From: Candidatus Zixiibacteriota bacterium
Lineage (GTDB): Bacteria > Zixibacteria > MSB-5A5 > GN15 > FEB-12
NCBI GenBank assembly: GCA_022571985.1
Contig: JACZWU010000002.1
Coordinates: 479,673 to 543,672, forward strand
Length of the DNA: 64,000 bases
Direction of reading: 5' to 3'
In this document: positions 1 through 64,000 of the stretch, piece by piece
Layout: each line of letters starts with the position of its first letter
Position numbering within the stretch: the first letter of the stretch is position 1
The notes under the pieces: model-generated
The model's input: only the letters and a program-made list of their open reading frames with translations
Told to the model about the DNA's origin: nothing
Databases searched by the model: none
Made by a program: the position numbers and the translations under genes

Positions 1-2
1 CG

Positions 3-848
3 GTAGTTGTGGCCGAAGGGGAAATCAATTTTTCCAGCCGGGGTCTGTTGCCGTTTTCAAGAAAAGAGAATGCCACTCCCAAGGATCTTAGCAGAGCCTT
101 TGCCAGAGCCGCAGGGGATAAGAACGTAAAAGGAATAGTTTTCAGAGTCAATTCACCCGGCGGATTTGTAATTCCCGGCGAAGAGATTTTTCATGCGGCA
201 GATAAGGCCTCACGCCAGAAACCGCTGATTATATCAATGGCCAATCTGGCGGCCTCGGGGGGGTACTACATCGCTATGTCGGGCGACAGAATATTTGCCG
301 ATGCCGGCACCATAACCGGTTCAATAGGCATATATGGCGGCAAGTTGAATCTTAAAAAGCTCTATGAGAAAATCGAACTGAAAAAAGAGCTTTACTCCAG
401 AGGCAAGTTTTCGGGAATGATGAGTTCTATGCGGCCATTCACCCCAGATGAAAGAAAAAAGCAGATGTCTCACATTCAAGAGTTCTATGACTATTTCGTT
501 GAATTGGTTGCCGAAAATAGAAAGCTGTCTCCGGATTCGATTGACAATCTGGCTCGCGGCAGAGTCTGGACAGGTCAGGAAGCTCGTGCTATCGGTCTAG
601 TTGATGAGATAGGCGGTCTCAGAAAGGCGATAGCCTTTACAGCAGAAAAATTAAATCTGAAAGACTATCGGGTTGAATTTTATCCTGAAAAACGTCCTTT
701 ATTTCTTCTGCCCGGCAGCCGTTTCCTGAGCTCTGTAAGTTCGTTTTTTGGTCTGGGACAATCTCAGAATGACAACAGCGACAGTGATTTTCAGATTGAA
801 GAAAACGGGATTTTAGCCAGAATGCCGTTTGATATCATTATCGAGTAG
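3..848 (+). CDS. sppA: Signal peptide peptidase SppA (S49 family), 5' truncated by window edge
   Basis: VKGIVFRVNSPGG...ANLAASGGYYIAMSGDRIFADAGTITGSIGI; frame open to window start. Confidence 0.9.
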   Translation, partial: VVVAEGEINFSSRGLLPFSRKENATPKDLSRAFARAAGDKNVKGIVFRVNSPGGFVIPGEEIFHAADKASRQKPLIISMANLAASGGYYIAMSGDRIFADAGTITGSIGIYGGKLNLKKLYEKIELKKELYSRGKFSGMMSSMRPFTPDERKKQMSHIQEFYDYFVELVAENRKLSPDSIDNLARGRVWTGQEARAIGLVDEIGGLRKAIAFTAEKLNLKDYRVEFYPEKRPLFLLPGSRFLSSVSSFFGLGQSQNDNSDSDFQIEENGILARMPFDIIIE

Positions 849-982
849 TTGCTTCCGGCAATTTCAAAAGCTATCATAAACAAGTAATACGGGAGTGCGG
901 TTCTCCATCAAATTGCTTGAGAACGTTATTTCTAGTAACTATTTTCGATGAATATAATTTGTAACTGCCTGTGGAGGGAATA

Positions 983-2632
983 ATGCCTACTGCCGCCCAA
1001 GTGATGGTCAAAGCTTTAGAGAATGAAAATGTAAAATATATTTTTGGTCTACCCGGTGAAGAAAATATTGATTTTATGGAAGCTGTCCGCAATTCTAATA
1101 TTCAATTTATTTTAACCCGTCATGAGCAGGGCGCCGGATTCATGGCCGATATCTATGGACGACTGACCGGTAAGGCCGGAGTTTGTCTGGCCACACTGGG
1201 GCCGGGTGCGACCAATTTATTTACGCCGGTTGCCGATGCCAATCTCGACCGGGCGCCGCTGGTCGCCATCACCGGGCAGTCGGGCACAGCTCAGATGCAC
1301 AAAGAGTCGCATCAGTATATTGATATAGTGTCAATGTTTAAGCCGATCACTAAATGGAATACCCGTATCAGTCAGGCCGATATTGTAGCAGAAGCAGTCC
1401 GCAAAGCCTTTAAGACAGCCGAATCTGAAAAACCGGGGGCGACCCATCTGGAACTCCCCGAAGATATCGCCGAGCAGGAATGCCAGAAGCCGGAGTATTT
1501 TGAAGTCCGCAAAGTCCGCCGGCCGGCGCCTGATTATAAAGCTGTTAAAATGGCTATGGATTTAATCAAAAAGGCTAAAAGGCCTCTGATACTGGCCGGC
1601 AACGGCACTCTGCGAAAACGTGCCACCAAGCAGCTTCGCAAGTTCTTAGAGAGCACAGGAATCGGTACCTGCAATACTTTTATGGGCAAAGGAGCCGCCG
1701 GCTACAAATATGATAACAATCTCTTTACCATCGGGCTGCAGTCACGCGACCATGTTACCTTCGCGTTCGAAGAAGCAGATTTGATTATTGCTATCGGTTA
1801 TGACATTGTCGAATATTCGCCGCGTTTCTGGAATCCGGATGGCAAAAAAAGAATTATCCATATCGATTTTGATCAGGCCGAAGTCGACTACTGGTACCAT
1901 CCCGAAGTTGAACTGGTCGGCGATATTGCTTCGACACTCTGGGAGCTGAATGAAAAAATTGATGACAGTTTCCCTAAAGGTAAGGGCGAGTTTATCAAAA
2001 AGCACCGCGCCAATATCTTAAAAGATTTAGAAGAGCATGCTGACAGCACAGATTTTCCGGTCAAGCCTCAGAAAATAATTCATGATATTCGGGCGGTACT
2101 TGATGACCATGATATTCTGCTTTCCGATGTAGGCGCCCACAAAATGTGGATTGCCCGCATGTACATAGCCAACGAGCCGAATACCTGTCTTATTTCCAAC
2201 GGCTTCGCTACTATGGGTATCGCGCTGCCGGGTGGGATCGCAGCTAAACTTGTTTATCCGGACCGCAAAGTTATGACCGTCTCGGGCGACGGTGGTTTTA
2301 TGATGAACGCTCAGGAACTGGAAACAGCAGTGCGTCTGAAGACTCCGACTGTCAATATGATCTGGACCGACGGTACTTTTGGTCTTATCGAATGGAAACA
2401 GATAAACAAATATGGCCATGCTTTCGGCACAGAATTCAATAATCCCGACTGGGTACAGTTCGCCGAAAGTTTCGGCGCGGTTGGCATGAAAGTAAACAAG
2501 GGTGATAATCTTCAGGAAATTTTAAAAGAAGCTTTTGCTTTTAATAAGCCGGTAGTGATTGACTGCCCGGTGGATTATTCTGAAAATATGAAGCTGACCG
2601 AACGGCTGGGGCAACTTGTTTGTCCGCTGTAG
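983..2632 (+). CDS. Acetolactate synthase large subunit-like ThDP enzyme
   Basis: YIFGLPGEENIDF, RHEQGAGFMAD, GPGATN, GDGGFMMNAQELETA (ThDP motif); GTGGAGGG RBS favours ATG at 983 rather than 971. Confidence 0.85.
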   Translation: MPTAAQVMVKALENENVKYIFGLPGEENIDFMEAVRNSNIQFILTRHEQGAGFMADIYGRLTGKAGVCLATLGPGATNLFTPVADANLDRAPLVAITGQSGTAQMHKESHQYIDIVSMFKPITKWNTRISQADIVAEAVRKAFKTAESEKPGATHLELPEDIAEQECQKPEYFEVRKVRRPAPDYKAVKMAMDLIKKAKRPLILAGNGTLRKRATKQLRKFLESTGIGTCNTFMGKGAAGYKYDNNLFTIGLQSRDHVTFAFEEADLIIAIGYDIVEYSPRFWNPDGKKRIIHIDFDQAEVDYWYHPEVELVGDIASTLWELNEKIDDSFPKGKGEFIKKHRANILKDLEEHADSTDFPVKPQKIIHDIRAVLDDHDILLSDVGAHKMWIARMYIANEPNTCLISNGFATMGIALPGGIAAKLVYPDRKVMTVSGDGGFMMNAQELETAVRLKTPTVNMIWTDGTFGLIEWKQINKYGHAFGTEFNNPDWVQFAESFGAVGMKVNKGDNLQEILKEAFAFNKPVVIDCPVDYSENMKLTERLGQLVCPL

Positions 2633-2669
2633 CATGCATAAGATTAGAGAAATAAGAGGAGCAGCATAG

Positions 2670-4094
2670 ATGGCCAGGCATTATAAAATTTACTTAGGCG
2701 GCAAGTGGGTTGACCGTAAAGAAAAAATAGAAGTCAGATCACCCTACGACGGCAAAGTGGCCGGTACGGTGGCGATGGCTTCCAAGGCTGATTTTACCAA
2801 AGCGATTGATATTGCCGAGAAAGCCTTTGAAAAAACCAGACAGCTGCCATCGTATGTGCGCGAAGAAGCCTGTCTGGCGGTGTCTGAGGGATTAAGAAAA
2901 AACAGCAACAAGTTTGCCAGGATGATGTCTCTTGAGATCGGCAAAGCTCTGAAAGATTCCGAAGTTGAAGTATTCCGGGCGGTGCAGGTTTTTAAGATAG
3001 CTGCCGAAGAAGCCAAGCGGGTTGGTGGTGAGATTATGGATTTTGATTCTATTCCCGGCAACGAAAAACGGCTGGGGCTTATCCGCCGTTTTCCTATCGG
3101 AGTGCTTTCGGGAATTGCGCCTTTCAATTTTCCGCTTAATTTGGTAGCGCACAAAGTTGCCCCGGCCATGGCCTCGGGTAACTGCATGATATTGAAACCA
3201 GCCCCGACTACTCCCATCATTGCCATGATGTTGGCTGAGCTGATTGACAAGACCGATTATCCCAAAGGCGCCATTTCGTTTATACTGGGCAGCAACGAAA
3301 ACGCCGAGCCGCTAATCAAAGACGAGCGCATCAAGCTGATAACTTTTACCGGTTCAGACAAAGTCGGCTGGTGGATTAAAGATAATTCGGGCAAAAAGCG
3401 TGTCGTACTGGAATTAGGCGGCAACGCCGGACTGGCCATAGCAGATGACGCCGATCTGGACTACGCTGCCCTACGGGCTGTCAAAGGCTCGTTCGGGCAA
3501 GCCGGGCAGTCGTGTATCTCTGTTCAAAGAATTTTTGTGCAGGAAAAAGTTTACGACAAGTTCTTAAAAAACTTCGTAGCCAGAACAAAAAAACTAAAAC
3601 TCGGCAATCCTCTGAGCAAGACCACCGATATCGGCACCCTGGTAAATGCTCAGGCGGTAAAGAACACTCAAGCGTTAGTCGATGAAGCAAAAAAACAAGG
3701 CGCCAAAGTTTTGACCGGCGGCAAAGGCAAAGGAACATTCTTTGAACCGACTATAATCACCAATGTGAAATCATCGATGGGCGTCTGCTCCAAAGAAGCG
3801 TTTGCGCCGCTGGTGACTGTCGAAAAATACAAAACATTCACAGAGGCCGTAAGTAAGATAAACGATTCGCAGTTCGGCCTTCAGGCCGGTATTTTCACCA
3901 ACAGACTCGACGATGTCTTTTATGCTTTCAACAATGTCGAAGCCGGCGGGATTGTCATAAACGATGTGCCCACTTTTCGGGCCGATCAGCAGCCCTTTGG
4001 CGGCTTAAAAGATTCCGGTATCGGCCGCGAGGGAATTCGATATACTATTGAAGACTATACCGAGATAAAAGTGCTGTCGTTAAACCTGAGATAG
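2670..4094 (+). CDS. NAD(P)-dependent aldehyde dehydrogenase family protein (GapN-like)
   Basis: FTGSDKVGWWI, LELGGNAG, GQAGQSCISVQRI catalytic Cys motif. Confidence 0.9.
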   Translation: MARHYKIYLGGKWVDRKEKIEVRSPYDGKVAGTVAMASKADFTKAIDIAEKAFEKTRQLPSYVREEACLAVSEGLRKNSNKFARMMSLEIGKALKDSEVEVFRAVQVFKIAAEEAKRVGGEIMDFDSIPGNEKRLGLIRRFPIGVLSGIAPFNFPLNLVAHKVAPAMASGNCMILKPAPTTPIIAMMLAELIDKTDYPKGAISFILGSNENAEPLIKDERIKLITFTGSDKVGWWIKDNSGKKRVVLELGGNAGLAIADDADLDYAALRAVKGSFGQAGQSCISVQRIFVQEKVYDKFLKNFVARTKKLKLGNPLSKTTDIGTLVNAQAVKNTQALVDEAKKQGAKVLTGGKGKGTFFEPTIITNVKSSMGVCSKEAFAPLVTVEKYKTFTEAVSKINDSQFGLQAGIFTNRLDDVFYAFNNVEAGGIVINDVPTFRADQQPFGGLKDSGIGREGIRYTIEDYTEIKVLSLNLR

Positions 4095-4153
4095 GTGACA
4101 TCGTCACGCTCTTTTTGTTAGCGTAAGGTTAGAGGAGTTTTGACAAAATTGCC

Positions 4154-4678
4154 ATGAAAATTCTAGTTCGCACTATTGTATTTACAATATTAGTTCCCGG
4201 TACTGTCGGCGGCTGGGCGCCTTACTGGATTGCGCACTCCGGGCTTGATGGACTGCTGCTGGGTAAAGCGATGAGTTCGCTGGTGACAGATATAGTCGGC
4301 CTGTTTTTTACGGCTATTGGTGCTTTAATTTATCTCTGGTGTGCTTATGATTTTGTTTTTATCGGGCGGGGCACTCCGGCGCCTTTTGCTCCACCCAAAA
4401 CTCTGGTCATCCGCGGACTTTATAAACTTGTCAGAAACCCGATGTATATCGGCATTCTACTGGCTATAATCGGACAGGGTTTTATCTATGGTTCACCGCT
4501 TTTATTTCTTTACGCAATGCTGGTGTTTATCATGTTTCATTCTTTTATAGTCTTGTATGAAGAACCAATTTTGAGAAAGATGTTCGGCTATGACTATCTG
4601 GCCTACGGCAAACAGGCCAATCGCTGGCTGCCGACTTGCTGTAAAGATTGTCAGGATTCGGATTGCTGCGAAGAATGA
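4154..4678 (+). CDS. Isoprenylcysteine carboxyl methyltransferase / PEMT-like integral membrane methyltransferase
   Basis: Multiple TM segments, LVIRGLYKLVRNPMYIG motif and LYEEPILRKMFGYDYLAY. Confidence 0.8.
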   Translation: MKILVRTIVFTILVPGTVGGWAPYWIAHSGLDGLLLGKAMSSLVTDIVGLFFTAIGALIYLWCAYDFVFIGRGTPAPFAPPKTLVIRGLYKLVRNPMYIGILLAIIGQGFIYGSPLLFLYAMLVFIMFHSFIVLYEEPILRKMFGYDYLAYGKQANRWLPTCCKDCQDSDCCEE

Positions 4679-5061
4679 AAAGAGTGTCTTCCGGCTCCCC
4701 CTACGAAAAAAATATCGGCTTCTCACGCGCTGTCCGTATCGGTAATATCATTGCTGTCTCAGGCACCGGGCCGATTGCGGCCGATGGCTCTACCGCTTCA
4801 GCCGGCGATGCCTACGCTCAGGCCAGACGATGCCTTGAAATTATCGCAACAGCAATCAAAGCGGCCGGCGGAAAACTTGAAAATGTTTTCAGAACCCGCA
4901 TGTATATTACAGACGCTTCGAATCAGGATAAAGTCGGCCGGGCGCATGGCGAATATTTTGGCGAGATAAAACCTGCCTCTACGATGGTGGTGGTTAAAGC
5001 TTTGGTGCGCGATGACTGGCTGGTTGAAATAGAAGCCGACTGCTACGCCGGAGACGAGTAG
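4675..5061 (+). CDS. RidA family (YjgF/YER057c/UK114) protein
   Basis: GFSRAVRIGNIIAVSGTGP, VFRTRMYITD; ATG overlaps upstream stop (ATGA). Confidence 0.85.
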   Translation: MKRVSSGSPYEKNIGFSRAVRIGNIIAVSGTGPIAADGSTASAGDAYAQARRCLEIIATAIKAAGGKLENVFRTRMYITDASNQDKVGRAHGEYFGEIKPASTMVVVKALVRDDWLVEIEADCYAGDE

Positions 5062-5106
5062 TAACTCAGGAGACATTTTGCTGTGGCTGAATTAGTCCCA
5101 AATTCC

Positions 5107-5490
5107 TTAATCTTGATGCAATCGCACCGGGCTGCCATTTAAAAAATCAGCTAATTGATTTATTCTATGCCCTTTACGAATGAGTTCAGTTAAAGACAGA
5201 TCTTTCCGGGCATGCCATCTCTCGTAAGACCGCGGATGTTTGCTGCTTATTTGGGTAATATGCAAGACTTTGGTGTTTAGCCGAATTTCGCTTTCTAAAC
5301 AAATATTATTGTTATCAATCAGAATAGACTCGATAATGTCTTTGCAGAGCTGTGCGGTATTCATTATGTCTGCCATGGTAATTTGCGGATATAAGGCTAT
5401 GACCTGTTTATAGGTAGATCCGCGGCTTAAGAGATTCAGTATGTCAAGGACCGACACCCCGGTGTCCCTAATCAGGATTGACTTTTCCAT
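5107..5490 (-). CDS. DUF433-like protein with C-terminal Myb/SANT-like W-containing segment
   Basis: SRGSTYKQVIALYPQITMADIMNTAQ (DUF433-like) followed by RSYERWHARKDLSLTELIRKGHRINQLADFLNGSP. Confidence 0.55.
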   Translation of the reverse strand: MEKSILIRDTGVSVLDILNLLSRGSTYKQVIALYPQITMADIMNTAQLCKDIIESILIDNNNICLESEIRLNTKVLHITQISSKHPRSYERWHARKDLSLTELIRKGHRINQLADFLNGSPVRLHQD

Positions 5491-5628
5491 AAATTCCCCT
5501 CACTTTGCTTACAGTCGCAATAAAAGGGGTGGACTGTCAGCGACTGTCAGTTTAAATTGAGAGATATTTAAAAGTGAGATTGATAAAATTTGAGCAAAGT
5601 CAGATGATTCTGCAAAGGAAATAATTAA

Positions 5629-6477
5629 ATGCAATTTGGAGCACACGAATCGATTGCCGGAGGGATTTTTAACGCCATCGAACGCGGGCAGACGGCCACC
5701 TGCGACACCATTCAGATGTTTAACAAATCCAACAGTCAATGGCGGGCCAAAAAAATTGAGCAAGCTGAGCTTGACAAATATTTCGAAAAAATAAAAGAGA
5801 CCAGCGTGACTGTTGCGACCTCGCACAGCAGCTATCTGATAAATATTGCCTCGCCAGTCAAAGAGCTCAATGAAAAATCATACAATGCGCTCAAAGAAGA
5901 GATGGAGCGCTGCCAGATGCTCGAGATCCCCAATCTGGTTATGCACCCGGGTTCGCATGTCGGCACCGGCGAAGAGGCCGGTATCAAACGAATTATCAAA
6001 AACTTAAACAAGTTATTCAAAGAGCTCAAAAATAATAATGTCTGTCTGTTACTTGAAACAACCGCCGGGCAGGGGAGTAATCTGGGTTATACCTTTGAGC
6101 AGATTGGCGAGATGATTGACGGCGTCAAAATTCAGGACCATATCGGAGTCTGTCTTGATACCTGCCATATTTTTGCGGCCGGATATCCTATCAGCGACCC
6201 CAAAGAATATAAAAAGACGATGAAAAAGTTCGACGATATTATCGGTATAGACAAACTTAAGATTATACATATGAACGATTCCAAAAAAGAGTTCGGTTCC
6301 AGACGCGACCGCCACGAGCATATTGGCAAAGGGCATATCGGCATTGAAGCTTTTCGCAATATCGTCAATGACAAACGCTTAAAAAAGATACCGATGATAC
6401 TCGAAACTCCTAAAGAAGAAGAACTAAAAGAAGATATCGAGAATTTGAAAGTACTACGGAGTTTAGTGAAGAAGTAA
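5629..6477 (+). CDS. nfo: Endonuclease IV (AP endonuclease)
   Basis: FGAHESIAGG, MHPGSHVGTGEE, CLDTCHIFAAGYPI, HMNDSKKEFGSRRDRHEHIGKGHIG, ETPK. Confidence 0.95.
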   Translation: MQFGAHESIAGGIFNAIERGQTATCDTIQMFNKSNSQWRAKKIEQAELDKYFEKIKETSVTVATSHSSYLINIASPVKELNEKSYNALKEEMERCQMLEIPNLVMHPGSHVGTGEEAGIKRIIKNLNKLFKELKNNNVCLLLETTAGQGSNLGYTFEQIGEMIDGVKIQDHIGVCLDTCHIFAAGYPISDPKEYKKTMKKFDDIIGIDKLKIIHMNDSKKEFGSRRDRHEHIGKGHIGIEAFRNIVNDKRLKKIPMILETPKEEELKEDIENLKVLRSLVKK

Positions 6478-6490
6478 GAATGGTGAGGAT

Positions 6491-7072
6491 TTGAAAAGTT
6501 CAACAGAATTAAAACCTTCATCTATATCATTAGTCGGTTGGTTTTTGGTAATGGTTGCGGCTTTGACTATTTTGAGCAGCGCAGCCAGTTTGCTTAAAAT
6601 GAACTACAGTTCTACTGAAAGCGTCGAAATAAGAAAACCGTTTGGAAAGTCTACTCTGGTTGGACGAAAGATTAATTTTAGTTTTATGCTTCAGTCACAT
6701 GTGACTCCCTTGAATATCTTCAATATTTTGTCTGGCGTTGCCCTGTTGTTTGGAAGTATTAATTTTTTAAAGTTAAAAAGCTGGGCACGTCTTATGCTCG
6801 AAATATTAGCTTGGATATATATGGCAGAAATGATTGTGTTGTTTGTTTTGGTAAAAGTGTTTGGAATCCAGGAAATCTATTTCGTTCCTCAATTCATTGA
6901 AGACGAGAGAGCAAATAGTGGTGTCAAGACAATGGTTACAGTCATTTTTGTTGTTTCTGGAATTGCCTACGTTGTAATAACAGGATTCGTATTGAAGCAT
7001 TTAAGAGGAGGCACAATTCGAAGCTGGATGAAATCACCAGCCGAGCCTATTGTGGAAATAGAGCAATCTTAG
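6491..7072 (+). CDS. Hypothetical integral membrane protein (about 4 TM)
   Basis: Hydrophobic segments in the ORF; TTG start. Confidence 0.6.
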   Translation: MKSSTELKPSSISLVGWFLVMVAALTILSSAASLLKMNYSSTESVEIRKPFGKSTLVGRKINFSFMLQSHVTPLNIFNILSGVALLFGSINFLKLKSWARLMLEILAWIYMAEMIVLFVLVKVFGIQEIYFVPQFIEDERANSGVKTMVTVIFVVSGIAYVVITGFVLKHLRGGTIRSWMKSPAEPIVEIEQS

Positions 7073-7110
7073 CTTGCTTAAAAGAGTCTTAATTCCTACC
7101 ATATCCCCCT

Positions 7111-8163
7111 ATGAAACTTGGTATAATTGGAAAACCTCAGAGCGGTAAAACAACCGTATTCAACGCCGCCTGTCAGATGCAGGTAGCTGTCGGCGATTAC
7201 TCACAAGCTGTACATCGTTCAATAATAAAAGTTCCGGATAAGCGCGTAATTGAACTGGCTGAATTAGTTAACCCCAAAAAACTGACCTATGCCGAAATGG
7301 AGATTCTGGACGCGCCCGGTTTTTCCGGTAAAGGCAAAGAAGCGGCCGGTATAGAAATATCAGAAGATTTAAAAAAGATGGAAGCGTTGATGGCTGTCAT
7401 CGATGGCTTTTCGCCGGATTGTAACCCAGAAAAAGATATTCAGGACTTAATTGATGAAATGATAATCCATGACCAGACGGTGGTAGAGTCCAATATCATA
7501 AAAAAAGAAAAGAAGATGAAGCAGGTCGGCGACAAGACTGTCATCACAGAAATTAATCTGCTGAAGCGCTGCTTAGAGCAACTCGAAGGCGAAAAACCGC
7601 TGATTGAAATGGATTTAAGCGATGACGAATTGAAACTTATTCGCGGCTATCTGTTTATGTCGCTTAAACCGATGCTGATAGTGCTGAATATCGCAGAAGA
7701 TGATATCCCTAAAAGCGATGAAATTTATGCCGGTCTGAGTAAATTCGTGTCCGATTCCAAGCGGGAATTGGCTGTCATGTGCGGCAAAATCGAAATGGAA
7801 CTGGTCGGGCTTGAAGAAGAAGAGCTAAAGGAATTCTTGAAAGATTTAGGAATTACCACCTCTGCGGTCGATATAGTAATTCAAAAAGGGTACAAGCTTC
7901 TGGGTTTGATGTCATTTTTGACCGCCGGAGAGCCGGAAGTCCGCGCCTGGACAATCAAGAAAGGCACCAACGCCCAAAAAGCAGCCGGTGTGATACACTC
8001 CGATATTGAGCGGGGTTTTATCCGGGCCGAAGTTACTTCATACAATGATTACATCGAGCACAAAACCCCGGCCGCACTCAAAGCTGCCGGTAAACAGCGA
8101 TTAGAGGGCAAAGAATACCGGGTCAAAGACGGCGATGTAATTTTGTTTCGTTTTAATGTTTAG
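7111..8163 (+). CDS. YchF/OLA1-like GTPase/ATPase with TGS-like C-terminus
   Basis: GIIGKPQSGKTTVFNA P-loop; C-terminal AGVIHSDIERGFIRAEV...GDVILFRFNV. Confidence 0.85.
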   Translation: MKLGIIGKPQSGKTTVFNAACQMQVAVGDYSQAVHRSIIKVPDKRVIELAELVNPKKLTYAEMEILDAPGFSGKGKEAAGIEISEDLKKMEALMAVIDGFSPDCNPEKDIQDLIDEMIIHDQTVVESNIIKKEKKMKQVGDKTVITEINLLKRCLEQLEGEKPLIEMDLSDDELKLIRGYLFMSLKPMLIVLNIAEDDIPKSDEIYAGLSKFVSDSKRELAVMCGKIEMELVGLEEEELKEFLKDLGITTSAVDIVIQKGYKLLGLMSFLTAGEPEVRAWTIKKGTNAQKAAGVIHSDIERGFIRAEVTSYNDYIEHKTPAALKAAGKQRLEGKEYRVKDGDVILFRFNV

Positions 8164-8262
8164 TTCTGAAATCTATTTTCGTAGATTTTTGTCCTTATGA
8201 AACCTTTATAGTGCGGACCTGTTCAAAAAATGAACATCTCTGCCGATAATGGGAGTATGTAG

Positions 8263-8288
8263 CATCCTTCGACTACGCTCAGGATGAC
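8263..8288. repeat. REP-like dispersed repeat (CATCCTTCGACTACGCTCAGGATGA)
   Basis: Imperfect inverted repeat matching copies elsewhere in the window. Confidence 0.75.
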
Positions 8289-8315
8289 GATTATAAGTGC
8301 GAATAAGGAGAGAAT

Positions 8316-10718
8316 GTGAGCGATATTGCCGACAAAATTAAGCCCGAACAAAGCATTGATATTCAGTCGATTCCGATTCTGCCGTTAAAAGGGACGGTCG
8401 TTTTTCCCTACATAGTGGTGCCGCTGATGATTCAGGAGCCGCAGCATGCCAAGATGGTCGATGAAGCTCTGATGCGAGGCTCAAAAATCGGCCTTTTCCT
8501 GCAGAAAGACGCCAAGCAGTCCAACCCGGGGCCGGATGATCTCTATCACATTGGAACTTCAGCCTCAATCTTAAAAATGCTCAGATTTCCAGACAGTACC
8601 GTCCGTTTTCTGGTTCAGGGGCTCTCTCGTATTAAAATAAAAAAGTTCACCTCGCAATCTCCCTATTTAACAGCTGAAGTTGTCGAGACCGAAGAGACAA
8701 TACCATCAGAAGTAAAACTCGAAGCTCTGTCACGGAATTTGTCCGAGCGTATCCGCAGGCTGGTAGATTTGGCTCCGTATCTGTCAGAAGAATTTTATGT
8801 TACCGCTACCAATCAGGATACACCCTCGAAGCTGACAGATTTTATCGCCTCGAATCTTAACCTCTCCAATGAGCAGAAACAGGAATTGCTTTCACAGGCG
8901 GATGTTTTCAAGAGAATGAACCGGCTCTATAGTGCGGTCAATAAAGAAACCGAAGTTCTGGAGCTGTCGCAGAAAATTCAGGCCAGAGCCGCCAGTGAAC
9001 TGGGCAAATCCCAGCGTGATTATATCCTGCGTGAGCAGCTGAAAGTAATCAAAAAGGAACTTGGCTCGCCGGATGATGCCAGTGAAGTTGAAGAATTTGA
9101 AGCCAAGATCAAAGCGGCCAATATGCCCAAGCATGCCGAGCAGACCGCCCGCAAAGAGCTCGACCGGCTTGCGCACATGGCGCAGTCATCAGCCGAGTAT
9201 ACAGTAACCCGCACCTATCTCGACTGGCTGGTAACGCTGCCCTGGTCGGTTTCGACTAAAGACAAGCTTGATCTGAAAAAAGCCAAGAGGATTCTCGATG
9301 AAGATCATTTTAATCTAGAAAAAGTCAAAGACCGCATTCTGGAATATCTGGCGGTAAGAAAACTAAAGTCAGATGTCAAAGGGCCTATTCTTTGTTTTGT
9401 TGGTCCTCCCGGGGTCGGTAAAACTTCGCTGGGCAAATCAATTGCCCGGGCTATGGGGCGCAAATTTGCCCGTGTCTCTTTGGGCGGCATGCGCGATGAA
9501 GCCGAAATACGCGGACACAGACGTACCTATATCGGTGCTATGCCGGGGCGTGTTATTCAGAGCATGAAACGCTGCGGCTCCAATAATCCTGTCATTATGC
9601 TTGATGAAATAGACAAACTTGGTACAGATTTCAGAGGCGATCCGGCCTCGTCGCTGCTGGAAGTATTAGACCCGGAGCAGAATGACGCCTTCTCCGACCA
9701 TTATCTGGAAATTGATTTTGATCTGTCCAGGGTGATGTTTATCACCACCGCCAACTGGACCGAACCGATTCCGGCGGTGCTTCGTGACCGCATGGAAATG
9801 ATAAATATTCCGGGCTATACCGATCTCGAAAAGTTGCAAATTTCAAAGCGGCATCTGATTCCCAAACAACTTGAGAATCACGGTATCCCCAAAGATAAAA
9901 TTGAGTTTAAGGATTCGTCCATCAAAGAGATAATAGATGGCTACACTCGTGAGGCAGGACTTCGCAATCTCGAAAGAGAAATAGCTTCGGTTATTCGCAA
10001 AATCGCCCGTCGTATCGCTACCGGATTTAAAGGCAGGAGCAGCCTGACCGAAAAATCTATCCGTAAACTCTTAGGGCCACGTAGATTTACCCGTGAGGTA
10101 CTTTCGCGTAAAAATAAAGTCGGGGTGGTCCCCGGTTTAGCATATACCTCAGTCGGCGGTGAAATTCTGTTTGTCGAGGCAACTTCAATGTCCGGTGAAG
10201 AAAAACTTATTCTGACCGGACAGCTTGGTTCGGTTATGAAGGAATCGGCTATGGCGGCGCTGTCGTTTATCCGCTCGAACAAAGAGGCAATGGGTATAAG
10301 TGAAGAAGCGTTTGTAAAGCGCGTTTTTCATATTCACGTGCCAGCCGGTGCAACGCCAAAAGACGGCCCCTCAGCAGGTATTACGATGGTTGTATCGCTG
10401 GCCTCTCTGCTAATGAATTTCCCTATCAAACCAATGATGGCAATGACCGGCGAGATAACACTCCGCGGTCAGCTTTTGCCTATTGGCGGCTTAAAAGAAA
10501 AACTTCTGGCGTGCTACCGTGCGGGTGTAACTACGGTGGTTCTGCCTGAGGGTAACCGCAAAGATACAATCGAATTGCCCGCTGAAATAAAAAACAATAT
10601 ATATTTTAAGTTTTTCGATGAAGTCCTGCCGGTTATCGAATTTGCACTGGACAAAAAATCCGCCAAAAAGCCGGGCAAAAAATCGACAACGACCAGAAAG
10701 AAATCCAAAAAGAAATAA
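8316..10718 (+). CDS. lon: ATP-dependent Lon protease
   Basis: GPPGVGKTSLGKSIA, HRRTYIGAMPG, PKDGPSAGITM, LPIGGLKEKLLA; GTG start. Confidence 0.97.
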   Translation: MSDIADKIKPEQSIDIQSIPILPLKGTVVFPYIVVPLMIQEPQHAKMVDEALMRGSKIGLFLQKDAKQSNPGPDDLYHIGTSASILKMLRFPDSTVRFLVQGLSRIKIKKFTSQSPYLTAEVVETEETIPSEVKLEALSRNLSERIRRLVDLAPYLSEEFYVTATNQDTPSKLTDFIASNLNLSNEQKQELLSQADVFKRMNRLYSAVNKETEVLELSQKIQARAASELGKSQRDYILREQLKVIKKELGSPDDASEVEEFEAKIKAANMPKHAEQTARKELDRLAHMAQSSAEYTVTRTYLDWLVTLPWSVSTKDKLDLKKAKRILDEDHFNLEKVKDRILEYLAVRKLKSDVKGPILCFVGPPGVGKTSLGKSIARAMGRKFARVSLGGMRDEAEIRGHRRTYIGAMPGRVIQSMKRCGSNNPVIMLDEIDKLGTDFRGDPASSLLEVLDPEQNDAFSDHYLEIDFDLSRVMFITTANWTEPIPAVLRDRMEMINIPGYTDLEKLQISKRHLIPKQLENHGIPKDKIEFKDSSIKEIIDGYTREAGLRNLEREIASVIRKIARRIATGFKGRSSLTEKSIRKLLGPRRFTREVLSRKNKVGVVPGLAYTSVGGEILFVEATSMSGEEKLILTGQLGSVMKESAMAALSFIRSNKEAMGISEEAFVKRVFHIHVPAGATPKDGPSAGITMVVSLASLLMNFPIKPMMAMTGEITLRGQLLPIGGLKEKLLACYRAGVTTVVLPEGNRKDTIELPAEIKNNIYFKFFDEVLPVIEFALDKKSAKKPGKKSTTTRKKSKKK

Positions 10719-10732
10719 CAAAGGAACTGGTT

Positions 10733-12277
10733 ATGTATCTGGTCACCTCGGAGTCGATGCGTGCTGTTGACCGCGAGGCCATCGACAAGCACAATATCCC
10801 CTCATTAGATTTAATGGAAAAAGCCGGGCAGGGGATAGCCGAGCGCTTACTCAGCCACAATATAATTGATCCTTCAGGCGATAACAAAGTCGCTGTTATT
10901 TGCGGCAAAGGTAACAACGGCGGCGATGGCTTTGTGGTGGCCAGGTATCTGCATGAAGCCGGAATTAATGTCTGTCTGTTTTTTATCGGTCCGGTGAATG
11001 TCTTATCAAAAGATGCCAGCGTAAATCACAATCGATCTGTTAAATGCGGAGTGCCGCTGACAGAAATCAAAAAGATAGCCGACTTGGACGATATAAGGAA
11101 CTGCAGCCATATTATCGATGCTCTTTTTGGAACAGGTTTCAAAGGCAGCCCTCGCGATTTGTCTGCAGAAGTCATAGAATTTATAAATGAACAGAAAGCA
11201 GCCGTAATCGCTATAGATATGCCTTCAGGACTGAATGCTGATAAGGGAATTCATCAGGGAGCGGTTATCCGGGCCGACTATACTTTCGCTTTGGCTTTGC
11301 CTAAATATGGCTTATTTTTATCTCCCGGCCGGGAACTGGCCGGAGTTGTAGATATAGTTCCCATAGGAATTCCGGATGAAGTTATGAAAATGCAAAAGTT
11401 GTCACATACTTTAATTACAGCCGACATGGTTTCAAGCAAACTGCCGGAGAGAGACCCCCAGGCACACAAGGGAGATTTCGGCAAGCTGCTGCTAATCTCC
11501 GGCTCTACCGGCATGACCGGCGCTGCCTGTCTCTCTGCCAGCAGCGCCTTGCGCACTGGCTGTGGTATTGTTCGGGTCGGCTGTCCGCAGGGAGTGCAGC
11601 CAGTACTGGCTGTAAAATTAACTGAAGCCATGACCCAGCCGCTGCCGGATATTTCCAAAAAAGGCGTGCTGGCTTTGCGTTCGTTAGGGGAGATTCGCAA
11701 ACTTTCAAATGAACATGATGCCATCGCAATAGGTCCCGGACTTGGCCTGCATCATGAAACTCAAGAGTTAGTCCGGCGCTTTATAACCAAAAACGAGAAG
11801 CCGATTGTCATAGATGCCGATGCCTTAACAGCTTTGTCTGGTGATATGAATGCGCTTATAGAGTCAAAGGCACCTATAGTTCTTACACCACATTCGGGAG
11901 AGTTCCAGAGATTGACAGGCGAAACCGTGCCGGATGATATTCAAGATCGATTTAAAATTGCCCTGGATTTTGCGAAAAACTACAATGTTACTTTACTGCT
12001 CAAGGGCAGCCCGACCATTATCGCCTGTCCAAACGGCAACTGCTATTTGAACCCGACCGGTAATCACGGCATGGCCACAGCCGGTTCGGGCGACGTTTTA
12101 ACCGGTATAATCGGCTCGCTATTAGCGCAGGGGATGACAGCCCAAGACGCTGCCATATGCGGCGCCTTTATTCACGGCACAGCCGGTGATATTGCCGCCG
12201 ACGCCTTAACTCCCCGGGCTATGATAGCCGGCGATATGATTGACTCTTTGCCGGAGGCATTTGCATTACTCCCTTAA
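10733..12277 (+). CDS. nnr: Bifunctional NAD(P)H-hydrate epimerase / ADP-dependent dehydratase
   Basis: GKGNNGGDGFVVARYL (epimerase), TAGSGDVLTGIIGSLLAQG (dehydratase). Confidence 0.95.
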   Translation: MYLVTSESMRAVDREAIDKHNIPSLDLMEKAGQGIAERLLSHNIIDPSGDNKVAVICGKGNNGGDGFVVARYLHEAGINVCLFFIGPVNVLSKDASVNHNRSVKCGVPLTEIKKIADLDDIRNCSHIIDALFGTGFKGSPRDLSAEVIEFINEQKAAVIAIDMPSGLNADKGIHQGAVIRADYTFALALPKYGLFLSPGRELAGVVDIVPIGIPDEVMKMQKLSHTLITADMVSSKLPERDPQAHKGDFGKLLLISGSTGMTGAACLSASSALRTGCGIVRVGCPQGVQPVLAVKLTEAMTQPLPDISKKGVLALRSLGEIRKLSNEHDAIAIGPGLGLHHETQELVRRFITKNEKPIVIDADALTALSGDMNALIESKAPIVLTPHSGEFQRLTGETVPDDIQDRFKIALDFAKNYNVTLLLKGSPTIIACPNGNCYLNPTGNHGMATAGSGDVLTGIIGSLLAQGMTAQDAAICGAFIHGTAGDIAADALTPRAMIAGDMIDSLPEAFALLP

Positions 12278-12312
12278 TTTCTGAGAAACTCTCAAAATGA
12301 CTCTTTTTGCAC

Positions 12313-12909
12313 TTACTTTTTCCAAAATGCAAAAGTGAGGCCTGCCGTAATGCCAAGAATATCTCTTCTTTCAACCACTGTGTATGAAGTAGTAAAATGC
12401 ATTATGGTCACCTGACCAACTCTGCCACTAACTGTTAATCCAAAGTCGATAGCTTCCGAGTTATCTCTGCCTCCTTCATAAGAAGTAGTTGATAATGAGA
12501 TTGCTGGTATCACAAGAGTGCTACTTGAGTTTCCTAACTTTTTGTAAAGTGATGCTCCGAAAGTTTTACTTGTAAGTGATTCAACGTTAGTTATCTGACC
12601 AAACAGAGTTAAGTTAAGCGAAAATTCCTCGCTCATCATGTATTCCCGAATTAAGTGGAGTTGAGCGAATCCTCCTGTAGCTTTAGATCCCCCCTCAATT
12701 GAAGCATACGAGAAACCAATATCAAAGATGCTCAGGATTGACGCAGCAGCTGCAGCTCCGGAGATGGACCCTTGGCCGCGTTGGGCATAACTACCCAAAA
12801 TACTGACTGCACTCTCACCCTTATCAAGTAGTTCACTCTGGGAAAAAATGGTTGATGATGTCAGGAAGAAGATTAGTAATATTGAGCTTGTTATAAAACG
12901 GAATTTCAT
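12313..12909 (-). CDS. Secreted/outer-membrane-like protein, paralog array member 4
   Basis: Signal peptide; QSELLDKGESAVSILGSYAQ... shared with three neighbouring ORFs; GGAGGTACA RBS before ATG at 12909. Confidence 0.65.
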   Translation of the reverse strand: MKFRFITSSILLIFFLTSSTIFSQSELLDKGESAVSILGSYAQRGQGSISGAAAAASILSIFDIGFSYASIEGGSKATGGFAQLHLIREYMMSEEFSLNLTLFGQITNVESLTSKTFGASLYKKLGNSSSTLVIPAISLSTTSYEGGRDNSEAIDFGLTVSGRVGQVTIMHFTTSYTVVERRDILGITAGLTFAFWKK

Positions 12910-12959
12910 TGTACCTCCTTTCTCGTTCAAATGATAATATACTAATTAGTCTAGACAAT

Positions 12960-13180
12960 GCAAACCTCGTACAGCTGGTAGAAACACCAATATCTATCAC
13001 TCCTGCTAAAGTTACTATCGCAGTTCTTTGAATTGTGCTTGAGTTGTTACCTTCTGCATAGCCAACCAGAAATCCGACACCACTTTCTCCTTTTTGAAAG
13101 AAGTCTGCTTGTGCGATAACTGATGCTGGTGGCAAAAACAATACGGCACAGGAAATAAAAATAATTTTAGATAACGTCAT
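12960..13180 (-). pseudogene. Truncated member 3 of the same paralog family
   Basis: Signal peptide + QADFFQKGESGVGFLVGYAEG...GVIDIGVS aligns with paralogs, then homology stops next to the upstream region of member 4. Confidence 0.6.
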
Positions 13181-13303
13181 CTACGACCTCCCTACATTGA
13201 GCTTGCCGAATTATAAATAACAGGTTTTGGTAAGTAAAGAGCTTGAAAAATTCATATTGCAACTGTAGTGCGACCTTGCGCGACAGCTTTAGAAAAATTC
13301 ATC

Positions 13304-13930
13304 TCATTTTTCCTTCTTTATTTTTCCCATAAAAGTAATACCGATAAACGTACTTGTGCCGCTTTCGACATCGCTATTGGAAATAGACCATGCGAAACTT
13401 AGTCTGATTTTTGAAGTTACCTTTACTATTAAAGGAAAATTGAAACTCGTAACATTCACGGGATCGTTATCGAAACTAAAAGGCCAGACTTTGGTGTAAG
13501 CAATGCCCGGAACAAAATTGGTCTGGCTTCCCAATTTAATCTTCTTGAAAACGCTTCCGCCCAGCCCGTAGCTGTTGGAACTACTCGGGTCGTGATTCGT
13601 CCAGATTCCAAAAATGGATACATTTATTGGTATGCCGGATTTAGCGCTTTCTCGTATCGGAAATAGTTCAAGATGGAGCCCAAAAATTTTCAGGTTGTCA
13701 CCAAAGCCATCGGGATCTATTGAGCCCAAAGTAATTCCGAAATCAACAACTCCTTTAGTGGTAACCACAAACGAGCCCTGAGTTATCGTAGCATTATCAC
13801 TGTCGGTATATCCGTAAATTAGGCTGCTGCCGCTTTCTCCTTTATCTAATAGATAACCCTGGGCAGAAACAGAGAAAGGCACGAGCGATAATAAAAATAC
13901 AATCAGGGAACTCTTGATTCTGTTTTTCAT
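13304..13930 (-). CDS. Secreted/outer-membrane-like protein, paralog array member 2
   Basis: QGYLLDKGESGSSLIYGYTDSDNA...GVVDFGITLGSI shared with neighbours. Confidence 0.65.
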   Translation of the reverse strand: MKNRIKSSLIVFLLSLVPFSVSAQGYLLDKGESGSSLIYGYTDSDNATITQGSFVVTTKGVVDFGITLGSIDPDGFGDNLKIFGLHLELFPIRESAKSGIPINVSIFGIWTNHDPSSSNSYGLGGSVFKKIKLGSQTNFVPGIAYTKVWPFSFDNDPVNVTSFNFPLIVKVTSKIRLSFAWSISNSDVESGTSTFIGITFMGKIKKEK

Positions 13931-13942
13931 AGTAGCGAACTC

Positions 13943-14563
13943 CTATTTAGGCTGCTCGGGATTTTGCCCAAGGATAAGAGATATACCGAGAGCGACACTA
14001 ACAAACGTCTGTTTATCAGCTACACCAAATGAAGGAAATAAGCTTAACATGGTGTTTTCTCCGAACCGTTTGGCCATCGGTATTTCAATATAATACGAAA
14101 GAACCGCATCCTGATTTCTTGCATTGGGAACTGTTCTGGCGAGTGTAATGCCCGGCAGGGTTACTTCAGAATTTTTATTTCTTATTCTTCTAAAGAGCCT
14201 CAAACCAACAGTTGTAGAACTTCGAGCTTCACTCTCTGAATATTGAACAAACACTGCAACGTTAGCAGGAAATTTGTTTGGAGTCTCGTTACTTCGAACC
14301 AATTGAACTTGCCCAAAAAAACCATAAATAGAAGCATCGATAGGCGTGTTGTTAATACTTACTTTACCACTAAAATATCCAATATCAAGGATTCCCGCTA
14401 CGGAGCCAACCAAATTTGCCTGGCGAGCGCTAATTGTCCTGGTAAATGATAGCCCGCCTCCAAGTCCGATGCTATTCTCTCCTCTTTCCAGCAGAGCGCT
14501 TTGTCCGAAACAAAGTATCGGAAACAAAACTAAGAATATCGTTAGAGCTAATTTATGAATCAT
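13943..14563 (-). CDS. Secreted/outer-membrane-like protein, paralog array member 1
   Basis: QSALLERGENSIGLGGGLSF...GILDIGYFSGKV shared with neighbours; start at MIHKLALT. Confidence 0.65.
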   Translation of the reverse strand: MIHKLALTIFLVLFPILCFGQSALLERGENSIGLGGGLSFTRTISARQANLVGSVAGILDIGYFSGKVSINNTPIDASIYGFFGQVQLVRSNETPNKFPANVAVFVQYSESEARSSTTVGLRLFRRIRNKNSEVTLPGITLARTVPNARNQDAVLSYYIEIPMAKRFGENTMLSLFPSFGVADKQTFVSVALGISLILGQNPEQPK

Positions 14564-14691
14564 ACATTTTGTCCTTGAATTAGTGGATAGAAGAATATAC
14601 AGAGCTAGCAAGAGTTACTCAAGTAGATTTCGGCGTATATATGGCAGTTCGGTGTCGAGTGTTAGACATCCGACACCAGGCTTTAACGACA

Positions 14692-14775
14692 CTCTTCGAC
14701 CCTTTGACTCCTCTGACCCATCGGCTACGCTCGGGACTAGCGCAGACTCATGACTGCGTCCGCTCAGGGTGACAA
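14692..14775. repeat. REP-like dispersed repeat cluster, degenerate
   Basis: ctcttcgaccctttgactcctctgac...gcgtccgctcagggtgac. Confidence 0.6.
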
Positions 14776-14810
14776 GTCGGGCTTCATGGTACTGTTGAAG
14801 TTTAGACCGC

Positions 14811-15482
14811 TTACCCTTGGTCGATTTGTTTTTCTGCAACGCTTTTGAGTTTATCGTTGGCGAAAATAGCCAGCTCCACCCTACGGTTGGTCTGACGTCC
14901 TTCGGCTGTGGCATTATCGGCTATCGGCTGACTTTCCCCATAACCCATGACAGTGAATCTGTTGCCGGCAACATTATGGGTGGTCAGGTGAGTCGAGACC
15001 GAATTAGCCCGACGGATAGACAACTCGCGATTATGTTCTTCGCCTCCGGTAGCATCGGTGTGACCTTCGACCAAAATCTCGGTGTCTTCGTATTTGGCCA
15101 ATATGACAGCGAGTTTGTGCAGTTCTGCTTCGGCTTCGGGCTTGAGAGCAGATTTATCGACATCGAAAAGTATGCCTGATTTGAAAGTAATTTTTATACC
15201 TTCGCCGACCCGTTCGATGGTGGCGCCCTCAAGGTCTCTTTCAATTTCCGCCGCCTGTTTGTCCATATAATTGCCGATATAAGCGCCGGCCGCTCCACCG
15301 ACTGCTGCGCCGATTATAGCTCCGACGGCAGTATTGCCGGCTTCGTTACCGATAAGTCCGCCCACAACCGCCCCGGCCGTAGCGCCAATTATGGCACCTT
15401 TTTCTTTCCGGCTCAGATTGCTGCAGCCGCTCAGGCTTACCATCAGGATGGCCAAGGTCAAAGTGAGTAGTATTTTTTTCAT
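14811..15482 (-). CDS. OmpA-family lipoprotein with glycine-zipper domain (YiaD-like)
   Basis: Lipobox LSGCS, GAIIGATAGAVVGGLIGNEAG, ILVEGHTDATGG...NRELSIRRANSV. Confidence 0.92.
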   Translation of the reverse strand: MKKILLTLTLAILMVSLSGCSNLSRKEKGAIIGATAGAVVGGLIGNEAGNTAVGAIIGAAVGGAAGAYIGNYMDKQAAEIERDLEGATIERVGEGIKITFKSGILFDVDKSALKPEAEAELHKLAVILAKYEDTEILVEGHTDATGGEEHNRELSIRRANSVSTHLTTHNVAGNRFTVMGYGESQPIADNATAEGRQTNRRVELAIFANDKLKSVAEKQIDQG

Positions 15483-15555
15483 CTTCTTTGGTCCTTATGT
15501 TTTTGTTTTATTGGATAGTAATATGATTGATATGAATAATTGTATCAATTAAAAT

Positions 15556-15586
15556 CGTCATCTTTCGACTCCGCTCAAGATGACGA
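15556..15586. repeat. REP-like dispersed repeat
   Basis: cgtcatctttcgactccgctcaagatgacga, inverted repeat. Confidence 0.75.
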
Positions 15587-15633
15587 GTGGAGGCTCAGGA
15601 TGACATTTCTAATGGGAAAATGCTCAATCCATC

Positions 15634-15660
15634 GTCACTCTGAGCGGAGTCGAAGAGTGG
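15634..15660. repeat. REP-like dispersed repeat, opposite orientation
   Basis: gtcactctgagcggagtcgaagagtgg. Confidence 0.75.
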
Positions 15661-15732
15661 GTTTCTCGGATTAGGATGGGTCGCCCACTGCTTGCGGTGG
15701 GGTCCTCAAATACGAAACAAGAGGTAATTATT

Positions 15733-16158
15733 ATGCCGTCTCAAGATAGAGTAATCAAAGGCCTCGCTGAAATCGCCTTGCGGGTCAACGATTTAGACAA
15801 AATGACCAGATTCTACCAGGAAGTCATCGGCTTGGAGTTTTTGGAGAGATTCCAAAAAACTGTTTTTTTTCGTATTGCCAAGGGGGTTGATGGACACGTC
15901 CAGGTACTGGCGCTTTTCGATCGTTCCGGTACAAAAGGCTACAGCGGTATCGACTCCAAGAAATCGACCATTGACCATATAGCCTTCGGCATTTCGAAAT
16001 CAGACTATTTACTTGAGAAGAGACGAATAGAGGCTTTGGGCTACGAAGTCCGCACCGCTTATCACGACTGGGTCAGCTGGCGCTCGCTTTATGTCACCGA
16101 CCCCGAGGGAAATAATGTAGAGATGGTTTGCTATGATGGGGGGAGTAGTACCAAATAG
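15733..16158 (+). CDS. VOC/glyoxalase family protein
   Basis: LAEIALRVNDLDKMTRFYQEVIGLEF...SLYVTDPEGNNVEMVCY; RBS AAGAGGTAATT before ATG 15733. Confidence 0.85.
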   Translation: MPSQDRVIKGLAEIALRVNDLDKMTRFYQEVIGLEFLERFQKTVFFRIAKGVDGHVQVLALFDRSGTKGYSGIDSKKSTIDHIAFGISKSDYLLEKRRIEALGYEVRTAYHDWVSWRSLYVTDPEGNNVEMVCYDGGSSTK

Positions 16159-16169
16159 TATTGCGATAC

Positions 16170-17291
16170 TTATCTATCGGATAATGTTTGGAGCACTGCC
16201 GGGATTTGTTTTATCAACTCTTCCTTTAAGTTATCATGGTCATTAAAATATATCGTATTGATATTATCAATATCAAATATGCGTTTTCTCTTTTTCTTCT
16301 TCTTATAGGAAATTAAGATAACTTCTTTGTTAATTGCATGAGCAAATCCCAATTCGTACATAACGTTCGGGTTCTGAGCGGTTACGTCGGCAATACCGAA
16401 TTTGCATTTGCGTATATGAGATATTATGGTATTGTTTAAATTATTCGGGCGATTATCGTCTTTTGATATTATTAATTCCAAATCATATTGTTCTTTGCAG
16501 AACTCCTTGATAATTGAAAATCTCTGTAAATTAGATTCATCAAATTGAGTCATATAAAAAACAAATCCGTCAGGTAGATTGTCAGCATCAATTTGAATGA
16601 TTTTGTAATGGCTATAATCGTTTAATGATTTATTAAATGTAGTTTCAAGTCTAAACTCGCTCGAATCATGTTTTTCCAAAATATCTTCAATTTCGCTAGC
16701 TTTCGAAAAGCTTATATCCAGATACATAAACAATTGTTCAAGAACTTTGCTTTGATCTTCATAGAGATTAATTGTTTCAAAATTTTCCAACTTTCTTTTG
16801 AATTGTATTAAGTTTCGAAGGTTTAGATTTTGCAAAGCAGAAATAATGCTCTTAGGGCTGTCATTCACAGCAACTAAAATTTCAAAGATATAGATTGGAA
16901 TGTCTGGTGCCTCTTCAAATCGCTTTCTCACATATCGAAGTATTTCAATTCGCAGTAGAGCTTTCGTATTGGCCTTGCCCACTAATAGAGTAGATATTGA
17001 TTCATTGGGAATAAGAGACTCGAGATTGCCCGTGTTAAGTATTTTATATAATTCTTTTGCTGCAATTATATGAGCTCGAAACAAATTGAGTTTGTTGCTT
17101 CTAATGTCCTCCGGCAACATTTTTATTTTATAAATTGATTCTGAATCATCATCTAATTCATTCACTTTGCAGTTATAGGAAAGCACATCAGGATTTGAAG
17201 AATACAATGAAGCCTTCTGGGGTAATCGAACTTCAAAGACTTTATCATTTTTTAGTACATAAAATTCTATTCTATACGGATTCGCTATCAC
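16170..17291 (-). CDS. Hypothetical protein with C-terminal nucleoside 2-deoxyribosyltransferase/TIR-like domain
   Basis: GFVFYMTQFDESNLQRFSIIKEFC...CKFGIADVTAQNPNVMYELGFAHAINKEVILIS. Confidence 0.65.
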   Translation of the reverse strand: MIANPYRIEFYVLKNDKVFEVRLPQKASLYSSNPDVLSYNCKVNELDDDSESIYKIKMLPEDIRSNKLNLFRAHIIAAKELYKILNTGNLESLIPNESISTLLVGKANTKALLRIEILRYVRKRFEEAPDIPIYIFEILVAVNDSPKSIISALQNLNLRNLIQFKRKLENFETINLYEDQSKVLEQLFMYLDISFSKASEIEDILEKHDSSEFRLETTFNKSLNDYSHYKIIQIDADNLPDGFVFYMTQFDESNLQRFSIIKEFCKEQYDLELIISKDDNRPNNLNNTIISHIRKCKFGIADVTAQNPNVMYELGFAHAINKEVILISYKKKKKRKRIFDIDNINTIYFNDHDNLKEELIKQIPAVLQTLSDR

Positions 17292-17294
17292 TCA

Positions 17295-20288
17295 TCACCC
17301 ATTCATCCCGTGGCATTTTTTGAATTTTTTGCCGCTGCCGCAGGGGCAAGGATCGTTGCGGCCGACTTTGGGCTGTTCACGCTTATAAGTACGCGCCTGG
17401 CTGCCGGCCTGTGAGGCTGCGGCCATCGGGTTCGCCTGAGTGGCCACACCGGCAGGCGCTGAACCAGCCGCGGCCTGCTGGGCCACGGCGAAGCCCATAC
17501 CGGTAGAATCGGCGTGGCTTGCTTCCATGGTCACACCCGCACGTCTTCTGTCGGAGCGAGATTTTTCAGGAACGTTTACGCGAAGTTTATAAACCATGTT
17601 TACAATTTCCCGGTCGACGGTGACAATCATGGTCTCAAATATGCTGAAAGCTTCTTTTTTATAAATGTCAATTGGTTTGCCCATTCCGCCATGGTAAGAG
17701 CGCAGGCTGATACCCGTACGCAGTTCTTCCATCTCGGCTAAGTGGTCACGCCAGTAGCGGTCGATTGTCGAAAGCACCGCAAAGCGTTCCAGCGAGCGCA
17801 TAACTTCATGGCCATAGGCTTCTTCTTTTTGCTCATAAATATCGGTCACAGCTTTGAGCATTCTCTCAGAAAATATCGGGCGCTCCAGTTCCGGAATTTC
17901 TTCGGTTTTTATCGAGAGATTTACCAGATAAATTTTACGAAGGTCGTCCATGAAACCGTTCATGTTCCATTCTTCGGGGTGCTGTCCCTCGGGGCAGAAA
18001 TCATCAAGCATACCGGCCAGGACGGATTCTATCAGCTCGACAACCTCTTCTTTGATAGACGGTCTCTCCAGCGCCGCCAGACGTCGCTCATAAATCCATT
18101 TACGCTGAACATTCATAACGTCGTCATACTCAAGAGTATGTTTGCGGATGGCAAAATTCTGGGCTTCAATTTTTATCTGGGCACGTTCGATGGCTTTGGT
18201 CACCATCGGATGCGTGATAACTTCATCTTCCTGCACGCCCATTCTGTCCATCAGGCTGCCTAATTTATCTCCGCCGAACAGGCGCATGAGGTCATCTTCG
18301 AGTGACAGGAAAAACCGCGATGAACCGGCGTCTCCCTGACGGCCGGAACGTCCCCGCAGCTGCCGGTCAATTCGCCGCGACTCATGTCTTTCTGTGCCGA
18401 TAATGTGCAGCCCGCCGGCTTCTTTGACGCCCGGGCCAAGCCGAATATCCGTGCCGCGACCGGCCATGTTGGTGGCGATTGTCACGGCGCTTTTTTGCCC
18501 GGCCGAAGTTACAATCTCCGCTTCGCGCTGATGCTGCTTGGCATTAAGCACATTATGAACAACTCCGGCGCGCTTGAGCATCCTCGAAATAGTTTCAGAA
18601 ACTTCGACAGTGATGGTACCTACCAGACAGGGCCGACCCAGCTTCTGCATTTTTTGAATTTCTCTGATAATGGCATTATACTTTTCACGGCGGGTGCGGT
18701 AGATTTCGTCTTCCATATCATCGCGAATGACTTTTTCGTTGGTCGGAATGACGGCTACATCGAGCTTGTATATATCATGGAATTCGCCGGCTTCGGTTTC
18801 GGCGGTACCGGTCATACCGGCCAGTTTTTTGTACATGCGGAAGTAGTTCTGCAAAGTGATTGAGGCCAGAGTCTGAGACTCTGCCTCGATTGTAACGCCC
18901 TCTTTGGCTTCGATGGACTGATGAAGTCCGTCGGAGTAGCGTCTGCCCGGCAGGATACGGCCGGTGTTTTCATCGACAATCATTACTTTGCTGTTCTGAA
19001 CTACATACTCTACATCTTTTTCGTAAAGTGTATAAGCGCGCAGGAGCTGATTTATGGCATGAACTTTTTCTGAACGTTCGGCGTGAAGTTCATAAATAGC
19101 GTCTATCTTTTTCTGTCTGGTTTCATCATCAAGCGATTCGTTACCATCAACTTCTGAAAGCATAGAGGAAATATCCGGTATCTCAAAAAGTTTCTGTTCA
19201 TCCGGCGTAAGCTGGTCTGTGCCTAAATCCGTGAGCACGATGGTATGCTCACGCTCATCTAAGAAGTAATAAAGACGATCGTCGACTTCATGAAGTTTCT
19301 TGTCGCGCATATAAGAAGCTTCAACATCGGTAATGAGCTTGCTGACACCTGATTCTTTTAAGAGCTTCATGAATCTTTTGTTTTTGGGAGCGCCGCGGCG
19401 AACTGCCAAAAGCAGTGTGCCGGTTTCGAAAGAATCACCGTCTTTGTTTTCGGCAACCATCTTTTCAGCTCTGGCCAGCATGTCATTGACTAAAACTGTC
19501 TGTTTGCGTACCAGAGTTTTTACAGTGGGGTTCATTTCACGGTAGCGGTCATGAACACTAAGCTCAACCTGTCCTGACATTATCAGCGGGGTGCGGGCTT
19601 CGTCTATCAAAATAGAATCAACTTCGTCGATTATGGCATAGTGATAATTACGGTGAACGCGGTCTTCGGCGGTCTGGGCCATATTGTCGCGAAGATAATC
19701 AAAGCCAAATTCGGTGGCGGTACCAAAAGTAACGTCGCACTTGAACATCTCGCGCCGTTCGGCGTTTGACATCTGATTTTGAATTACGCCGACAGTCAGT
19801 CCCAGAAATTCATAAATCTGTCCCATCCAGTCGCGGTCACGGCGGGCCAGGAAGTCGTTGACCGTAACCATATGCACGCCTTTGCCGCTTAAAGCATTAA
19901 GATAAGTAGGCAGCGTCGCCACCACAGTTTTACCTTCACCGGTGGCCATCTCGGCAATTTTCCCCTGATGAAGCATTATCCCGCCGACAAGCTGAACATC
20001 AAAATGCACCATATTCCATTCGGTCTCCAGGCCGACCACATTCCAGCTCTGGCCAAGATGCCGGCGGCAGGCTTCTTTGACCACCGCAAAGGTCTCGGCT
20101 AAAAGGTCATCAAGAGACTCGCCGTCTTCGAGCCGTTTCCTGAATTCATCGGTTTTGGCTTTCAGCTCATCATCAGAGAGATTTTTGAGCTTATCGAACT
20201 CGAGGTTTATTTCGTCAACTTTCGGCTGAAGTTTCTTAGTTTCGCGCTCGTGCTTGGTGCCGAATATTTTTGTTATAAATTCAAACAT
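17295..20288 (-). CDS. secA: Preprotein translocase subunit SecA
   Basis: [46 protein letters not shown]-terminal [14 protein letters not shown]. Confidence 0.98.
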
Positions 20289-20544
20289 TAGTTTCGTTTC
20301 TCATAATCGGTTCAATTTCCAATCAGCATAATACATACGTCTATTCAACGCAAATTTGAATGTCAGGGTTCAAAATCTGCCATTTAAGGGTTTGAATCTA
20401 CCCTTTCTGCGCCGCTATCATATATTTATCCAATATTTCTGCCAGAATTCGCTTGACAGCCAGCGGGGAGAGCGTTTGTTTACTGTTGTATCCATTTTTG
20501 CACGCAAGGGCGACAGCTGCGTCTAAATAAGTAGGGAAATAAAA

Positions 20545-21618
20545 GTGACGAAAAATCTAAAATATCAGCTATTAGTAGCGGCTATACTTTCGTGCTTTTT
20601 ACTGGGTTTCAGTTGTGGTAAATCGGTTGAGCCGAAACCAGTTGAGCCGAAAGACTATCCGTTATACATTAATGACGTTGCCAGCAATCAGCTCTTTACC
20701 ATTCATCCTGCATCACAAAAGTTAGATTCTATTTCTTTCCCGTGGAACACCAGTGTGATGGTTTCAGCCGATGGTAAACTCTTTTACGTGTTACTTGGAA
20801 ATTCTGTACTGGTAGTTGACAAGGACTCTCTATCAGTAATCACAGAGTTGCTCTATACACATAATGGTGCATCAGTCTCTCCTGATAATCAGTATCTTGC
20901 ACTTACCGGAAAAGACCTATACATCCTGCGTACGTCGGACTATTCTATAGTATTCAGCGATACAACTGAATTTTTATATTCCCGCGGGAATTTTGTAAGC
21001 GATGGCAAAGCCTTTTTTTGTGTCGTTCGAGCTGCGCCTGACAGCTCTCCCTCTGCGTTTAGAGTAGATTTATCTGACACTTCCAATAACATTATCAAGA
21101 AGTCCTTTGATTCTAGAAGTGTTTTGCAGGTTATACCTTCGCTTGATGAAAGTAAGTGGTTTTTTTATCTACATGTGGGGCTCTGGACTTACTCTTTTGA
21201 GGTTTATGATGTTATAGCCGATTCGATAATTTTTAGCGAGATTCTCGTACCCGGGGGGGGGAGCATGACTTTGTCACCGAATGGTAAGTACGTTTTCTAT
21301 ACCAATCCTGGCCGAACAGCAACTGATCCACCGTCAGACCTAAGTTTCAGAATATTTGACGTAACGGCAAATTCTATTGATGAAGTTGTAGTAGACACAA
21401 GCTTCTTTTGCTTTGGTAGTGGATGTGCCCCGCCCAAGACACTTGCTGTGACGCCAGATGGCAAATGGCTGGGTATTCTTGGTGGTGATATTTTTCAGAT
21501 ACCGGCATTTTATCTATATGACATTCATAATCGGAAACTCACTTTTCGCGAAGTCGGTGAATTTCCTACTGTTATTCGTCAATTTAGAAACACGGTGTCA
21601 GTACAACAATTCAAATAA
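20545..21618 (+). CDS. Lipoprotein, probable beta-propeller
   Basis: Lipobox FSCGKS; repeated SPDNQYLALTG / SPNGKYVFYTNPG / TPDGKWLGILGG; GTG start. Confidence 0.65.
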   Translation: MTKNLKYQLLVAAILSCFLLGFSCGKSVEPKPVEPKDYPLYINDVASNQLFTIHPASQKLDSISFPWNTSVMVSADGKLFYVLLGNSVLVVDKDSLSVITELLYTHNGASVSPDNQYLALTGKDLYILRTSDYSIVFSDTTEFLYSRGNFVSDGKAFFCVVRAAPDSSPSAFRVDLSDTSNNIIKKSFDSRSVLQVIPSLDESKWFFYLHVGLWTYSFEVYDVIADSIIFSEILVPGGGSMTLSPNGKYVFYTNPGRTATDPPSDLSFRIFDVTANSIDEVVVDTSFFCFGSGCAPPKTLAVTPDGKWLGILGGDIFQIPAFYLYDIHNRKLTFREVGEFPTVIRQFRNTVSVQQFK

Positions 21619-21639
21619 CTTTAACTGGAGGAGGGTACA

Positions 21640-23509
21640 ATGAAAAAAGGCATAAAATACGTTTTTGGAATTCTTATTTTAATTGTAATTGCTACAAATT
21701 CTTCATTTGGTCAGTTCTATTACAGTGGGGGTCAGCAGAATCAGTTGTTCGTGGATTCTCAGAAAGTTTGTATAAAATTTAAAACGATAGTTAATCCTAA
21801 TGACCAGACAATAATCTTGGATTCAATCCCTGAAATTGTCACTGTACTCAATGATGGATTCTCGATTGACGGTTTTGTAATTTGTAGTCTCTCAAATGTT
21901 ACGGGATATAATACTTTGTTGAATTCTGTGCTATCAGTTGATGGTATTTCTCTGGTTGAACCCTACTATCTCACAAGTTTTGGTTCACCATATTTGGTTG
22001 GAGATAGATTTTGCGTGGCCTTTGAATCGACCATTGATCAGCCCACTATTGACAGCATAAACACCGAATTTGGAGTAGAGGTTATTCACGAGTTAGTAGG
22101 TATGCCAAATGTCTTTGTCCTTAGAAATAATACTACGACTTCTTTAGGGTTGCTTGAGTTAGCAAAAATCTACTATGAACTTTCCCAAACACGCTATGCA
22201 CACCCAATAGTAAAGGTTTCGATTGAGGCACATAGCTACAAGCTGTTCGACTACTTCAATCCTTATCAGCCTCACACCAAAAAAGTTATAGGAGTTTTTA
22301 ACACGGCATCCGTCTGGGACTTTGCTGGTCTGACTGAGTCTGTAACAGTTGCCGTAATTGACAACGGAGTAGACAATGGTGCGCTTGGTGAAGGTGAGCA
22401 TGAAGACTTACCTGCCTCAAGGGTCTTGGCGGGACGAAATCTCGTAGAAAGCGTTTTACCTCCAGTGCCTAGCAATCAGGATTACCATGGCCCGTGCAGG
22501 AATCATAAGTGCTTCTCACACAACTGATTCCATATCGGGTCTAGACTCAAACAGTGGTGTGATCTCTATAGCACCTCATTCACATATTCTTCCAGTAAAA
22601 GTATTTGATGCTTTGGCAGATTCTGTTCCTACAGACTCGTTAGTGAATGCGTTAAACTATGCTTGGATGAATGGCGCAGACGTTCTTTCGAATAGTTGGG
22701 GATATGTCTTTAGTACATGCGCCGCTTATCCCGACGATTTAGTAGATGATGCTATATTAAACGCCTTTACTTCCGGCCGGGCAGGTAAAGGATGTCCAGT
22801 TATCTTTTCTTCGGGAAACCAAGCGAATTTTCATGCGCCGGTTCGCTACCCTGCATGCGTTCCCGCCGCATTTTCAGTGGGTGCAATCGAATTGAATGAT
22901 GTTCGATGGGGCTACAGCAATTACGGCATAGAATTAGATCTTGTTGCTCCAAGTGGTGATATAAACCGACAAGGTGATGTTTGGACAATCGACCAAATGG
23001 GAAAAGATGGTGCAAATAGTCCCGGAGGCGTTTTTACCTGTCAGCCAGGTCACCCTATTGATGGTGACTATTATTGCAGCTTCGGAGGTACATCTGCTGC
23101 AGCACCAATTGTATCAGGGGTTGCTGCTCTAATTATTTCAAAAGATTCGAATCTTACGGCGCAGGAAATTTATGACATACTTCGGTTTTCAGCTGTAACA
23201 GAATTGGATTCTGACACAATAACACCACCTGACACCGCTTACGGCTACGGCAGAGTTGATGCGTTCAGGGCAATTCTGTCTATATCCCGAGGCGACTTAG
23301 ATAATGATGGTAACATTGGGACTAACAACGACCTGACATTTATGGTAGATTACATATTCAGGGGCGGTCCGCTGCCATTCCCAAGTCCATTGATGGGAGA
23401 TTGCAACTGTGATGGTGACGCCAATAACGTAGTAGACATGACTTTTCTGGTAGATTTTATTTATAGGGGCAGCGGAATACCCCCAATAAATCCTTGCTAT
23501 GAATTCTAG
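21640..23509 (+). pseudogene. Subtilisin-like S8 serine protease with C-terminal dockerin-like region, split by a frameshift (ORFs 21640-22527 and 22487-23509)
   Basis: TVAVIDNGVDNG (Asp), DYHG|...AGIISAS (His region, frame break), FGGTSAAAPIVSGVAALI (Ser), GDLDNDGNIG...DCNCDGDANNVVDMTFLVDFIYRG tail. Confidence 0.75.
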
Positions 23510-23564
23510 ACCTTGACAAGGCCTACTTGTTTACCGGTCTCAATTGCGGTAGCTTCTATCCTGC

Positions 23565-24470
23565 ATGACGGAATTTGAAAAAGGAGTGGTACTCGCCACC
23601 AGAGGAAGATTATTTGAGGTCATCACCGAATCAGGAAATAAACTCAAATGCGAGGTCAGGCGAAAAGTCAAATCCGAGGCCGATGCCACCACGCCGGTTG
23701 CAGTCGGCGACGATGTCCTGATATCACCCACCCACCAAGGCTCGGCCATAATCGAAGAAGTATTAGAGCGCAGGACAGCTTTTTTCAGACCTGCTGTCGG
23801 GCAGGAGACAATCAAACAGGTTATCGCCGCCAATCTGGATAAGCTGGCCATTGTCAGTTCAATTACCTCTCCCAAACTGAAAACCGGCCTGATAGACCGC
23901 TTCTTGATTTCTGCGCAGTTAGGAAACCTTCAGCCGCTCATAATTATCAATAAAATTGACCTGCCTAAACCTGCAGAATTTGAAACCGTATTCTCGGCCT
24001 ATAAGTCGCTGGGTATTGAAGTTTTCCCGACATCGTGCGAGACGGGGGAGGGAATCCAAGACTTGAAGCAAGCAATGCGGGGGTACAAGACAATCCTGGT
24101 CGGTCATTCGGGCGTAGGCAAATCTTCGATAATTAATCAGTTAGTACCGGGGCTTGATCTGAAGACGGCAACTATTTCGAAATCGACCAACCGCGGCAAA
24201 CATACTACTGCCCATATTGAACTGTTCGAACTACCTTCGGGAGGATTTTTGGCAGATTCGCCGGGGTTAAAAGTAATGGGAATCTGGGACGTAGAGAAAG
24301 GCGAACTGCAGTATTATTATGCGGAGTTCGAAAAATACAACGGCACCTGTCGTTTCAAAGATTGTGCCCATATTCATGAACCGGACTGTGCTGTCAAGCA
24401 GGCTCTGGAGACCGGCGAGATAGAAAACTTCCGCTACGAAAACTATCTGGCCATACTGGAATCTCTATAA
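23565..24470 (+). CDS. rsgA: Ribosome small subunit-dependent GTPase A
   Basis: GHSGVGKSSIINQL, NRGKHTTAHIELF, DSPGLK, C-terminal C...C.H....C zinc motif. Confidence 0.95.
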   Translation: MTEFEKGVVLATRGRLFEVITESGNKLKCEVRRKVKSEADATTPVAVGDDVLISPTHQGSAIIEEVLERRTAFFRPAVGQETIKQVIAANLDKLAIVSSITSPKLKTGLIDRFLISAQLGNLQPLIIINKIDLPKPAEFETVFSAYKSLGIEVFPTSCETGEGIQDLKQAMRGYKTILVGHSGVGKSSIINQLVPGLDLKTATISKSTNRGKHTTAHIELFELPSGGFLADSPGLKVMGIWDVEKGELQYYYAEFEKYNGTCRFKDCAHIHEPDCAVKQALETGEIENFRYENYLAILESL

Positions 24471-24493
24471 CAGGCAATATAGCTAATTGGGTC

Positions 24494-24549
24494 GTCACCC
24501 TGAGCCTGCTTCCTTGGTCCCGAGTGGAGCCGGGGTCGAAGGGCACGAA
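24494..24549. repeat. REP-like dispersed repeat
   Basis: gtcaccctgagcctgc...ggagccggggtcgaagggcacg. Confidence 0.65.
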
Positions 24550-24651
24550 ACAAGTATCTGTTTCGAGCTTCTCGCAGGTGAATTCAAAAACCGATTCTGA
24601 CTTAACATTCCCTCCTTTTAATTTATAAACTGAGCTTGTATCTTCCTGGCT

Positions 24652-25392
24652 ATGCTTGAGGAACTTGTCGGAAAACTAAAAAACTGCTCGAAAGTGGTGG
24701 TATTGACCGGAGCCGGCATCTCGGCCGAATCAGGCGTGCCGACCTTTCGCGGAAAAGAAGGCCTCTGGGGGAAATTCAAACCGGAGCAGCTGGCCTCGAT
24801 GGACGCCTTTATGGCCAGCCCCAAAATAGTCTGGGAATGGTATAACTGGCGGCGGGAGTTGATAGCCAGGGTCAAACCAAACGCCGGACACACCGCTTTA
24901 GTGAATCTCGAAAATATGATTGATGAATTTACTCTGGTAACACAAAACGTTGACAATTTGCATGAGCTGGCCGGTTCCAAATCAATTCTTGAGTTACATG
25001 GCAACATCTACAGGAATAAGTGTATGGATTGCAGCGCTTTATATGAAGATGAGGGAGATATAGACCCCGAAAAGATACCGACTTGCTCTCTATGCAACGG
25101 TAAAATCCGACCAGATATAGTCTGGTTTGGTGAAATGCTGGATCCGGAAATTATAAACGCCGCTTTTTTAAAGGCAGAAGAAGCCGAACTGTTTTTTGTA
25201 GTGGGAACATCGGCTCTGGTCCACCCGGCGGCGACTCTTCCGATTGTAGCTAAGCAGCACGGCGCCATCTTGGTGGAAATAAATGTTGAGAGAACAGCTC
25301 TTTCGGATCTGGTCGATTTTCACTTTACAGGGAAGTCCGGTCAGTTTTTACCTAAACTGGTAGAGCTGCTAAAAGAGCAGGTTTCGACTTAA
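24652..25392 (+). CDS. cobB: NAD-dependent protein deacylase, Sir2 family
   Basis: VVLTGAGISAESGVPTFRG, TQNVDNLHELAGS, ELHGN, C..C...C..C zinc motif. Confidence 0.93.
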   Translation: MLEELVGKLKNCSKVVVLTGAGISAESGVPTFRGKEGLWGKFKPEQLASMDAFMASPKIVWEWYNWRRELIARVKPNAGHTALVNLENMIDEFTLVTQNVDNLHELAGSKSILELHGNIYRNKCMDCSALYEDEGDIDPEKIPTCSLCNGKIRPDIVWFGEMLDPEIINAAFLKAEEAELFFVVGTSALVHPAATLPIVAKQHGAILVEINVERTALSDLVDFHFTGKSGQFLPKLVELLKEQVST

Positions 25393-25423
25393 AATTTATT
25401 GATGAAGCCAGTCAATACCAATA

Positions 25424-27601
25424 TTGTATAAGCTAATGCCAAGCAAAATGACTAAACCAATAAATATGCCCGGGAAAAAAGCTACATATCTGTTTATCGT
25501 CTGCTGCCTGTTAATTTTGTCACAGGGCTGCGTCTATTTTAATACTTTCTACAATGGCAGAAAAGCTTTCAACGAGGCCGAATCGGCCAGAAAGGCATCT
25601 CTGTCAAGAGGGCGCCAAATCATTCAAAGCAAAAGGTATCAGACAGCAGTGGATAAATCGCTTAAGGTTATCGAAAGTCACCCCAACTCCGGCTACTATG
25701 ATGACGCCTTGTATATTTTGGGAGTTTCATATTACTACCTCAAACAATACGGAAAGTCCGAGCGAAGATTACGCGAGCTGATGGCAAATTATCAGGACTC
25801 GAAGTACTACGATGATGCAACTTTATACTTGGCCAAAACAAAACTGCTGCAGGAAGATGAGGATGATGCCACTATAATTTTTGAGGACATTTTCCGGGGT
25901 GATTACAAGAAATCATTCAAATCCGAAGCGGCCCTGGCTCTGGGACAGTATTATTTTGATTTAAAGGATTATGATAAGGCAGAGCCGTATTTACTGGCGA
26001 TTCGCGATTCGCTGGGCAGCGATTTAGAACAGCGCCGAGCACAGAATTTTATTGCCGATGGACAGTTTAACCAATTTGATTTTGGCACCGCTTTAGGAAG
26101 TTACCTGCAGCTGTTAGGAATGAATCTCGACGACAAAGGCAAATACCGGGCTCTTTATCAAGCTGCGGTTTGTTCTTTCAGTTTACAACGAATTCAGGAT
26201 GGGATGGATTACCTGAACAAACTCATCAATGATGATATATATTATGATTCGCTGTCAGTTCTGCGTCTGAAACTGGCGGAAGGCTACGAACTTGACGGTG
26301 AGCTTTTGCTTGCAGAAGTTATTTATCAGGAGGTAGCTGATGAATCAAGAAATAATGTGCATGTAGCAGAAGCAAATTACAGTCTCGGTCTGATATATCA
26401 ATTTGAATACGATGAACTAACTACTGCAAAAACATATTATGACGCTGCCGCCAAAGCAAGTCGTTCTACTTTTGCCGGCAAAGATGCTTTCCAGCGTTCC
26501 ACAGATATCGGAAAGTTAGAAGAGTTTACTGAAAAAGTTAAGCTCGATTCAAGCGCGACTAACATCCAGATAGACGAGGCCGCCGCCCGGCAATTTGAAC
26601 TGGCAGAATTGTATTGGTTTAAGCTCGATAAACCAGATTCAGCGCTGATAGAAATCAAATACTTGATCAAAACTTTTCCTTCGGCCTATGATGCCCCCAA
26701 GGCGATGATAGCACTGGCAGGGATGGAAATGGAACTAAATGATGACTCTGTTAAGTCGGACTCACTATTAAAAGCAGTAATAATAGAATATCCCGATTCG
26801 GATTACCTGCCCGAGGCGATTGAGGCTTTGGGATTAAAAGGCACCTCTGCCGACACGGGCTACGCCGGCTACTACTTAAGAAGAGCCGAAGACTTTCTGG
26901 TTGATAGTGAAGAAATAGACTCTGCGATTTTTAACTATCAGTACGTCGTTGACAATTACCCGGAGTCAAAATATTTTCTGCAGGCGACTTTTTCATTAAT
27001 ATGGCTGGCCGAAACATATCAAAGCCCCGGCGACTCTTCTGTTTACTATGCCTATCAAGAATTTGCAGACTCGTTTCCGGGAACAGACTGGGCAAGGCTG
27101 GCCAGTCAGAAAATACGCAGCCAAAAGGGGATTAAAAAAGATAAGGATGAAGCAGCAGCAGACGCCAAAAAAAGCAGAGAAATAGATGATACCATTGATG
27201 GACAAGAGGACTCAGAAGAAGAGGAAGACTACACTGATCCCTTCGCGAACATATACAGAGGCCCCAGCGGGGATACCTTACCTTTATTTCCAAACGCACC
27301 AAGACTGGTTAACGAACCATTTATTTATCCCACCGAAGCCTATTATCTGATATGGGAAGGGGACCTTTATTTTCAAATCAAGCTTGATTTTTCGGGCGAA
27401 GTTATAGACTATAAAATGATGACACAATCAGAGAGTCCTGAGCTGGACAGAAGAGCCAATGCGGCTGTCGCTTCTTCGGAATTTGACCAGCTTGATGTTT
27501 CTAAGATTGTGTCAGACCTGGAGTTGAAAGAAGCCGCCGAAGGCGGAGGCTATTGGTTTGTTTATAAATATCGAGTAATTTTGCCGGACCATCTGCGATG
27601 A
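25424..27601 (+). CDS. TPR-repeat lipoprotein with TonB-like C-terminal domain
   Basis: Lipobox SQGCVYFNTFYNG; many TPR-like repeats; C-terminal FQIKLDFSGEVIDYKMMTQSESPELDRRANAAVASSEF. Confidence 0.7.
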   Translation: MYKLMPSKMTKPINMPGKKATYLFIVCCLLILSQGCVYFNTFYNGRKAFNEAESARKASLSRGRQIIQSKRYQTAVDKSLKVIESHPNSGYYDDALYILGVSYYYLKQYGKSERRLRELMANYQDSKYYDDATLYLAKTKLLQEDEDDATIIFEDIFRGDYKKSFKSEAALALGQYYFDLKDYDKAEPYLLAIRDSLGSDLEQRRAQNFIADGQFNQFDFGTALGSYLQLLGMNLDDKGKYRALYQAAVCSFSLQRIQDGMDYLNKLINDDIYYDSLSVLRLKLAEGYELDGELLLAEVIYQEVADESRNNVHVAEANYSLGLIYQFEYDELTTAKTYYDAAAKASRSTFAGKDAFQRSTDIGKLEEFTEKVKLDSSATNIQIDEAAARQFELAELYWFKLDKPDSALIEIKYLIKTFPSAYDAPKAMIALAGMEMELNDDSVKSDSLLKAVIIEYPDSDYLPEAIEALGLKGTSADTGYAGYYLRRAEDFLVDSEEIDSAIFNYQYVVDNYPESKYFLQATFSLIWLAETYQSPGDSSVYYAYQEFADSFPGTDWARLASQKIRSQKGIKKDKDEAAADAKKSREIDDTIDGQEDSEEEEDYTDPFANIYRGPSGDTLPLFPNAPRLVNEPFIYPTEAYYLIWEGDLYFQIKLDFSGEVIDYKMMTQSESPELDRRANAAVASSEFDQLDVSKIVSDLELKEAAEGGGYWFVYKYRVILPDHLR

Positions 27602-28398
27602 CCAAACCGACGTGTGAGGACGCGTTAGTTGTCAAAAAACGAGATCTCAATAACGATTATTTTTCACTTGTTCTGGCTCCGTTTTCTGGGGCCAAATCCA
27701 TTAAGCCGGGACAGTTTGTGCATATCAGACTGCCCTCGACGGATATTTATTTCCGCCGCGCTTTTTCTGTAGCTTCGGTTAATCCTGCTAAAAAAGAAGT
27801 AGAAATTATTTTCAAAGTTTTTGGCAGAGGTACAAAAATTCTGGGGAAAATGCGCAAAGGAGACTCTCTTGATTTGCTGGGTCCGCTGGGCGTTCCTTTT
27901 TCGTTTCCTCTTAAAAATGAAAATGCTGTAATTGTAGCCGGCGGAGTGGGCTTTCCGCCGCTCATGTTCTTGGCCGAAAAAATGATAGAAAAAGGACACA
28001 ACCCGAAACTAATTGAGTTCTTCTACGGTGGTCGTTCTAGGCTTGAGTTGGTTGAACTAAGCCGCCTTAGAAAAATGGGAATAAAACTTCATCTCAGCAC
28101 AGACGATGGTTCTGCCGGAAACAAAGGGCATGTCACCGGGCCTGTAGAACAATATCTCAAAAAAAATTTAAAAGAAAAAATGAAGTTGTTCGGCTGCGGA
28201 CCAGAGAGAATGTTAAAAGCGGTAGATGAACTGGGGCTGAAATATAATGTCAAAGGGCAGCTGGCACTTGAAGCACTTATGCCATGCGGTGTGGGCATCT
28301 GTCTTGGCTGTGTAGTGCATTTAAAAGCAGGCGGCTATGCCAGAGTCTGCTGCGACGGTCCGGTATTTGAAATAGGAGTAGTAAACATTGCCTCCTGA
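27598..28398 (+). CDS. pyrK: Dihydroorotate dehydrogenase electron transfer subunit
   Basis: RRAFSVASV, VAGGVGFPPLMFLA, CGVGICLGCVV...ARVCCDGPVF 2Fe-2S motif. Confidence 0.92.
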   Translation: MTKPTCEDALVVKKRDLNNDYFSLVLAPFSGAKSIKPGQFVHIRLPSTDIYFRRAFSVASVNPAKKEVEIIFKVFGRGTKILGKMRKGDSLDLLGPLGVPFSFPLKNENAVIVAGGVGFPPLMFLAEKMIEKGHNPKLIEFFYGGRSRLELVELSRLRKMGIKLHLSTDDGSAGNKGHVTGPVEQYLKKNLKEKMKLFGCGPERMLKAVDELGLKYNVKGQLALEALMPCGVGICLGCVVHLKAGGYARVCCDGPVFEIGVVNIAS

Positions 28399-29302
28399 TC
28401 TTAAATGTAAAATAGCCGGAGTGGAATTTGCCAACCCCATCATGACTGCCTCAGGCTGTGCCGGCTATGGCGAAGAACTGGCGCAAATCTACCCGCTTTC
28501 CAATCTGGGCGCTTTGGTTACCAAGTCTATCTCGCTCAAGGTAAGACCGGGACACCCGCCGCCGCGCACAGTAGAGACACCGGGAGGGATGCTTAACGCC
28601 ATCGGTCTGGCCAACGTCGGCATCGACCGTTTCTTAAGTGAAAAAGTACCGTTTCTCAAGAAGCAAAAAACTAAAGTTATAGTAAACGTAGCCGGTTCGA
28701 CAATAGATGAATACGTCGAAGTCTGTAGTCGTCTGAATGACTGCAGCTGCGCCGACATGATTGAACTTAATATCAGCTGCCCCAATGTAAACGAAGGCGG
28801 CATTGAGTTCGGAACTTCACCCCAGCTGACTGAAAAAACAGTAGCTGCCTCCAGAAAAGTTTTCAAACGTCCGATCATTGCTAAACTGGCGCCAAATGTT
28901 ACGAGCATCACAGAGATAGCCGATGCGGCCGAGCAGGGTGGCGCCGATGCTCTCTCTATAATAAATTCCGTGATCGGCACTGCCGTTGATATCAATAGCT
29001 GGCAGCCGCTTCTGTCAAATGTTAACGGCGGACTTACAGGCCCGGCCATTAAGCCGATTGCGCTGGCCATGGTTGCAAGCGTCTACCGGAAATGTAAACT
29101 TCCGATTATAGGCATTGGCGGCATCACTGATTACAAAGATGTCATTGAGTTTTTGCTGTACGGCGCCACAGCCGTTCAAGTTGGCACAGCGCTTTTTGTA
29201 GACCCCAGCATACCTCTGAAGATAGTCAAAGGGCTGAAGAAATATTTGAAAGAAAAGAAACTTAAGTCAGTTACCGAACTGATTGGGAAGGTTCGAAGAT
29301 AG
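28388..29302 (+). CDS. pyrD: Dihydroorotate dehydrogenase catalytic subunit (class 1B)
   Basis: NPIMTASGCAGYGEE, NISCPNVNEGG, GGLTGPAIKPIAL, GIGGI. Confidence 0.93.
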   Translation: MPPDLKCKIAGVEFANPIMTASGCAGYGEELAQIYPLSNLGALVTKSISLKVRPGHPPPRTVETPGGMLNAIGLANVGIDRFLSEKVPFLKKQKTKVIVNVAGSTIDEYVEVCSRLNDCSCADMIELNISCPNVNEGGIEFGTSPQLTEKTVAASRKVFKRPIIAKLAPNVTSITEIADAAEQGGADALSIINSVIGTAVDINSWQPLLSNVNGGLTGPAIKPIALAMVASVYRKCKLPIIGIGGITDYKDVIEFLLYGATAVQVGTALFVDPSIPLKIVKGLKKYLKEKKLKSVTELIGKVRR

Positions 29303-29304
29303 TT

Positions 29305-30210
29305 ATGAATGCCATAGATAAACTCAAAGATATGCAAATCAAAAACGATTCTTTAATCTGTCTGGGACTGGACTTAGACGCCAAAAAAATGCCTGCCGAA
29401 TTTGCCGGTTCCACCAAGAAGATGTTTGACTTTGCCCACTGGATAATCGATGCCACCGCCGATAAAGTATGTGCCTATAAACCCAACATAGCCTTCTATG
29501 AGCGATACGGTGGCGAAGGACTGTCACTCTTAAAGCAGATTATAAAAAGAATCCCCGATGAAATACCTGTTATCCTCGACTGCAAACGGGGAGATATTGG
29601 CAATACCGCTGCGCATTACGCGGCGGCCATGTTCGAATGGTTTGAGGCGGATTTCGTCACTTTAAGTCCCTACATGGGCTATGATTCACTGCGGCCGTTT
29701 ATGGAGTACAAAGACAAAGGCATTTTCGTGCTGTGTCTGACATCAAACACCGGCGCCAAAGATTTTCAGCACCTTGAAGTAGAGGGCAAACCGCTTTACC
29801 GTCAGGTCGCTGAAAAAGTTAAATACTGGGACAAAGAAGGCAAATGCGGGCTGGTTGTCGGCGCTACTCATATGGAACAGCTGAAAGAAATTCGGGAAGT
29901 GGCCGGTGAGATGCCGCTTTTGATTCCGGGCGTCGGTGCTCAAGGCGGGAGCTTAGAAGATGCCGCAAAATTTGGTACAGCCAACTTCAGCAAGACGGCT
30001 GTCATAAATGTTTCTCGTTCAGTATTGTACGCCTCAAACGGCACAGACTATGCCAGGAGAGCCAGAGAAGAACTTGAAAAACTTAACGCTCAGGTCAAAG
30101 CTTGCCGGACAGACGAGTCAGAAGAAGACACCATAGTAGATTCTGAGAATAAGACAGAGCCAAACACCGAGGCAGTACAAGAAACCGGGCAGTCAAACCA
30201 ATCTGAATAG
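29305..30210 (+). CDS. pyrF: Orotidine 5'-phosphate decarboxylase (type 2)
   Basis: LCLGLDLD, VILDCKRGDIGNTAAHYA, LIPGVGAQGG; acidic C-terminal tail. Confidence 0.93.
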   Translation: MNAIDKLKDMQIKNDSLICLGLDLDAKKMPAEFAGSTKKMFDFAHWIIDATADKVCAYKPNIAFYERYGGEGLSLLKQIIKRIPDEIPVILDCKRGDIGNTAAHYAAAMFEWFEADFVTLSPYMGYDSLRPFMEYKDKGIFVLCLTSNTGAKDFQHLEVEGKPLYRQVAEKVKYWDKEGKCGLVVGATHMEQLKEIREVAGEMPLLIPGVGAQGGSLEDAAKFGTANFSKTAVINVSRSVLYASNGTDYARRAREELEKLNAQVKACRTDESEEDTIVDSENKTEPNTEAVQETGQSNQSE

Positions 30211-30233
30211 AATTAGAATACAGGTCGAAAATT

Positions 30234-30794
30234 TTACCAGTCCAGTTCGTAGCGCAGGAGCGAATAAATCAGAGTGGGGTGGTATTCGCCCTGATAGAAG
30301 TGATGGTCGCGGAGAGTGGCGTCCTTTTTAAATCCTATTGATTCAAATAGTTTCATGCCTGATAAATTAAATCCAGAAAGCTGAGTATAAACTTTATTGA
30401 GTCCGCGCTGCAAGAACAGGTATTTGGAAATTACTTTTACAGCGTCACTTCCGAAACCTTTGTCACGTTTTTCAGGATCAATCAAGAGACCCAGTTCAAT
30501 CGAGCGGTTGAGCGAATTGTAATCTAAAAGTGTCAGCGTCCCTACCGGCCTCTGTTCTTTATTTTCGAGCACCATCAAAACAGTATCCATCTCTGACCTG
30601 CGTTTATGCCTGAACATATCAGCCGTCTCGGCCGGCGAGAGAATGCGCGTGACAGAGTTGTAGATAGTGTCTGGGTCGCTCTTCGTCAGCCAGTGGTGGG
30701 TTATTATCAAATCGTCAGGTGTGGCAGGACGCAGGCTTACTTTATCTCCGATCAAGTTCGGATTAAGCGGGGCCGTATCTTTATTTTCGCTCAT
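30234..30794 (-). CDS. GNAT family N-acetyltransferase
   Basis: VSLRPATPDDL...LIDPEKRDKGFGSDAVKVISKYLF...KLFESIGFKKDA. Confidence 0.88.
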   Translation of the reverse strand: MSENKDTAPLNPNLIGDKVSLRPATPDDLIITHHWLTKSDPDTIYNSVTRILSPAETADMFRHKRRSEMDTVLMVLENKEQRPVGTLTLLDYNSLNRSIELGLLIDPEKRDKGFGSDAVKVISKYLFLQRGLNKVYTQLSGFNLSGMKLFESIGFKKDATLRDHHFYQGEYHPTLIYSLLRYELDW

Positions 30795-30955
30795 AATCTT
30801 TTACCAGTAAATTCTTAAGCTGTCGCTATCTTCAAAATGACATATTATTTTGTCATATAAATAGTCGATAAAATATATGACTTTATTATGCTAAATGGCA
30901 AACCTATAATTTTCAAGAAGACGAACTAGAATCATATGATTAGGGGTGACTTTCT

Positions 30956-31318
30956 ATGCAAAGATGGCTGTTACTTATTTTGGGAGTGATAATACTATAT
31001 CTGGCGCCGTCGCTGCTGTTGCAGGCGGTTTACGGCGACTCCTATGGTTTTATGGCTCCGGACGACTGCTGGACTGCCGATGGTCAGGGTGGCTGGCAGA
31101 TGCAAGGATTCCCCGACAGCCATATGCCGGAAGAGCCGAGCCTGAATGTGCCGGTTTTCCTGCAAATAGCGCCGTTCCTACTGCCGCTCTTATTGACATT
31201 TCTTTTTATTTTGAGTCCGCTCTCGAGCTATATGGACAGAGAGCCAAAATACGATGTTTCTAAATTTGAGCCGGAAAAATACTATCCGGAATATAACCCC
31301 GATGATTCAGATAAATAA
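30956..31318 (+). CDS. Small hypothetical membrane protein
   Basis: Two hydrophobic segments, ORF with GGGGTGA-like RBS. Confidence 0.5.
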   Translation: MQRWLLLILGVIILYLAPSLLLQAVYGDSYGFMAPDDCWTADGQGGWQMQGFPDSHMPEEPSLNVPVFLQIAPFLLPLLLTFLFILSPLSSYMDREPKYDVSKFEPEKYYPEYNPDDSDK

Positions 31319-31335
31319 AAATTGAATAAAGAGTT

Positions 31336-32934
31336 TTACCTCTTCACATACCTGGCCGGGTCGGTGATAGTCGCATTCAGCGCTGAGGCGGCCGCCGTCG
31401 CAGGGGAACAGTAGTAGACGCTGTCTCCGGGTATTTGCTCTATCGAATTTGTCAAAGTAGTTTCAGTATCAGAGAACAAAGAGCTGTCGTGTACCATGGC
31501 GATTTCGCTGCCCGGGTTCATAACCATAGCGCCCGACTCGACAAAAACCCGAATCAAGCCTTTCTTGAGCGCTTCCAAGTATACAGCTCTGGAGGCCGGA
31601 CAGATAAAAAGCCGGCAATCGGGGTGGACAGTATTTCCTTTTAAAACATCAGCAGCAATACGCAAATCATCAAAGCGGCCGTTGGCACAGGTGCCCAAAA
31701 CGACCTGCTTAACCGTCTGTCCTTCAAGTTCCTGCGCAGTTTTAAGTTCAATTTCTTCGTTTAGAGCATAAACAGTCGGCCGGATTTCGCTGATATCGAG
31801 TTTAACTGTATTTTCATAAATGGCGTTTTTGTCGGGCTGAATTGGCGCAAATCCGGCCACAGTTCTGCCGGTCAGATATCGCCGGACTGTAGAATTATAG
31901 GGACAAATAGCAGCTCTGGCACCCAGGAGCTGTGTCATATAGCAGAGAGTGAAGCGTTCGCTGACGCTAAGTTGGGAGACGGCCAGTCCGTTAAATTCTA
32001 TGACTTTTCCGGCGCAGACATTTTGATCAAGAACAGCTACTACCGCCGAGGCAATATCACGCGCCGAAACTCCACGTGAGCGCCGGCCGTTTAATTCGAC
32101 TTGAATTGTAGCAGGAACTTCTATTTCAAGCTCACCATCCGCCCAGGTTCTGGCAGCCTCTTCGGGAGTGACCGGTATGGCAAATGCTCCGACACAACCA
32201 TAAGCCATAACACCTTTTTCGCTGCCCAGAATAAACTGCCCGGGAATTAAGTGCGCTTTTTCAAGCAGCACCTGAGAGTAGTTACCCTCGCGCAGGTCAT
32301 AGACAGTCTTTAGTCCCTGCCGTCTGATAAACTCGCCGGACGATTGTCCGTTGCTGTTGCTGTCTTTGAGCCTATAGCCTTCACTCAAAATAATTTTGCC
32401 GGCGTTCCAGACATAGCCCTGGCTGATTTTACTGAATTCGCTGATTACCTCACCTGCCCCGATATTGACAGCTACCAGATCGGGTTCGACTTTGACCTTG
32501 CTGCCGACCTTGACTCTGTCTTCGTCCGCAGCCCGCGCCAAAATTTTCTGTACAATAGTCTGCTCGCCGTATAACGAATGCGACAGAGATGATATTCTTG
32601 ATCCCGGGAAATTAAGTTCAAGCTGTTCAAGTTTAAGAAAAGCAGGTTTTTCTCTTATATCATAGCGCCGGCGCCAGTTGTAAAAAGCAGCTTTGGAAAT
32701 GCCCAGTTCCATGCCGCATTTTTCGTCGTCGCCGTAGCGCTCCCATAAAGTCAGTATCTCCCGGTCGGAAAATTTGGGCAGCGAATACTTTGGGACATTT
32801 TTCTTACGCCGCCAGTAAGCCACCAGATAAGCCGGCACACCGCCTAAACGTTCGCCAATCTTTTCATCAGTCTTGTATAGTTTCTGAAGTTGAACCAGTT
32901 CGGATTTGGTTGGTATTTTGGTTTTGGGCGCCAT
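31336..32934 (-). CDS. LeuC/aconitase-family pseudoenzyme with N-terminal duplicated HTH-like domain
   Basis: LeuC-like skeleton (GTCANGRFDDLRIAADVLKG, CPASRAVYLEALKKGLIRVFVESGAMVMNPG, SPATAAASALN..ITDP) with catalytic/Fe-S motifs replaced; two YGDDEKCGMELGISKAAFYNWRRRYDI-like HTH units at N-terminus. Confidence 0.85.
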   Translation of the reverse strand: MAPKTKIPTKSELVQLQKLYKTDEKIGERLGGVPAYLVAYWRRKKNVPKYSLPKFSDREILTLWERYGDDEKCGMELGISKAAFYNWRRRYDIREKPAFLKLEQLELNFPGSRISSLSHSLYGEQTIVQKILARAADEDRVKVGSKVKVEPDLVAVNIGAGEVISEFSKISQGYVWNAGKIILSEGYRLKDSNSNGQSSGEFIRRQGLKTVYDLREGNYSQVLLEKAHLIPGQFILGSEKGVMAYGCVGAFAIPVTPEEAARTWADGELEIEVPATIQVELNGRRSRGVSARDIASAVVAVLDQNVCAGKVIEFNGLAVSQLSVSERFTLCYMTQLLGARAAICPYNSTVRRYLTGRTVAGFAPIQPDKNAIYENTVKLDISEIRPTVYALNEEIELKTAQELEGQTVKQVVLGTCANGRFDDLRIAADVLKGNTVHPDCRLFICPASRAVYLEALKKGLIRVFVESGAMVMNPGSEIAMVHDSSLFSDTETTLTNSIEQIPGDSVYYCSPATAAASALNATITDPARYVKR

Positions 32935-33419
32935 CAGTTCATAAATTCTTTTCTTAACTTTTTGTATATGGGATCAAGCGGCAGCGAAACAACTTTGGTT
33001 TTGCCTATTATCGGCATGAAGTTGGTATCGCCAATCCAGCGCGGGACTATGTGCATATGCAGATGTCCGGGCACGCCGGCACCAGAAGCCTTGCCCAGGT
33101 TCATACCGAGATTCATCGAGGTAGGCTTGAGAGTTTTTTTTATTATTACCACGGTCTTTTGCAGCAACTCAAAGAATTCCGCCGCTTCATCGGCTTTCAG
33201 ATTTTCAATCTGTCCGACATGTCGAATCGGCACTATCATGGTGTGACCGGCGTTGTAAGGGAACTTGTTTAAGATGACCAGCGCCTTTTTGCCTCGATAA
33301 ATTATCAAATTTTTGACAGAATCTTTCTCTTTGAGGCGCTTGCAAAAAATGCAGCCCTTCTCTTTTTTACTCAAAATGAAGCCGGCCCTCCAGGGGGCCC
33401 ATAGTTTCTCATCAGACAT
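32934..33419 (-). CDS. HIT family protein
   Basis: CIFCKRL, PYNAGHTMIVPIRHV, GVPGHLHMHIVPRW (HxHxHxx). Confidence 0.93.
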   Translation of the reverse strand: MSDEKLWAPWRAGFILSKKEKGCIFCKRLKEKDSVKNLIIYRGKKALVILNKFPYNAGHTMIVPIRHVGQIENLKADEAAEFFELLQKTVVIIKKTLKPTSMNLGMNLGKASGAGVPGHLHMHIVPRWIGDTNFMPIIGKTKVVSLPLDPIYKKLRKEFMN

Positions 33420-33795
33420 AATAGACTACTATACAAAAATTTACGGCGGCATTCAATACTGGCCGGGGTCTTTAATGTAACAGGCTGTCCTGCAGGTAGT
33501 TATCTGCGGTTTATTTCTTGTTAAAGCGAGGCACCAGTCAATTAACCTCTAGTTTTAGTAAGTTATTATTAGGCAATGGATTGAAAGAGGGAAATCAGCT
33601 AACAGGAAACCCGAATTGGCAGGGCTATTTTTTGACTGTCTTGACAGGCAGGATGAAAGTGTAGTTGGAAGCCCGGCAGTCAGCCCGCCTGGCTCAAATA
33701 AGATTGCGATATGTCAGCTGGATGGACAGCAAAGAGAAGCAAATGCCTTGCTCTCTTTTTGTTGAAAGGGGCGGCAATATTGGCATATTTTTTTT

Positions 33796-34767
33796 GTGCC
33801 AGTTGATTTTTCAAACCGTTTGGAAAAAGATGAAAAGCTACGGCAAATGTTACTGCCGTACTGCCGTCTTAAACCTGGCGATATCTGGGTCGACCCGGCC
33901 GGCAAACATCTGATCGGTTGTGGTGATGCCGCGGACTCTGGTTTTGTAAAACAGATTCACTCAAAAGCATCGCCACCAACTCTGGCCATTCAGGACCCGC
34001 CATATAATCTTGTTTTTGGTAAGAAAATGCCGGTTGCTGAATTTATTGAGTGGTGCCAGAACTGGATTTCACATTGCCGCTCTGTCTTAAATAAAAACAG
34101 CGCCCTGTATATCTGGCTGGGGGCGGATCAGAAAAATCATTTCAGACCATTACCTGAGTTTATGAGCATGATGTCGACGACAGATTTCAAATCACGTTCG
34201 TTTATCACTATGCGCAATCAGCGCGGCTACGGCACTCAGCAAAACTGGATGGCTGCCCGGCAGGAATTACTCTACTACACTTTAGGAATACCGAAATTCA
34301 AAGTCAGTTATACTGATATTCCCAAAGTTTTAAAGGGCTACTACAAAGAAATAGATGGACGAAAACTCGAAAACATAGAGCGCAGCAAATCACCCAATAT
34401 CCGCGCGGGCAATGTCTGGATTGATATTCAGCAGGTTTTTTACCGTATGGAAGAAAACGTCAATGGCTGCTTCGCGCAAAAACCGCTCAAAGCAATTGAA
34501 CGTATAATAGAAAGCTCATCAAGTGTGGGAGAGACTGTTACAGATTTGTTTGCTCACTCCGGGACGACATTAATCGCCTGCGAAAAACTTGGTCGCAGAT
34601 GTGTAACTTTTGATCTGGACCCGATTTTTGCCGAGATTTGCATCAGACGCCTTGAAAGATTTCGCGGAACCGGCAAGACTGGCTGGCAGCTGGGACATCC
34701 CTTTGAAAGAGAACTTAAAAGAAAATTGTCCGATTCGCTCAGCAATCAAATAGCCGCAGTAAAATAG
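33796..34767 (+). CDS. Site-specific DNA methyltransferase (N6-A/N4-C, DPPY type), GTG start
   Basis: LAIQDPPYNLVFGK motif IV; TVTDLFAHSGTTLIACEKLGRRCVTFDLDP motif I; KPLKAIERIIESSS. Confidence 0.85.
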   Translation: MPVDFSNRLEKDEKLRQMLLPYCRLKPGDIWVDPAGKHLIGCGDAADSGFVKQIHSKASPPTLAIQDPPYNLVFGKKMPVAEFIEWCQNWISHCRSVLNKNSALYIWLGADQKNHFRPLPEFMSMMSTTDFKSRSFITMRNQRGYGTQQNWMAARQELLYYTLGIPKFKVSYTDIPKVLKGYYKEIDGRKLENIERSKSPNIRAGNVWIDIQQVFYRMEENVNGCFAQKPLKAIERIIESSSSVGETVTDLFAHSGTTLIACEKLGRRCVTFDLDPIFAEICIRRLERFRGTGKTGWQLGHPFERELKRKLSDSLSNQIAAVK

Positions 34768-34781
34768 TGATTATTCTCTTA

Positions 34782-35498
34782 CTATAAATTATTGAGCGTA
34801 ATTTCGTTATCGGTCACTTTAACATAACTGAAGTGCTCGATAAAATCGCCGCTGTTTATATAAAGCCCATTTGCGGTCTCTTCATACGAGGGAATATGCA
34901 GATGGCCGATCACTACCACGTCAAAACCGTCTTTAAGTTTATTGATAGCGTAGTTTCGATAGTCAGGCAGAAATCCGTTATCTCTTTTCGAAGAATGTTC
35001 TCTGGAGCTTCCCGATACTTTTCTGGCAAATGCAAAAGCGAAATCTGGCGGCAGTTTTCTATAAAGCCAGATATTAAACTTATTGCGGAATATTCTTTTT
35101 AATATTCTGTAAGCCCAGTCAGCGGCCGCCAGGCCGTCGCCATGGATAAAGTGAAATCTTTTGCCGCCGTAATTTGTTTCAAAATCATCACGATGAACTT
35201 TAATCTTCAGCTGAGTTTCAAAAAAATCACACAGCCAAAAATCATGATTGCCGCTGACATAATCTATTCGGATTCCCTGCCTGACCAATTCGCTTAACAG
35301 AAACAGAACCTGATAATGTTCTTTGGGGACGGTGTGTTTGTACTCAAACCAGAAATCAAAAAGGTCACCTAATATAATCAGCCTGTCGCCATCTTTTTTA
35401 ATCAGCTCGCACAACTGGCTAATTTTACTTAGTTTTTCTGATTCTTTTGCTTCTGAATGTGCCCCTAAATGTGCGTCGGAAAAAATATAAAGTGCCAC
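34782..35498 (-). CDS. lpxH: UDP-2,3-diacylglucosamine diphosphatase-like metallophosphoesterase
   Basis: FSDAHLGAH, LGDLFDFWFEYKHTVP, VSGNHDFW, FIHGDGLAAADWAYR, IGHLHIPS. Confidence 0.85.
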   Translation of the reverse strand: MALYIFSDAHLGAHSEAKESEKLSKISQLCELIKKDGDRLIILGDLFDFWFEYKHTVPKEHYQVLFLLSELVRQGIRIDYVSGNHDFWLCDFFETQLKIKVHRDDFETNYGGKRFHFIHGDGLAAADWAYRILKRIFRNKFNIWLYRKLPPDFAFAFARKVSGSSREHSSKRDNGFLPDYRNYAINKLKDGFDVVVIGHLHIPSYEETANGLYINSGDFIEHFSYVKVTDNEITLNNL

Positions 35499-35512
35499 AG
35501 GTTTTACCTGAG

Positions 35513-37753
35513 TTAAGCGACCTTTTCCATCAGTTCCGGCAGGGCGTTATAGAAGGCCTCGGCCAAATCTTTGAGGTCTACCGAAATCATGTCGTTGATT
35601 TTTAGCTTCTCTTCGCCAGTCGTGCCGATATTTTTGCAGCTGATGCCGTGCTTTGTAAAATAAGCAATCAATTCTTTCTCGTTTTTGCTGTCACAGCTTA
35701 GTATGACGCGTGACTGTGTTTCTCCGAATAGAAGGCAATCGCTACGTATTCCATCGCTAATATTAATCGAAGCACCAAGCATGTTTTCTCTCTCAGAGAT
35801 GCAGCATTCTGCAATAGCCACAGCCAGCCCTCCCTCGGAGCAGTCATGGGCAGATTTGACCAGACCCTTTTGAATAGCAGCCAGTAGAGTGTTCTGTAAT
35901 GTCTTTTCGTAGTCAAGGTCAAGCGCTGGTACTGTTCCTATCGTCTGATTAAAGAGAGCGTGCAGATATTCCGATGCTCCCAGTTCATTTTTGTTCTCAC
36001 CGACAAGCAAAATAGTATCGCCGTCATCTTTGAAAGTCTGGGTGGTAATATGAGATATATCTTCAACCAGACCAACCATACCAATGACCGGTGTCGGAAA
36101 TACCGCCCGCTGGGGGTCTTCGTTATAAAAAGAAACATTACCGCCCGTGACTGGTGTATTAAGCGCCAGACAGGCTTCAGCCATACCGGCTATCACTTCG
36201 GAAAAGCCGTAATAAATTTCCGGCTTATAAGGATTGCCAAAATTTAAGCAATTGGTAACAGCCAGAGGTTTACCTCCCGAACAAACGATATTTCTGGCCG
36301 ACTCACAAACCGCCGAAATCGCACCCATCCTGGGATTCAAGTAGCAATAGCGGGCGTTGCAGTCGGTCGTCATAGCCAGGGCTTTACGAGTTTTTCTAAT
36401 TCGCATAACAGCAGCGTCGGAGCCGGGTCCGACCGCCGTATTTGTACGCACGGTTGAATCGTACTGGTCAAAGACCCAGCCTTTGTGGCAGATGTTAGGC
36501 GAGGAGAGCAATTTCAGAAGGGCGCTGTTCCAATCCATTTCAAGTTTGTAATCATCGTAATTCAGTTTTTCGGCAGCATCGATATAGTCTGGTTTTTTAG
36601 TTTCACGAGTGTAGACCGGCGCTCCGCCGCCCAGTACCAGATCATTAGATGGAATTTGCGAGACAATCCGTCCGTCAAGTTTTATGGTCATCAATTTATC
36701 ATCAGTCACCTGACCGATTATTACTGCCTCAAGGTCCCATTTTTCGAAAATCTCAGCGACTTTCTCTTCGCAGCCTTTTTTGACGCAGACCAGCATCCGC
36801 TCCTGTGATTCCGAAAGCAGAATTTCATAAGGCGTCATGCCGTCTTCGCGAACAGGGACTTTTTCTATATCTATTTCAATACCGCATTCGCCTTTAGCAG
36901 ACATCTCCGAAGACGAACAGGTAATCCCGGCCGCTCCCATATCCTGAATGCCAACTATCAAGTCCTGGTCGATTATTTCCAAAGTTGCTTCCAGCAGTAA
37001 TTTTTCTGTAAAGGGGTCGCCTATCTGGACCGACGACCGTTTTTCTTCGGACTCTTTACTTATTTCGACCGATGCAAAAGTCGCCCCGTGGATACCGTCG
37101 CGGCCGGTCCTAGAGCCGACAATCATAATCGGGCTGCCGGTTTCTTTGGCCACAGCTGATGCAATTTTATCTGTTTTGACAATTCCCACCGCCATGGCAT
37201 TGACCAGCGGGTTGCCGGTATAGGATTCATCAAAATAAACTTCACCGGCAACAGTTGGTACTCCGAAAGAATTACCATAGTCGCCAATGCCCCGAACTAC
37301 GCCGTCAACCAGGTAGCGCACTCTGGGGTTATCGGGCTGGCCGAATCTTAGCGAATTTAGAGCAGCGATCGGACGGGCACCCATTGTAAAGATGTCACGA
37401 AGTATGCCGCCGACACCGGTAGCCGCTCCCTGATACGGCTCAACTGCCGAGGGGTGATTATGCGACTCAATTTTGAAAACCACGGCCTGGCCGTTTCCGA
37501 TATCAACTGCACCGGCGTTTTCTTCGCCGGCTTTGGCCAAGATTGCCTCGCCGTCGCGTGGGAGAGTCTTTATAAGGGCTATGGAATTCTTGTAACTGCA
37601 ATGCTCTGACCACATTACCGAGAATATGCCCAGCTCGGTGAAATTCGGTTCCCGGCCCAGAATTTCTTTGATTTTGGCGTATTCTTGTTCGTTCAGACCA
37701 TGCTGTTTGACAATTTCAGGAGTGACTTCGGGCTGTTTTAAGGTATTTGCCAT
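35513..37753 (-). CDS. purL: Phosphoribosylformylglycinamidine synthase subunit PurL
   Basis: [56 protein letters not shown]. Confidence 0.97.
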
Positions 37754-37882
37754 AGGGCGTGAATATAACGATTCGGCATTCCAGAATCAATCGGATAGAT
37801 TTGGAATATACCGAAGTAGGGGCTGAATATATTCAGCCCATATTGAATATTTAGTCGATGGGTTCCTGTGAAAAAGTATGTG

Positions 37883-38051
37883 CACCCTTCGACCCTTCGG
37901 CTTCGCTCAGGACAAGCGCAGGATCAGTGTGACGCAAACCCCTGCGGCAGTTCTCGTAGGGCACCACGGCCCTTTAGTGGTTCTGCCGATTCAAGATTGT
38001 CAGGAGCGCAAGCCCTTCGACTTCGCTCAGGATTGTAAGCTCCTGACCTAC
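37883..38051. repeat. Composite/nested dispersed repeat cluster in purL-nth intergenic region
   Basis: cacccttcgacccttcggcttcgctcaggacaag, then gtagggcaccacggccc unit, then gtcaggagc...[cccttcgacttcgctcagga]...gctcctgac. Confidence 0.7.
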
Positions 38052-38719
38052 AAAGATATCTTCGCGGAGGGGCAGAGGTTTTTAAGAGTACAATTTGGGC
38101 AGTCGGGACGACGGGCGATGCATACTGCCCGGCCGTGGTCGATTAGCAGGTGAGTGAAAATGATCCAATCTTTTTTTGGCAGGATTGTCATCAGCTCTTT
38201 TTCAATTTTCAGAGCGTCTTTATGATTTGTAAGTTTCAACAGGTTGCTGATTCTGATAACATGCGTATCAACTACGATGCCTTCGGTCAGACCGTAACCC
38301 GCTCCCAGAACGACCGAGCCGGTTTTGCGACCCACGCCAGCAAGTTTGACCAGTTCATCGAGCGTTCTGGGAATGCTGCCGTTATGATATTCCAATAACT
38401 GCTGTGCAGATCTTTTGATAGACTTGGCTTTGTTTTTGTAAAAACCGGTTGAGTGGATATCTTTTTCAAGCTGCTTGATGCCAACTTCGGCAAATTCTTT
38501 TACCGAACGATACTTCTTAAACAAGTCTTTGGTGACAATGTTAACGCGCTCGTCGGTGCATTGTGCCGAAAGGATAGTAGCCACCATCAGCTGATGGATG
38601 TTCTTAAAATTCAGCGAGCATTTGGCATCCGGGTAGGCAGTTTTAAGAGCTTTAACAATCTTTTTTGCTCTGGTGATTTTATCTTTTAAGCTTTCGCGCG
38701 GCATAATTATTTGTCGCAA
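38048..38719 (-). CDS. nth: Endonuclease III
   Basis: ATILSAQCTDERVN, LVKLAGVGRKTGSVVLG, VDTHVIRISN, C......C..C.....C Fe-S motif. Confidence 0.95.
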   Translation of the reverse strand: MRQIIMPRESLKDKITRAKKIVKALKTAYPDAKCSLNFKNIHQLMVATILSAQCTDERVNIVTKDLFKKYRSVKEFAEVGIKQLEKDIHSTGFYKNKAKSIKRSAQQLLEYHNGSIPRTLDELVKLAGVGRKTGSVVLGAGYGLTEGIVVDTHVIRISNLLKLTNHKDALKIEKELMTILPKKDWIIFTHLLIDHGRAVCIARRPDCPNCTLKNLCPSAKISL

Positions 38720-39468
38720 CTGAGAATGACGATGCGGTCAATATCATTTAAGTCTTTTAAGATTGAAATAGAGCTGTAACAGCTGTCGCTTTCTACCAGT
38801 TGAGAAATCTTTTCTGACTGTTTGTGTCCAATCTCAAACATGATTCGTCCGTTTTCTGCCAGATAATCCGGCGCTTTCTTAAGTATTACTCTGATTATGT
38901 CTAGGCCGTCGCTGCCCGATGTGATAGCAATCTTGGGGTCAGCTTTAACTTCAGGCGGTACAGTCTCGTATTCTTCTTCTGTAATATAAGGCGGGTTTGA
39001 TAGAATCAAATCAAACTTCTTTGTTTTATTTAGATTCTCAAACAAATCTGATTTCAAAAAATTGATTTTCTTATCAGGCGCTAATGTTTTGGCATTTCTT
39101 TCGGCAACTTCCAAAGCCGCCTCACTTATATCGACTGCTGTTATCTCAGTGTCAATTAGCTCACAAGCAAGAGTAACCGAAATAACACCTGAACCGGTGC
39201 CGATATCAAGAATGCGCGGTCGCTGTATCTTATTAGTTTCACAAAAACCTATGGCGGCTTTGCAAAGAAGTTCAGTTTCGGGTGTAGGAATCATCACGCT
39301 TTCATTGACATAGAAGCAGCGCCCATAAAACCAGGATTCGCTTAAAATATATTGAAGCGGGTAGCGACTTATTCGTTTCGAAATGATGTCTTCGATTTTG
39401 GTAATTGCTTGTTCATCTATTAGGCTGTCGCCATGAAGATACAAATTAAGCCGGTCGACTTTGAGCAC
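38707..39468 (-). CDS. prmC: Peptide chain release factor N5-glutamine methyltransferase (homology extends upstream to about 39594)
   Basis: LDIGTGSGVISVTLA, LILSNPPYI; upstream in-frame THIGALISKYAQELKEAGVDSAEAECELVLCF matches PrmC N-terminal domain. Confidence 0.92.
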   Translation of the reverse strand: MLKVDRLNLYLHGDSLIDEQAITKIEDIISKRISRYPLQYILSESWFYGRCFYVNESVMIPTPETELLCKAAIGFCETNKIQRPRILDIGTGSGVISVTLACELIDTEITAVDISEAALEVAERNAKTLAPDKKINFLKSDLFENLNKTKKFDLILSNPPYITEEEYETVPPEVKADPKIAITSGSDGLDIIRVILKKAPDYLAENGRIMFEIGHKQSEKISQLVESDSCYSSISILKDLNDIDRIVILSCDK

Positions 39469-39602
39469 AAAGCAAAGAACTAACTCACATTCAGCTTCGG
39501 CAGAATCAACGCCCGCTTCCTTTAGTTCTTGAGCATACTTTGATATCAGCGCCCCGATGTGCGTCTTAACCGGATTGTTGTCTTTGCCCGAGATAGCCCA
39601 CC

Positions 39603-40565
39603 TCAGCTGTTTTTGGCTTTGAAATGAAGAACGGCATATGAAAGAAAAAGCAATGCCAATATTGAATACGAATTAATTTTTACGACCGCCGCGCCAACAT
39701 CTATTCTACCATGCAGTACAAAGGCGATAAAAGATAAAACCAGCGCAGCGGTGGCGAATTTCCGATAAGATGACTTGCTGATAATTCCTGCCTTTTGTTC
39801 TGACTTTGCCATCAATTGTTTGCTGCCTAAAATCAGTAAGAAAATAAATACAATAAGTATTTGAAAAAGATTATCAGAAAGGTTAGAACCAAAAGGCACT
39901 CCCTGCCAGCTTTCTCCGAGCAGATGCATGCGGGAGATCGTCTCAAAGAGATATATGCCCGGTATCAAACAGATCAATGACGCCATAAACCATTTTACAG
40001 ATTCAGCGGTATACGCATAGTTGTCTTTACATTCAGAGGCCAGCATCATCGCCAAGGCTATAGAAAACATTGCCATTAACAGTAAGGCCAATTGCGAATA
40101 TTTTATCCAGCCCGGGACATTGCCAACTCCAAGGATTTTAAAAGGTTGGTCGTCGGGCATTTTCAGCCCGGCTTTATATCTTCCGATAGGATCAAGTATT
40201 TCGAAATAGTAGTAAGTAGCAGCACCTTTTTTAGGCGACTGCAGACGCGTTGAAAATGCCTGCCCCGAAGAATCGGGTTTGGTAAGCGGCATACGCGCAT
40301 ACAGCCTCAGGAGAGTGTTTTCGTTTTGCAGGTTTCTTGAACTTCTAAATTGATAATTTAAAGTCGAATCAACCGGACCATTGATTAAAACTTCGATAGT
40401 AAGTAACGAACCTTCCTCAGCTGTTGGAATAGTAGTTGTCTCAAGTTCGAAATCGTTTATAGAATTAGTAATTTTCTCCGGAGCCTCAAGCTTGTTATCA
40501 TAGTAGGTATAGACGAAAGTCGATGCTATCATCAGGCTGATCAGAATCCTTATTATCAGTTTCAT
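39603..40565 (-). CDS. Hypothetical membrane protein in prfA-prmC operon
   Basis: N-terminal signal/TM, soluble beta-rich region, several C-terminal TM helices. Confidence 0.65.
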   Translation of the reverse strand: MKLIIRILISLMIASTFVYTYYDNKLEAPEKITNSINDFELETTTIPTAEEGSLLTIEVLINGPVDSTLNYQFRSSRNLQNENTLLRLYARMPLTKPDSSGQAFSTRLQSPKKGAATYYYFEILDPIGRYKAGLKMPDDQPFKILGVGNVPGWIKYSQLALLLMAMFSIALAMMLASECKDNYAYTAESVKWFMASLICLIPGIYLFETISRMHLLGESWQGVPFGSNLSDNLFQILIVFIFLLILGSKQLMAKSEQKAGIISKSSYRKFATAALVLSFIAFVLHGRIDVGAAVVKINSYSILALLFLSYAVLHFKAKNS

Positions 40566-41650
40566 TTGGTCTCTGCTGTTGGTTTGGCCTGTCGCTCAAG
40601 ATGTTTCTGGCGGTCAAATTCTCTGAGAGGCTCTATCAGTGGATCTACATCGCCTGCTAAGATTGCATCAAGTTTATACAGTGTCAGAGATATGCGGTGG
40701 TCGGTCACCCGCCCTTGAGGGAAATTATAAGTTCTGATTTTTGCTGAACGGTCACCGGTTGATACCATCGAGCGGCGCTCTTCGGTCATCTTGGCCTGCT
40801 GTTCTTTTTTAATGTTGTCCATCAGCCGGGCACGCAAAACTTTGAGAGCTTTGGTTTTGTTTTTTAACTGAGATTTCTCATCCTGACAGGTTACTACCAG
40901 TCCGGTCGGAATATGCGTAACGCGCACTGCCGAATCCGTGGTATTGACAGACTGACCGCCCGGGCCCGAAGCCCGGTAAACATCGATTTTTAGTTCGTTC
41001 TCTTTGATATCGATATCAACATCTTCCGCTTCGGGAAATACAGCCACTGTCACCGCCGAAGTATGTATTCTGCCTTGAGTTTCAGTCTGCGGTACTCTCT
41101 GCACGCGATGCACCCCGGATTCATATTTCATATGGCCGTAGCTGTCGTCTCCGGAAACTGAAAAGATGATTTCCTTAAAGCCGCCGACCGCCGTGGGGCT
41201 GGTACTCAGGGCTTCAATTGTCCAGCCTTTGGCATCAGCAAAATGTTGATACATCTTATACAGGTCACCTGCAAACAGCCCGGCTTCGTCTCCGCCGGTA
41301 CCGGCACGAATTTCAACAATGGCCGCCTTGTCGTCATCGGGGTCGCGGGGGAGAAGCTTTACTTTGAGTTCGGTTTCAAGTTTCTCAAACTCCGGCTCAT
41401 ACTCAGCCAGTTCTTCGCGCGCCAGGGCTACCAGATCGGCGTCTTCGCCAGAGCTGATAATCTGTTTGGCTTCATCGATCGCTTCTTTGTTCTTACGATA
41501 CTTCCTGCCGGTCTCAAGAGTATTTTCAATACGCCGCCGTTCGCGGTTTAGTTCTACCAAACCCTTACGGTCATTGCTTGAAGCAGTATCGACCAGCTGC
41601 TGGTCTATCTCTTTTAATCTGTTTTCGAGTCTTTCGATTATTTCTAACAT
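40562..41650 (-). CDS. prfA: Peptide chain release factor 1
   Basis: EIRAGTGGDEAGLFAGDLYKMY, RASGPGGQSVNTTDSAVR (GGQ), RTYNFPQGRVTDHRI. Confidence 0.97.
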   Translation of the reverse strand: MLEIIERLENRLKEIDQQLVDTASSNDRKGLVELNRERRRIENTLETGRKYRKNKEAIDEAKQIISSGEDADLVALAREELAEYEPEFEKLETELKVKLLPRDPDDDKAAIVEIRAGTGGDEAGLFAGDLYKMYQHFADAKGWTIEALSTSPTAVGGFKEIIFSVSGDDSYGHMKYESGVHRVQRVPQTETQGRIHTSAVTVAVFPEAEDVDIDIKENELKIDVYRASGPGGQSVNTTDSAVRVTHIPTGLVVTCQDEKSQLKNKTKALKVLRARLMDNIKKEQQAKMTEERRSMVSTGDRSAKIRTYNFPQGRVTDHRISLTLYKLDAILAGDVDPLIEPLREFDRQKHLERQAKPTAETK

Positions 41651-41719
41651 TTTATAATTCTAACTAAATTCATATTAATTTGTTACAGAAGAAAAAAATT
41701 CCGAAGGTAAGCGACGAAG

Positions 41720-42688
41720 CTAATAGACCGGTGTGCGTTTGGCCTCTATTTTTGATTCGGTGATGCCCAGAGCGGTCTCAAGCGCCACTATGGCAACTTC
41801 CAGCTGGTCGGAGGTTGGCTCTCTGGTTGTAAGTCTCTGCAGCCACAAACCGGGCTGAATGAAAGCATTGACCAGCCTGTTTTTTCTGTTTTTGGCTGAG
41901 AATTTCAGAATTTCATAAGAGCCGCCGGCAACTAAAGGAAGAAGAGATAAGTGAAGTCCGAATCTGGTCAGCAGTTCCGGCGCCATACCGGTTATTGAAG
42001 CGTATATCGAATCAGAAATAGCGTATACAAAAATCGCAAATATCGCGACAATCAGCACAAACGAGGTTCCGCAGCGCGGATGGAACCTGGTAAATTTGGC
42101 CGCGTTTTCGGGGGTAAGTTCGCTTTTCATTTCATATGTAAATATAGCTTTGTGTTCAGCGCCGTGATACTGGAAAATCCTCTGAAATTCTTTGGATAAA
42201 GTCAAAGCCCAGACATAAGCCAGAAACATAGCCACCCTGAAACCGCCGGCCAGCAGATTAAAGGCTACGGCATTTTTGTCGAACTCAAATAAGTTTGAAA
42301 TCGCCAGAGGAATAAAAAAGAAAATACCGATCCCAAGTCCCATAGCAAAAATTGTCGTCAGCCAGAGCCAGATGGCATTGGAAGAATTTTTATCTTCCTG
42401 ATATTCTTCACCTTTTTTGGCGGCTTCCTCTTTTTCAATCTCTTTTGAGGCTATTTCTGCTGAGAAGTTCAGAGTCTTAAAGCCAACTATCATCATTTCA
42501 AAGAATGATACTGCGCCCCTGATTATGGGGATGGCCAGAATTTTATAGCGCTGTGTTATAGACTTAAAATCTTCAGTCTTGATGACAATTTCACCAGACG
42601 GAATCCGCACAGCTGTAGCGACTTTGTCAACCGAGCGCATCATCACGCCCTCGATAACAGCCTGACCACCTATACTAAAGTCTGCCAT
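41720..42688 (-). CDS. DUF1385 family membrane protein (YqhQ-like)
   Basis: IGGQAVIEGVMMRS, FQYHGAEHKAIFTYE, FHPRCGTSFVLIV. Confidence 0.9.
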   Translation of the reverse strand: MADFSIGGQAVIEGVMMRSVDKVATAVRIPSGEIVIKTEDFKSITQRYKILAIPIIRGAVSFFEMMIVGFKTLNFSAEIASKEIEKEEAAKKGEEYQEDKNSSNAIWLWLTTIFAMGLGIGIFFFIPLAISNLFEFDKNAVAFNLLAGGFRVAMFLAYVWALTLSKEFQRIFQYHGAEHKAIFTYEMKSELTPENAAKFTRFHPRCGTSFVLIVAIFAIFVYAISDSIYASITGMAPELLTRFGLHLSLLPLVAGGSYEILKFSAKNRKNRLVNAFIQPGLWLQRLTTREPTSDQLEVAIVALETALGITESKIEAKRTPVY

Positions 42689-42755
42689 AATAAATAATTG
42701 GAAACTTTGCTTTTAGATTATTGACTCTGTCAACCCGGAAGCTGCCAGAATGCGA

Positions 42756-42968
42756 TTATTCGCTTTTCGCTTCAATTTTGTATTTGCGGCGGAATCTTTC
42801 CACACGACCGGCAGTATCTATCAGCTTTTGCTTACCGGTGAAAAACGGATGGCAGTTGGCACAGATTTCTACTTTGATAACTTTTTTGGTCGAACGGGTC
42901 GGATATTTAGCACCACAGGCACAGGTTACAGTCATTTCAAAATATTCGGGATGGATACCGGTTCTCAT
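42756..42968 (-). CDS. rpmE: 50S ribosomal protein L31 (Zn-binding form)
   Basis: [50 protein letters not shown]. Confidence 0.96.
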
Positions 42969-43100
42969 TTTATCACCTCTTCAAAAATCTTTAACTCAAT
43001 AAACCGCTTTCGGTTCCCATACTAATTCAGTAAGCCCAAGAATATAATAAAATATTCAGTAATGGCAACGGCATACTTAAGCTTCTGCTTTCAGCCCGCT

Positions 43101-43784
43101 TTATTTTCGGTCAAGCAGCAGCGACCAGTAGTATTTATCATACGTTAACCGACTGACACGGAAAGGCTTAGAGAAAATATCATGCAGTTCGTTCTGGTTG
43201 AAATAGTTCTTTAATATCGAGAACTCCCGGCCATCATTTAGCCTGCGACTCTTAAAATTGTTGCCGGCTTGGTCAGTATGTAGAAAATCAGACTTTGTTC
43301 CTTCGGCCGGAGGGTTGTTATCAATCAGCCAAATTTGACCATCGGCTTTTAGCGGCCTCTCAATTATCTCAAAAAACTTGCTGTAGTTCTGTTTAGGTTC
43401 ATGGGAAAACCAGAAGCCGATTATTATCAGATCAAACAGAGCGCTCTTAAAAGGGAGGTCATAGATGTCGCAATTTATAAATGTTACAGGTGAATTATAT
43501 TTTTTAGTCTTCGCCTCTTTTATCATCTCCGGTGCGATATCTGTGGCAATAACTTCTCTGGCATTTTTGGCCGCAGCCTGAGTCCAGTAACCGCTGCCGC
43601 AGGCTAATTCCAGCACAGTTTTATCTGCGGCAAGTTTTTCTACAAAAATAAAATGGTCGGCTATCTCCTGACGCCGCTCTGGTACATCACGATAGTAAAT
43701 CTGTTCATACTCGGTGGCGCGGGCGCGGTAATAATCGACAATCGTTTTTTTATCTGTCACTCTTATCGCACAATATTTTGCCAA
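43101..43784 (-). CDS. Class I SAM-dependent methyltransferase
   Basis: VLELACGSGYWTQAAAKNAREVIATDIAPEMI. Confidence 0.88.
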   Translation of the reverse strand: MAKYCAIRVTDKKTIVDYYRARATEYEQIYYRDVPERRQEIADHFIFVEKLAADKTVLELACGSGYWTQAAAKNAREVIATDIAPEMIKEAKTKKYNSPVTFINCDIYDLPFKSALFDLIIIGFWFSHEPKQNYSKFFEIIERPLKADGQIWLIDNNPPAEGTKSDFLHTDQAGNNFKSRRLNDGREFSILKNYFNQNELHDIFSKPFRVSRLTYDKYYWSLLLDRK

Positions 43785-44373
43785 GTTTTTGACCCAGCTG
43801 TCCGGCTTCTTCTAATGTTTTGGTGTCGGAGGCGACAGTGCCCTTTTTGTTAAAGTCAAGAGAACGATACCAGATGTGTCCTTCGCTGGTTACTTCGACC
43901 CACTTAAGAAAACCTGCTATTGAACGGCGGGGACCCTCTATCCAGCCGTCATTGTCTCCGACCAGCACTATCGCACCCGGTCGTTTTACTTTTATGATTT
44001 TAACAAACCTGAATTCTTCCTGCTGGTCCTGGTAGTCCGGCGGGCGAAAACAATTGCACCTGTCCATAAACGCTTTTAACTGTGCCGAGACGGCATCAAA
44101 ATAAATCGGGGAGCCGACTAACAAACAATCGCACTCAGCCAGTAATTTATAAACATCCGTCAGGGCGTCATCGAAAAAGCAGAAATTCGGGGCGGGAGCT
44201 TTGCCGCAGGCCTGACAGGGGAGAAACATCAAATCGTTTAGCCTGACTTTGTTGATTTCGACTTTGCTTGTCTTCGGAATAGAGGACTTGATACTTTGCG
44301 CGATTCGATCAAGAAGGATATCTGTCGAAGAGTCAACCACCGGTGAACCTGATATGGACAATACTTTAGTCAA
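43750..44373 (-). CDS. NADPH-dependent FMN reductase / iron-sulfur flavoprotein-like
   Basis: VLSISGSP, LPCQACGKAP, CDCLLVGSPIYFDAVSAQLKAFMDR. Confidence 0.85.
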   Translation of the reverse strand: MTKVLSISGSPVVDSSTDILLDRIAQSIKSSIPKTSKVEINKVRLNDLMFLPCQACGKAPAPNFCFFDDALTDVYKLLAECDCLLVGSPIYFDAVSAQLKAFMDRCNCFRPPDYQDQQEEFRFVKIIKVKRPGAIVLVGDNDGWIEGPRRSIAGFLKWVEVTSEGHIWYRSLDFNKKGTVASDTKTLEEAGQLGQKLGKILCDKSDR

Positions 44374-46249
44374 GTTTCGTCCCTTCTAACTTTTCGAGTC
44401 TGGCAATCAGTTTGAGTATCTTTTCTTCGGTCGCACTTTTATTCTCTGAGGCTTCGTTTAATTTTTCCCAGTCAGTTTTAGGAATTTCTGAACTGATTTG
44501 TAATTCGATTCTTATTAACTCTTTTTCAAGTTCAGCTAATTTACTTTTTGCAGATTTGATTTCTCTTAAATGCTTTGATTTCCGCTTAGATTTTTCCTTA
44601 AATGCCAGATAAGCTTCTTTTGATCCAGCCGGTTTCTTGCTGACTGATTGTACGACTCTGGCTTTCCTCTCTTTAAAATCAGAATAGTTGCCGTCGTAAG
44701 CTTTCAAACCGCCGTTATCAATATGTAAAATTTTGTTGGCAACTTTATCCAGAAAATATCTATCGTGACTGACTATCAGAAATGTACCCTGATATTCAAG
44801 CAGGGCTTTCTCCAGAGCCTCGCGGCTTTCGAGATCAAGATGATTTGTCGGCTCGTCCATAATAATAAAATTAGCAGGATGATACAAAAGCAAAGCCAGC
44901 GACAGTTTGGTTTTTTCACCGCCCGATAGTGACGACACTTTGCTGAGTGATTCATCGCCGGAAAAACCAAAGCGGGCCAGATAAGAACGGATTTTGCCGG
45001 CCTCTGCCTGTGGCTCCAGCTGCCAGGCGCTTTCAAGAACGGTCAGTTCCATATTTAGGTTTTCCAGCTCCTGGTCAAAGTAAGCAATCTCTACGTTATT
45101 GCCAACGCGAACTTCACCTGCTGTCACGCCAAGCTCACCCGTCAGCGCTTTCAGTATAGTTGTTTTTCCGGAGCCGTTTCTGCCGATTAAAGCCGCTTTA
45201 TCGCCACGAAACAGATCAAAACCTGCCTGTTTTATTATAATATTATCAGCATAAGCCAAAGTAACGTTGTCTACCGAGACAACATGTGCAAACGAGCGCC
45301 CCGAAGTTGCCATGCTGATAGTTGCTCCGCCACGTTCCGCTTTGGAAGATTCAATCCGTTCGATTCTGGCCAGGTACTTCATTTTCGATTGTGCCTGCTT
45401 GGTCTTTTGTCCGGCCATATTGCGCCTGATATATTCTTCTAAACGTTCAATCTCCTGCCTCTGGTGAATGAACTTGTGCTGCTGAATCTCTCTCCGTTTG
45501 ATTCTCTCAGTAAGAAACTTGTCGAAGCCGCCGCTGTAAAATTCCAGCTGACCCAATGTCAAATCCCAGATTTTACTGACAGTTGCCTGCAAAAAGGCGC
45601 GGTCATGCGAAACTATTATAAAAGCTTTATCACTCTTGTTAATAAACTCCTCAAGCCAAATGGTGGTTTCTATATCGAGATGGTTGGTGGGTTCGTCCAG
45701 CAACATCAAATTGCAGTTGCCGGCCAGAAGCTTGGCCAGCGCCGCTCTGTTTTTTTCTCCGCCGGAAAACTTCTTTAAACGGTCTTGATGACGTTCCGGC
45801 TCAAATCCCAGGCCGTCAAGTATAGCTGTTATTTGATTTTCAAGAGTGAAACCTCCGCCGGTTTCGAACCTGTTGTGCAGCTCGCCAAGTTTTTCAAGCT
45901 TTACTTTATCTTCAGGATTTATACTTACCAGATGTTCTAACTTTTCAATTTCATCTTTAAGTTTCAGCAAATCGCTGCGCGCTGAAGATACAAATTCAAA
46001 GAGGCTCAGCTCTTTTGACCCCGGGTTTTCCTGAACGGCGTATTCTATAAGACAGTTTTTAGCGATGTTTAGTGAGCCAGCGTCCGGGGAGATATTGCGC
46101 ATCAGAATTTCAAACAGAGTAGTTTTGCCGGTGCCGTTTTTTCCGACCAGACCGATTCTTTCGCCTGAATTGATGCTAAACGAAACCTTGTCCAGTATGA
46201 TTTTATCAGCAAACTTCTTGGACAGACTATCCGCTGTCAGAAGAGTCAT
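44366..46249 (-). CDS. ABC-F family ATP-binding protein
   Basis: Two ABC domains: GKNGTGKTT, LKKFSGGEKNRAALAK, DEPTNHLD; GRNGSGKTT, LSGGEKTKLSLA, DEPTNHLD. Confidence 0.95.
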   Translation of the reverse strand: MTLLTADSLSKKFADKIILDKVSFSINSGERIGLVGKNGTGKTTLFEILMRNISPDAGSLNIAKNCLIEYAVQENPGSKELSLFEFVSSARSDLLKLKDEIEKLEHLVSINPEDKVKLEKLGELHNRFETGGGFTLENQITAILDGLGFEPERHQDRLKKFSGGEKNRAALAKLLAGNCNLMLLDEPTNHLDIETTIWLEEFINKSDKAFIIVSHDRAFLQATVSKIWDLTLGQLEFYSGGFDKFLTERIKRREIQQHKFIHQRQEIERLEEYIRRNMAGQKTKQAQSKMKYLARIERIESSKAERGGATISMATSGRSFAHVVSVDNVTLAYADNIIIKQAGFDLFRGDKAALIGRNGSGKTTILKALTGELGVTAGEVRVGNNVEIAYFDQELENLNMELTVLESAWQLEPQAEAGKIRSYLARFGFSGDESLSKVSSLSGGEKTKLSLALLLYHPANFIIMDEPTNHLDLESREALEKALLEYQGTFLIVSHDRYFLDKVANKILHIDNGGLKAYDGNYSDFKERKARVVQSVSKKPAGSKEAYLAFKEKSKRKSKHLREIKSAKSKLAELEKELIRIELQISSEIPKTDWEKLNEASENKSATEEKILKLIARLEKLEGTKLD

Positions 46250-48321
46250 TGTTCTTCCCGGGAAGGAGCTGAGCGTGACAATAGCAGCTCAATCAAAATC
46301 AGAAACGCTGCAATCCACAAAAAGAGCTGCCAGAGTTCTTTACCGAATCTAAACTGAGCAATCTCTGCCTGAAGAACAGCTGAATTTTTAAGAACATGAT
46401 AATTGTCGATGCCCGAAGCTTCCGCGAATTGTTCTGGTAATGCAGCAGTAAGATTACCTTCCAGCGGGTCAATGTTGACAGCAAATCTGTCAACCTCTCG
46501 GCGGTCGAAGAAGGCCCGGTAAATTCCGGGTAAGTTCGCTGAAGCTAAATTATAAGTTACAGCGCCCTGTCCTTCTTCCGGGGCCAGATAGAGCACCGAG
46601 GAATCCGGTTTGACAAGTTCAATCGACTGGTTCAGAGCCCCGCTGGCAGAAAAACTTCTGGAGAGACTGCTGCCTGTTCTTAATTCAGTTTCCACAGCAG
46701 AGAGCTGCGATGCTAAGTATTCGCTGATTCTGGCCATGAAGGGCACAAAGAAAGCGTGACCGGCCAGGTCGGTATAGGCCGGGGACATCGGTCCGGCGAA
46801 GGTCAGCACCCGGCCGGCAAAATAACTGTTTTCAATCAGAGCCGGCCTGTCTCCGGTGAAGCGCATTATGATTTTACTTTTTCCTGTTGTGCGCGTTTTC
46901 GGAAGGGTGAAGAATTTTAAATCCGGAAGTTTGTTTTCATCCAGATTGAAGACTGAGAAAACCGGATGATTTATATCTATATAACCGAGTGAATAATAGC
47001 CGGCGCCGCTGAAATTTTTATCCATGGGCGCCTCAAATTTAACGCCGGTAAGTTCACCCCAGGTCGTATTAAAACTGGTTATGTCGGTTGACTCGCCATA
47101 GCTGATAAAGAGCGAGCGGCCGCTCTTGACAAAAAGTTTGAGTTTGGAAACTATCGAATTATCAAGACGGGGCGCACCGGCCAGCATGACCACATCATAG
47201 TCGCGAAAATTTATACCCAGAAGATTATCCGGCCTGGCTTTCTTGACAGACCAGTACTGTCCGGTTGTCTGCGATGGCACCAGGGCTAATTGCATGAGGT
47301 CGCTTACAGGATCGCCGTCAATAATCAGCACATTAAACTGTTCCGGTATATTGAAACTGAAATAGCAGCTGTTGTCAGCAGCAAATCTGTCATCTGAGAG
47401 CTGCACTAAACCTGAATGAAAGCCGCCACGCGACAAAGTGTGACTAAATCTTACAACTTTTTCTTTGCCGGCTGCTATCTTTACAGAAACTTGAGATACT
47501 CTGCTGCCGTTGACAAACAAAGAGGCAATGACATCGTCATGAAATCTGCCGCCCTGATTTTTTATTGTGGCCGTTATCTCAAAGGGCTGGCCGGGGATTA
47601 TAAGTTTGCCTCCTAAGCTGACACCTGAAACAGTCAGGTTGTCGTTTTCTTCAATGGCAAGCCCCACAAAGTAGAGGCTGACACTGCTATCGGCAACTAG
47701 CTGTTCATCAGGAAGGGAATTTCTTTGAAGGTCACTAAGTATATAAATTTCTTTGTTTAAGTTTATAGCTTTATTTAGTAGTTCCAGCGCGCTTCTAAGT
47801 CCGGATTCTAACCTTGTCGGGCCATATCCCGGAGAAATAAGCTTAAGTTTTTCACTGGCCGCGGCGGGACTGGAGAATTCAATTTTGCCGCTTTCTGACG
47901 AGCTGATTCCTGTGCTGACAATTGCGACCTGGTCACCTTCGCCAAAGCTCTGCATCAGTTCTATGGCCTTATCTTTGGTTAAGTCAAATAGATTACCGTC
48001 TTTGACATAGCGGTTCATTGAGGCAGAGTTGTCAAAAATAATTACAGCCGAAACCGAAGCGTGCGAGCCGATATTGCCTCCGGTCGTGGTCGGTTCGGCA
48101 AAAGCCAGCACCACTATCAGGATAATCAGCATGCGCAAAATAAGCAGCAGCAGCTGCCTTATTTTTAAACGCCGTACCTGACGGCGCTGCATTGCTTTTA
48201 AATGCTTCAGCGAGGAAAATTCAATCAGTTTAACTTTTCTTTTGCTGAATAGATGAATGATAAGCGGAATCAAAGCCGCCGCTGCAGCAAGTAAGAATCC
48301 GGCATTCAAAAAACTGAACAT
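46246..48321 (-). CDS. BatA-like N-terminal TM + VWA domain membrane protein
   Basis: FLNAGFLLAAAAALIPLIIHLFSKRK, VIIFDNSASMNR (VWA-like MIDAS, DxSxS), C-terminal TM. Confidence 0.85.
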   Translation of the reverse strand: MFSFLNAGFLLAAAAALIPLIIHLFSKRKVKLIEFSSLKHLKAMQRRQVRRLKIRQLLLLILRMLIILIVVLAFAEPTTTGGNIGSHASVSAVIIFDNSASMNRYVKDGNLFDLTKDKAIELMQSFGEGDQVAIVSTGISSSESGKIEFSSPAAASEKLKLISPGYGPTRLESGLRSALELLNKAINLNKEIYILSDLQRNSLPDEQLVADSSVSLYFVGLAIEENDNLTVSGVSLGGKLIIPGQPFEITATIKNQGGRFHDDVIASLFVNGSRVSQVSVKIAAGKEKVVRFSHTLSRGGFHSGLVQLSDDRFAADNSCYFSFNIPEQFNVLIIDGDPVSDLMQLALVPSQTTGQYWSVKKARPDNLLGINFRDYDVVMLAGAPRLDNSIVSKLKLFVKSGRSLFISYGESTDITSFNTTWGELTGVKFEAPMDKNFSGAGYYSLGYIDINHPVFSVFNLDENKLPDLKFFTLPKTRTTGKSKIIMRFTGDRPALIENSYFAGRVLTFAGPMSPAYTDLAGHAFFVPFMARISEYLASQLSAVETELRTGSSLSRSFSASGALNQSIELVKPDSSVLYLAPEEGQGAVTYNLASANLPGIYRAFFDRREVDRFAVNIDPLEGNLTAALPEQFAEASGIDNYHVLKNSAVLQAEIAQFRFGKELWQLFLWIAAFLILIELLLSRSAPSREEQ

Positions 48322-48329
48322 ATATCCTG

Positions 48330-50231
48330 CTATCGTCTAAACGGTTTTTCGAGCAGCCGGCGGGCTTCGTCCTGATGATACAGGGCCGACTCCGCCGACA
48401 GAACCTGACTGTAATAATCTTCGGCAGCTTCTCTGTTATTAGAAATGTCGGCAGTTTTGCCCAGCCACAAATTGATCATACCAATATAAAACGGACGGCT
48501 TTCTAAAAACAAGGCCAGCTCCAGCTGATCCCGGGCATTTTCTAAATCACCCAGACCTATCAGAGCAATTCCCGACCACATATAGGGAGTGGACAGAGCC
48601 GGATTGATTTGCTGCTGCTGTGAGAATATTGAAAGTGCCACCGTGAAATAATCACGCGCCTGCATAGTGTCTTCGGGTTTGTCCGAGTCTTTCATAATAT
48701 CTCCCAGCATAACTCTGCATTCGGCCTGAATCTGACCTGCGCTTTCTCTGCCAATCAGATTATTTAACGACTGCACAGCCAAAAGAGTGTCACCCAATAG
48801 CAGCTGGTTAAGTACCAGGTTGAAACCTACTATGGCGTTGAGCGAATCCAGATCGTGTGCCTTTTTTAAATCAGCAGAAGCGACTGCAATTTCGCCATTC
48901 ATCATTTTAAAAGATGCCAGTCCGAGCCAGGAATCATAATTTTGTGAATCCGTTTTTACCAGAAGTTCCTGAGCCTCTGAAGCGTTGTAATAATCGCCAT
49001 TAAAAAAATAAGCGCGTGATAACTGATTATAGCGGTAAAGAGAATCTTTTTTTGAAACAGACCCCTCTGCATACTTTTTAGTATACTCAAGCATCAACGG
49101 GTAATTAAACATTTGCTCGGCGCGCTGGGCAAATTGTCCGTACTGCCTGTTTTCTATAGTGACTGTATCTACATAATCGAGCCATCCTTTTTCAAGTTCA
49201 CTTAGCGGCATCTCATAGATATTATTTAACAGCTGCCTGAGATTGATATCATCTGCTTTTTCGTAAAGAAGCACGAACTTGTCAAAAGTATATTCATCAA
49301 TCAGGTAGCGGACAAAGGTGGCACTAATTACATCGGCTATCAGCGGGTCTGCGCTTAAGTAACTGCTCGTGCTCAGCAAGTCGCCAAGCGGCAGGTTTGT
49401 TTTATCTGCCACGGCTTTTTTCATACTGCTTATCGCCAGAGAAAAATAGTTGGCAAATCCTTCGGTCAAAAATAACGGCGCATAGCCGTAGCTGCGAAGT
49501 ACCGCGCCATGAATTAATAAAAACGGGTCGGCAGTATTTATACCTGACCTGTAAAGAGCATAGACGTTGGAGCGGGTCGGGTCAAGGGAGCTGCCGAATC
49601 TCTTGTCCCATATCGCCGAATAACCCTGACATGGAAACAAATAAAGGTCCTGTTTGCCGGCCATTTTGAAATGAAAAAAATCCCTGAACTGGCGGTACTC
49701 TGCCTCGATAATACTCTTTATAGAAACCGCATGATAATCTGCCAGAGACTGAGGCAGATGGTGCAGGTCCAGATTGGCCGAAGGTGTTATCGAAAAATCA
49801 CTGCTGCTGTTATGGCTGTATGAACACTGACGGAGATCCACTTCGGTCTGTAAGAGAGGTACAAAAGATATTGAGTGAAAAACATTAGATTTAACTTCTA
49901 TGCCGTCAATTATTCCCGGAAGTTCATAGGCCGATGTAAAGCGCTTGGCCAAAGTCTGTGCCTGAGGACCGAGCGTCACCAGATGAACATCATATACCAC
50001 CCCGGTCGAATCTACCTTTGTCAGATTCAGGTCAACCGAAACACCAAACAAAAATGCCGAGGACGACATATCTTTGACCAGCGTGGTCGTATCAGCATAG
50101 AGCAGGATTTTTTGTCCGTTATCCCGGTCGGTATGATAAACGGAAATCAAAAAATCAGCGGCCTCGGCTGCCAAAGAATTTCCGGCCAGTAGAAGCGAAA
50201 ACAGAATTTGAATCAAAAGTAGTTTAATCAT
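48330..50231 (-). CDS. Secreted peptidase_MA-like (apparently degenerate) protein with C-terminal TPRs
   Basis: LLIHGAVLRSYGYAPLFLTEGFANYFS occupies the position of HExxH...EGxAxYF; downstream TPR-like repeats. Confidence 0.6.
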   Translation of the reverse strand: MIKLLLIQILFSLLLAGNSLAAEAADFLISVYHTDRDNGQKILLYADTTTLVKDMSSSAFLFGVSVDLNLTKVDSTGVVYDVHLVTLGPQAQTLAKRFTSAYELPGIIDGIEVKSNVFHSISFVPLLQTEVDLRQCSYSHNSSSDFSITPSANLDLHHLPQSLADYHAVSIKSIIEAEYRQFRDFFHFKMAGKQDLYLFPCQGYSAIWDKRFGSSLDPTRSNVYALYRSGINTADPFLLIHGAVLRSYGYAPLFLTEGFANYFSLAISSMKKAVADKTNLPLGDLLSTSSYLSADPLIADVISATFVRYLIDEYTFDKFVLLYEKADDINLRQLLNNIYEMPLSELEKGWLDYVDTVTIENRQYGQFAQRAEQMFNYPLMLEYTKKYAEGSVSKKDSLYRYNQLSRAYFFNGDYYNASEAQELLVKTDSQNYDSWLGLASFKMMNGEIAVASADLKKAHDLDSLNAIVGFNLVLNQLLLGDTLLAVQSLNNLIGRESAGQIQAECRVMLGDIMKDSDKPEDTMQARDYFTVALSIFSQQQQINPALSTPYMWSGIALIGLGDLENARDQLELALFLESRPFYIGMINLWLGKTADISNNREAAEDYYSQVLSAESALYHQDEARRLLEKPFRR

Positions 50232-50266
50232 TTTTCTTTATACTGTTAAGATAGATTTAAGATGAG

Positions 50267-51010
50267 TCAGGGCAAGCTGATTAGTGTCTCATCCATTATT
50301 AATCGTCCGTCATTCAATATCGGCCGCACCGGCATAGAATCTACGGTGGTGGCTATACCAATATCTTCTTTAAATCCGATACTGACTAAAAACCGGGCGT
50401 GTTCTCCTTTTTCGATAGTCTCGTACAAGGTGCCTGAATTATTTTGATATAGCTGCCAGGCCATTGAGGCCGCATCGTTTAGTTTATGGCCGCCAGCGCC
50501 ATTTGAAAAAATTCGCTCAATCATCAGGCCGCCACACAAAGTATCCTCGATAGAAAAATTTCCCTGACGGCCGCTGCAGGCTATTACCAGATCTCTGCCG
50601 TTTTCTGTTACTTTTTCAACAATTTTAGAAGCATTAACCAGTCCGCCGGCCAGCACCTGCCAGGCTTTAGCGGTCTTCTTAAACATGGCCGTGCCGTTGG
50701 TAGTGGTCATGACCACAAACTTGCCGCCGACGGTTTCTTTGGTAAACTCCGCCGGAGAATTTCCCAGATCAAAATTCTCTATTTTAACTCCGCCGCGCTC
50801 TCCGGCCAGAACTGTATTATCTCTGCCCAGGGTGGCGCGAAGCTCGGCCGCTTCACCGGATTCCGCAGTCGGGATAACCCCTTTGGCGCCGGCCATCAAA
50901 GCTGCACAGGCCGAAGTTGTAAAACGGAGCACGTCAATTACAACCACGGTCTTTTCCTCAAGGCTGGCCTCTGCAAAAGGGAGAGGCGTCAGATAAAGTT
51001 CAATGTTCAT
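50267..51010 (-). CDS. comB: 2-phosphosulfolactate phosphatase family
   Basis: VVVIDVLRFTTSACAAL, LAGERGGVKIENFDLGNSPAEF, TTNGTAMF, ACSGRQGNFSIEDTLCGG. Confidence 0.92.
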   Translation of the reverse strand: MNIELYLTPLPFAEASLEEKTVVVIDVLRFTTSACAALMAGAKGVIPTAESGEAAELRATLGRDNTVLAGERGGVKIENFDLGNSPAEFTKETVGGKFVVMTTTNGTAMFKKTAKAWQVLAGGLVNASKIVEKVTENGRDLVIACSGRQGNFSIEDTLCGGLMIERIFSNGAGGHKLNDAASMAWQLYQNNSGTLYETIEKGEHARFLVSIGFKEDIGIATTVDSMPVRPILNDGRLIMDETLISLP

Positions 51011-51061
51011 ATAGTCATCTCAATTTTCAAGCAGCCGTTCGTTATAAGTTTGTCCCAATAA

Positions 51062-51250
51062 GTCATCCAGTTCTTGCCAGAATCAGTCATTTACCTCTCG
51101 CCAGAATTAGTCATCCTGCTCTCACCAGAATGAGTCATCCTGAGCTCGCTCAAATTCGTCATCCAAAGTCCCTCTAACGTCACCCTGAGCTTGTCCAAAT
51201 TTGCTACCCTGAACACGCCCAAATTTGTCACCCTGAGCCTGTCGAAGGGT
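51062..51250. repeat. Tandem repeat array, ~24-bp unit, ~8 copies, related to REP-like arm
   Basis: Consecutive units beginning GTCAT/GTCAC/GCTAC at 51062, 51086, 51110, 51134, 51158, 51179, 51203, 51227. Confidence 0.85.
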
Positions 51251-51253
51251 GTT

Positions 51254-52372
51254 CTACCTATGCGAGGCCTTCTTATAAAACGGAGGTTTAACAACTGTCG
51301 CCGTAAACCGTTTACCGCGAATTTCGATTTCAACCGTCGAACCGGACTTCGACAGCCGTCTGGGAACATAACCCATCGCAATCGGCTTTTGAAGCGTTGG
51401 TGAAAAAGTTCCCGATGTCAGTTTTCCGATTTTTTCGGCGCCGTCATAAATATCGTAGCCCTGTCTGGGAAAAACGCGGCCTGCAAGCTCTAAACAGACC
51501 AGTCTCCGCGAAGGTTTTTCTTCTTTTTGTTTAACAAGCACCTCTTTGCCGATAAAGTCTTTTTCCAGATCAACAATCCAGCTAAGTCCGGCTTCTATCG
51601 GAGTAGTAGTGCTGTCGATGTCATTGCCGTATAACGCCATTTTCATTTCCAGCCGCAAAGAATCACGCGCACCCAGGCCGATCAGTTTCATCTCAAATTT
51701 CTGCCCGGCTTCGGTTAGCGCATTCCACAATATTGTGGCATGTTCGGGTGCTATATAGAGCTCAAAACCATCTTCGCCGGTATAACCGGTACGCGAAAAG
51801 AGAATGTCAATTCCGGCAATCTCGGCTAAGGCCCAGCTGTAATATTTCATACTCTCTAAATCATAGTCAGTGATTTCTGATAAGACTTTCAGAGCGCTGG
51901 GGCCCTGAACCGCCAGTAAACTTGTCTCAGCAGATTTGTCGATCAGCTTAACATCAAAGTCGTCAGTCTGTGCGCTTAACCACTTAAAATCTTTATCAAT
52001 GTTAGAGGCATTGACCACTAACATATAGCGCGTCGGCAGTTTATAAACCAGAAGGTCATCAACAATGCCGCCATCGGGCTGACACATGCAGTTGTACAGA
52101 CACTGCCCGATATCCATTTTGGCCACGTTATTGACTGTAACATACTGCAGAAAATCCAAGGCCTGCGGTCCGTTTACCTCGAACTCTCCCATATGCGAGA
52201 GGTCAAACATGCCCACATTTTCACGCACGGCCGTGTGCTCGGCTGTTATGCCGCCTGCATACTGCACCGGCATAAGAAACCCGGCAAACGGCACCATCTT
52301 GGCCCCGGCTTCGACATGAAAGTCGTAGTAGGGGGTTTTAATCAGGCTTTCTGTCGCTGTTTCTCCGCTCAA
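51254..52372 (-). CDS. gcvT: Glycine cleavage system T protein (aminomethyltransferase)
   Basis: HVEAGAKMVPFAGFLMPVQY, MFDLSHMGEFEVNGP, SRTGYTGEDGFELY, LRLEMKMALYGND. Confidence 0.95.
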   Translation of the reverse strand: MSGETATESLIKTPYYDFHVEAGAKMVPFAGFLMPVQYAGGITAEHTAVRENVGMFDLSHMGEFEVNGPQALDFLQYVTVNNVAKMDIGQCLYNCMCQPDGGIVDDLLVYKLPTRYMLVVNASNIDKDFKWLSAQTDDFDVKLIDKSAETSLLAVQGPSALKVLSEITDYDLESMKYYSWALAEIAGIDILFSRTGYTGEDGFELYIAPEHATILWNALTEAGQKFEMKLIGLGARDSLRLEMKMALYGNDIDSTTTPIEAGLSWIVDLEKDFIGKEVLVKQKEEKPSRRLVCLELAGRVFPRQGYDIYDGAEKIGKLTSGTFSPTLQKPIAMGYVPRRLSKSGSTVEIEIRGKRFTATVVKPPFYKKASHR

Positions 52373-52474
52373 ATCATCTCCCTAACAAGGTAGTTGTCAA
52401 TAACTTGCCGGAATAAGCAGGAGAAAGAGGGGATTGTCAAGAGGGGATGTATGAACTGGAGGTAACTATAAATT

Positions 52475-54433
52475 CTATTTTCTGCGTGCCACCTTTTTGT
52501 AAAAATTCAGACTCTTTAAGTAATTATCAAACTCTGTTCTACCGCTCAACGGTATTTTCTTACCCTCTGATTTCTTATACTTATAATAATCAACATTTTC
52601 ATGAGGAAGATAAGCTATATACGGGTGAGCAAAAGTTGAGCCTCCACATTTAAGCGCGGTAACTAACTGGAGGCTTTTTCTCGCGCGTGTCATAGCAACA
52701 TAAAATGCGTTTGAGCTTATCCATTTCATATTCTGGTTATCAAAGCCAATAATAATAACATGGTCAGCAGAAAGTCCTTTTGAGCCAACAATTGACATAA
52801 GTTCAATCGCGCTCATTTGCTGTTTCCCAAATTCTTGATATTGCGCTTCTTGGGCTTCCACAAGATTAGTTAACCTTCTTTCGGAAATTGGTCCAGAAAT
52901 TAGTTCTTGGATTAAGAGTTCAGGCTTTCCAATTTCTAATAATTTTGACAATTCTTCTACCTGAATGGCTTCGGAGTATTCAGAATCCATAATTGATTTT
53001 ATCTGCTCACATTTGTCTTTTATTTCAACAAGTTTCTCGTCTTCCAAATCAGCAAAGTTCTGTCCAAGTTCAATTACTTCTTCCAGTAATTTATGGATAT
53101 CACTCCTGCTCAGTGATTCGTAAAACATAACCTTTCTGAAGTTGAAGTTGTCGATATAGTTAATACCTAAAGCGTAATATGTTAACAGCATGTAGTAATC
53201 TTGTGACAATAGAGAAACCTTGTGCTTGTATTGTGAAACAGCATCAAATATTTGTTCCTTGTTTGGACCGAAGAAATTTAGTTTTGCTGAACCAGCCAGA
53301 ATAAGAAGAAAAGGATCTTTGGCATCATCTGACTCAAGTTGTTCTTTACGTTTTTCAATTTGAGCATGATTGTCAGCTATAAATTCTTCAATGAATTGAA
53401 TGGCGGAGCCAGAATTAGGGCATGCGATGATCTGAACTTTGGAAGAGTCACTTTCGCTAAGCAAGGGAAGAAATAACTTTTCAATTGTTTCGGGTTCTCT
53501 TTCTTCAGCAATAAATGCTTCGCTACATTTCACAATATGGTAGCCACACCTACCACAAAATGGCAACATAGCCTTTGTGAACTCATTATTATCATATAAT
53601 TCTCTAATCAATTCCGGCTTACTAGACTTCAATTCTTCGTACAGGACCTGTTCGTCGTCCCCTACGATAAGTACACTGATTGCATTTCCAGTAAATGACA
53701 TTATGAAGTCCTGCTCTGCTTGATTAAAATCCTGATGTTCGTCAACAATGAAATGCGAAGCAAAGCTCAAAGTCGGATTTTCCTTTAGGGCAGCAGTTGC
53801 ACGGATAATCAAATCTGCGAATCCTGACGCGTTGTACAATCGGCACAGTTGGAAATATGTATCCTTGATACCTTGCCAGTCAGTTGTTTCTTCAAAAGAG
53901 TTATCATAGAGTTGCTTATTGAACGCCTTTTCTGAATAAGTATCATTATCAAGTGAAGGGTAGAATTCTAATACGTCTGACCAGATTTCTTTTTTCCACT
54001 CCTGTCCGATCATTTTAAAAAAGTCTGCAAGAGGCCACTCAGAAGAGCCATTATTCTTTTCAACTAAGCTTCTTGCAAGCCTATGAAGTGTGATTATAGA
54101 TATTTTTTTCTTGTTGCCATCGGATAAATTGTCATTCAGTTGCACATCCTTGTCAAGGTCGCTGACAAGCTTCCTTACGAAACTTGTAACCAATACAGAA
54201 ATATCAGAATTGTCATCAAACCAATTTTGAATGCGTGACATGAAGAGATGACTTTTACCAGTTCCGGGGCCAGATACAATCAATATTTTATCTGAAGAAC
54301 ATTTGGCAATTTCTGTCGCATTTCTGTTTCTATATTCTATTCGCTGATTTTCATCAAGATGTAGTAAGTGGTCCCTTGTTGCTTGAATTTCTGACTGCGA
54401 AAATTGCAAGCAGTCAGTTTTTAAGAGACACAT
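52475..54433 (-). CDS. UvrD/Rep-like SF1 helicase, stand-alone
   Basis: LIVSGPGTGKSHLFMSRI (Walker A), FIVDEHQDFNQAEQDFI (Walker B), IVGDDEQVLY, STVGSKGLSADHVIIIG-like (IVGSKGLSADHVIIIG), FYVAMTRARKSL. Confidence 0.85.
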   Translation of the reverse strand: MCLLKTDCLQFSQSEIQATRDHLLHLDENQRIEYRNRNATEIAKCSSDKILIVSGPGTGKSHLFMSRIQNWFDDNSDISVLVTSFVRKLVSDLDKDVQLNDNLSDGNKKKISIITLHRLARSLVEKNNGSSEWPLADFFKMIGQEWKKEIWSDVLEFYPSLDNDTYSEKAFNKQLYDNSFEETTDWQGIKDTYFQLCRLYNASGFADLIIRATAALKENPTLSFASHFIVDEHQDFNQAEQDFIMSFTGNAISVLIVGDDEQVLYEELKSSKPELIRELYDNNEFTKAMLPFCGRCGYHIVKCSEAFIAEEREPETIEKLFLPLLSESDSSKVQIIACPNSGSAIQFIEEFIADNHAQIEKRKEQLESDDAKDPFLLILAGSAKLNFFGPNKEQIFDAVSQYKHKVSLLSQDYYMLLTYYALGINYIDNFNFRKVMFYESLSRSDIHKLLEEVIELGQNFADLEDEKLVEIKDKCEQIKSIMDSEYSEAIQVEELSKLLEIGKPELLIQELISGPISERRLTNLVEAQEAQYQEFGKQQMSAIELMSIVGSKGLSADHVIIIGFDNQNMKWISSNAFYVAMTRARKSLQLVTALKCGGSTFAHPYIAYLPHENVDYYKYKKSEGKKIPLSGRTEFDNYLKSLNFYKKVARRK

Positions 54434-54458
54434 TATACCCTCCGTTCTTTTATCGTAT

Positions 54459-57266
54459 TTACCCCACCATCCCTCTCAGTACGGTCTGAAGTATCCCGCC
54501 GTTGTTGTAGTAGTCGACTTCAATCGGGGTGTCGAGGCGGGCAACGACGTTAAAGGTCTTGTTGCTTTTTGATGGGTTGTCAGGAACGTTGCCTCCTTCG
54601 TTTTCCCAATCGCCAAGAATTTCAGATTTTGACTTAGACCCTTCGACTCCGCTCAGGGTGGCGTTTTTCTGCCCTTCGTCCCCATTGGCTTCACTCAGGG
54701 CAGTTCCGCTCAGGGTGACAGCCTTGACTGTCAATTCATGCTTCGGTCCTAAGTCGCCGGGTAGGTCGATAGCAAAAGTTTCGTGGCCGGTCAGGCCGAG
54801 TGATTCACGTGACTCGCCCGGCATAAACTGCAGCGGCAAAACACCCATCCCAATCAGATTACTGCGGTGAATGCGTTCAAAAGATTCAGCAATGACAGCC
54901 TTTATTCCCAACAGAAAAGTTCCTTTGGCGGCCCAGTCGCGCGATGAACCCATGCCGTAATCTTTACCGGCCAGTACGACTAACGAAATGCCGTCAGATT
55001 TATATTTCATGGCCGCTTCATAAATTGTCATCTGAACGCCTGTCGGCAGATAAATCGTCAGGCCTCCCTCGGTGCCGGGCGCCAGCAGATTGCGCAGCCG
55101 GACATTGGCGAAAGTTCCGCGCGTCATAACTCGGTCGTTGCCGCGGCGCGAACCATAGGAATTAAAATCCTTAAATTCCACACCGGTCTCAAGCAGGTAC
55201 TTGCCCGCCGGAGAATCTTTCATGATAGCGCCGGCCGGTGAGATATGGTCGGTCGTTATCGAATCACCTAACATACAGAGCACGCGGGCATTTTTAATAG
55301 AGGCAGCGCCGGGAGATTTTAATGGCATATTTTCAAAAAACGGCGGATTCTGGATATAGGTCGAGCTTTCTTCCCAGGGGTAAAGGTCGCCGCCCTTGGC
55401 AGGGATAGCATCCCAGGCCGGGTTGCCGGAAAAAACGCCGCTATAACGTTTCTTAAACATCTCAGGCGAAACCGAGGCCGCGACAATTTCGAGAATCTCA
55501 CTCTGTGCGGGCCAGATATCTTTTAGATAAACCGGCTGGCCATCGCTGCCTGTGCCCAGCGGTTCTGTGGTCAAATCAATATCAGTTGTCCCGGCTAAAG
55601 CGTAGGCGACAACTAACGGGGGAGAAGCTAAGTAATTGGCTTTGGTCAGCTGATTGATGCGTCCCTCAAAATTACGGTTACCGGAAAGGACCGCCGAGGC
55701 TATCAGATTACCGCTTTCGATAGCATTTACTACCGCTTCGGGCAGCGGTCCGGAGTTGCCGATACAGGTCGTGCAGCCAAATCCGACATTATGAAAGCCA
55801 AGCTGCTCCAGCGAAACCATCAGTCCGGCTTTTTCCAGATAGTCAATGACCACCCGCGAGCCGGGCGCCATTGAAGTCTTCACATACGGTTTGACATTCA
55901 AGCCTTTTTCGACTGCTTTTTTAGCCAGCAGCCCGGCGGCTACCAGTACCAGCGGGTCGGAAGTATTAGTGCATGATGTAATAGCCGCAATGACCACTAC
56001 GCCATGGCTGACTTTTGATTTGTCGCCGTTTTGAATTTCAACCTGTTTTCCCAATTCATCCTCAGGTAGCTGAAAGCCGCGTTCTGTAAAGGGCTTTGTC
56101 AAAAGTTCGTTAAAATCTTTCTTCATGCTTCTTAGAGGAACTCTGTCCTGCGGACGTTTGGGACCGGCTAAACATGGCTCGACAGTTGAAATATCAAGCT
56201 CAAGAAAATCTGTAAACTCAGGCTCAGTTGATGCATCGCGAAAGAGCATTTGCTCTTTGGCATAACGTTCTACTAAGTCGATTTGCTCGTTGCTTCTGCC
56301 GGTAAGTTTCAAATAATCAAGGGTGTGCTGGTCGATAGGGAAAAAGCCTATAGTTGCACCATACTCCGGCGCCATATTAGAAATCATGGCCCGAGACGGC
56401 AGCGGCAGCTGGTCAAGGGCTGGTCCGTAGTACTCAACAAATTTGCCAACCACTCCTTTATTGCGCAGCATCTGGGTGATTGTCAAAACCAGATCCGTAC
56501 CGGTGACGCCGTCTTTTAACTGCCCGGTCATCTTAAAACCGATGACTTCCGGAGTAAGCATATAAATTGGCTGACCTAACATGGCCGCCTCGGCTTCGAT
56601 TCCACCGACTCCCCAGCCGACAATGCCCAGGGCGTTTATCATAGTGGTGTGGCTGTCGGTACCAACCAGCGTATCCGGCAGAGCTGTGCCGTTTTGGTTT
56701 ATGACGCACTTGCCCAGATATTCTAAATTTACCTGATGGCAGATTCCGGTAGCAGGCGGCACGACTTTGAAATTCTTAAAGGCTTCTTTGCCCCAGTGTA
56801 AAAATTCATAGCGTTCGTAGTTTCTTTCAAACTCTTTTTTGGCGTTTATTTCGAGTGCCTGCCGCGAGGCAAAGGCATCGACCTGCACCGAATGGTCCAC
56901 CACCAGATCAACCGGCACCAGCGGATTTATTCTCTGTGGGTCGCCGCCAATCTTTTTCATAGCGTCACGCATAGCGGCTAAGTCGACTACTAAAGGCACG
57001 CCGGTAAAATCCTGCAATAGTACTCTGGCCGGGCGGTAGGCAATTTCGACATCGCCGACATTTTTAGCATTGTATTCGGCCAGTTTTATGACGTCATCTT
57101 CGGTAACAGTGCGGCCGTCAATATTGCGCAGCAGATTTTCCAGCAGAACTTTGATAGAATAGGGCAGCTTGTCTATTGAGCCGAATTGATTGAGCGAATC
57201 AAGGCGGTAAATTGTTATTTCACCGGTACTGGTCTTTAGTTTGCCTTTTGCCTCAAAACTGCTCAT
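54459..57266 (-). CDS. acnA: Aconitate hydratase A (with in-frame insertion near C-terminus)
   Basis: [99 protein letters not shown]. Confidence 0.97.
54637..54720. repeat. REP-like repeat cluster inside acnA coding sequence
   Basis: gacccttcgactccgctcagggtg + cccttcgtccccattggcttcactcagggc + agttccgctcagggtgaca; 84 bp, frame-preserving. Confidence 0.85.
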
Positions 57267-57383
57267 ATTTTCCCTTCGTTTTTTTTGAACTATGTAGAAC
57301 AAATGTATATTTATTTGTTATAGTAATTATAACGGCAGCACAAGGATAAAGTGCAGAGCTTGTGAAAAAGGGAACTTTCTTTA

Positions 57384-58328
57384 ATGCTCATAAAGCAATT
57401 ATCAAAAGACTTCATAGAAATCCATGCCCCCGCCAAGATCAACCTTTTTTTGCAAGTACTTGGCAAACGCCCCGATGGATTCCATAATATTAACTCTCTA
57501 ATGCAGGCTATTACCCTTTTTGACCGGCTGAAAATTGAGAAAATTGATGAGCCTGAATGTAGAGTCAAGCTGACCGGTAATTTCAGCTCGGCTGCTATAA
57601 AAAATAATCTGGTGACGCGGGCTTATGAGCTATTCAAGAAAGAGTTTGGGCTCAAAAGCGGTATAAAAGTTAATTTGGAAAAAAATATCCCTATTGCTGC
57701 CGGTTTAGGTGGTGGCTCATCGGACTGTGCCGCCGCAATGATTGCGTTTAACCTGATTTTTGAATTGGGATTGTTGAATTCTGAACTCATAAAGCTTTCT
57801 TTTAAGCTGGGCTCAGATATTCCTTTTTTTTTCAGCAAAGGACAGGCTGTTGTCTCTGGGCGGGGAGAAGTAGTTGAAGAAACAGATTTTCCGGTCAATT
57901 ATAAGATTGTTTTGGTATCGACAGGCATTTCAGTATCAACTGCTCATAGTTACGAGGCTTTGAATTTGAAGTTGACAACAAATAAAAGCGCTTTTACGTT
58001 AGAGCCTTACTGTGGGTCGGACGTCTACATTGAGTTGCTTTCAGGCATTGAAAATGATTTTGAAGCAATTCGATTTGAACTTACTCCAAGTTTGCTGGTA
58101 ATAAAAAAGGAATTATTGAAAAACGGCGCATTGCTTGCGAGAATGAGCGGGTCTGGGCCAACTATGTTTGGAATTTTTTTGGATAATTGTAAAAGAGGAC
58201 GTGTCAGCAGTGTTGACTTCCCGGATTGTCATCTGTACACGGTTAAGCCATTTCTCCTAACAGAACGGGAAATGCAGCAACAAGAAGGGGAATCAAATGG
58301 AGATTACAGAGATTCGGGTTACCCTTAA
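57384..58328 (+). CDS. ispE: 4-diphosphocytidyl-2-C-methyl-D-erythritol kinase
   Basis: APAKINLFLQVLGKRPDGFHNINSLMQ, IPIAAGLGGGSSDCAAAM, ARMSGSGPTMFGIF. Confidence 0.95.
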   Translation: MLIKQLSKDFIEIHAPAKINLFLQVLGKRPDGFHNINSLMQAITLFDRLKIEKIDEPECRVKLTGNFSSAAIKNNLVTRAYELFKKEFGLKSGIKVNLEKNIPIAAGLGGGSSDCAAAMIAFNLIFELGLLNSELIKLSFKLGSDIPFFFSKGQAVVSGRGEVVEETDFPVNYKIVLVSTGISVSTAHSYEALNLKLTTNKSAFTLEPYCGSDVYIELLSGIENDFEAIRFELTPSLLVIKKELLKNGALLARMSGSGPTMFGIFLDNCKRGRVSSVDFPDCHLYTVKPFLLTEREMQQQEGESNGDYRDSGYP

Positions 58329-58560
58329 GGACGAAGAACGTCTGAAGGGATTCGCCAATATTACGTTTGACAGCAGTTTTGTTGTCCGGGGCATGAAGAT
58401 TATTGAAGGGAACACAGGGCTTTTTGTATCTATGCCCAGCCGTAAACGCCCAAATGGCACTTATCAGGATATCGTCCATCCTATAAATCAGGATATGCGC
58501 GAGAATATTGAGAATATGGTCCTAAAAGAATATGGGGAAGAAATCAAAAGAAACTCTTGA
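58297..58560 (+). CDS. spoVG: SpoVG family protein, copy 1
   Basis: MEITEIRVTLKDEERLKGFANITFDSSFVVRGMKIIEGNTGLFVSMPSRKRPNGTYQDIVHPI. Confidence 0.95.
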   Translation: MEITEIRVTLKDEERLKGFANITFDSSFVVRGMKIIEGNTGLFVSMPSRKRPNGTYQDIVHPINQDMRENIENMVLKEYGEEIKRNS

Positions 58561-58603
58561 ATTTGAGAACACTTTTGCTTTATTTAAATTAGTTTAGAGA
58601 GTT

Positions 58604-58815
58604 GAAAATGATTTCGAGCCGATTCAATTTTTACTCTATCCTGAATTAGCGACCATAAAAGAAGCATAATTGCAAAGTGGGGCTGAGCTTGCAAGAATGA
58701 TGGGGGCAGGTCCTACAAAATTTGGAATATTTGCCGATAATTGGGAAAGCAGTCGTGTCTGTGGAAAAATCTTTTCGGACTGTCAGCTGTACACGGTTAA
58801 GCTTTTCCGCCTGCC
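58604..58815 (+). pseudogene. Relic of ispE 3' end (segmental duplication)
   Basis: GAELARMMGAGPTKFGIFADNWESSRVCGKIFSDCQLYTVK vs ispE GALLARMSGSGPTMFGIFLDNCKRGRVSSVDFPDCHLYTVK; preceded by in-frame TAA. Confidence 0.9.
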
Positions 58816-58850
58816 AGGGCAGGGGACCCCACAACTTTGAGGAAGAGACC

Positions 58851-59120
58851 GTGGAAATTACAGAAATTCGTGTTACCCTAAGAAATGAAGAACGACTAAA
58901 AGGATTTGCTAATATCACTTTTGACAACAGCTTTGTTGTCAGGGGAATGAAAATAATCGAGGGAAATAACGGCCTTTTTGTTTCAATGCCCAGTCGGAAG
59001 CGCCCAAACGGCACTTATCAGGATATAGCCCACCCGATTCATCAGGATATGCGGGAGGATATTGAATCTCAGGTTTTAAAAGAATATCAGGAAGAAGTCA
59101 AAAGAAACTCTTCAAATTGA
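58851..59120 (+). CDS. spoVG: SpoVG family protein, copy 2 (GTG start)
   Basis: VEITEIRVTLRNEERLKGFANITFDNSFVVRGMKIIEGNNGLFVSMPSRKRPNGTYQDIAHPIHQDMRED. Confidence 0.93.
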   Translation: MEITEIRVTLRNEERLKGFANITFDNSFVVRGMKIIEGNNGLFVSMPSRKRPNGTYQDIAHPIHQDMREDIESQVLKEYQEEVKRNSSN

Positions 59121-59149
59121 CCGTTTTTATTCTTTTATTGCCAGTGCCC

Positions 59150-59224
59150 TGGGGCGTCGTCAAGCGGTAAGACACCAGCCTTTGAAGCTGGCATTCCCAG
59201 GTTCGAATCCTGGCGCCCCAGCCA
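59150..59224 (+). tRNA. tRNA-Gln (anticodon TTG), CCA encoded
   Basis: tggggcg...ccagc cTTTGaa gctgg...ccaggttcgaatcctgg cgcccca g cca: acceptor, anticodon and T arms all pair. Confidence 0.93.
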
Positions 59225-59307
59225 TTTTTTGCTTATATTAAAATCTGCTCTCATTCCCAATTTTGAATGAGGGCAATTTAGTGCTGGAAATTTTGAAGGA
59301 CCGTTAA

Positions 59308-60267
59308 ATGATTGTCAGAAGTGATTTGAAGCTGGTCACGGGAAATGGAAATTATCCCCTGGCGCAAGACATTGCCAAGTATCTGGGTGAAGAGTTGACC
59401 AAGTGTACTGTCAGCCGTTTCTCAGACGGTGAGATATTTGTACAGATAGAAGAAAATATCAGAGGGCATGATCTATTCATAATCCAGCCCACTAATCCGC
59501 CGGCTGATAATCTGATGGAGCTGCTTATTTTGATTGAAGCTGCCAGAAGAGCTTCAGCCATGAGAATCACCGCCGTCCTTCCCTATTACGGCTACGCCAG
59601 ACAGGACAGAAAAGATAAACCGAGAGTCGCTATTACTGCCAAATTAGTGGCCAATCTTATCACCACCGCCGGAGCCGATAGAATTATTACAATGGATCTT
59701 CATGCCAGTCAGATACAGGGATTTTTTGACCTGCCCCACGACCATTTGTACTCTTCAGTTTTGTTTAATAAATATTTCCGCACCTTGAAACTTGAAAACC
59801 TTTGTGTTGTTTCACCCGATGTCGGTTCTATTAAACTGGCCAGGGCAACTTCGAAATCGTTAGACGCCGATATTGCCATAGTTGACAAGAGGCGGCCAAA
59901 AGCAAATGTTGCTGAAGCTATGAATTTGATTGGCACCGTGGAAAATAAAAATGTTTTGATCAGAGATGACATGATAGATACCGCCGGTTCAATCGCGGCC
60001 GCAGCAGAATGTGTCAAGCAAAACGGCGCTCTGGACATTTATGCGGCGGCTACGCATGGTGTCCTGTCGGGACAGGCTTTAGAGAGAATTGAAAAATCGC
60101 CCATAAAAAAACTTATTATTTCAGACTCAATAGACCAGTCAGAGCGAGACTTGCCTGACAAGATAGAGGTTTTGACCTGTTCTGAACTGATAGGAGAAGC
60201 AATAAAAAGAATAGCTGATGAGGAATCTGTCTCATCGCTATTTGAAGATCAACCGATGGTAGTTTAA
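59308..60267 (+). CDS. prs: Ribose-phosphate pyrophosphokinase
   Basis: FSDGEIFVQIEENIRGHD, YYGYARQDRKDKPR, DLHASQIQGFFDLPHDHL, VDKRRPK, RDDMIDTAGS. Confidence 0.97.
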   Translation: MIVRSDLKLVTGNGNYPLAQDIAKYLGEELTKCTVSRFSDGEIFVQIEENIRGHDLFIIQPTNPPADNLMELLILIEAARRASAMRITAVLPYYGYARQDRKDKPRVAITAKLVANLITTAGADRIITMDLHASQIQGFFDLPHDHLYSSVLFNKYFRTLKLENLCVVSPDVGSIKLARATSKSLDADIAIVDKRRPKANVAEAMNLIGTVENKNVLIRDDMIDTAGSIAAAAECVKQNGALDIYAAATHGVLSGQALERIEKSPIKKLIISDSIDQSERDLPDKIEVLTCSELIGEAIKRIADEESVSSLFEDQPMVV

Positions 60268-60309
60268 TTATTTATAATTAAATGAGAGTAGGAAGGAATT
60301 GAAAGAATC

Positions 60310-61029
60310 ATGAAAGAAGTTGTATTAGCAGTCACCTCGCGAGAAGGTGTTGGCAAAGGTTTTGCGCGCAGAGTAAGAATGAACGGGAATATTCCCGCCA
60401 TAATTTATGGCCCCCAGACCAAGCCGATATCTGTTCAGGTCAACCATCGACAATTTCAATCGGCCTGGAAAACAGCCGGCGGCAGCAGCGCTATTTATAA
60501 TCTGGACCTTGATGGAAAAACCAAAAAGGTGCTTATCAGGGAGCTGCAAAGAGACCCGGTGACAAGTGAGATAGTCCATGTAGATTTTCACGCTATTTCA
60601 ATGACAAAACCGATTCACCTGTCTGTGCCGATCAGGCTTATAGGTGTTCCGGTCGGTGTTAAGACCGACGGTGGCATTATGCAGACAACAATGCGCGAGT
60701 TCGAGATTTCCTGCTTACCGGCAGATATCCCCGAGCATATTGATATTGATGTCGAAAGCCTGCATATTGGAGAATCTATCCATGTTAAAGATATTAAGAT
60801 TGAAAAAGCAAAAATCCTTGATGAAGAACAGCGGACAATAGTCGTTATTTCTGCCCCGACGGTAATGAAGTCAACAGAAGAAGAAGCCGCCGAAGCTGCT
60901 GAAGAAGAAGCAGCTGCCGAAGGCACCGAAGCTGCTGAAGGTGCAGAAGGTGCTGAAGGTGCAGAAGGTGCCAAGAAAGAAGAAGGCACTGATGATAAAG
61001 ACAAAGACAAAGATAAAGGCAAGAAATAA
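60310..61029 (+). CDS. rplY: 50S ribosomal protein L25/general stress protein Ctc
   Basis: ARRVRMNGNIPAIIYGP, LIRELQRDPVTSEIVHVDFHAI, acidic low-complexity C-terminus. Confidence 0.93.
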   Translation: MKEVVLAVTSREGVGKGFARRVRMNGNIPAIIYGPQTKPISVQVNHRQFQSAWKTAGGSSAIYNLDLDGKTKKVLIRELQRDPVTSEIVHVDFHAISMTKPIHLSVPIRLIGVPVGVKTDGGIMQTTMREFEISCLPADIPEHIDIDVESLHIGESIHVKDIKIEKAKILDEEQRTIVVISAPTVMKSTEEEAAEAAEEEAAAEGTEAAEGAEGAEGAEGAKKEEGTDDKDKDKDKGKK

Positions 61030-61061
61030 AAAAAGCCGGTAATTCAGTCAAATATTTTAAT

Positions 61062-61096
61062 AGAAAAACCGCTTCTGTCCGGAGGCGGTTTTTTTA
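61062..61096. terminator. Bidirectional Rho-independent terminator between rplY and priA
   Basis: aaaaaccgcttctgtccggaggcggttttttta: ACCGC/GCGGT-type stem flanked by A and T tracts. Confidence 0.8.
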
Positions 61097-61100
61097 ATAA

Positions 61101-63314
61101 CTACATCATATCAAATGGGTCGACGTCGACTACGACTTTTATTCCTGAAGGCATCTTAAAGCGGCTCTCGTTTTCTTCCCAAACCTTGAGCATCTGCACG
61201 AATTTTACGACCTGCTTGGTTTTTACAAAGAGATGCCGCCTGAAATTTTTCCTTAAAAAATACATAGGGCAGGGCGCCGGGCCTAAAAGCTCAGCTTTGA
61301 GATGGCTCTTATCTATTTTGCTCTTAAGTGCTTTGCCGAATAAAAGCGCATGTTCTTCCAGTCTCAATTCATCGGTTCCTGAAAGAACAAAATTTATTAT
61401 TCTAGTGAAAGGAGGATAGTCGAATTCGCGTCGTTTCAATATTTCTTGTTTAAAAAAAGAGATGTAATCCTGTTTGGCAGCATTGAGTATGACATCTCTT
61501 TCGGGATAATAAGTTTGAATCAGCACCTGTCCCATATTATCAGACCTGCCTGAGCGGCCTGAAACCTGCAGAAGTCTTGAAAAGGATTTTTCAGTCGCTC
61601 GGAAATCCGGCAAATCCAGACTCTGGTCGGCAGAAAGCACACCTACCAAAGAGACCCCCGGCAAATCCAGCCCTTTGGTTACCATCTGCGTTCCCAAAAG
61701 CATATTTTGTTTTCTGGCGGCAAAGTCTGAGAGGATTTTGAAAGCTTTGGTTCTGCCTCTGGCAGAGTCGGAATCAAGACGTGCCGGCTTTCCTCGTTCA
61801 AACAAATATCCTAAACTTTCTTCCACTCTTTGAGTACCCACTCCGCGGTACGCGAAAGCCGTGGCGCCGCAGTTGGGACAGATATTATAATTCGGTTCCA
61901 CATTTCCACAATAGTGGCAGGAAAGTTTCTGTCCCGACTTGTGAAAAGTCAAATTTACTTTGCAGTCAGGGCACGATGGTACAAAACCGCAGGAGTCGCA
62001 TTTTATATAGGGAGAGTAGCCTCTGCGGTTTAGAAAAAGGATAATCTGCTGGTCCTTCGCCAGACGGTCCTCGATTTCTTTTTTTAGAGGATAGGAGAGA
62101 AAATTAAGGTCTCCGCCAAGTCGGTGTTTTTGCATGTCAATAATTTGAACTTTGGGTAAAGTTGCCTGTCCCGGTCTCTTGGTCAAGGTATGCAATTGGT
62201 ATCTGCCGGTTTTGGCGTTGTGGTAAGACTCAAGCGATGGAGAAGCTGAGCCCAGCATAATAGGAATGTCATTTATTTTCGCTCTCATTATGGCTGAGTC
62301 ACGCGCCTGAAAACGCGGAGACGGATTATCCTGCTTGTAGCTGTCGTCGTGCTCTTCGTCAACCACGATAAAGCCGATGTTCGGCAATGGCGCAAAAAGC
62401 GCGGAGCGCGGACCGATTGCTATTTTGTATCTGCCGGAGAGTATACCCCGCCAGCTTTCCATCCGCTCAGTATTGGTCATAGCTGAATGAATCACAGCAA
62501 CGGCGTCCCCAAAAAATCCTCTCAAGTAAGACAGGGTAGTGCCGGCCAGCGTTATTTCAGGAGTCAGCACCAAAACAGTTTTGCCCTCTTTGATGACTTC
62601 AGCTGCCAGATTGCAGTATACCAGTGTCTTGCCAGAGCCGGTCACGCCGTGAAGGAGGTGAACCCGGTGGCCTTTGCCTAGTGAAGGAACTATTTTATCA
62701 AAGATAACCTGCTGCTCGCTTGTCAGCGATATTTCTCTTACTCCCGATCGTCCTTTGATAAAACTTAAGGGAATTTCAGACTCTGAAGCTGTTGCTGATT
62801 CCAGAAAATCAGAGCTGCTGTCATCCGGCCAAATTTCTATAATGGCGTTTTCTTTTTTGAGCTGGTTTAAGAGACGGGAGTCAAACTGCCTGATAGTTTT
62901 GAGTGTCAATGCTGACAGTTTTTTCCCGGCCTCAACTTTCGGGAGGAGTTCTGGCGGGATAGATTTGGTTGTCTTTTGCCAGATGTAATGTGATGACTTA
63001 CTTTTTCTGATTGCCACAGGCAAAGCCATAGCCAGAACATCGGCCGGATTACAAAAATAATAGTCCGCTATCCAGAGACAGAGCAAAAAGAGTTCCTTTG
63101 AAAAAAGTGAGGAGTCATCAATTGTTCTGGCGATGCTCTTTATTTTAATGCCGGACTTTTCAGATGTTTTACCTAAGTAGAAGCCGATTTTGTTGTTTTT
63201 GCCAAAAGGAACCAATACTCGCTGCCCGCAGGCAAGCACAGGCGTATTATTCGGAACGGAGTATACGAACGTTTTCTTGAGAGGTCCGGCTACGGCAATT
63301 TCAGCAAAGTTCAT
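61101..63314 (-). CDS. priA: Primosomal protein N' (replication restart helicase PriA)
   Basis: LLHGVTGSGKTLVY, IVVDEEHDDSYKQDNPSPRFQARD, zinc cluster CDSCGFVPSCPDC...CHYCG...CPNCG. Confidence 0.97.
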   Translation of the reverse strand: MNFAEIAVAGPLKKTFVYSVPNNTPVLACGQRVLVPFGKNNKIGFYLGKTSEKSGIKIKSIARTIDDSSLFSKELFLLCLWIADYYFCNPADVLAMALPVAIRKSKSSHYIWQKTTKSIPPELLPKVEAGKKLSALTLKTIRQFDSRLLNQLKKENAIIEIWPDDSSSDFLESATASESEIPLSFIKGRSGVREISLTSEQQVIFDKIVPSLGKGHRVHLLHGVTGSGKTLVYCNLAAEVIKEGKTVLVLTPEITLAGTTLSYLRGFFGDAVAVIHSAMTNTERMESWRGILSGRYKIAIGPRSALFAPLPNIGFIVVDEEHDDSYKQDNPSPRFQARDSAIMRAKINDIPIMLGSASPSLESYHNAKTGRYQLHTLTKRPGQATLPKVQIIDMQKHRLGGDLNFLSYPLKKEIEDRLAKDQQIILFLNRRGYSPYIKCDSCGFVPSCPDCKVNLTFHKSGQKLSCHYCGNVEPNYNICPNCGATAFAYRGVGTQRVEESLGYLFERGKPARLDSDSARGRTKAFKILSDFAARKQNMLLGTQMVTKGLDLPGVSLVGVLSADQSLDLPDFRATEKSFSRLLQVSGRSGRSDNMGQVLIQTYYPERDVILNAAKQDYISFFKQEILKRREFDYPPFTRIINFVLSGTDELRLEEHALLFGKALKSKIDKSHLKAELLGPAPCPMYFLRKNFRRHLFVKTKQVVKFVQMLKVWEENESRFKMPSGIKVVVDVDPFDMM

Positions 63315-63341
63315 AAGTTAAATTAGTCAAATTCTCATAAT

Positions 63342-63376
63342 AAAAAAAGCGGCAGGAGAATTTTTCCTGCCGCTTT
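63342..63376 (-). terminator. Rho-independent terminator for the downstream minus-strand TPR gene
   Basis: aaaaaaagcggcaggagaatttttcctgccgcttt: 12-bp perfect stem, T-tract on minus strand. Confidence 0.85.
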
Positions 63377-63423
63377 AAGTATATAATTTTTATTAAGAAC
63401 TCTATATCACATAATAAGAGAAA

Positions 63424-63996
63424 CTAATTGCTGAGACGTTTGAGGTTTTTTTCAGCTTCGGCCTTTTTGGCAGCGCTGGCACGGGTTTCGACGTATAAGT
63501 CGCTTAGCCGCTCCCAGATTATTCTTCTTTCGCTGTCAATCTCAACGACTTTTTCATAAGCAATAACTGATTCCTTGAATTTTTGCAGGGTCAGCTGGCA
63601 GTCGCCCAGCGAAATCCAGTGTTCGATATTGTCCGGCTCCATAACTGACAGTTTTTCATAAACTTCAGCAGCTATTTTGTAGCGCCCTCTGATAAAACTT
63701 ATAAGGGCGTATTCTTCATGCCCCCTGATCGAATCAGGATTTATGGTTATGAGCTTTTCATAATAGGTTGCCGATTTATCAAATATTTCGTTGGCCTCTT
63801 CACGCATTGTAGCTGCCTTATCAGGGTTGTCTCCACTAATTTTAGAAGCTTTTTTCATTGTCAGACCGGCTTTTTGTCTGTAAAAATCACCAAGTCCGAC
63901 CAGCGCATCCGGGTAAGCAGAGTCAACTGCCAGCATCTTTTCAAAGACCGACATGGCCGAGTCCATCATATCGCAGCGGATATAACAGATTGTCAA
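63424..63996 (-). CDS. TPR-repeat protein, truncated by window edge
   Basis: Repeated AYPDALVGLGDFY / YYEKLITINPDS / VYEKLSVMEPDNIEHWISLGD. Confidence 0.8.
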   Translation of the reverse strand: MTICYIRCDMMDSAMSVFEKMLAVDSAYPDALVGLGDFYRQKAGLTMKKASKISGDNPDKAATMREEANEIFDKSATYYEKLITINPDSIRGHEEYALISFIRGRYKIAAEVYEKLSVMEPDNIEHWISLGDCQLTLQKFKESVIAYEKVVEIDSERRIIWERLSDLYVETRASAAKKAEAEKNLKRLSN

Positions 63997-64000
63997 ATTA

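Follow-up and report, generated by a model that had tools for sequence, protein, structure and literature searches.

A LeuC-like pseudoenzyme fused to a tandem helix-turn-helix in Zixibacteria: a putative enzyme-derived transcription regulator

Introduction

What is the function of a protein that has the body of an isopropylmalate isomerase large subunit, has lost the residues on which catalysis depends, and begins with what looks like a DNA-binding domain? The question is raised by a gene near the middle of a 64,000-nucleotide stretch of a Candidatus Zixiibacteriota genome (contig JACZWU010000002.1; hereafter the window). The original prediction, made from the sequence alone, was of a dead dehydratase fold of the LeuC/aconitase family fused to two helix-turn-helix (HTH) units, possibly a metabolite-sensing regulator. 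Several DNA-binding regulators derive from enzymes, among them MocR/PdxR (from an aminotransferase), the ROK repressors (from a sugar kinase), NadR, BirA and PutA, and the route from enzyme to transcription factor is usually inferred from its end states. To our knowledge, no regulator of this kind belongs to the aconitase superfamily. In the open-access papers that we searched we found neither a DNA-binding regulator of this superfamily nor an earlier description of an HTH-fused LeuC/aconitase or of its Zixibacteria family.

Results

The C-terminal part of the protein (features are listed in Table 1) gave full-length matches over residues 125-526 to HMMs of LeuC/HacA large subunits (PRK00402, E=1.7e-82; hacA_fam, 1.8e-76; Pfam Aconitase, 9e-48), with a score on the large-subunit model of 277 bits, below the curated cut-off of 385. 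Foldseek superposed the domain on the isopropylmalate isomerase large subunit 4kp1 (E=2e-42, TM 0.89 on the target). The LeuC skeleton that had been proposed is thus present from end to end.

Table 1. Position of the fusion gene, its domains and the upstream elements in the window
Feature	Position	Strand	Basis or remark
HTH-LeuC fusion gene, 532 aa	31336..32934	-	ORF, HMM matches, orthologs in 122/133 phylum genomes
LeuC/HacA-type aconitase domain, residues 125-530	31345..32562	-	HMM, Foldseek, motif columns
HTH unit 2, residues 57-90, ...YGDDEKCGMELGISKAAFYNWRRRY	32665..32766	-	AlphaFold2 three-helix unit; weak HTH_23/HTH_50/HTH_Tnp_1 matches in most members
HTH unit 1, residues 10-44, ...KTDEKIGERLGGVPAYLVAYWRRKK	32803..32907	-	AlphaFold2 three-helix unit; strongly conserved across the family
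HIT-family gene, Ap4A-phosphorylase-like	32934..33419	-	HIT E=1.7e-16; adjacent in 80/80 loci
Likely -10 element TATAGT	33428..33433	-	about 9 nt upstream of the HIT start codon; sequence
Proximal candidate operator TAACTACCTGCAGGACAGCCTGTTAC	33477..33502	-	motif found without position prior
Distal candidate operator CAATCCATTGCCTAATAATAACTTAC	33558..33583	-	81 bp further upstream than the proximal site

We aligned the window protein with 18 canonical large subunits, in which the twelve residues that we tested are conserved with almost no exceptions. Every substitution named in the original prediction proved to be real: DHxxPA is replaced by EGYRLKD, DSHT by SEKG, CGPC by SEIA and NRNFxGR by NSIEQIPGD, and of the three cluster cysteines only C417, in GTC, is left. 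The protein therefore lacks the DH, DSH and NRNFxGR catalytic motifs of LeuC/HacA enzymes, and the loss of the catalytic residues and of two cluster cysteines also sets it apart from active aconitases with a [4Fe-4S] switch of the IRP1/AcnB type. As anticipated, no LeuD adjoins the fusion gene in the window. Its genome (2.93 Mb, 97.6% complete) has no canonical LeuC, and no LeuD besides the C-terminus of an aconitase; the search for a second, canonical LeuC, which had been suggested as a check, returned the fusion gene and this 952-aa aconitase only. The aconitase, the sole other aconitase-family gene of the genome, lies at 54822-57056 (minus strand) of the window, about 22 kb from the fusion gene. 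The substituted residues support the view that the C-domain of the window protein is a pseudoenzyme.

In AlphaFold2 models built with family alignments, the N-terminal region formed two successive three-helix units (helices 10-20/23-29/35-44 and 57-67/70-77/81-90; pLDDT about 80-97), whether the full-length protein or the N-domain alone was modelled (mean pLDDT 88.7 and 91.3, respectively). Structural modelling, named beforehand as a test that the HTH reading might fail, thus returned the two units that had been proposed. HTH_23 and HTH_Tnp_1 of Pfam recurred among the members (32/33 and 31/33, respectively), all below the curated cut-off. In Foldseek searches with the N-domain all matches were weak; the best was the tandem-HTH DNA-binding region of the Mos1 transposase (E=0.07, prob. 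0.93), with c-Myb and SETMAR at lower ranks, and a comparison with profiles of solved structures gave no meaningful match. The N-domain is basic (net charge +8 over 107 aa; pI 9.7 for residues 1-95), and its identity of about 60-90% across the phylum places the HTH units far beyond chance. As modelled, the fusion has the HTH domain expected of a transcription regulator.

The fusion was found in 122 of 133 genomes of the phylum and in 78 of the 79 good ones, in almost all cases as a single copy. A scan of the genomes of 85,462 species, with a 6-row alignment of the N-domain as the query, returned 79 loci, all in Zixibacteria or in unresolved MAG records. Nearly all of these records are labelled Candidatus Zixiibacteriota, Zixibacteria or GN15; the remaining few carry the labels FCB, Calditrichota, Ignavibacterium or plain 'bacterium' MAG, which is probably label noise. 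The HTH fusion and the pseudoenzyme reading are supported phylum-wide. The fusion gene of one relative (G034:C69:2930-4549) has an in-frame TAA, from a truncation or an assembly error.

The fusion gene starts with the ATG at 32934, on the minus strand, and overlaps by 1 nt (TGATG) a HIT-family gene directly upstream. The HIT gene occupied this position in each of the 80 loci whose neighbourhoods we compared and in all of a set of 183 loci tested, which are partly redundant. Its catalytic motif, H.H.H.., is intact in 114/114 proteins. The best curated model for the HIT protein was the actinobacterial ATP adenylyltransferase; its match to the ATP adenylyltransferase model had E=2e-42, yet lay below the cut-off.

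To follow the loss of the active site we scored twelve catalytic and cluster residues in 117 distinct members. All twelve are kept in 11 members and the cysteine triad in 22, whereas all three cysteines are missing from 54 members and all twelve residues from 24; different lineages have lost different residues. The proposed check on homologs thus showed an HTH fusion kept across the phylum over a catalytic set that runs from 12/12 to 0/12. Four intact members that we tested scored 542-595 bits on enzyme subfamily models, above the curated cut-offs of 385-410. Among members with enough downstream sequence, LeuD follows the fusion gene directly in 10/10 intact ones, in 4/10 of those that keep only the cysteine triad and in 5/82 strongly eroded ones. 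This association is confounded by ancestry: it is not significant when shared ancestry is discounted, and an independent-pairs test of the cysteine triad against LeuD had too few pairs and no power. In a tree that we rooted on canonical LeuC, early and short branches lead to the intact members, as far as a quick tree with a long-branch warning can be read; on the rooted tree the full residue set changed 2 times and the cysteine triad 8 times. An enzyme fold joined to a DNA-binding domain, with an erosion series inside one orthologous family, is the pattern of an enzyme-derived regulator.

Divergence of the HIT protein served as a clock with which to compare the two domains. Among pairs at 55-65% HIT identity, intact members stood at 0.68 for the N-domain and 0.74 for the C-domain, and eroded members at 0.78 and 0.40; in one intact pair (L184/L166) the N-domains are 90% and the C-domains 97% identical. 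Column entropy was about 0.7-1.3 in the N-domain and about 1.3-2.9 in the C-domain. Within the genus of the window, dN/dS was 0-0.02 for the near-invariant HTH and 0.08-0.19 for the C-domain, so both domains are under selection, the HTH far more. Erosion thus came with a constraint switch, in which the catalytic domain relaxed, still at a dN/dS of about 0.1, and the HTH became near-invariant, at 0-0.03. In the intact enzymes, the alignments indicate that the balance between the two domains is reversed or even.

The dead domain of the window's own family has also gained residues. C344, C440 and C509 are each present in 42-43 of 48 proteins, and all three in 37, and the arginines R287, R351, R352, R425 and R462 in 45-47 of 48. 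These residues are absent from the intact fusions, and where the three cysteines stand the intact enzymes have V/T/A. Conserved residues gained in a dead domain point to a new role and not to decay. Possibly, the C344/C440/C509 triad forms a new metal or redox site.

An expectation-maximization search without a position prior, over 41 non-redundant HIT upstream regions of the own family (f1), found a motif of about 26 bp, YAACnnnTTnnnnnnCAAnnnGTTA, which can be read as a direct repeat of YAAnnnnTT with a pitch of 15 bp (LL 302, against 107-114 in shuffles). In this family, it is located in most cases between about -82 and -96 relative to the HIT start. When a leave-one-out model was trained on the proximal sites only, the next best site fell 80-87 bp further upstream in 17 of 41 genomes, as compared with a mean of 1.2 and a maximum of 3 in shuffles. 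The evidence for the paired element comes from the own family; relatives in the same order (f4) have, by eye, a different, AAACCnTTTG-like element. Many relatives in f1 have a TATATT-like -10 at a distance of about 9-15 nt from the HIT start codon; a -10 in such a position suggests a near-leaderless mRNA. Some genomes with an intact fusion have instead a longer HIT 5' UTR with a GGAG-like site.

In 51 genomes, the matches of a single-site model were near E~1; since the motif holds only about 17 bits, single-site targets are inseparable from chance. With a double-site model, the best match of the genome was the HIT operon in the window's own genome and in several related ones, which were partly training genomes. 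Across the genomes searched we saw no second double-site target that was convincing, a surprising result for an HTH that is nearly invariant. One double-site match (G008:C214) was discarded as a target: it falls in an AT-rich sequence on the downstream side of a gene and appears to be a chance match. In the upstream regions of some relatives (loci L029, L032, L150 and L154) we also noted DnaA-box-like sequences (TGTGGATAA/TTATCCACA) near the HIT start codon and near the distal site.

Discussion

We consider it likely, on comparative sequence evidence, that HTH-LeuC is an enzyme-derived, non-catalytic transcription regulator with putative DNA-binding activity, and that it descends from a bifunctional enzyme. 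The ancestor of the phylum would have had the large subunit of an isopropylmalate/homoaconitate-type isomerase, working with LeuD and carrying a tandem three-helix HTH as a fused domain, with the gene order HIT - HTH-LeuC - LeuD in the operon. Most lineages would later have lost LeuD and the Fe-S and catalytic residues, while the HTH became almost invariant. The two HTH units would most likely bind the paired CAACnnGTTA-like boxes upstream of their own HIT operon, and perhaps other promoters as well, with the aconitase fold serving as scaffold and effector domain. The conserved paired element is a plausible candidate for an autoregulatory operator; that HTH-LeuC binds it is suggested to us by how common autoregulation is. 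Two composite sites about 83 bp apart would make looping or cooperative oligomers plausible. The data show the fusion and its distribution, the erosion series, the association with LeuD, the constraint switch, the HIT linkage and the conservation of the paired element; within this reading we infer DNA binding, the role of the element as the HTH-LeuC site, autoregulation, the sensing of a ligand and the sequence of evolutionary steps.

Alternatively, the eroded protein could still be an enzyme whose reaction or metal site has changed, with its HTH serving for autoregulation only. The C-domain is indeed under purifying selection (dN/dS about 0.1), and three conserved cysteines as well as several arginines are new in the own family. 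In addition, an alignment of 54 members has E313 and D293 invariant and R327 almost invariant, and 22 of the 54 match AcnX weakly; aconitase X, which departed from aconitase, is a precedent for a changed reaction. We nevertheless regard this as unlikely, because the lineages have lost different catalytic residues, down to none of twelve in 24/117 members, a small subunit is missing, and conservation is far lower in the C-domain than in the HTH. It also seems conceivable, with a still smaller probability, that the target of the tandem HTH is not promoter DNA but RNA, with post-transcriptional action in the manner of IRP1/AcnB, or a partner protein, for instance HIT. IRP1 and AcnB are RNA-binding aconitases, and the HIT gene is always adjacent; however, IRP1 binds RNA by its aconitase body and not by an HTH, and the double element lies upstream of the likely promoter and so would be untranscribed in a near-leaderless mRNA.

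That the gene is a degraded copy drifting towards loss is scarcely credible, even though the active site is eroded and LeuD lost: it is present in 78 of the 79 good genomes, its HTH is near-invariant, and dN/dS is well below 1 in the two domains; on dN/dS and presence we reject both a pseudogene and drift. The single degraded copy under relaxed selection, set out beforehand as the finding that would overturn the prediction, is likewise rejected, although homologs with intact cluster ligands exist, because the erosion is old, common to most of the phylum and accompanied by purifying selection on both domains. The obligatory HIT partner, the intact relatives that have LeuD, the switch of constraint and the paired upstream element go beyond the original prediction.

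By analogy, the closest kind to which the regulatory reading would assign HTH-LeuC is the enzyme-derived transcription regulator (MocR, ROK, trigger enzymes). Like MocR/PdxR, ROK, NadR, BirA and PutA, it joins a DNA-binding domain to an enzyme fold that is active in some families and inactive in others; unlike them, it has an aconitase fold, a tandem HTH and a HIT partner. It shares its fold end to end with LeuC/HacA (28% identity between the window protein and M. jannaschii MJ0499, 4kp1), and its intact members pass the curated cut-offs of these enzyme subfamilies, but LeuC/HacA enzymes have no HTH head, and the window copy is without catalytic residues, two cluster cysteines and LeuD. The moonlighting aconitases IRP1, AcnB and CitB also put an aconitase fold to use in gene regulation. 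They bind RNA, are active enzymes in another state and have no HTH, whereas the fusion has a separate HTH and a dead site. The HIT partner shares an intact HIT motif with the Rv2613c-type Ap4A phosphorylase, and differs from it in scoring below the model cut-off and in being an obligate neighbour of HTH-LeuC. As far as the open-access papers searched show, the aconitase-superfamily version with a tandem HTH, an obligatory HIT partner and a visible conversion series is new.

One orthologous, single-copy gene in one phylum thus presents intact, half-eroded and fully dead forms together with a measurable constraint switch, and the series makes the order of LeuD loss, cluster loss, HTH freezing and residue gain testable with a few natural proteins. 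It also gives the uncultured Zixibacteria a first candidate for a regulator common to the phylum, together with a candidate operator. A fuller account, which we offer tentatively and think less likely than not, would have the family preserve every stage from an Fe-S isomerase (HTH-LeuC with LeuD) to a dead transcription factor, the cluster site being lost and the new cysteine triad and arginine set of one family forming a new sensor; HIT would link this regulator to Ap4A metabolism, and the system would be phylum-defining.

The HIT operon of the window shares its upstream region with a divergent gene for an orphan N6/N4-adenine DNA methyltransferase (33796-34767, plus strand), and a homolog of this gene lies near the HIT operon in 28 of 80 loci.
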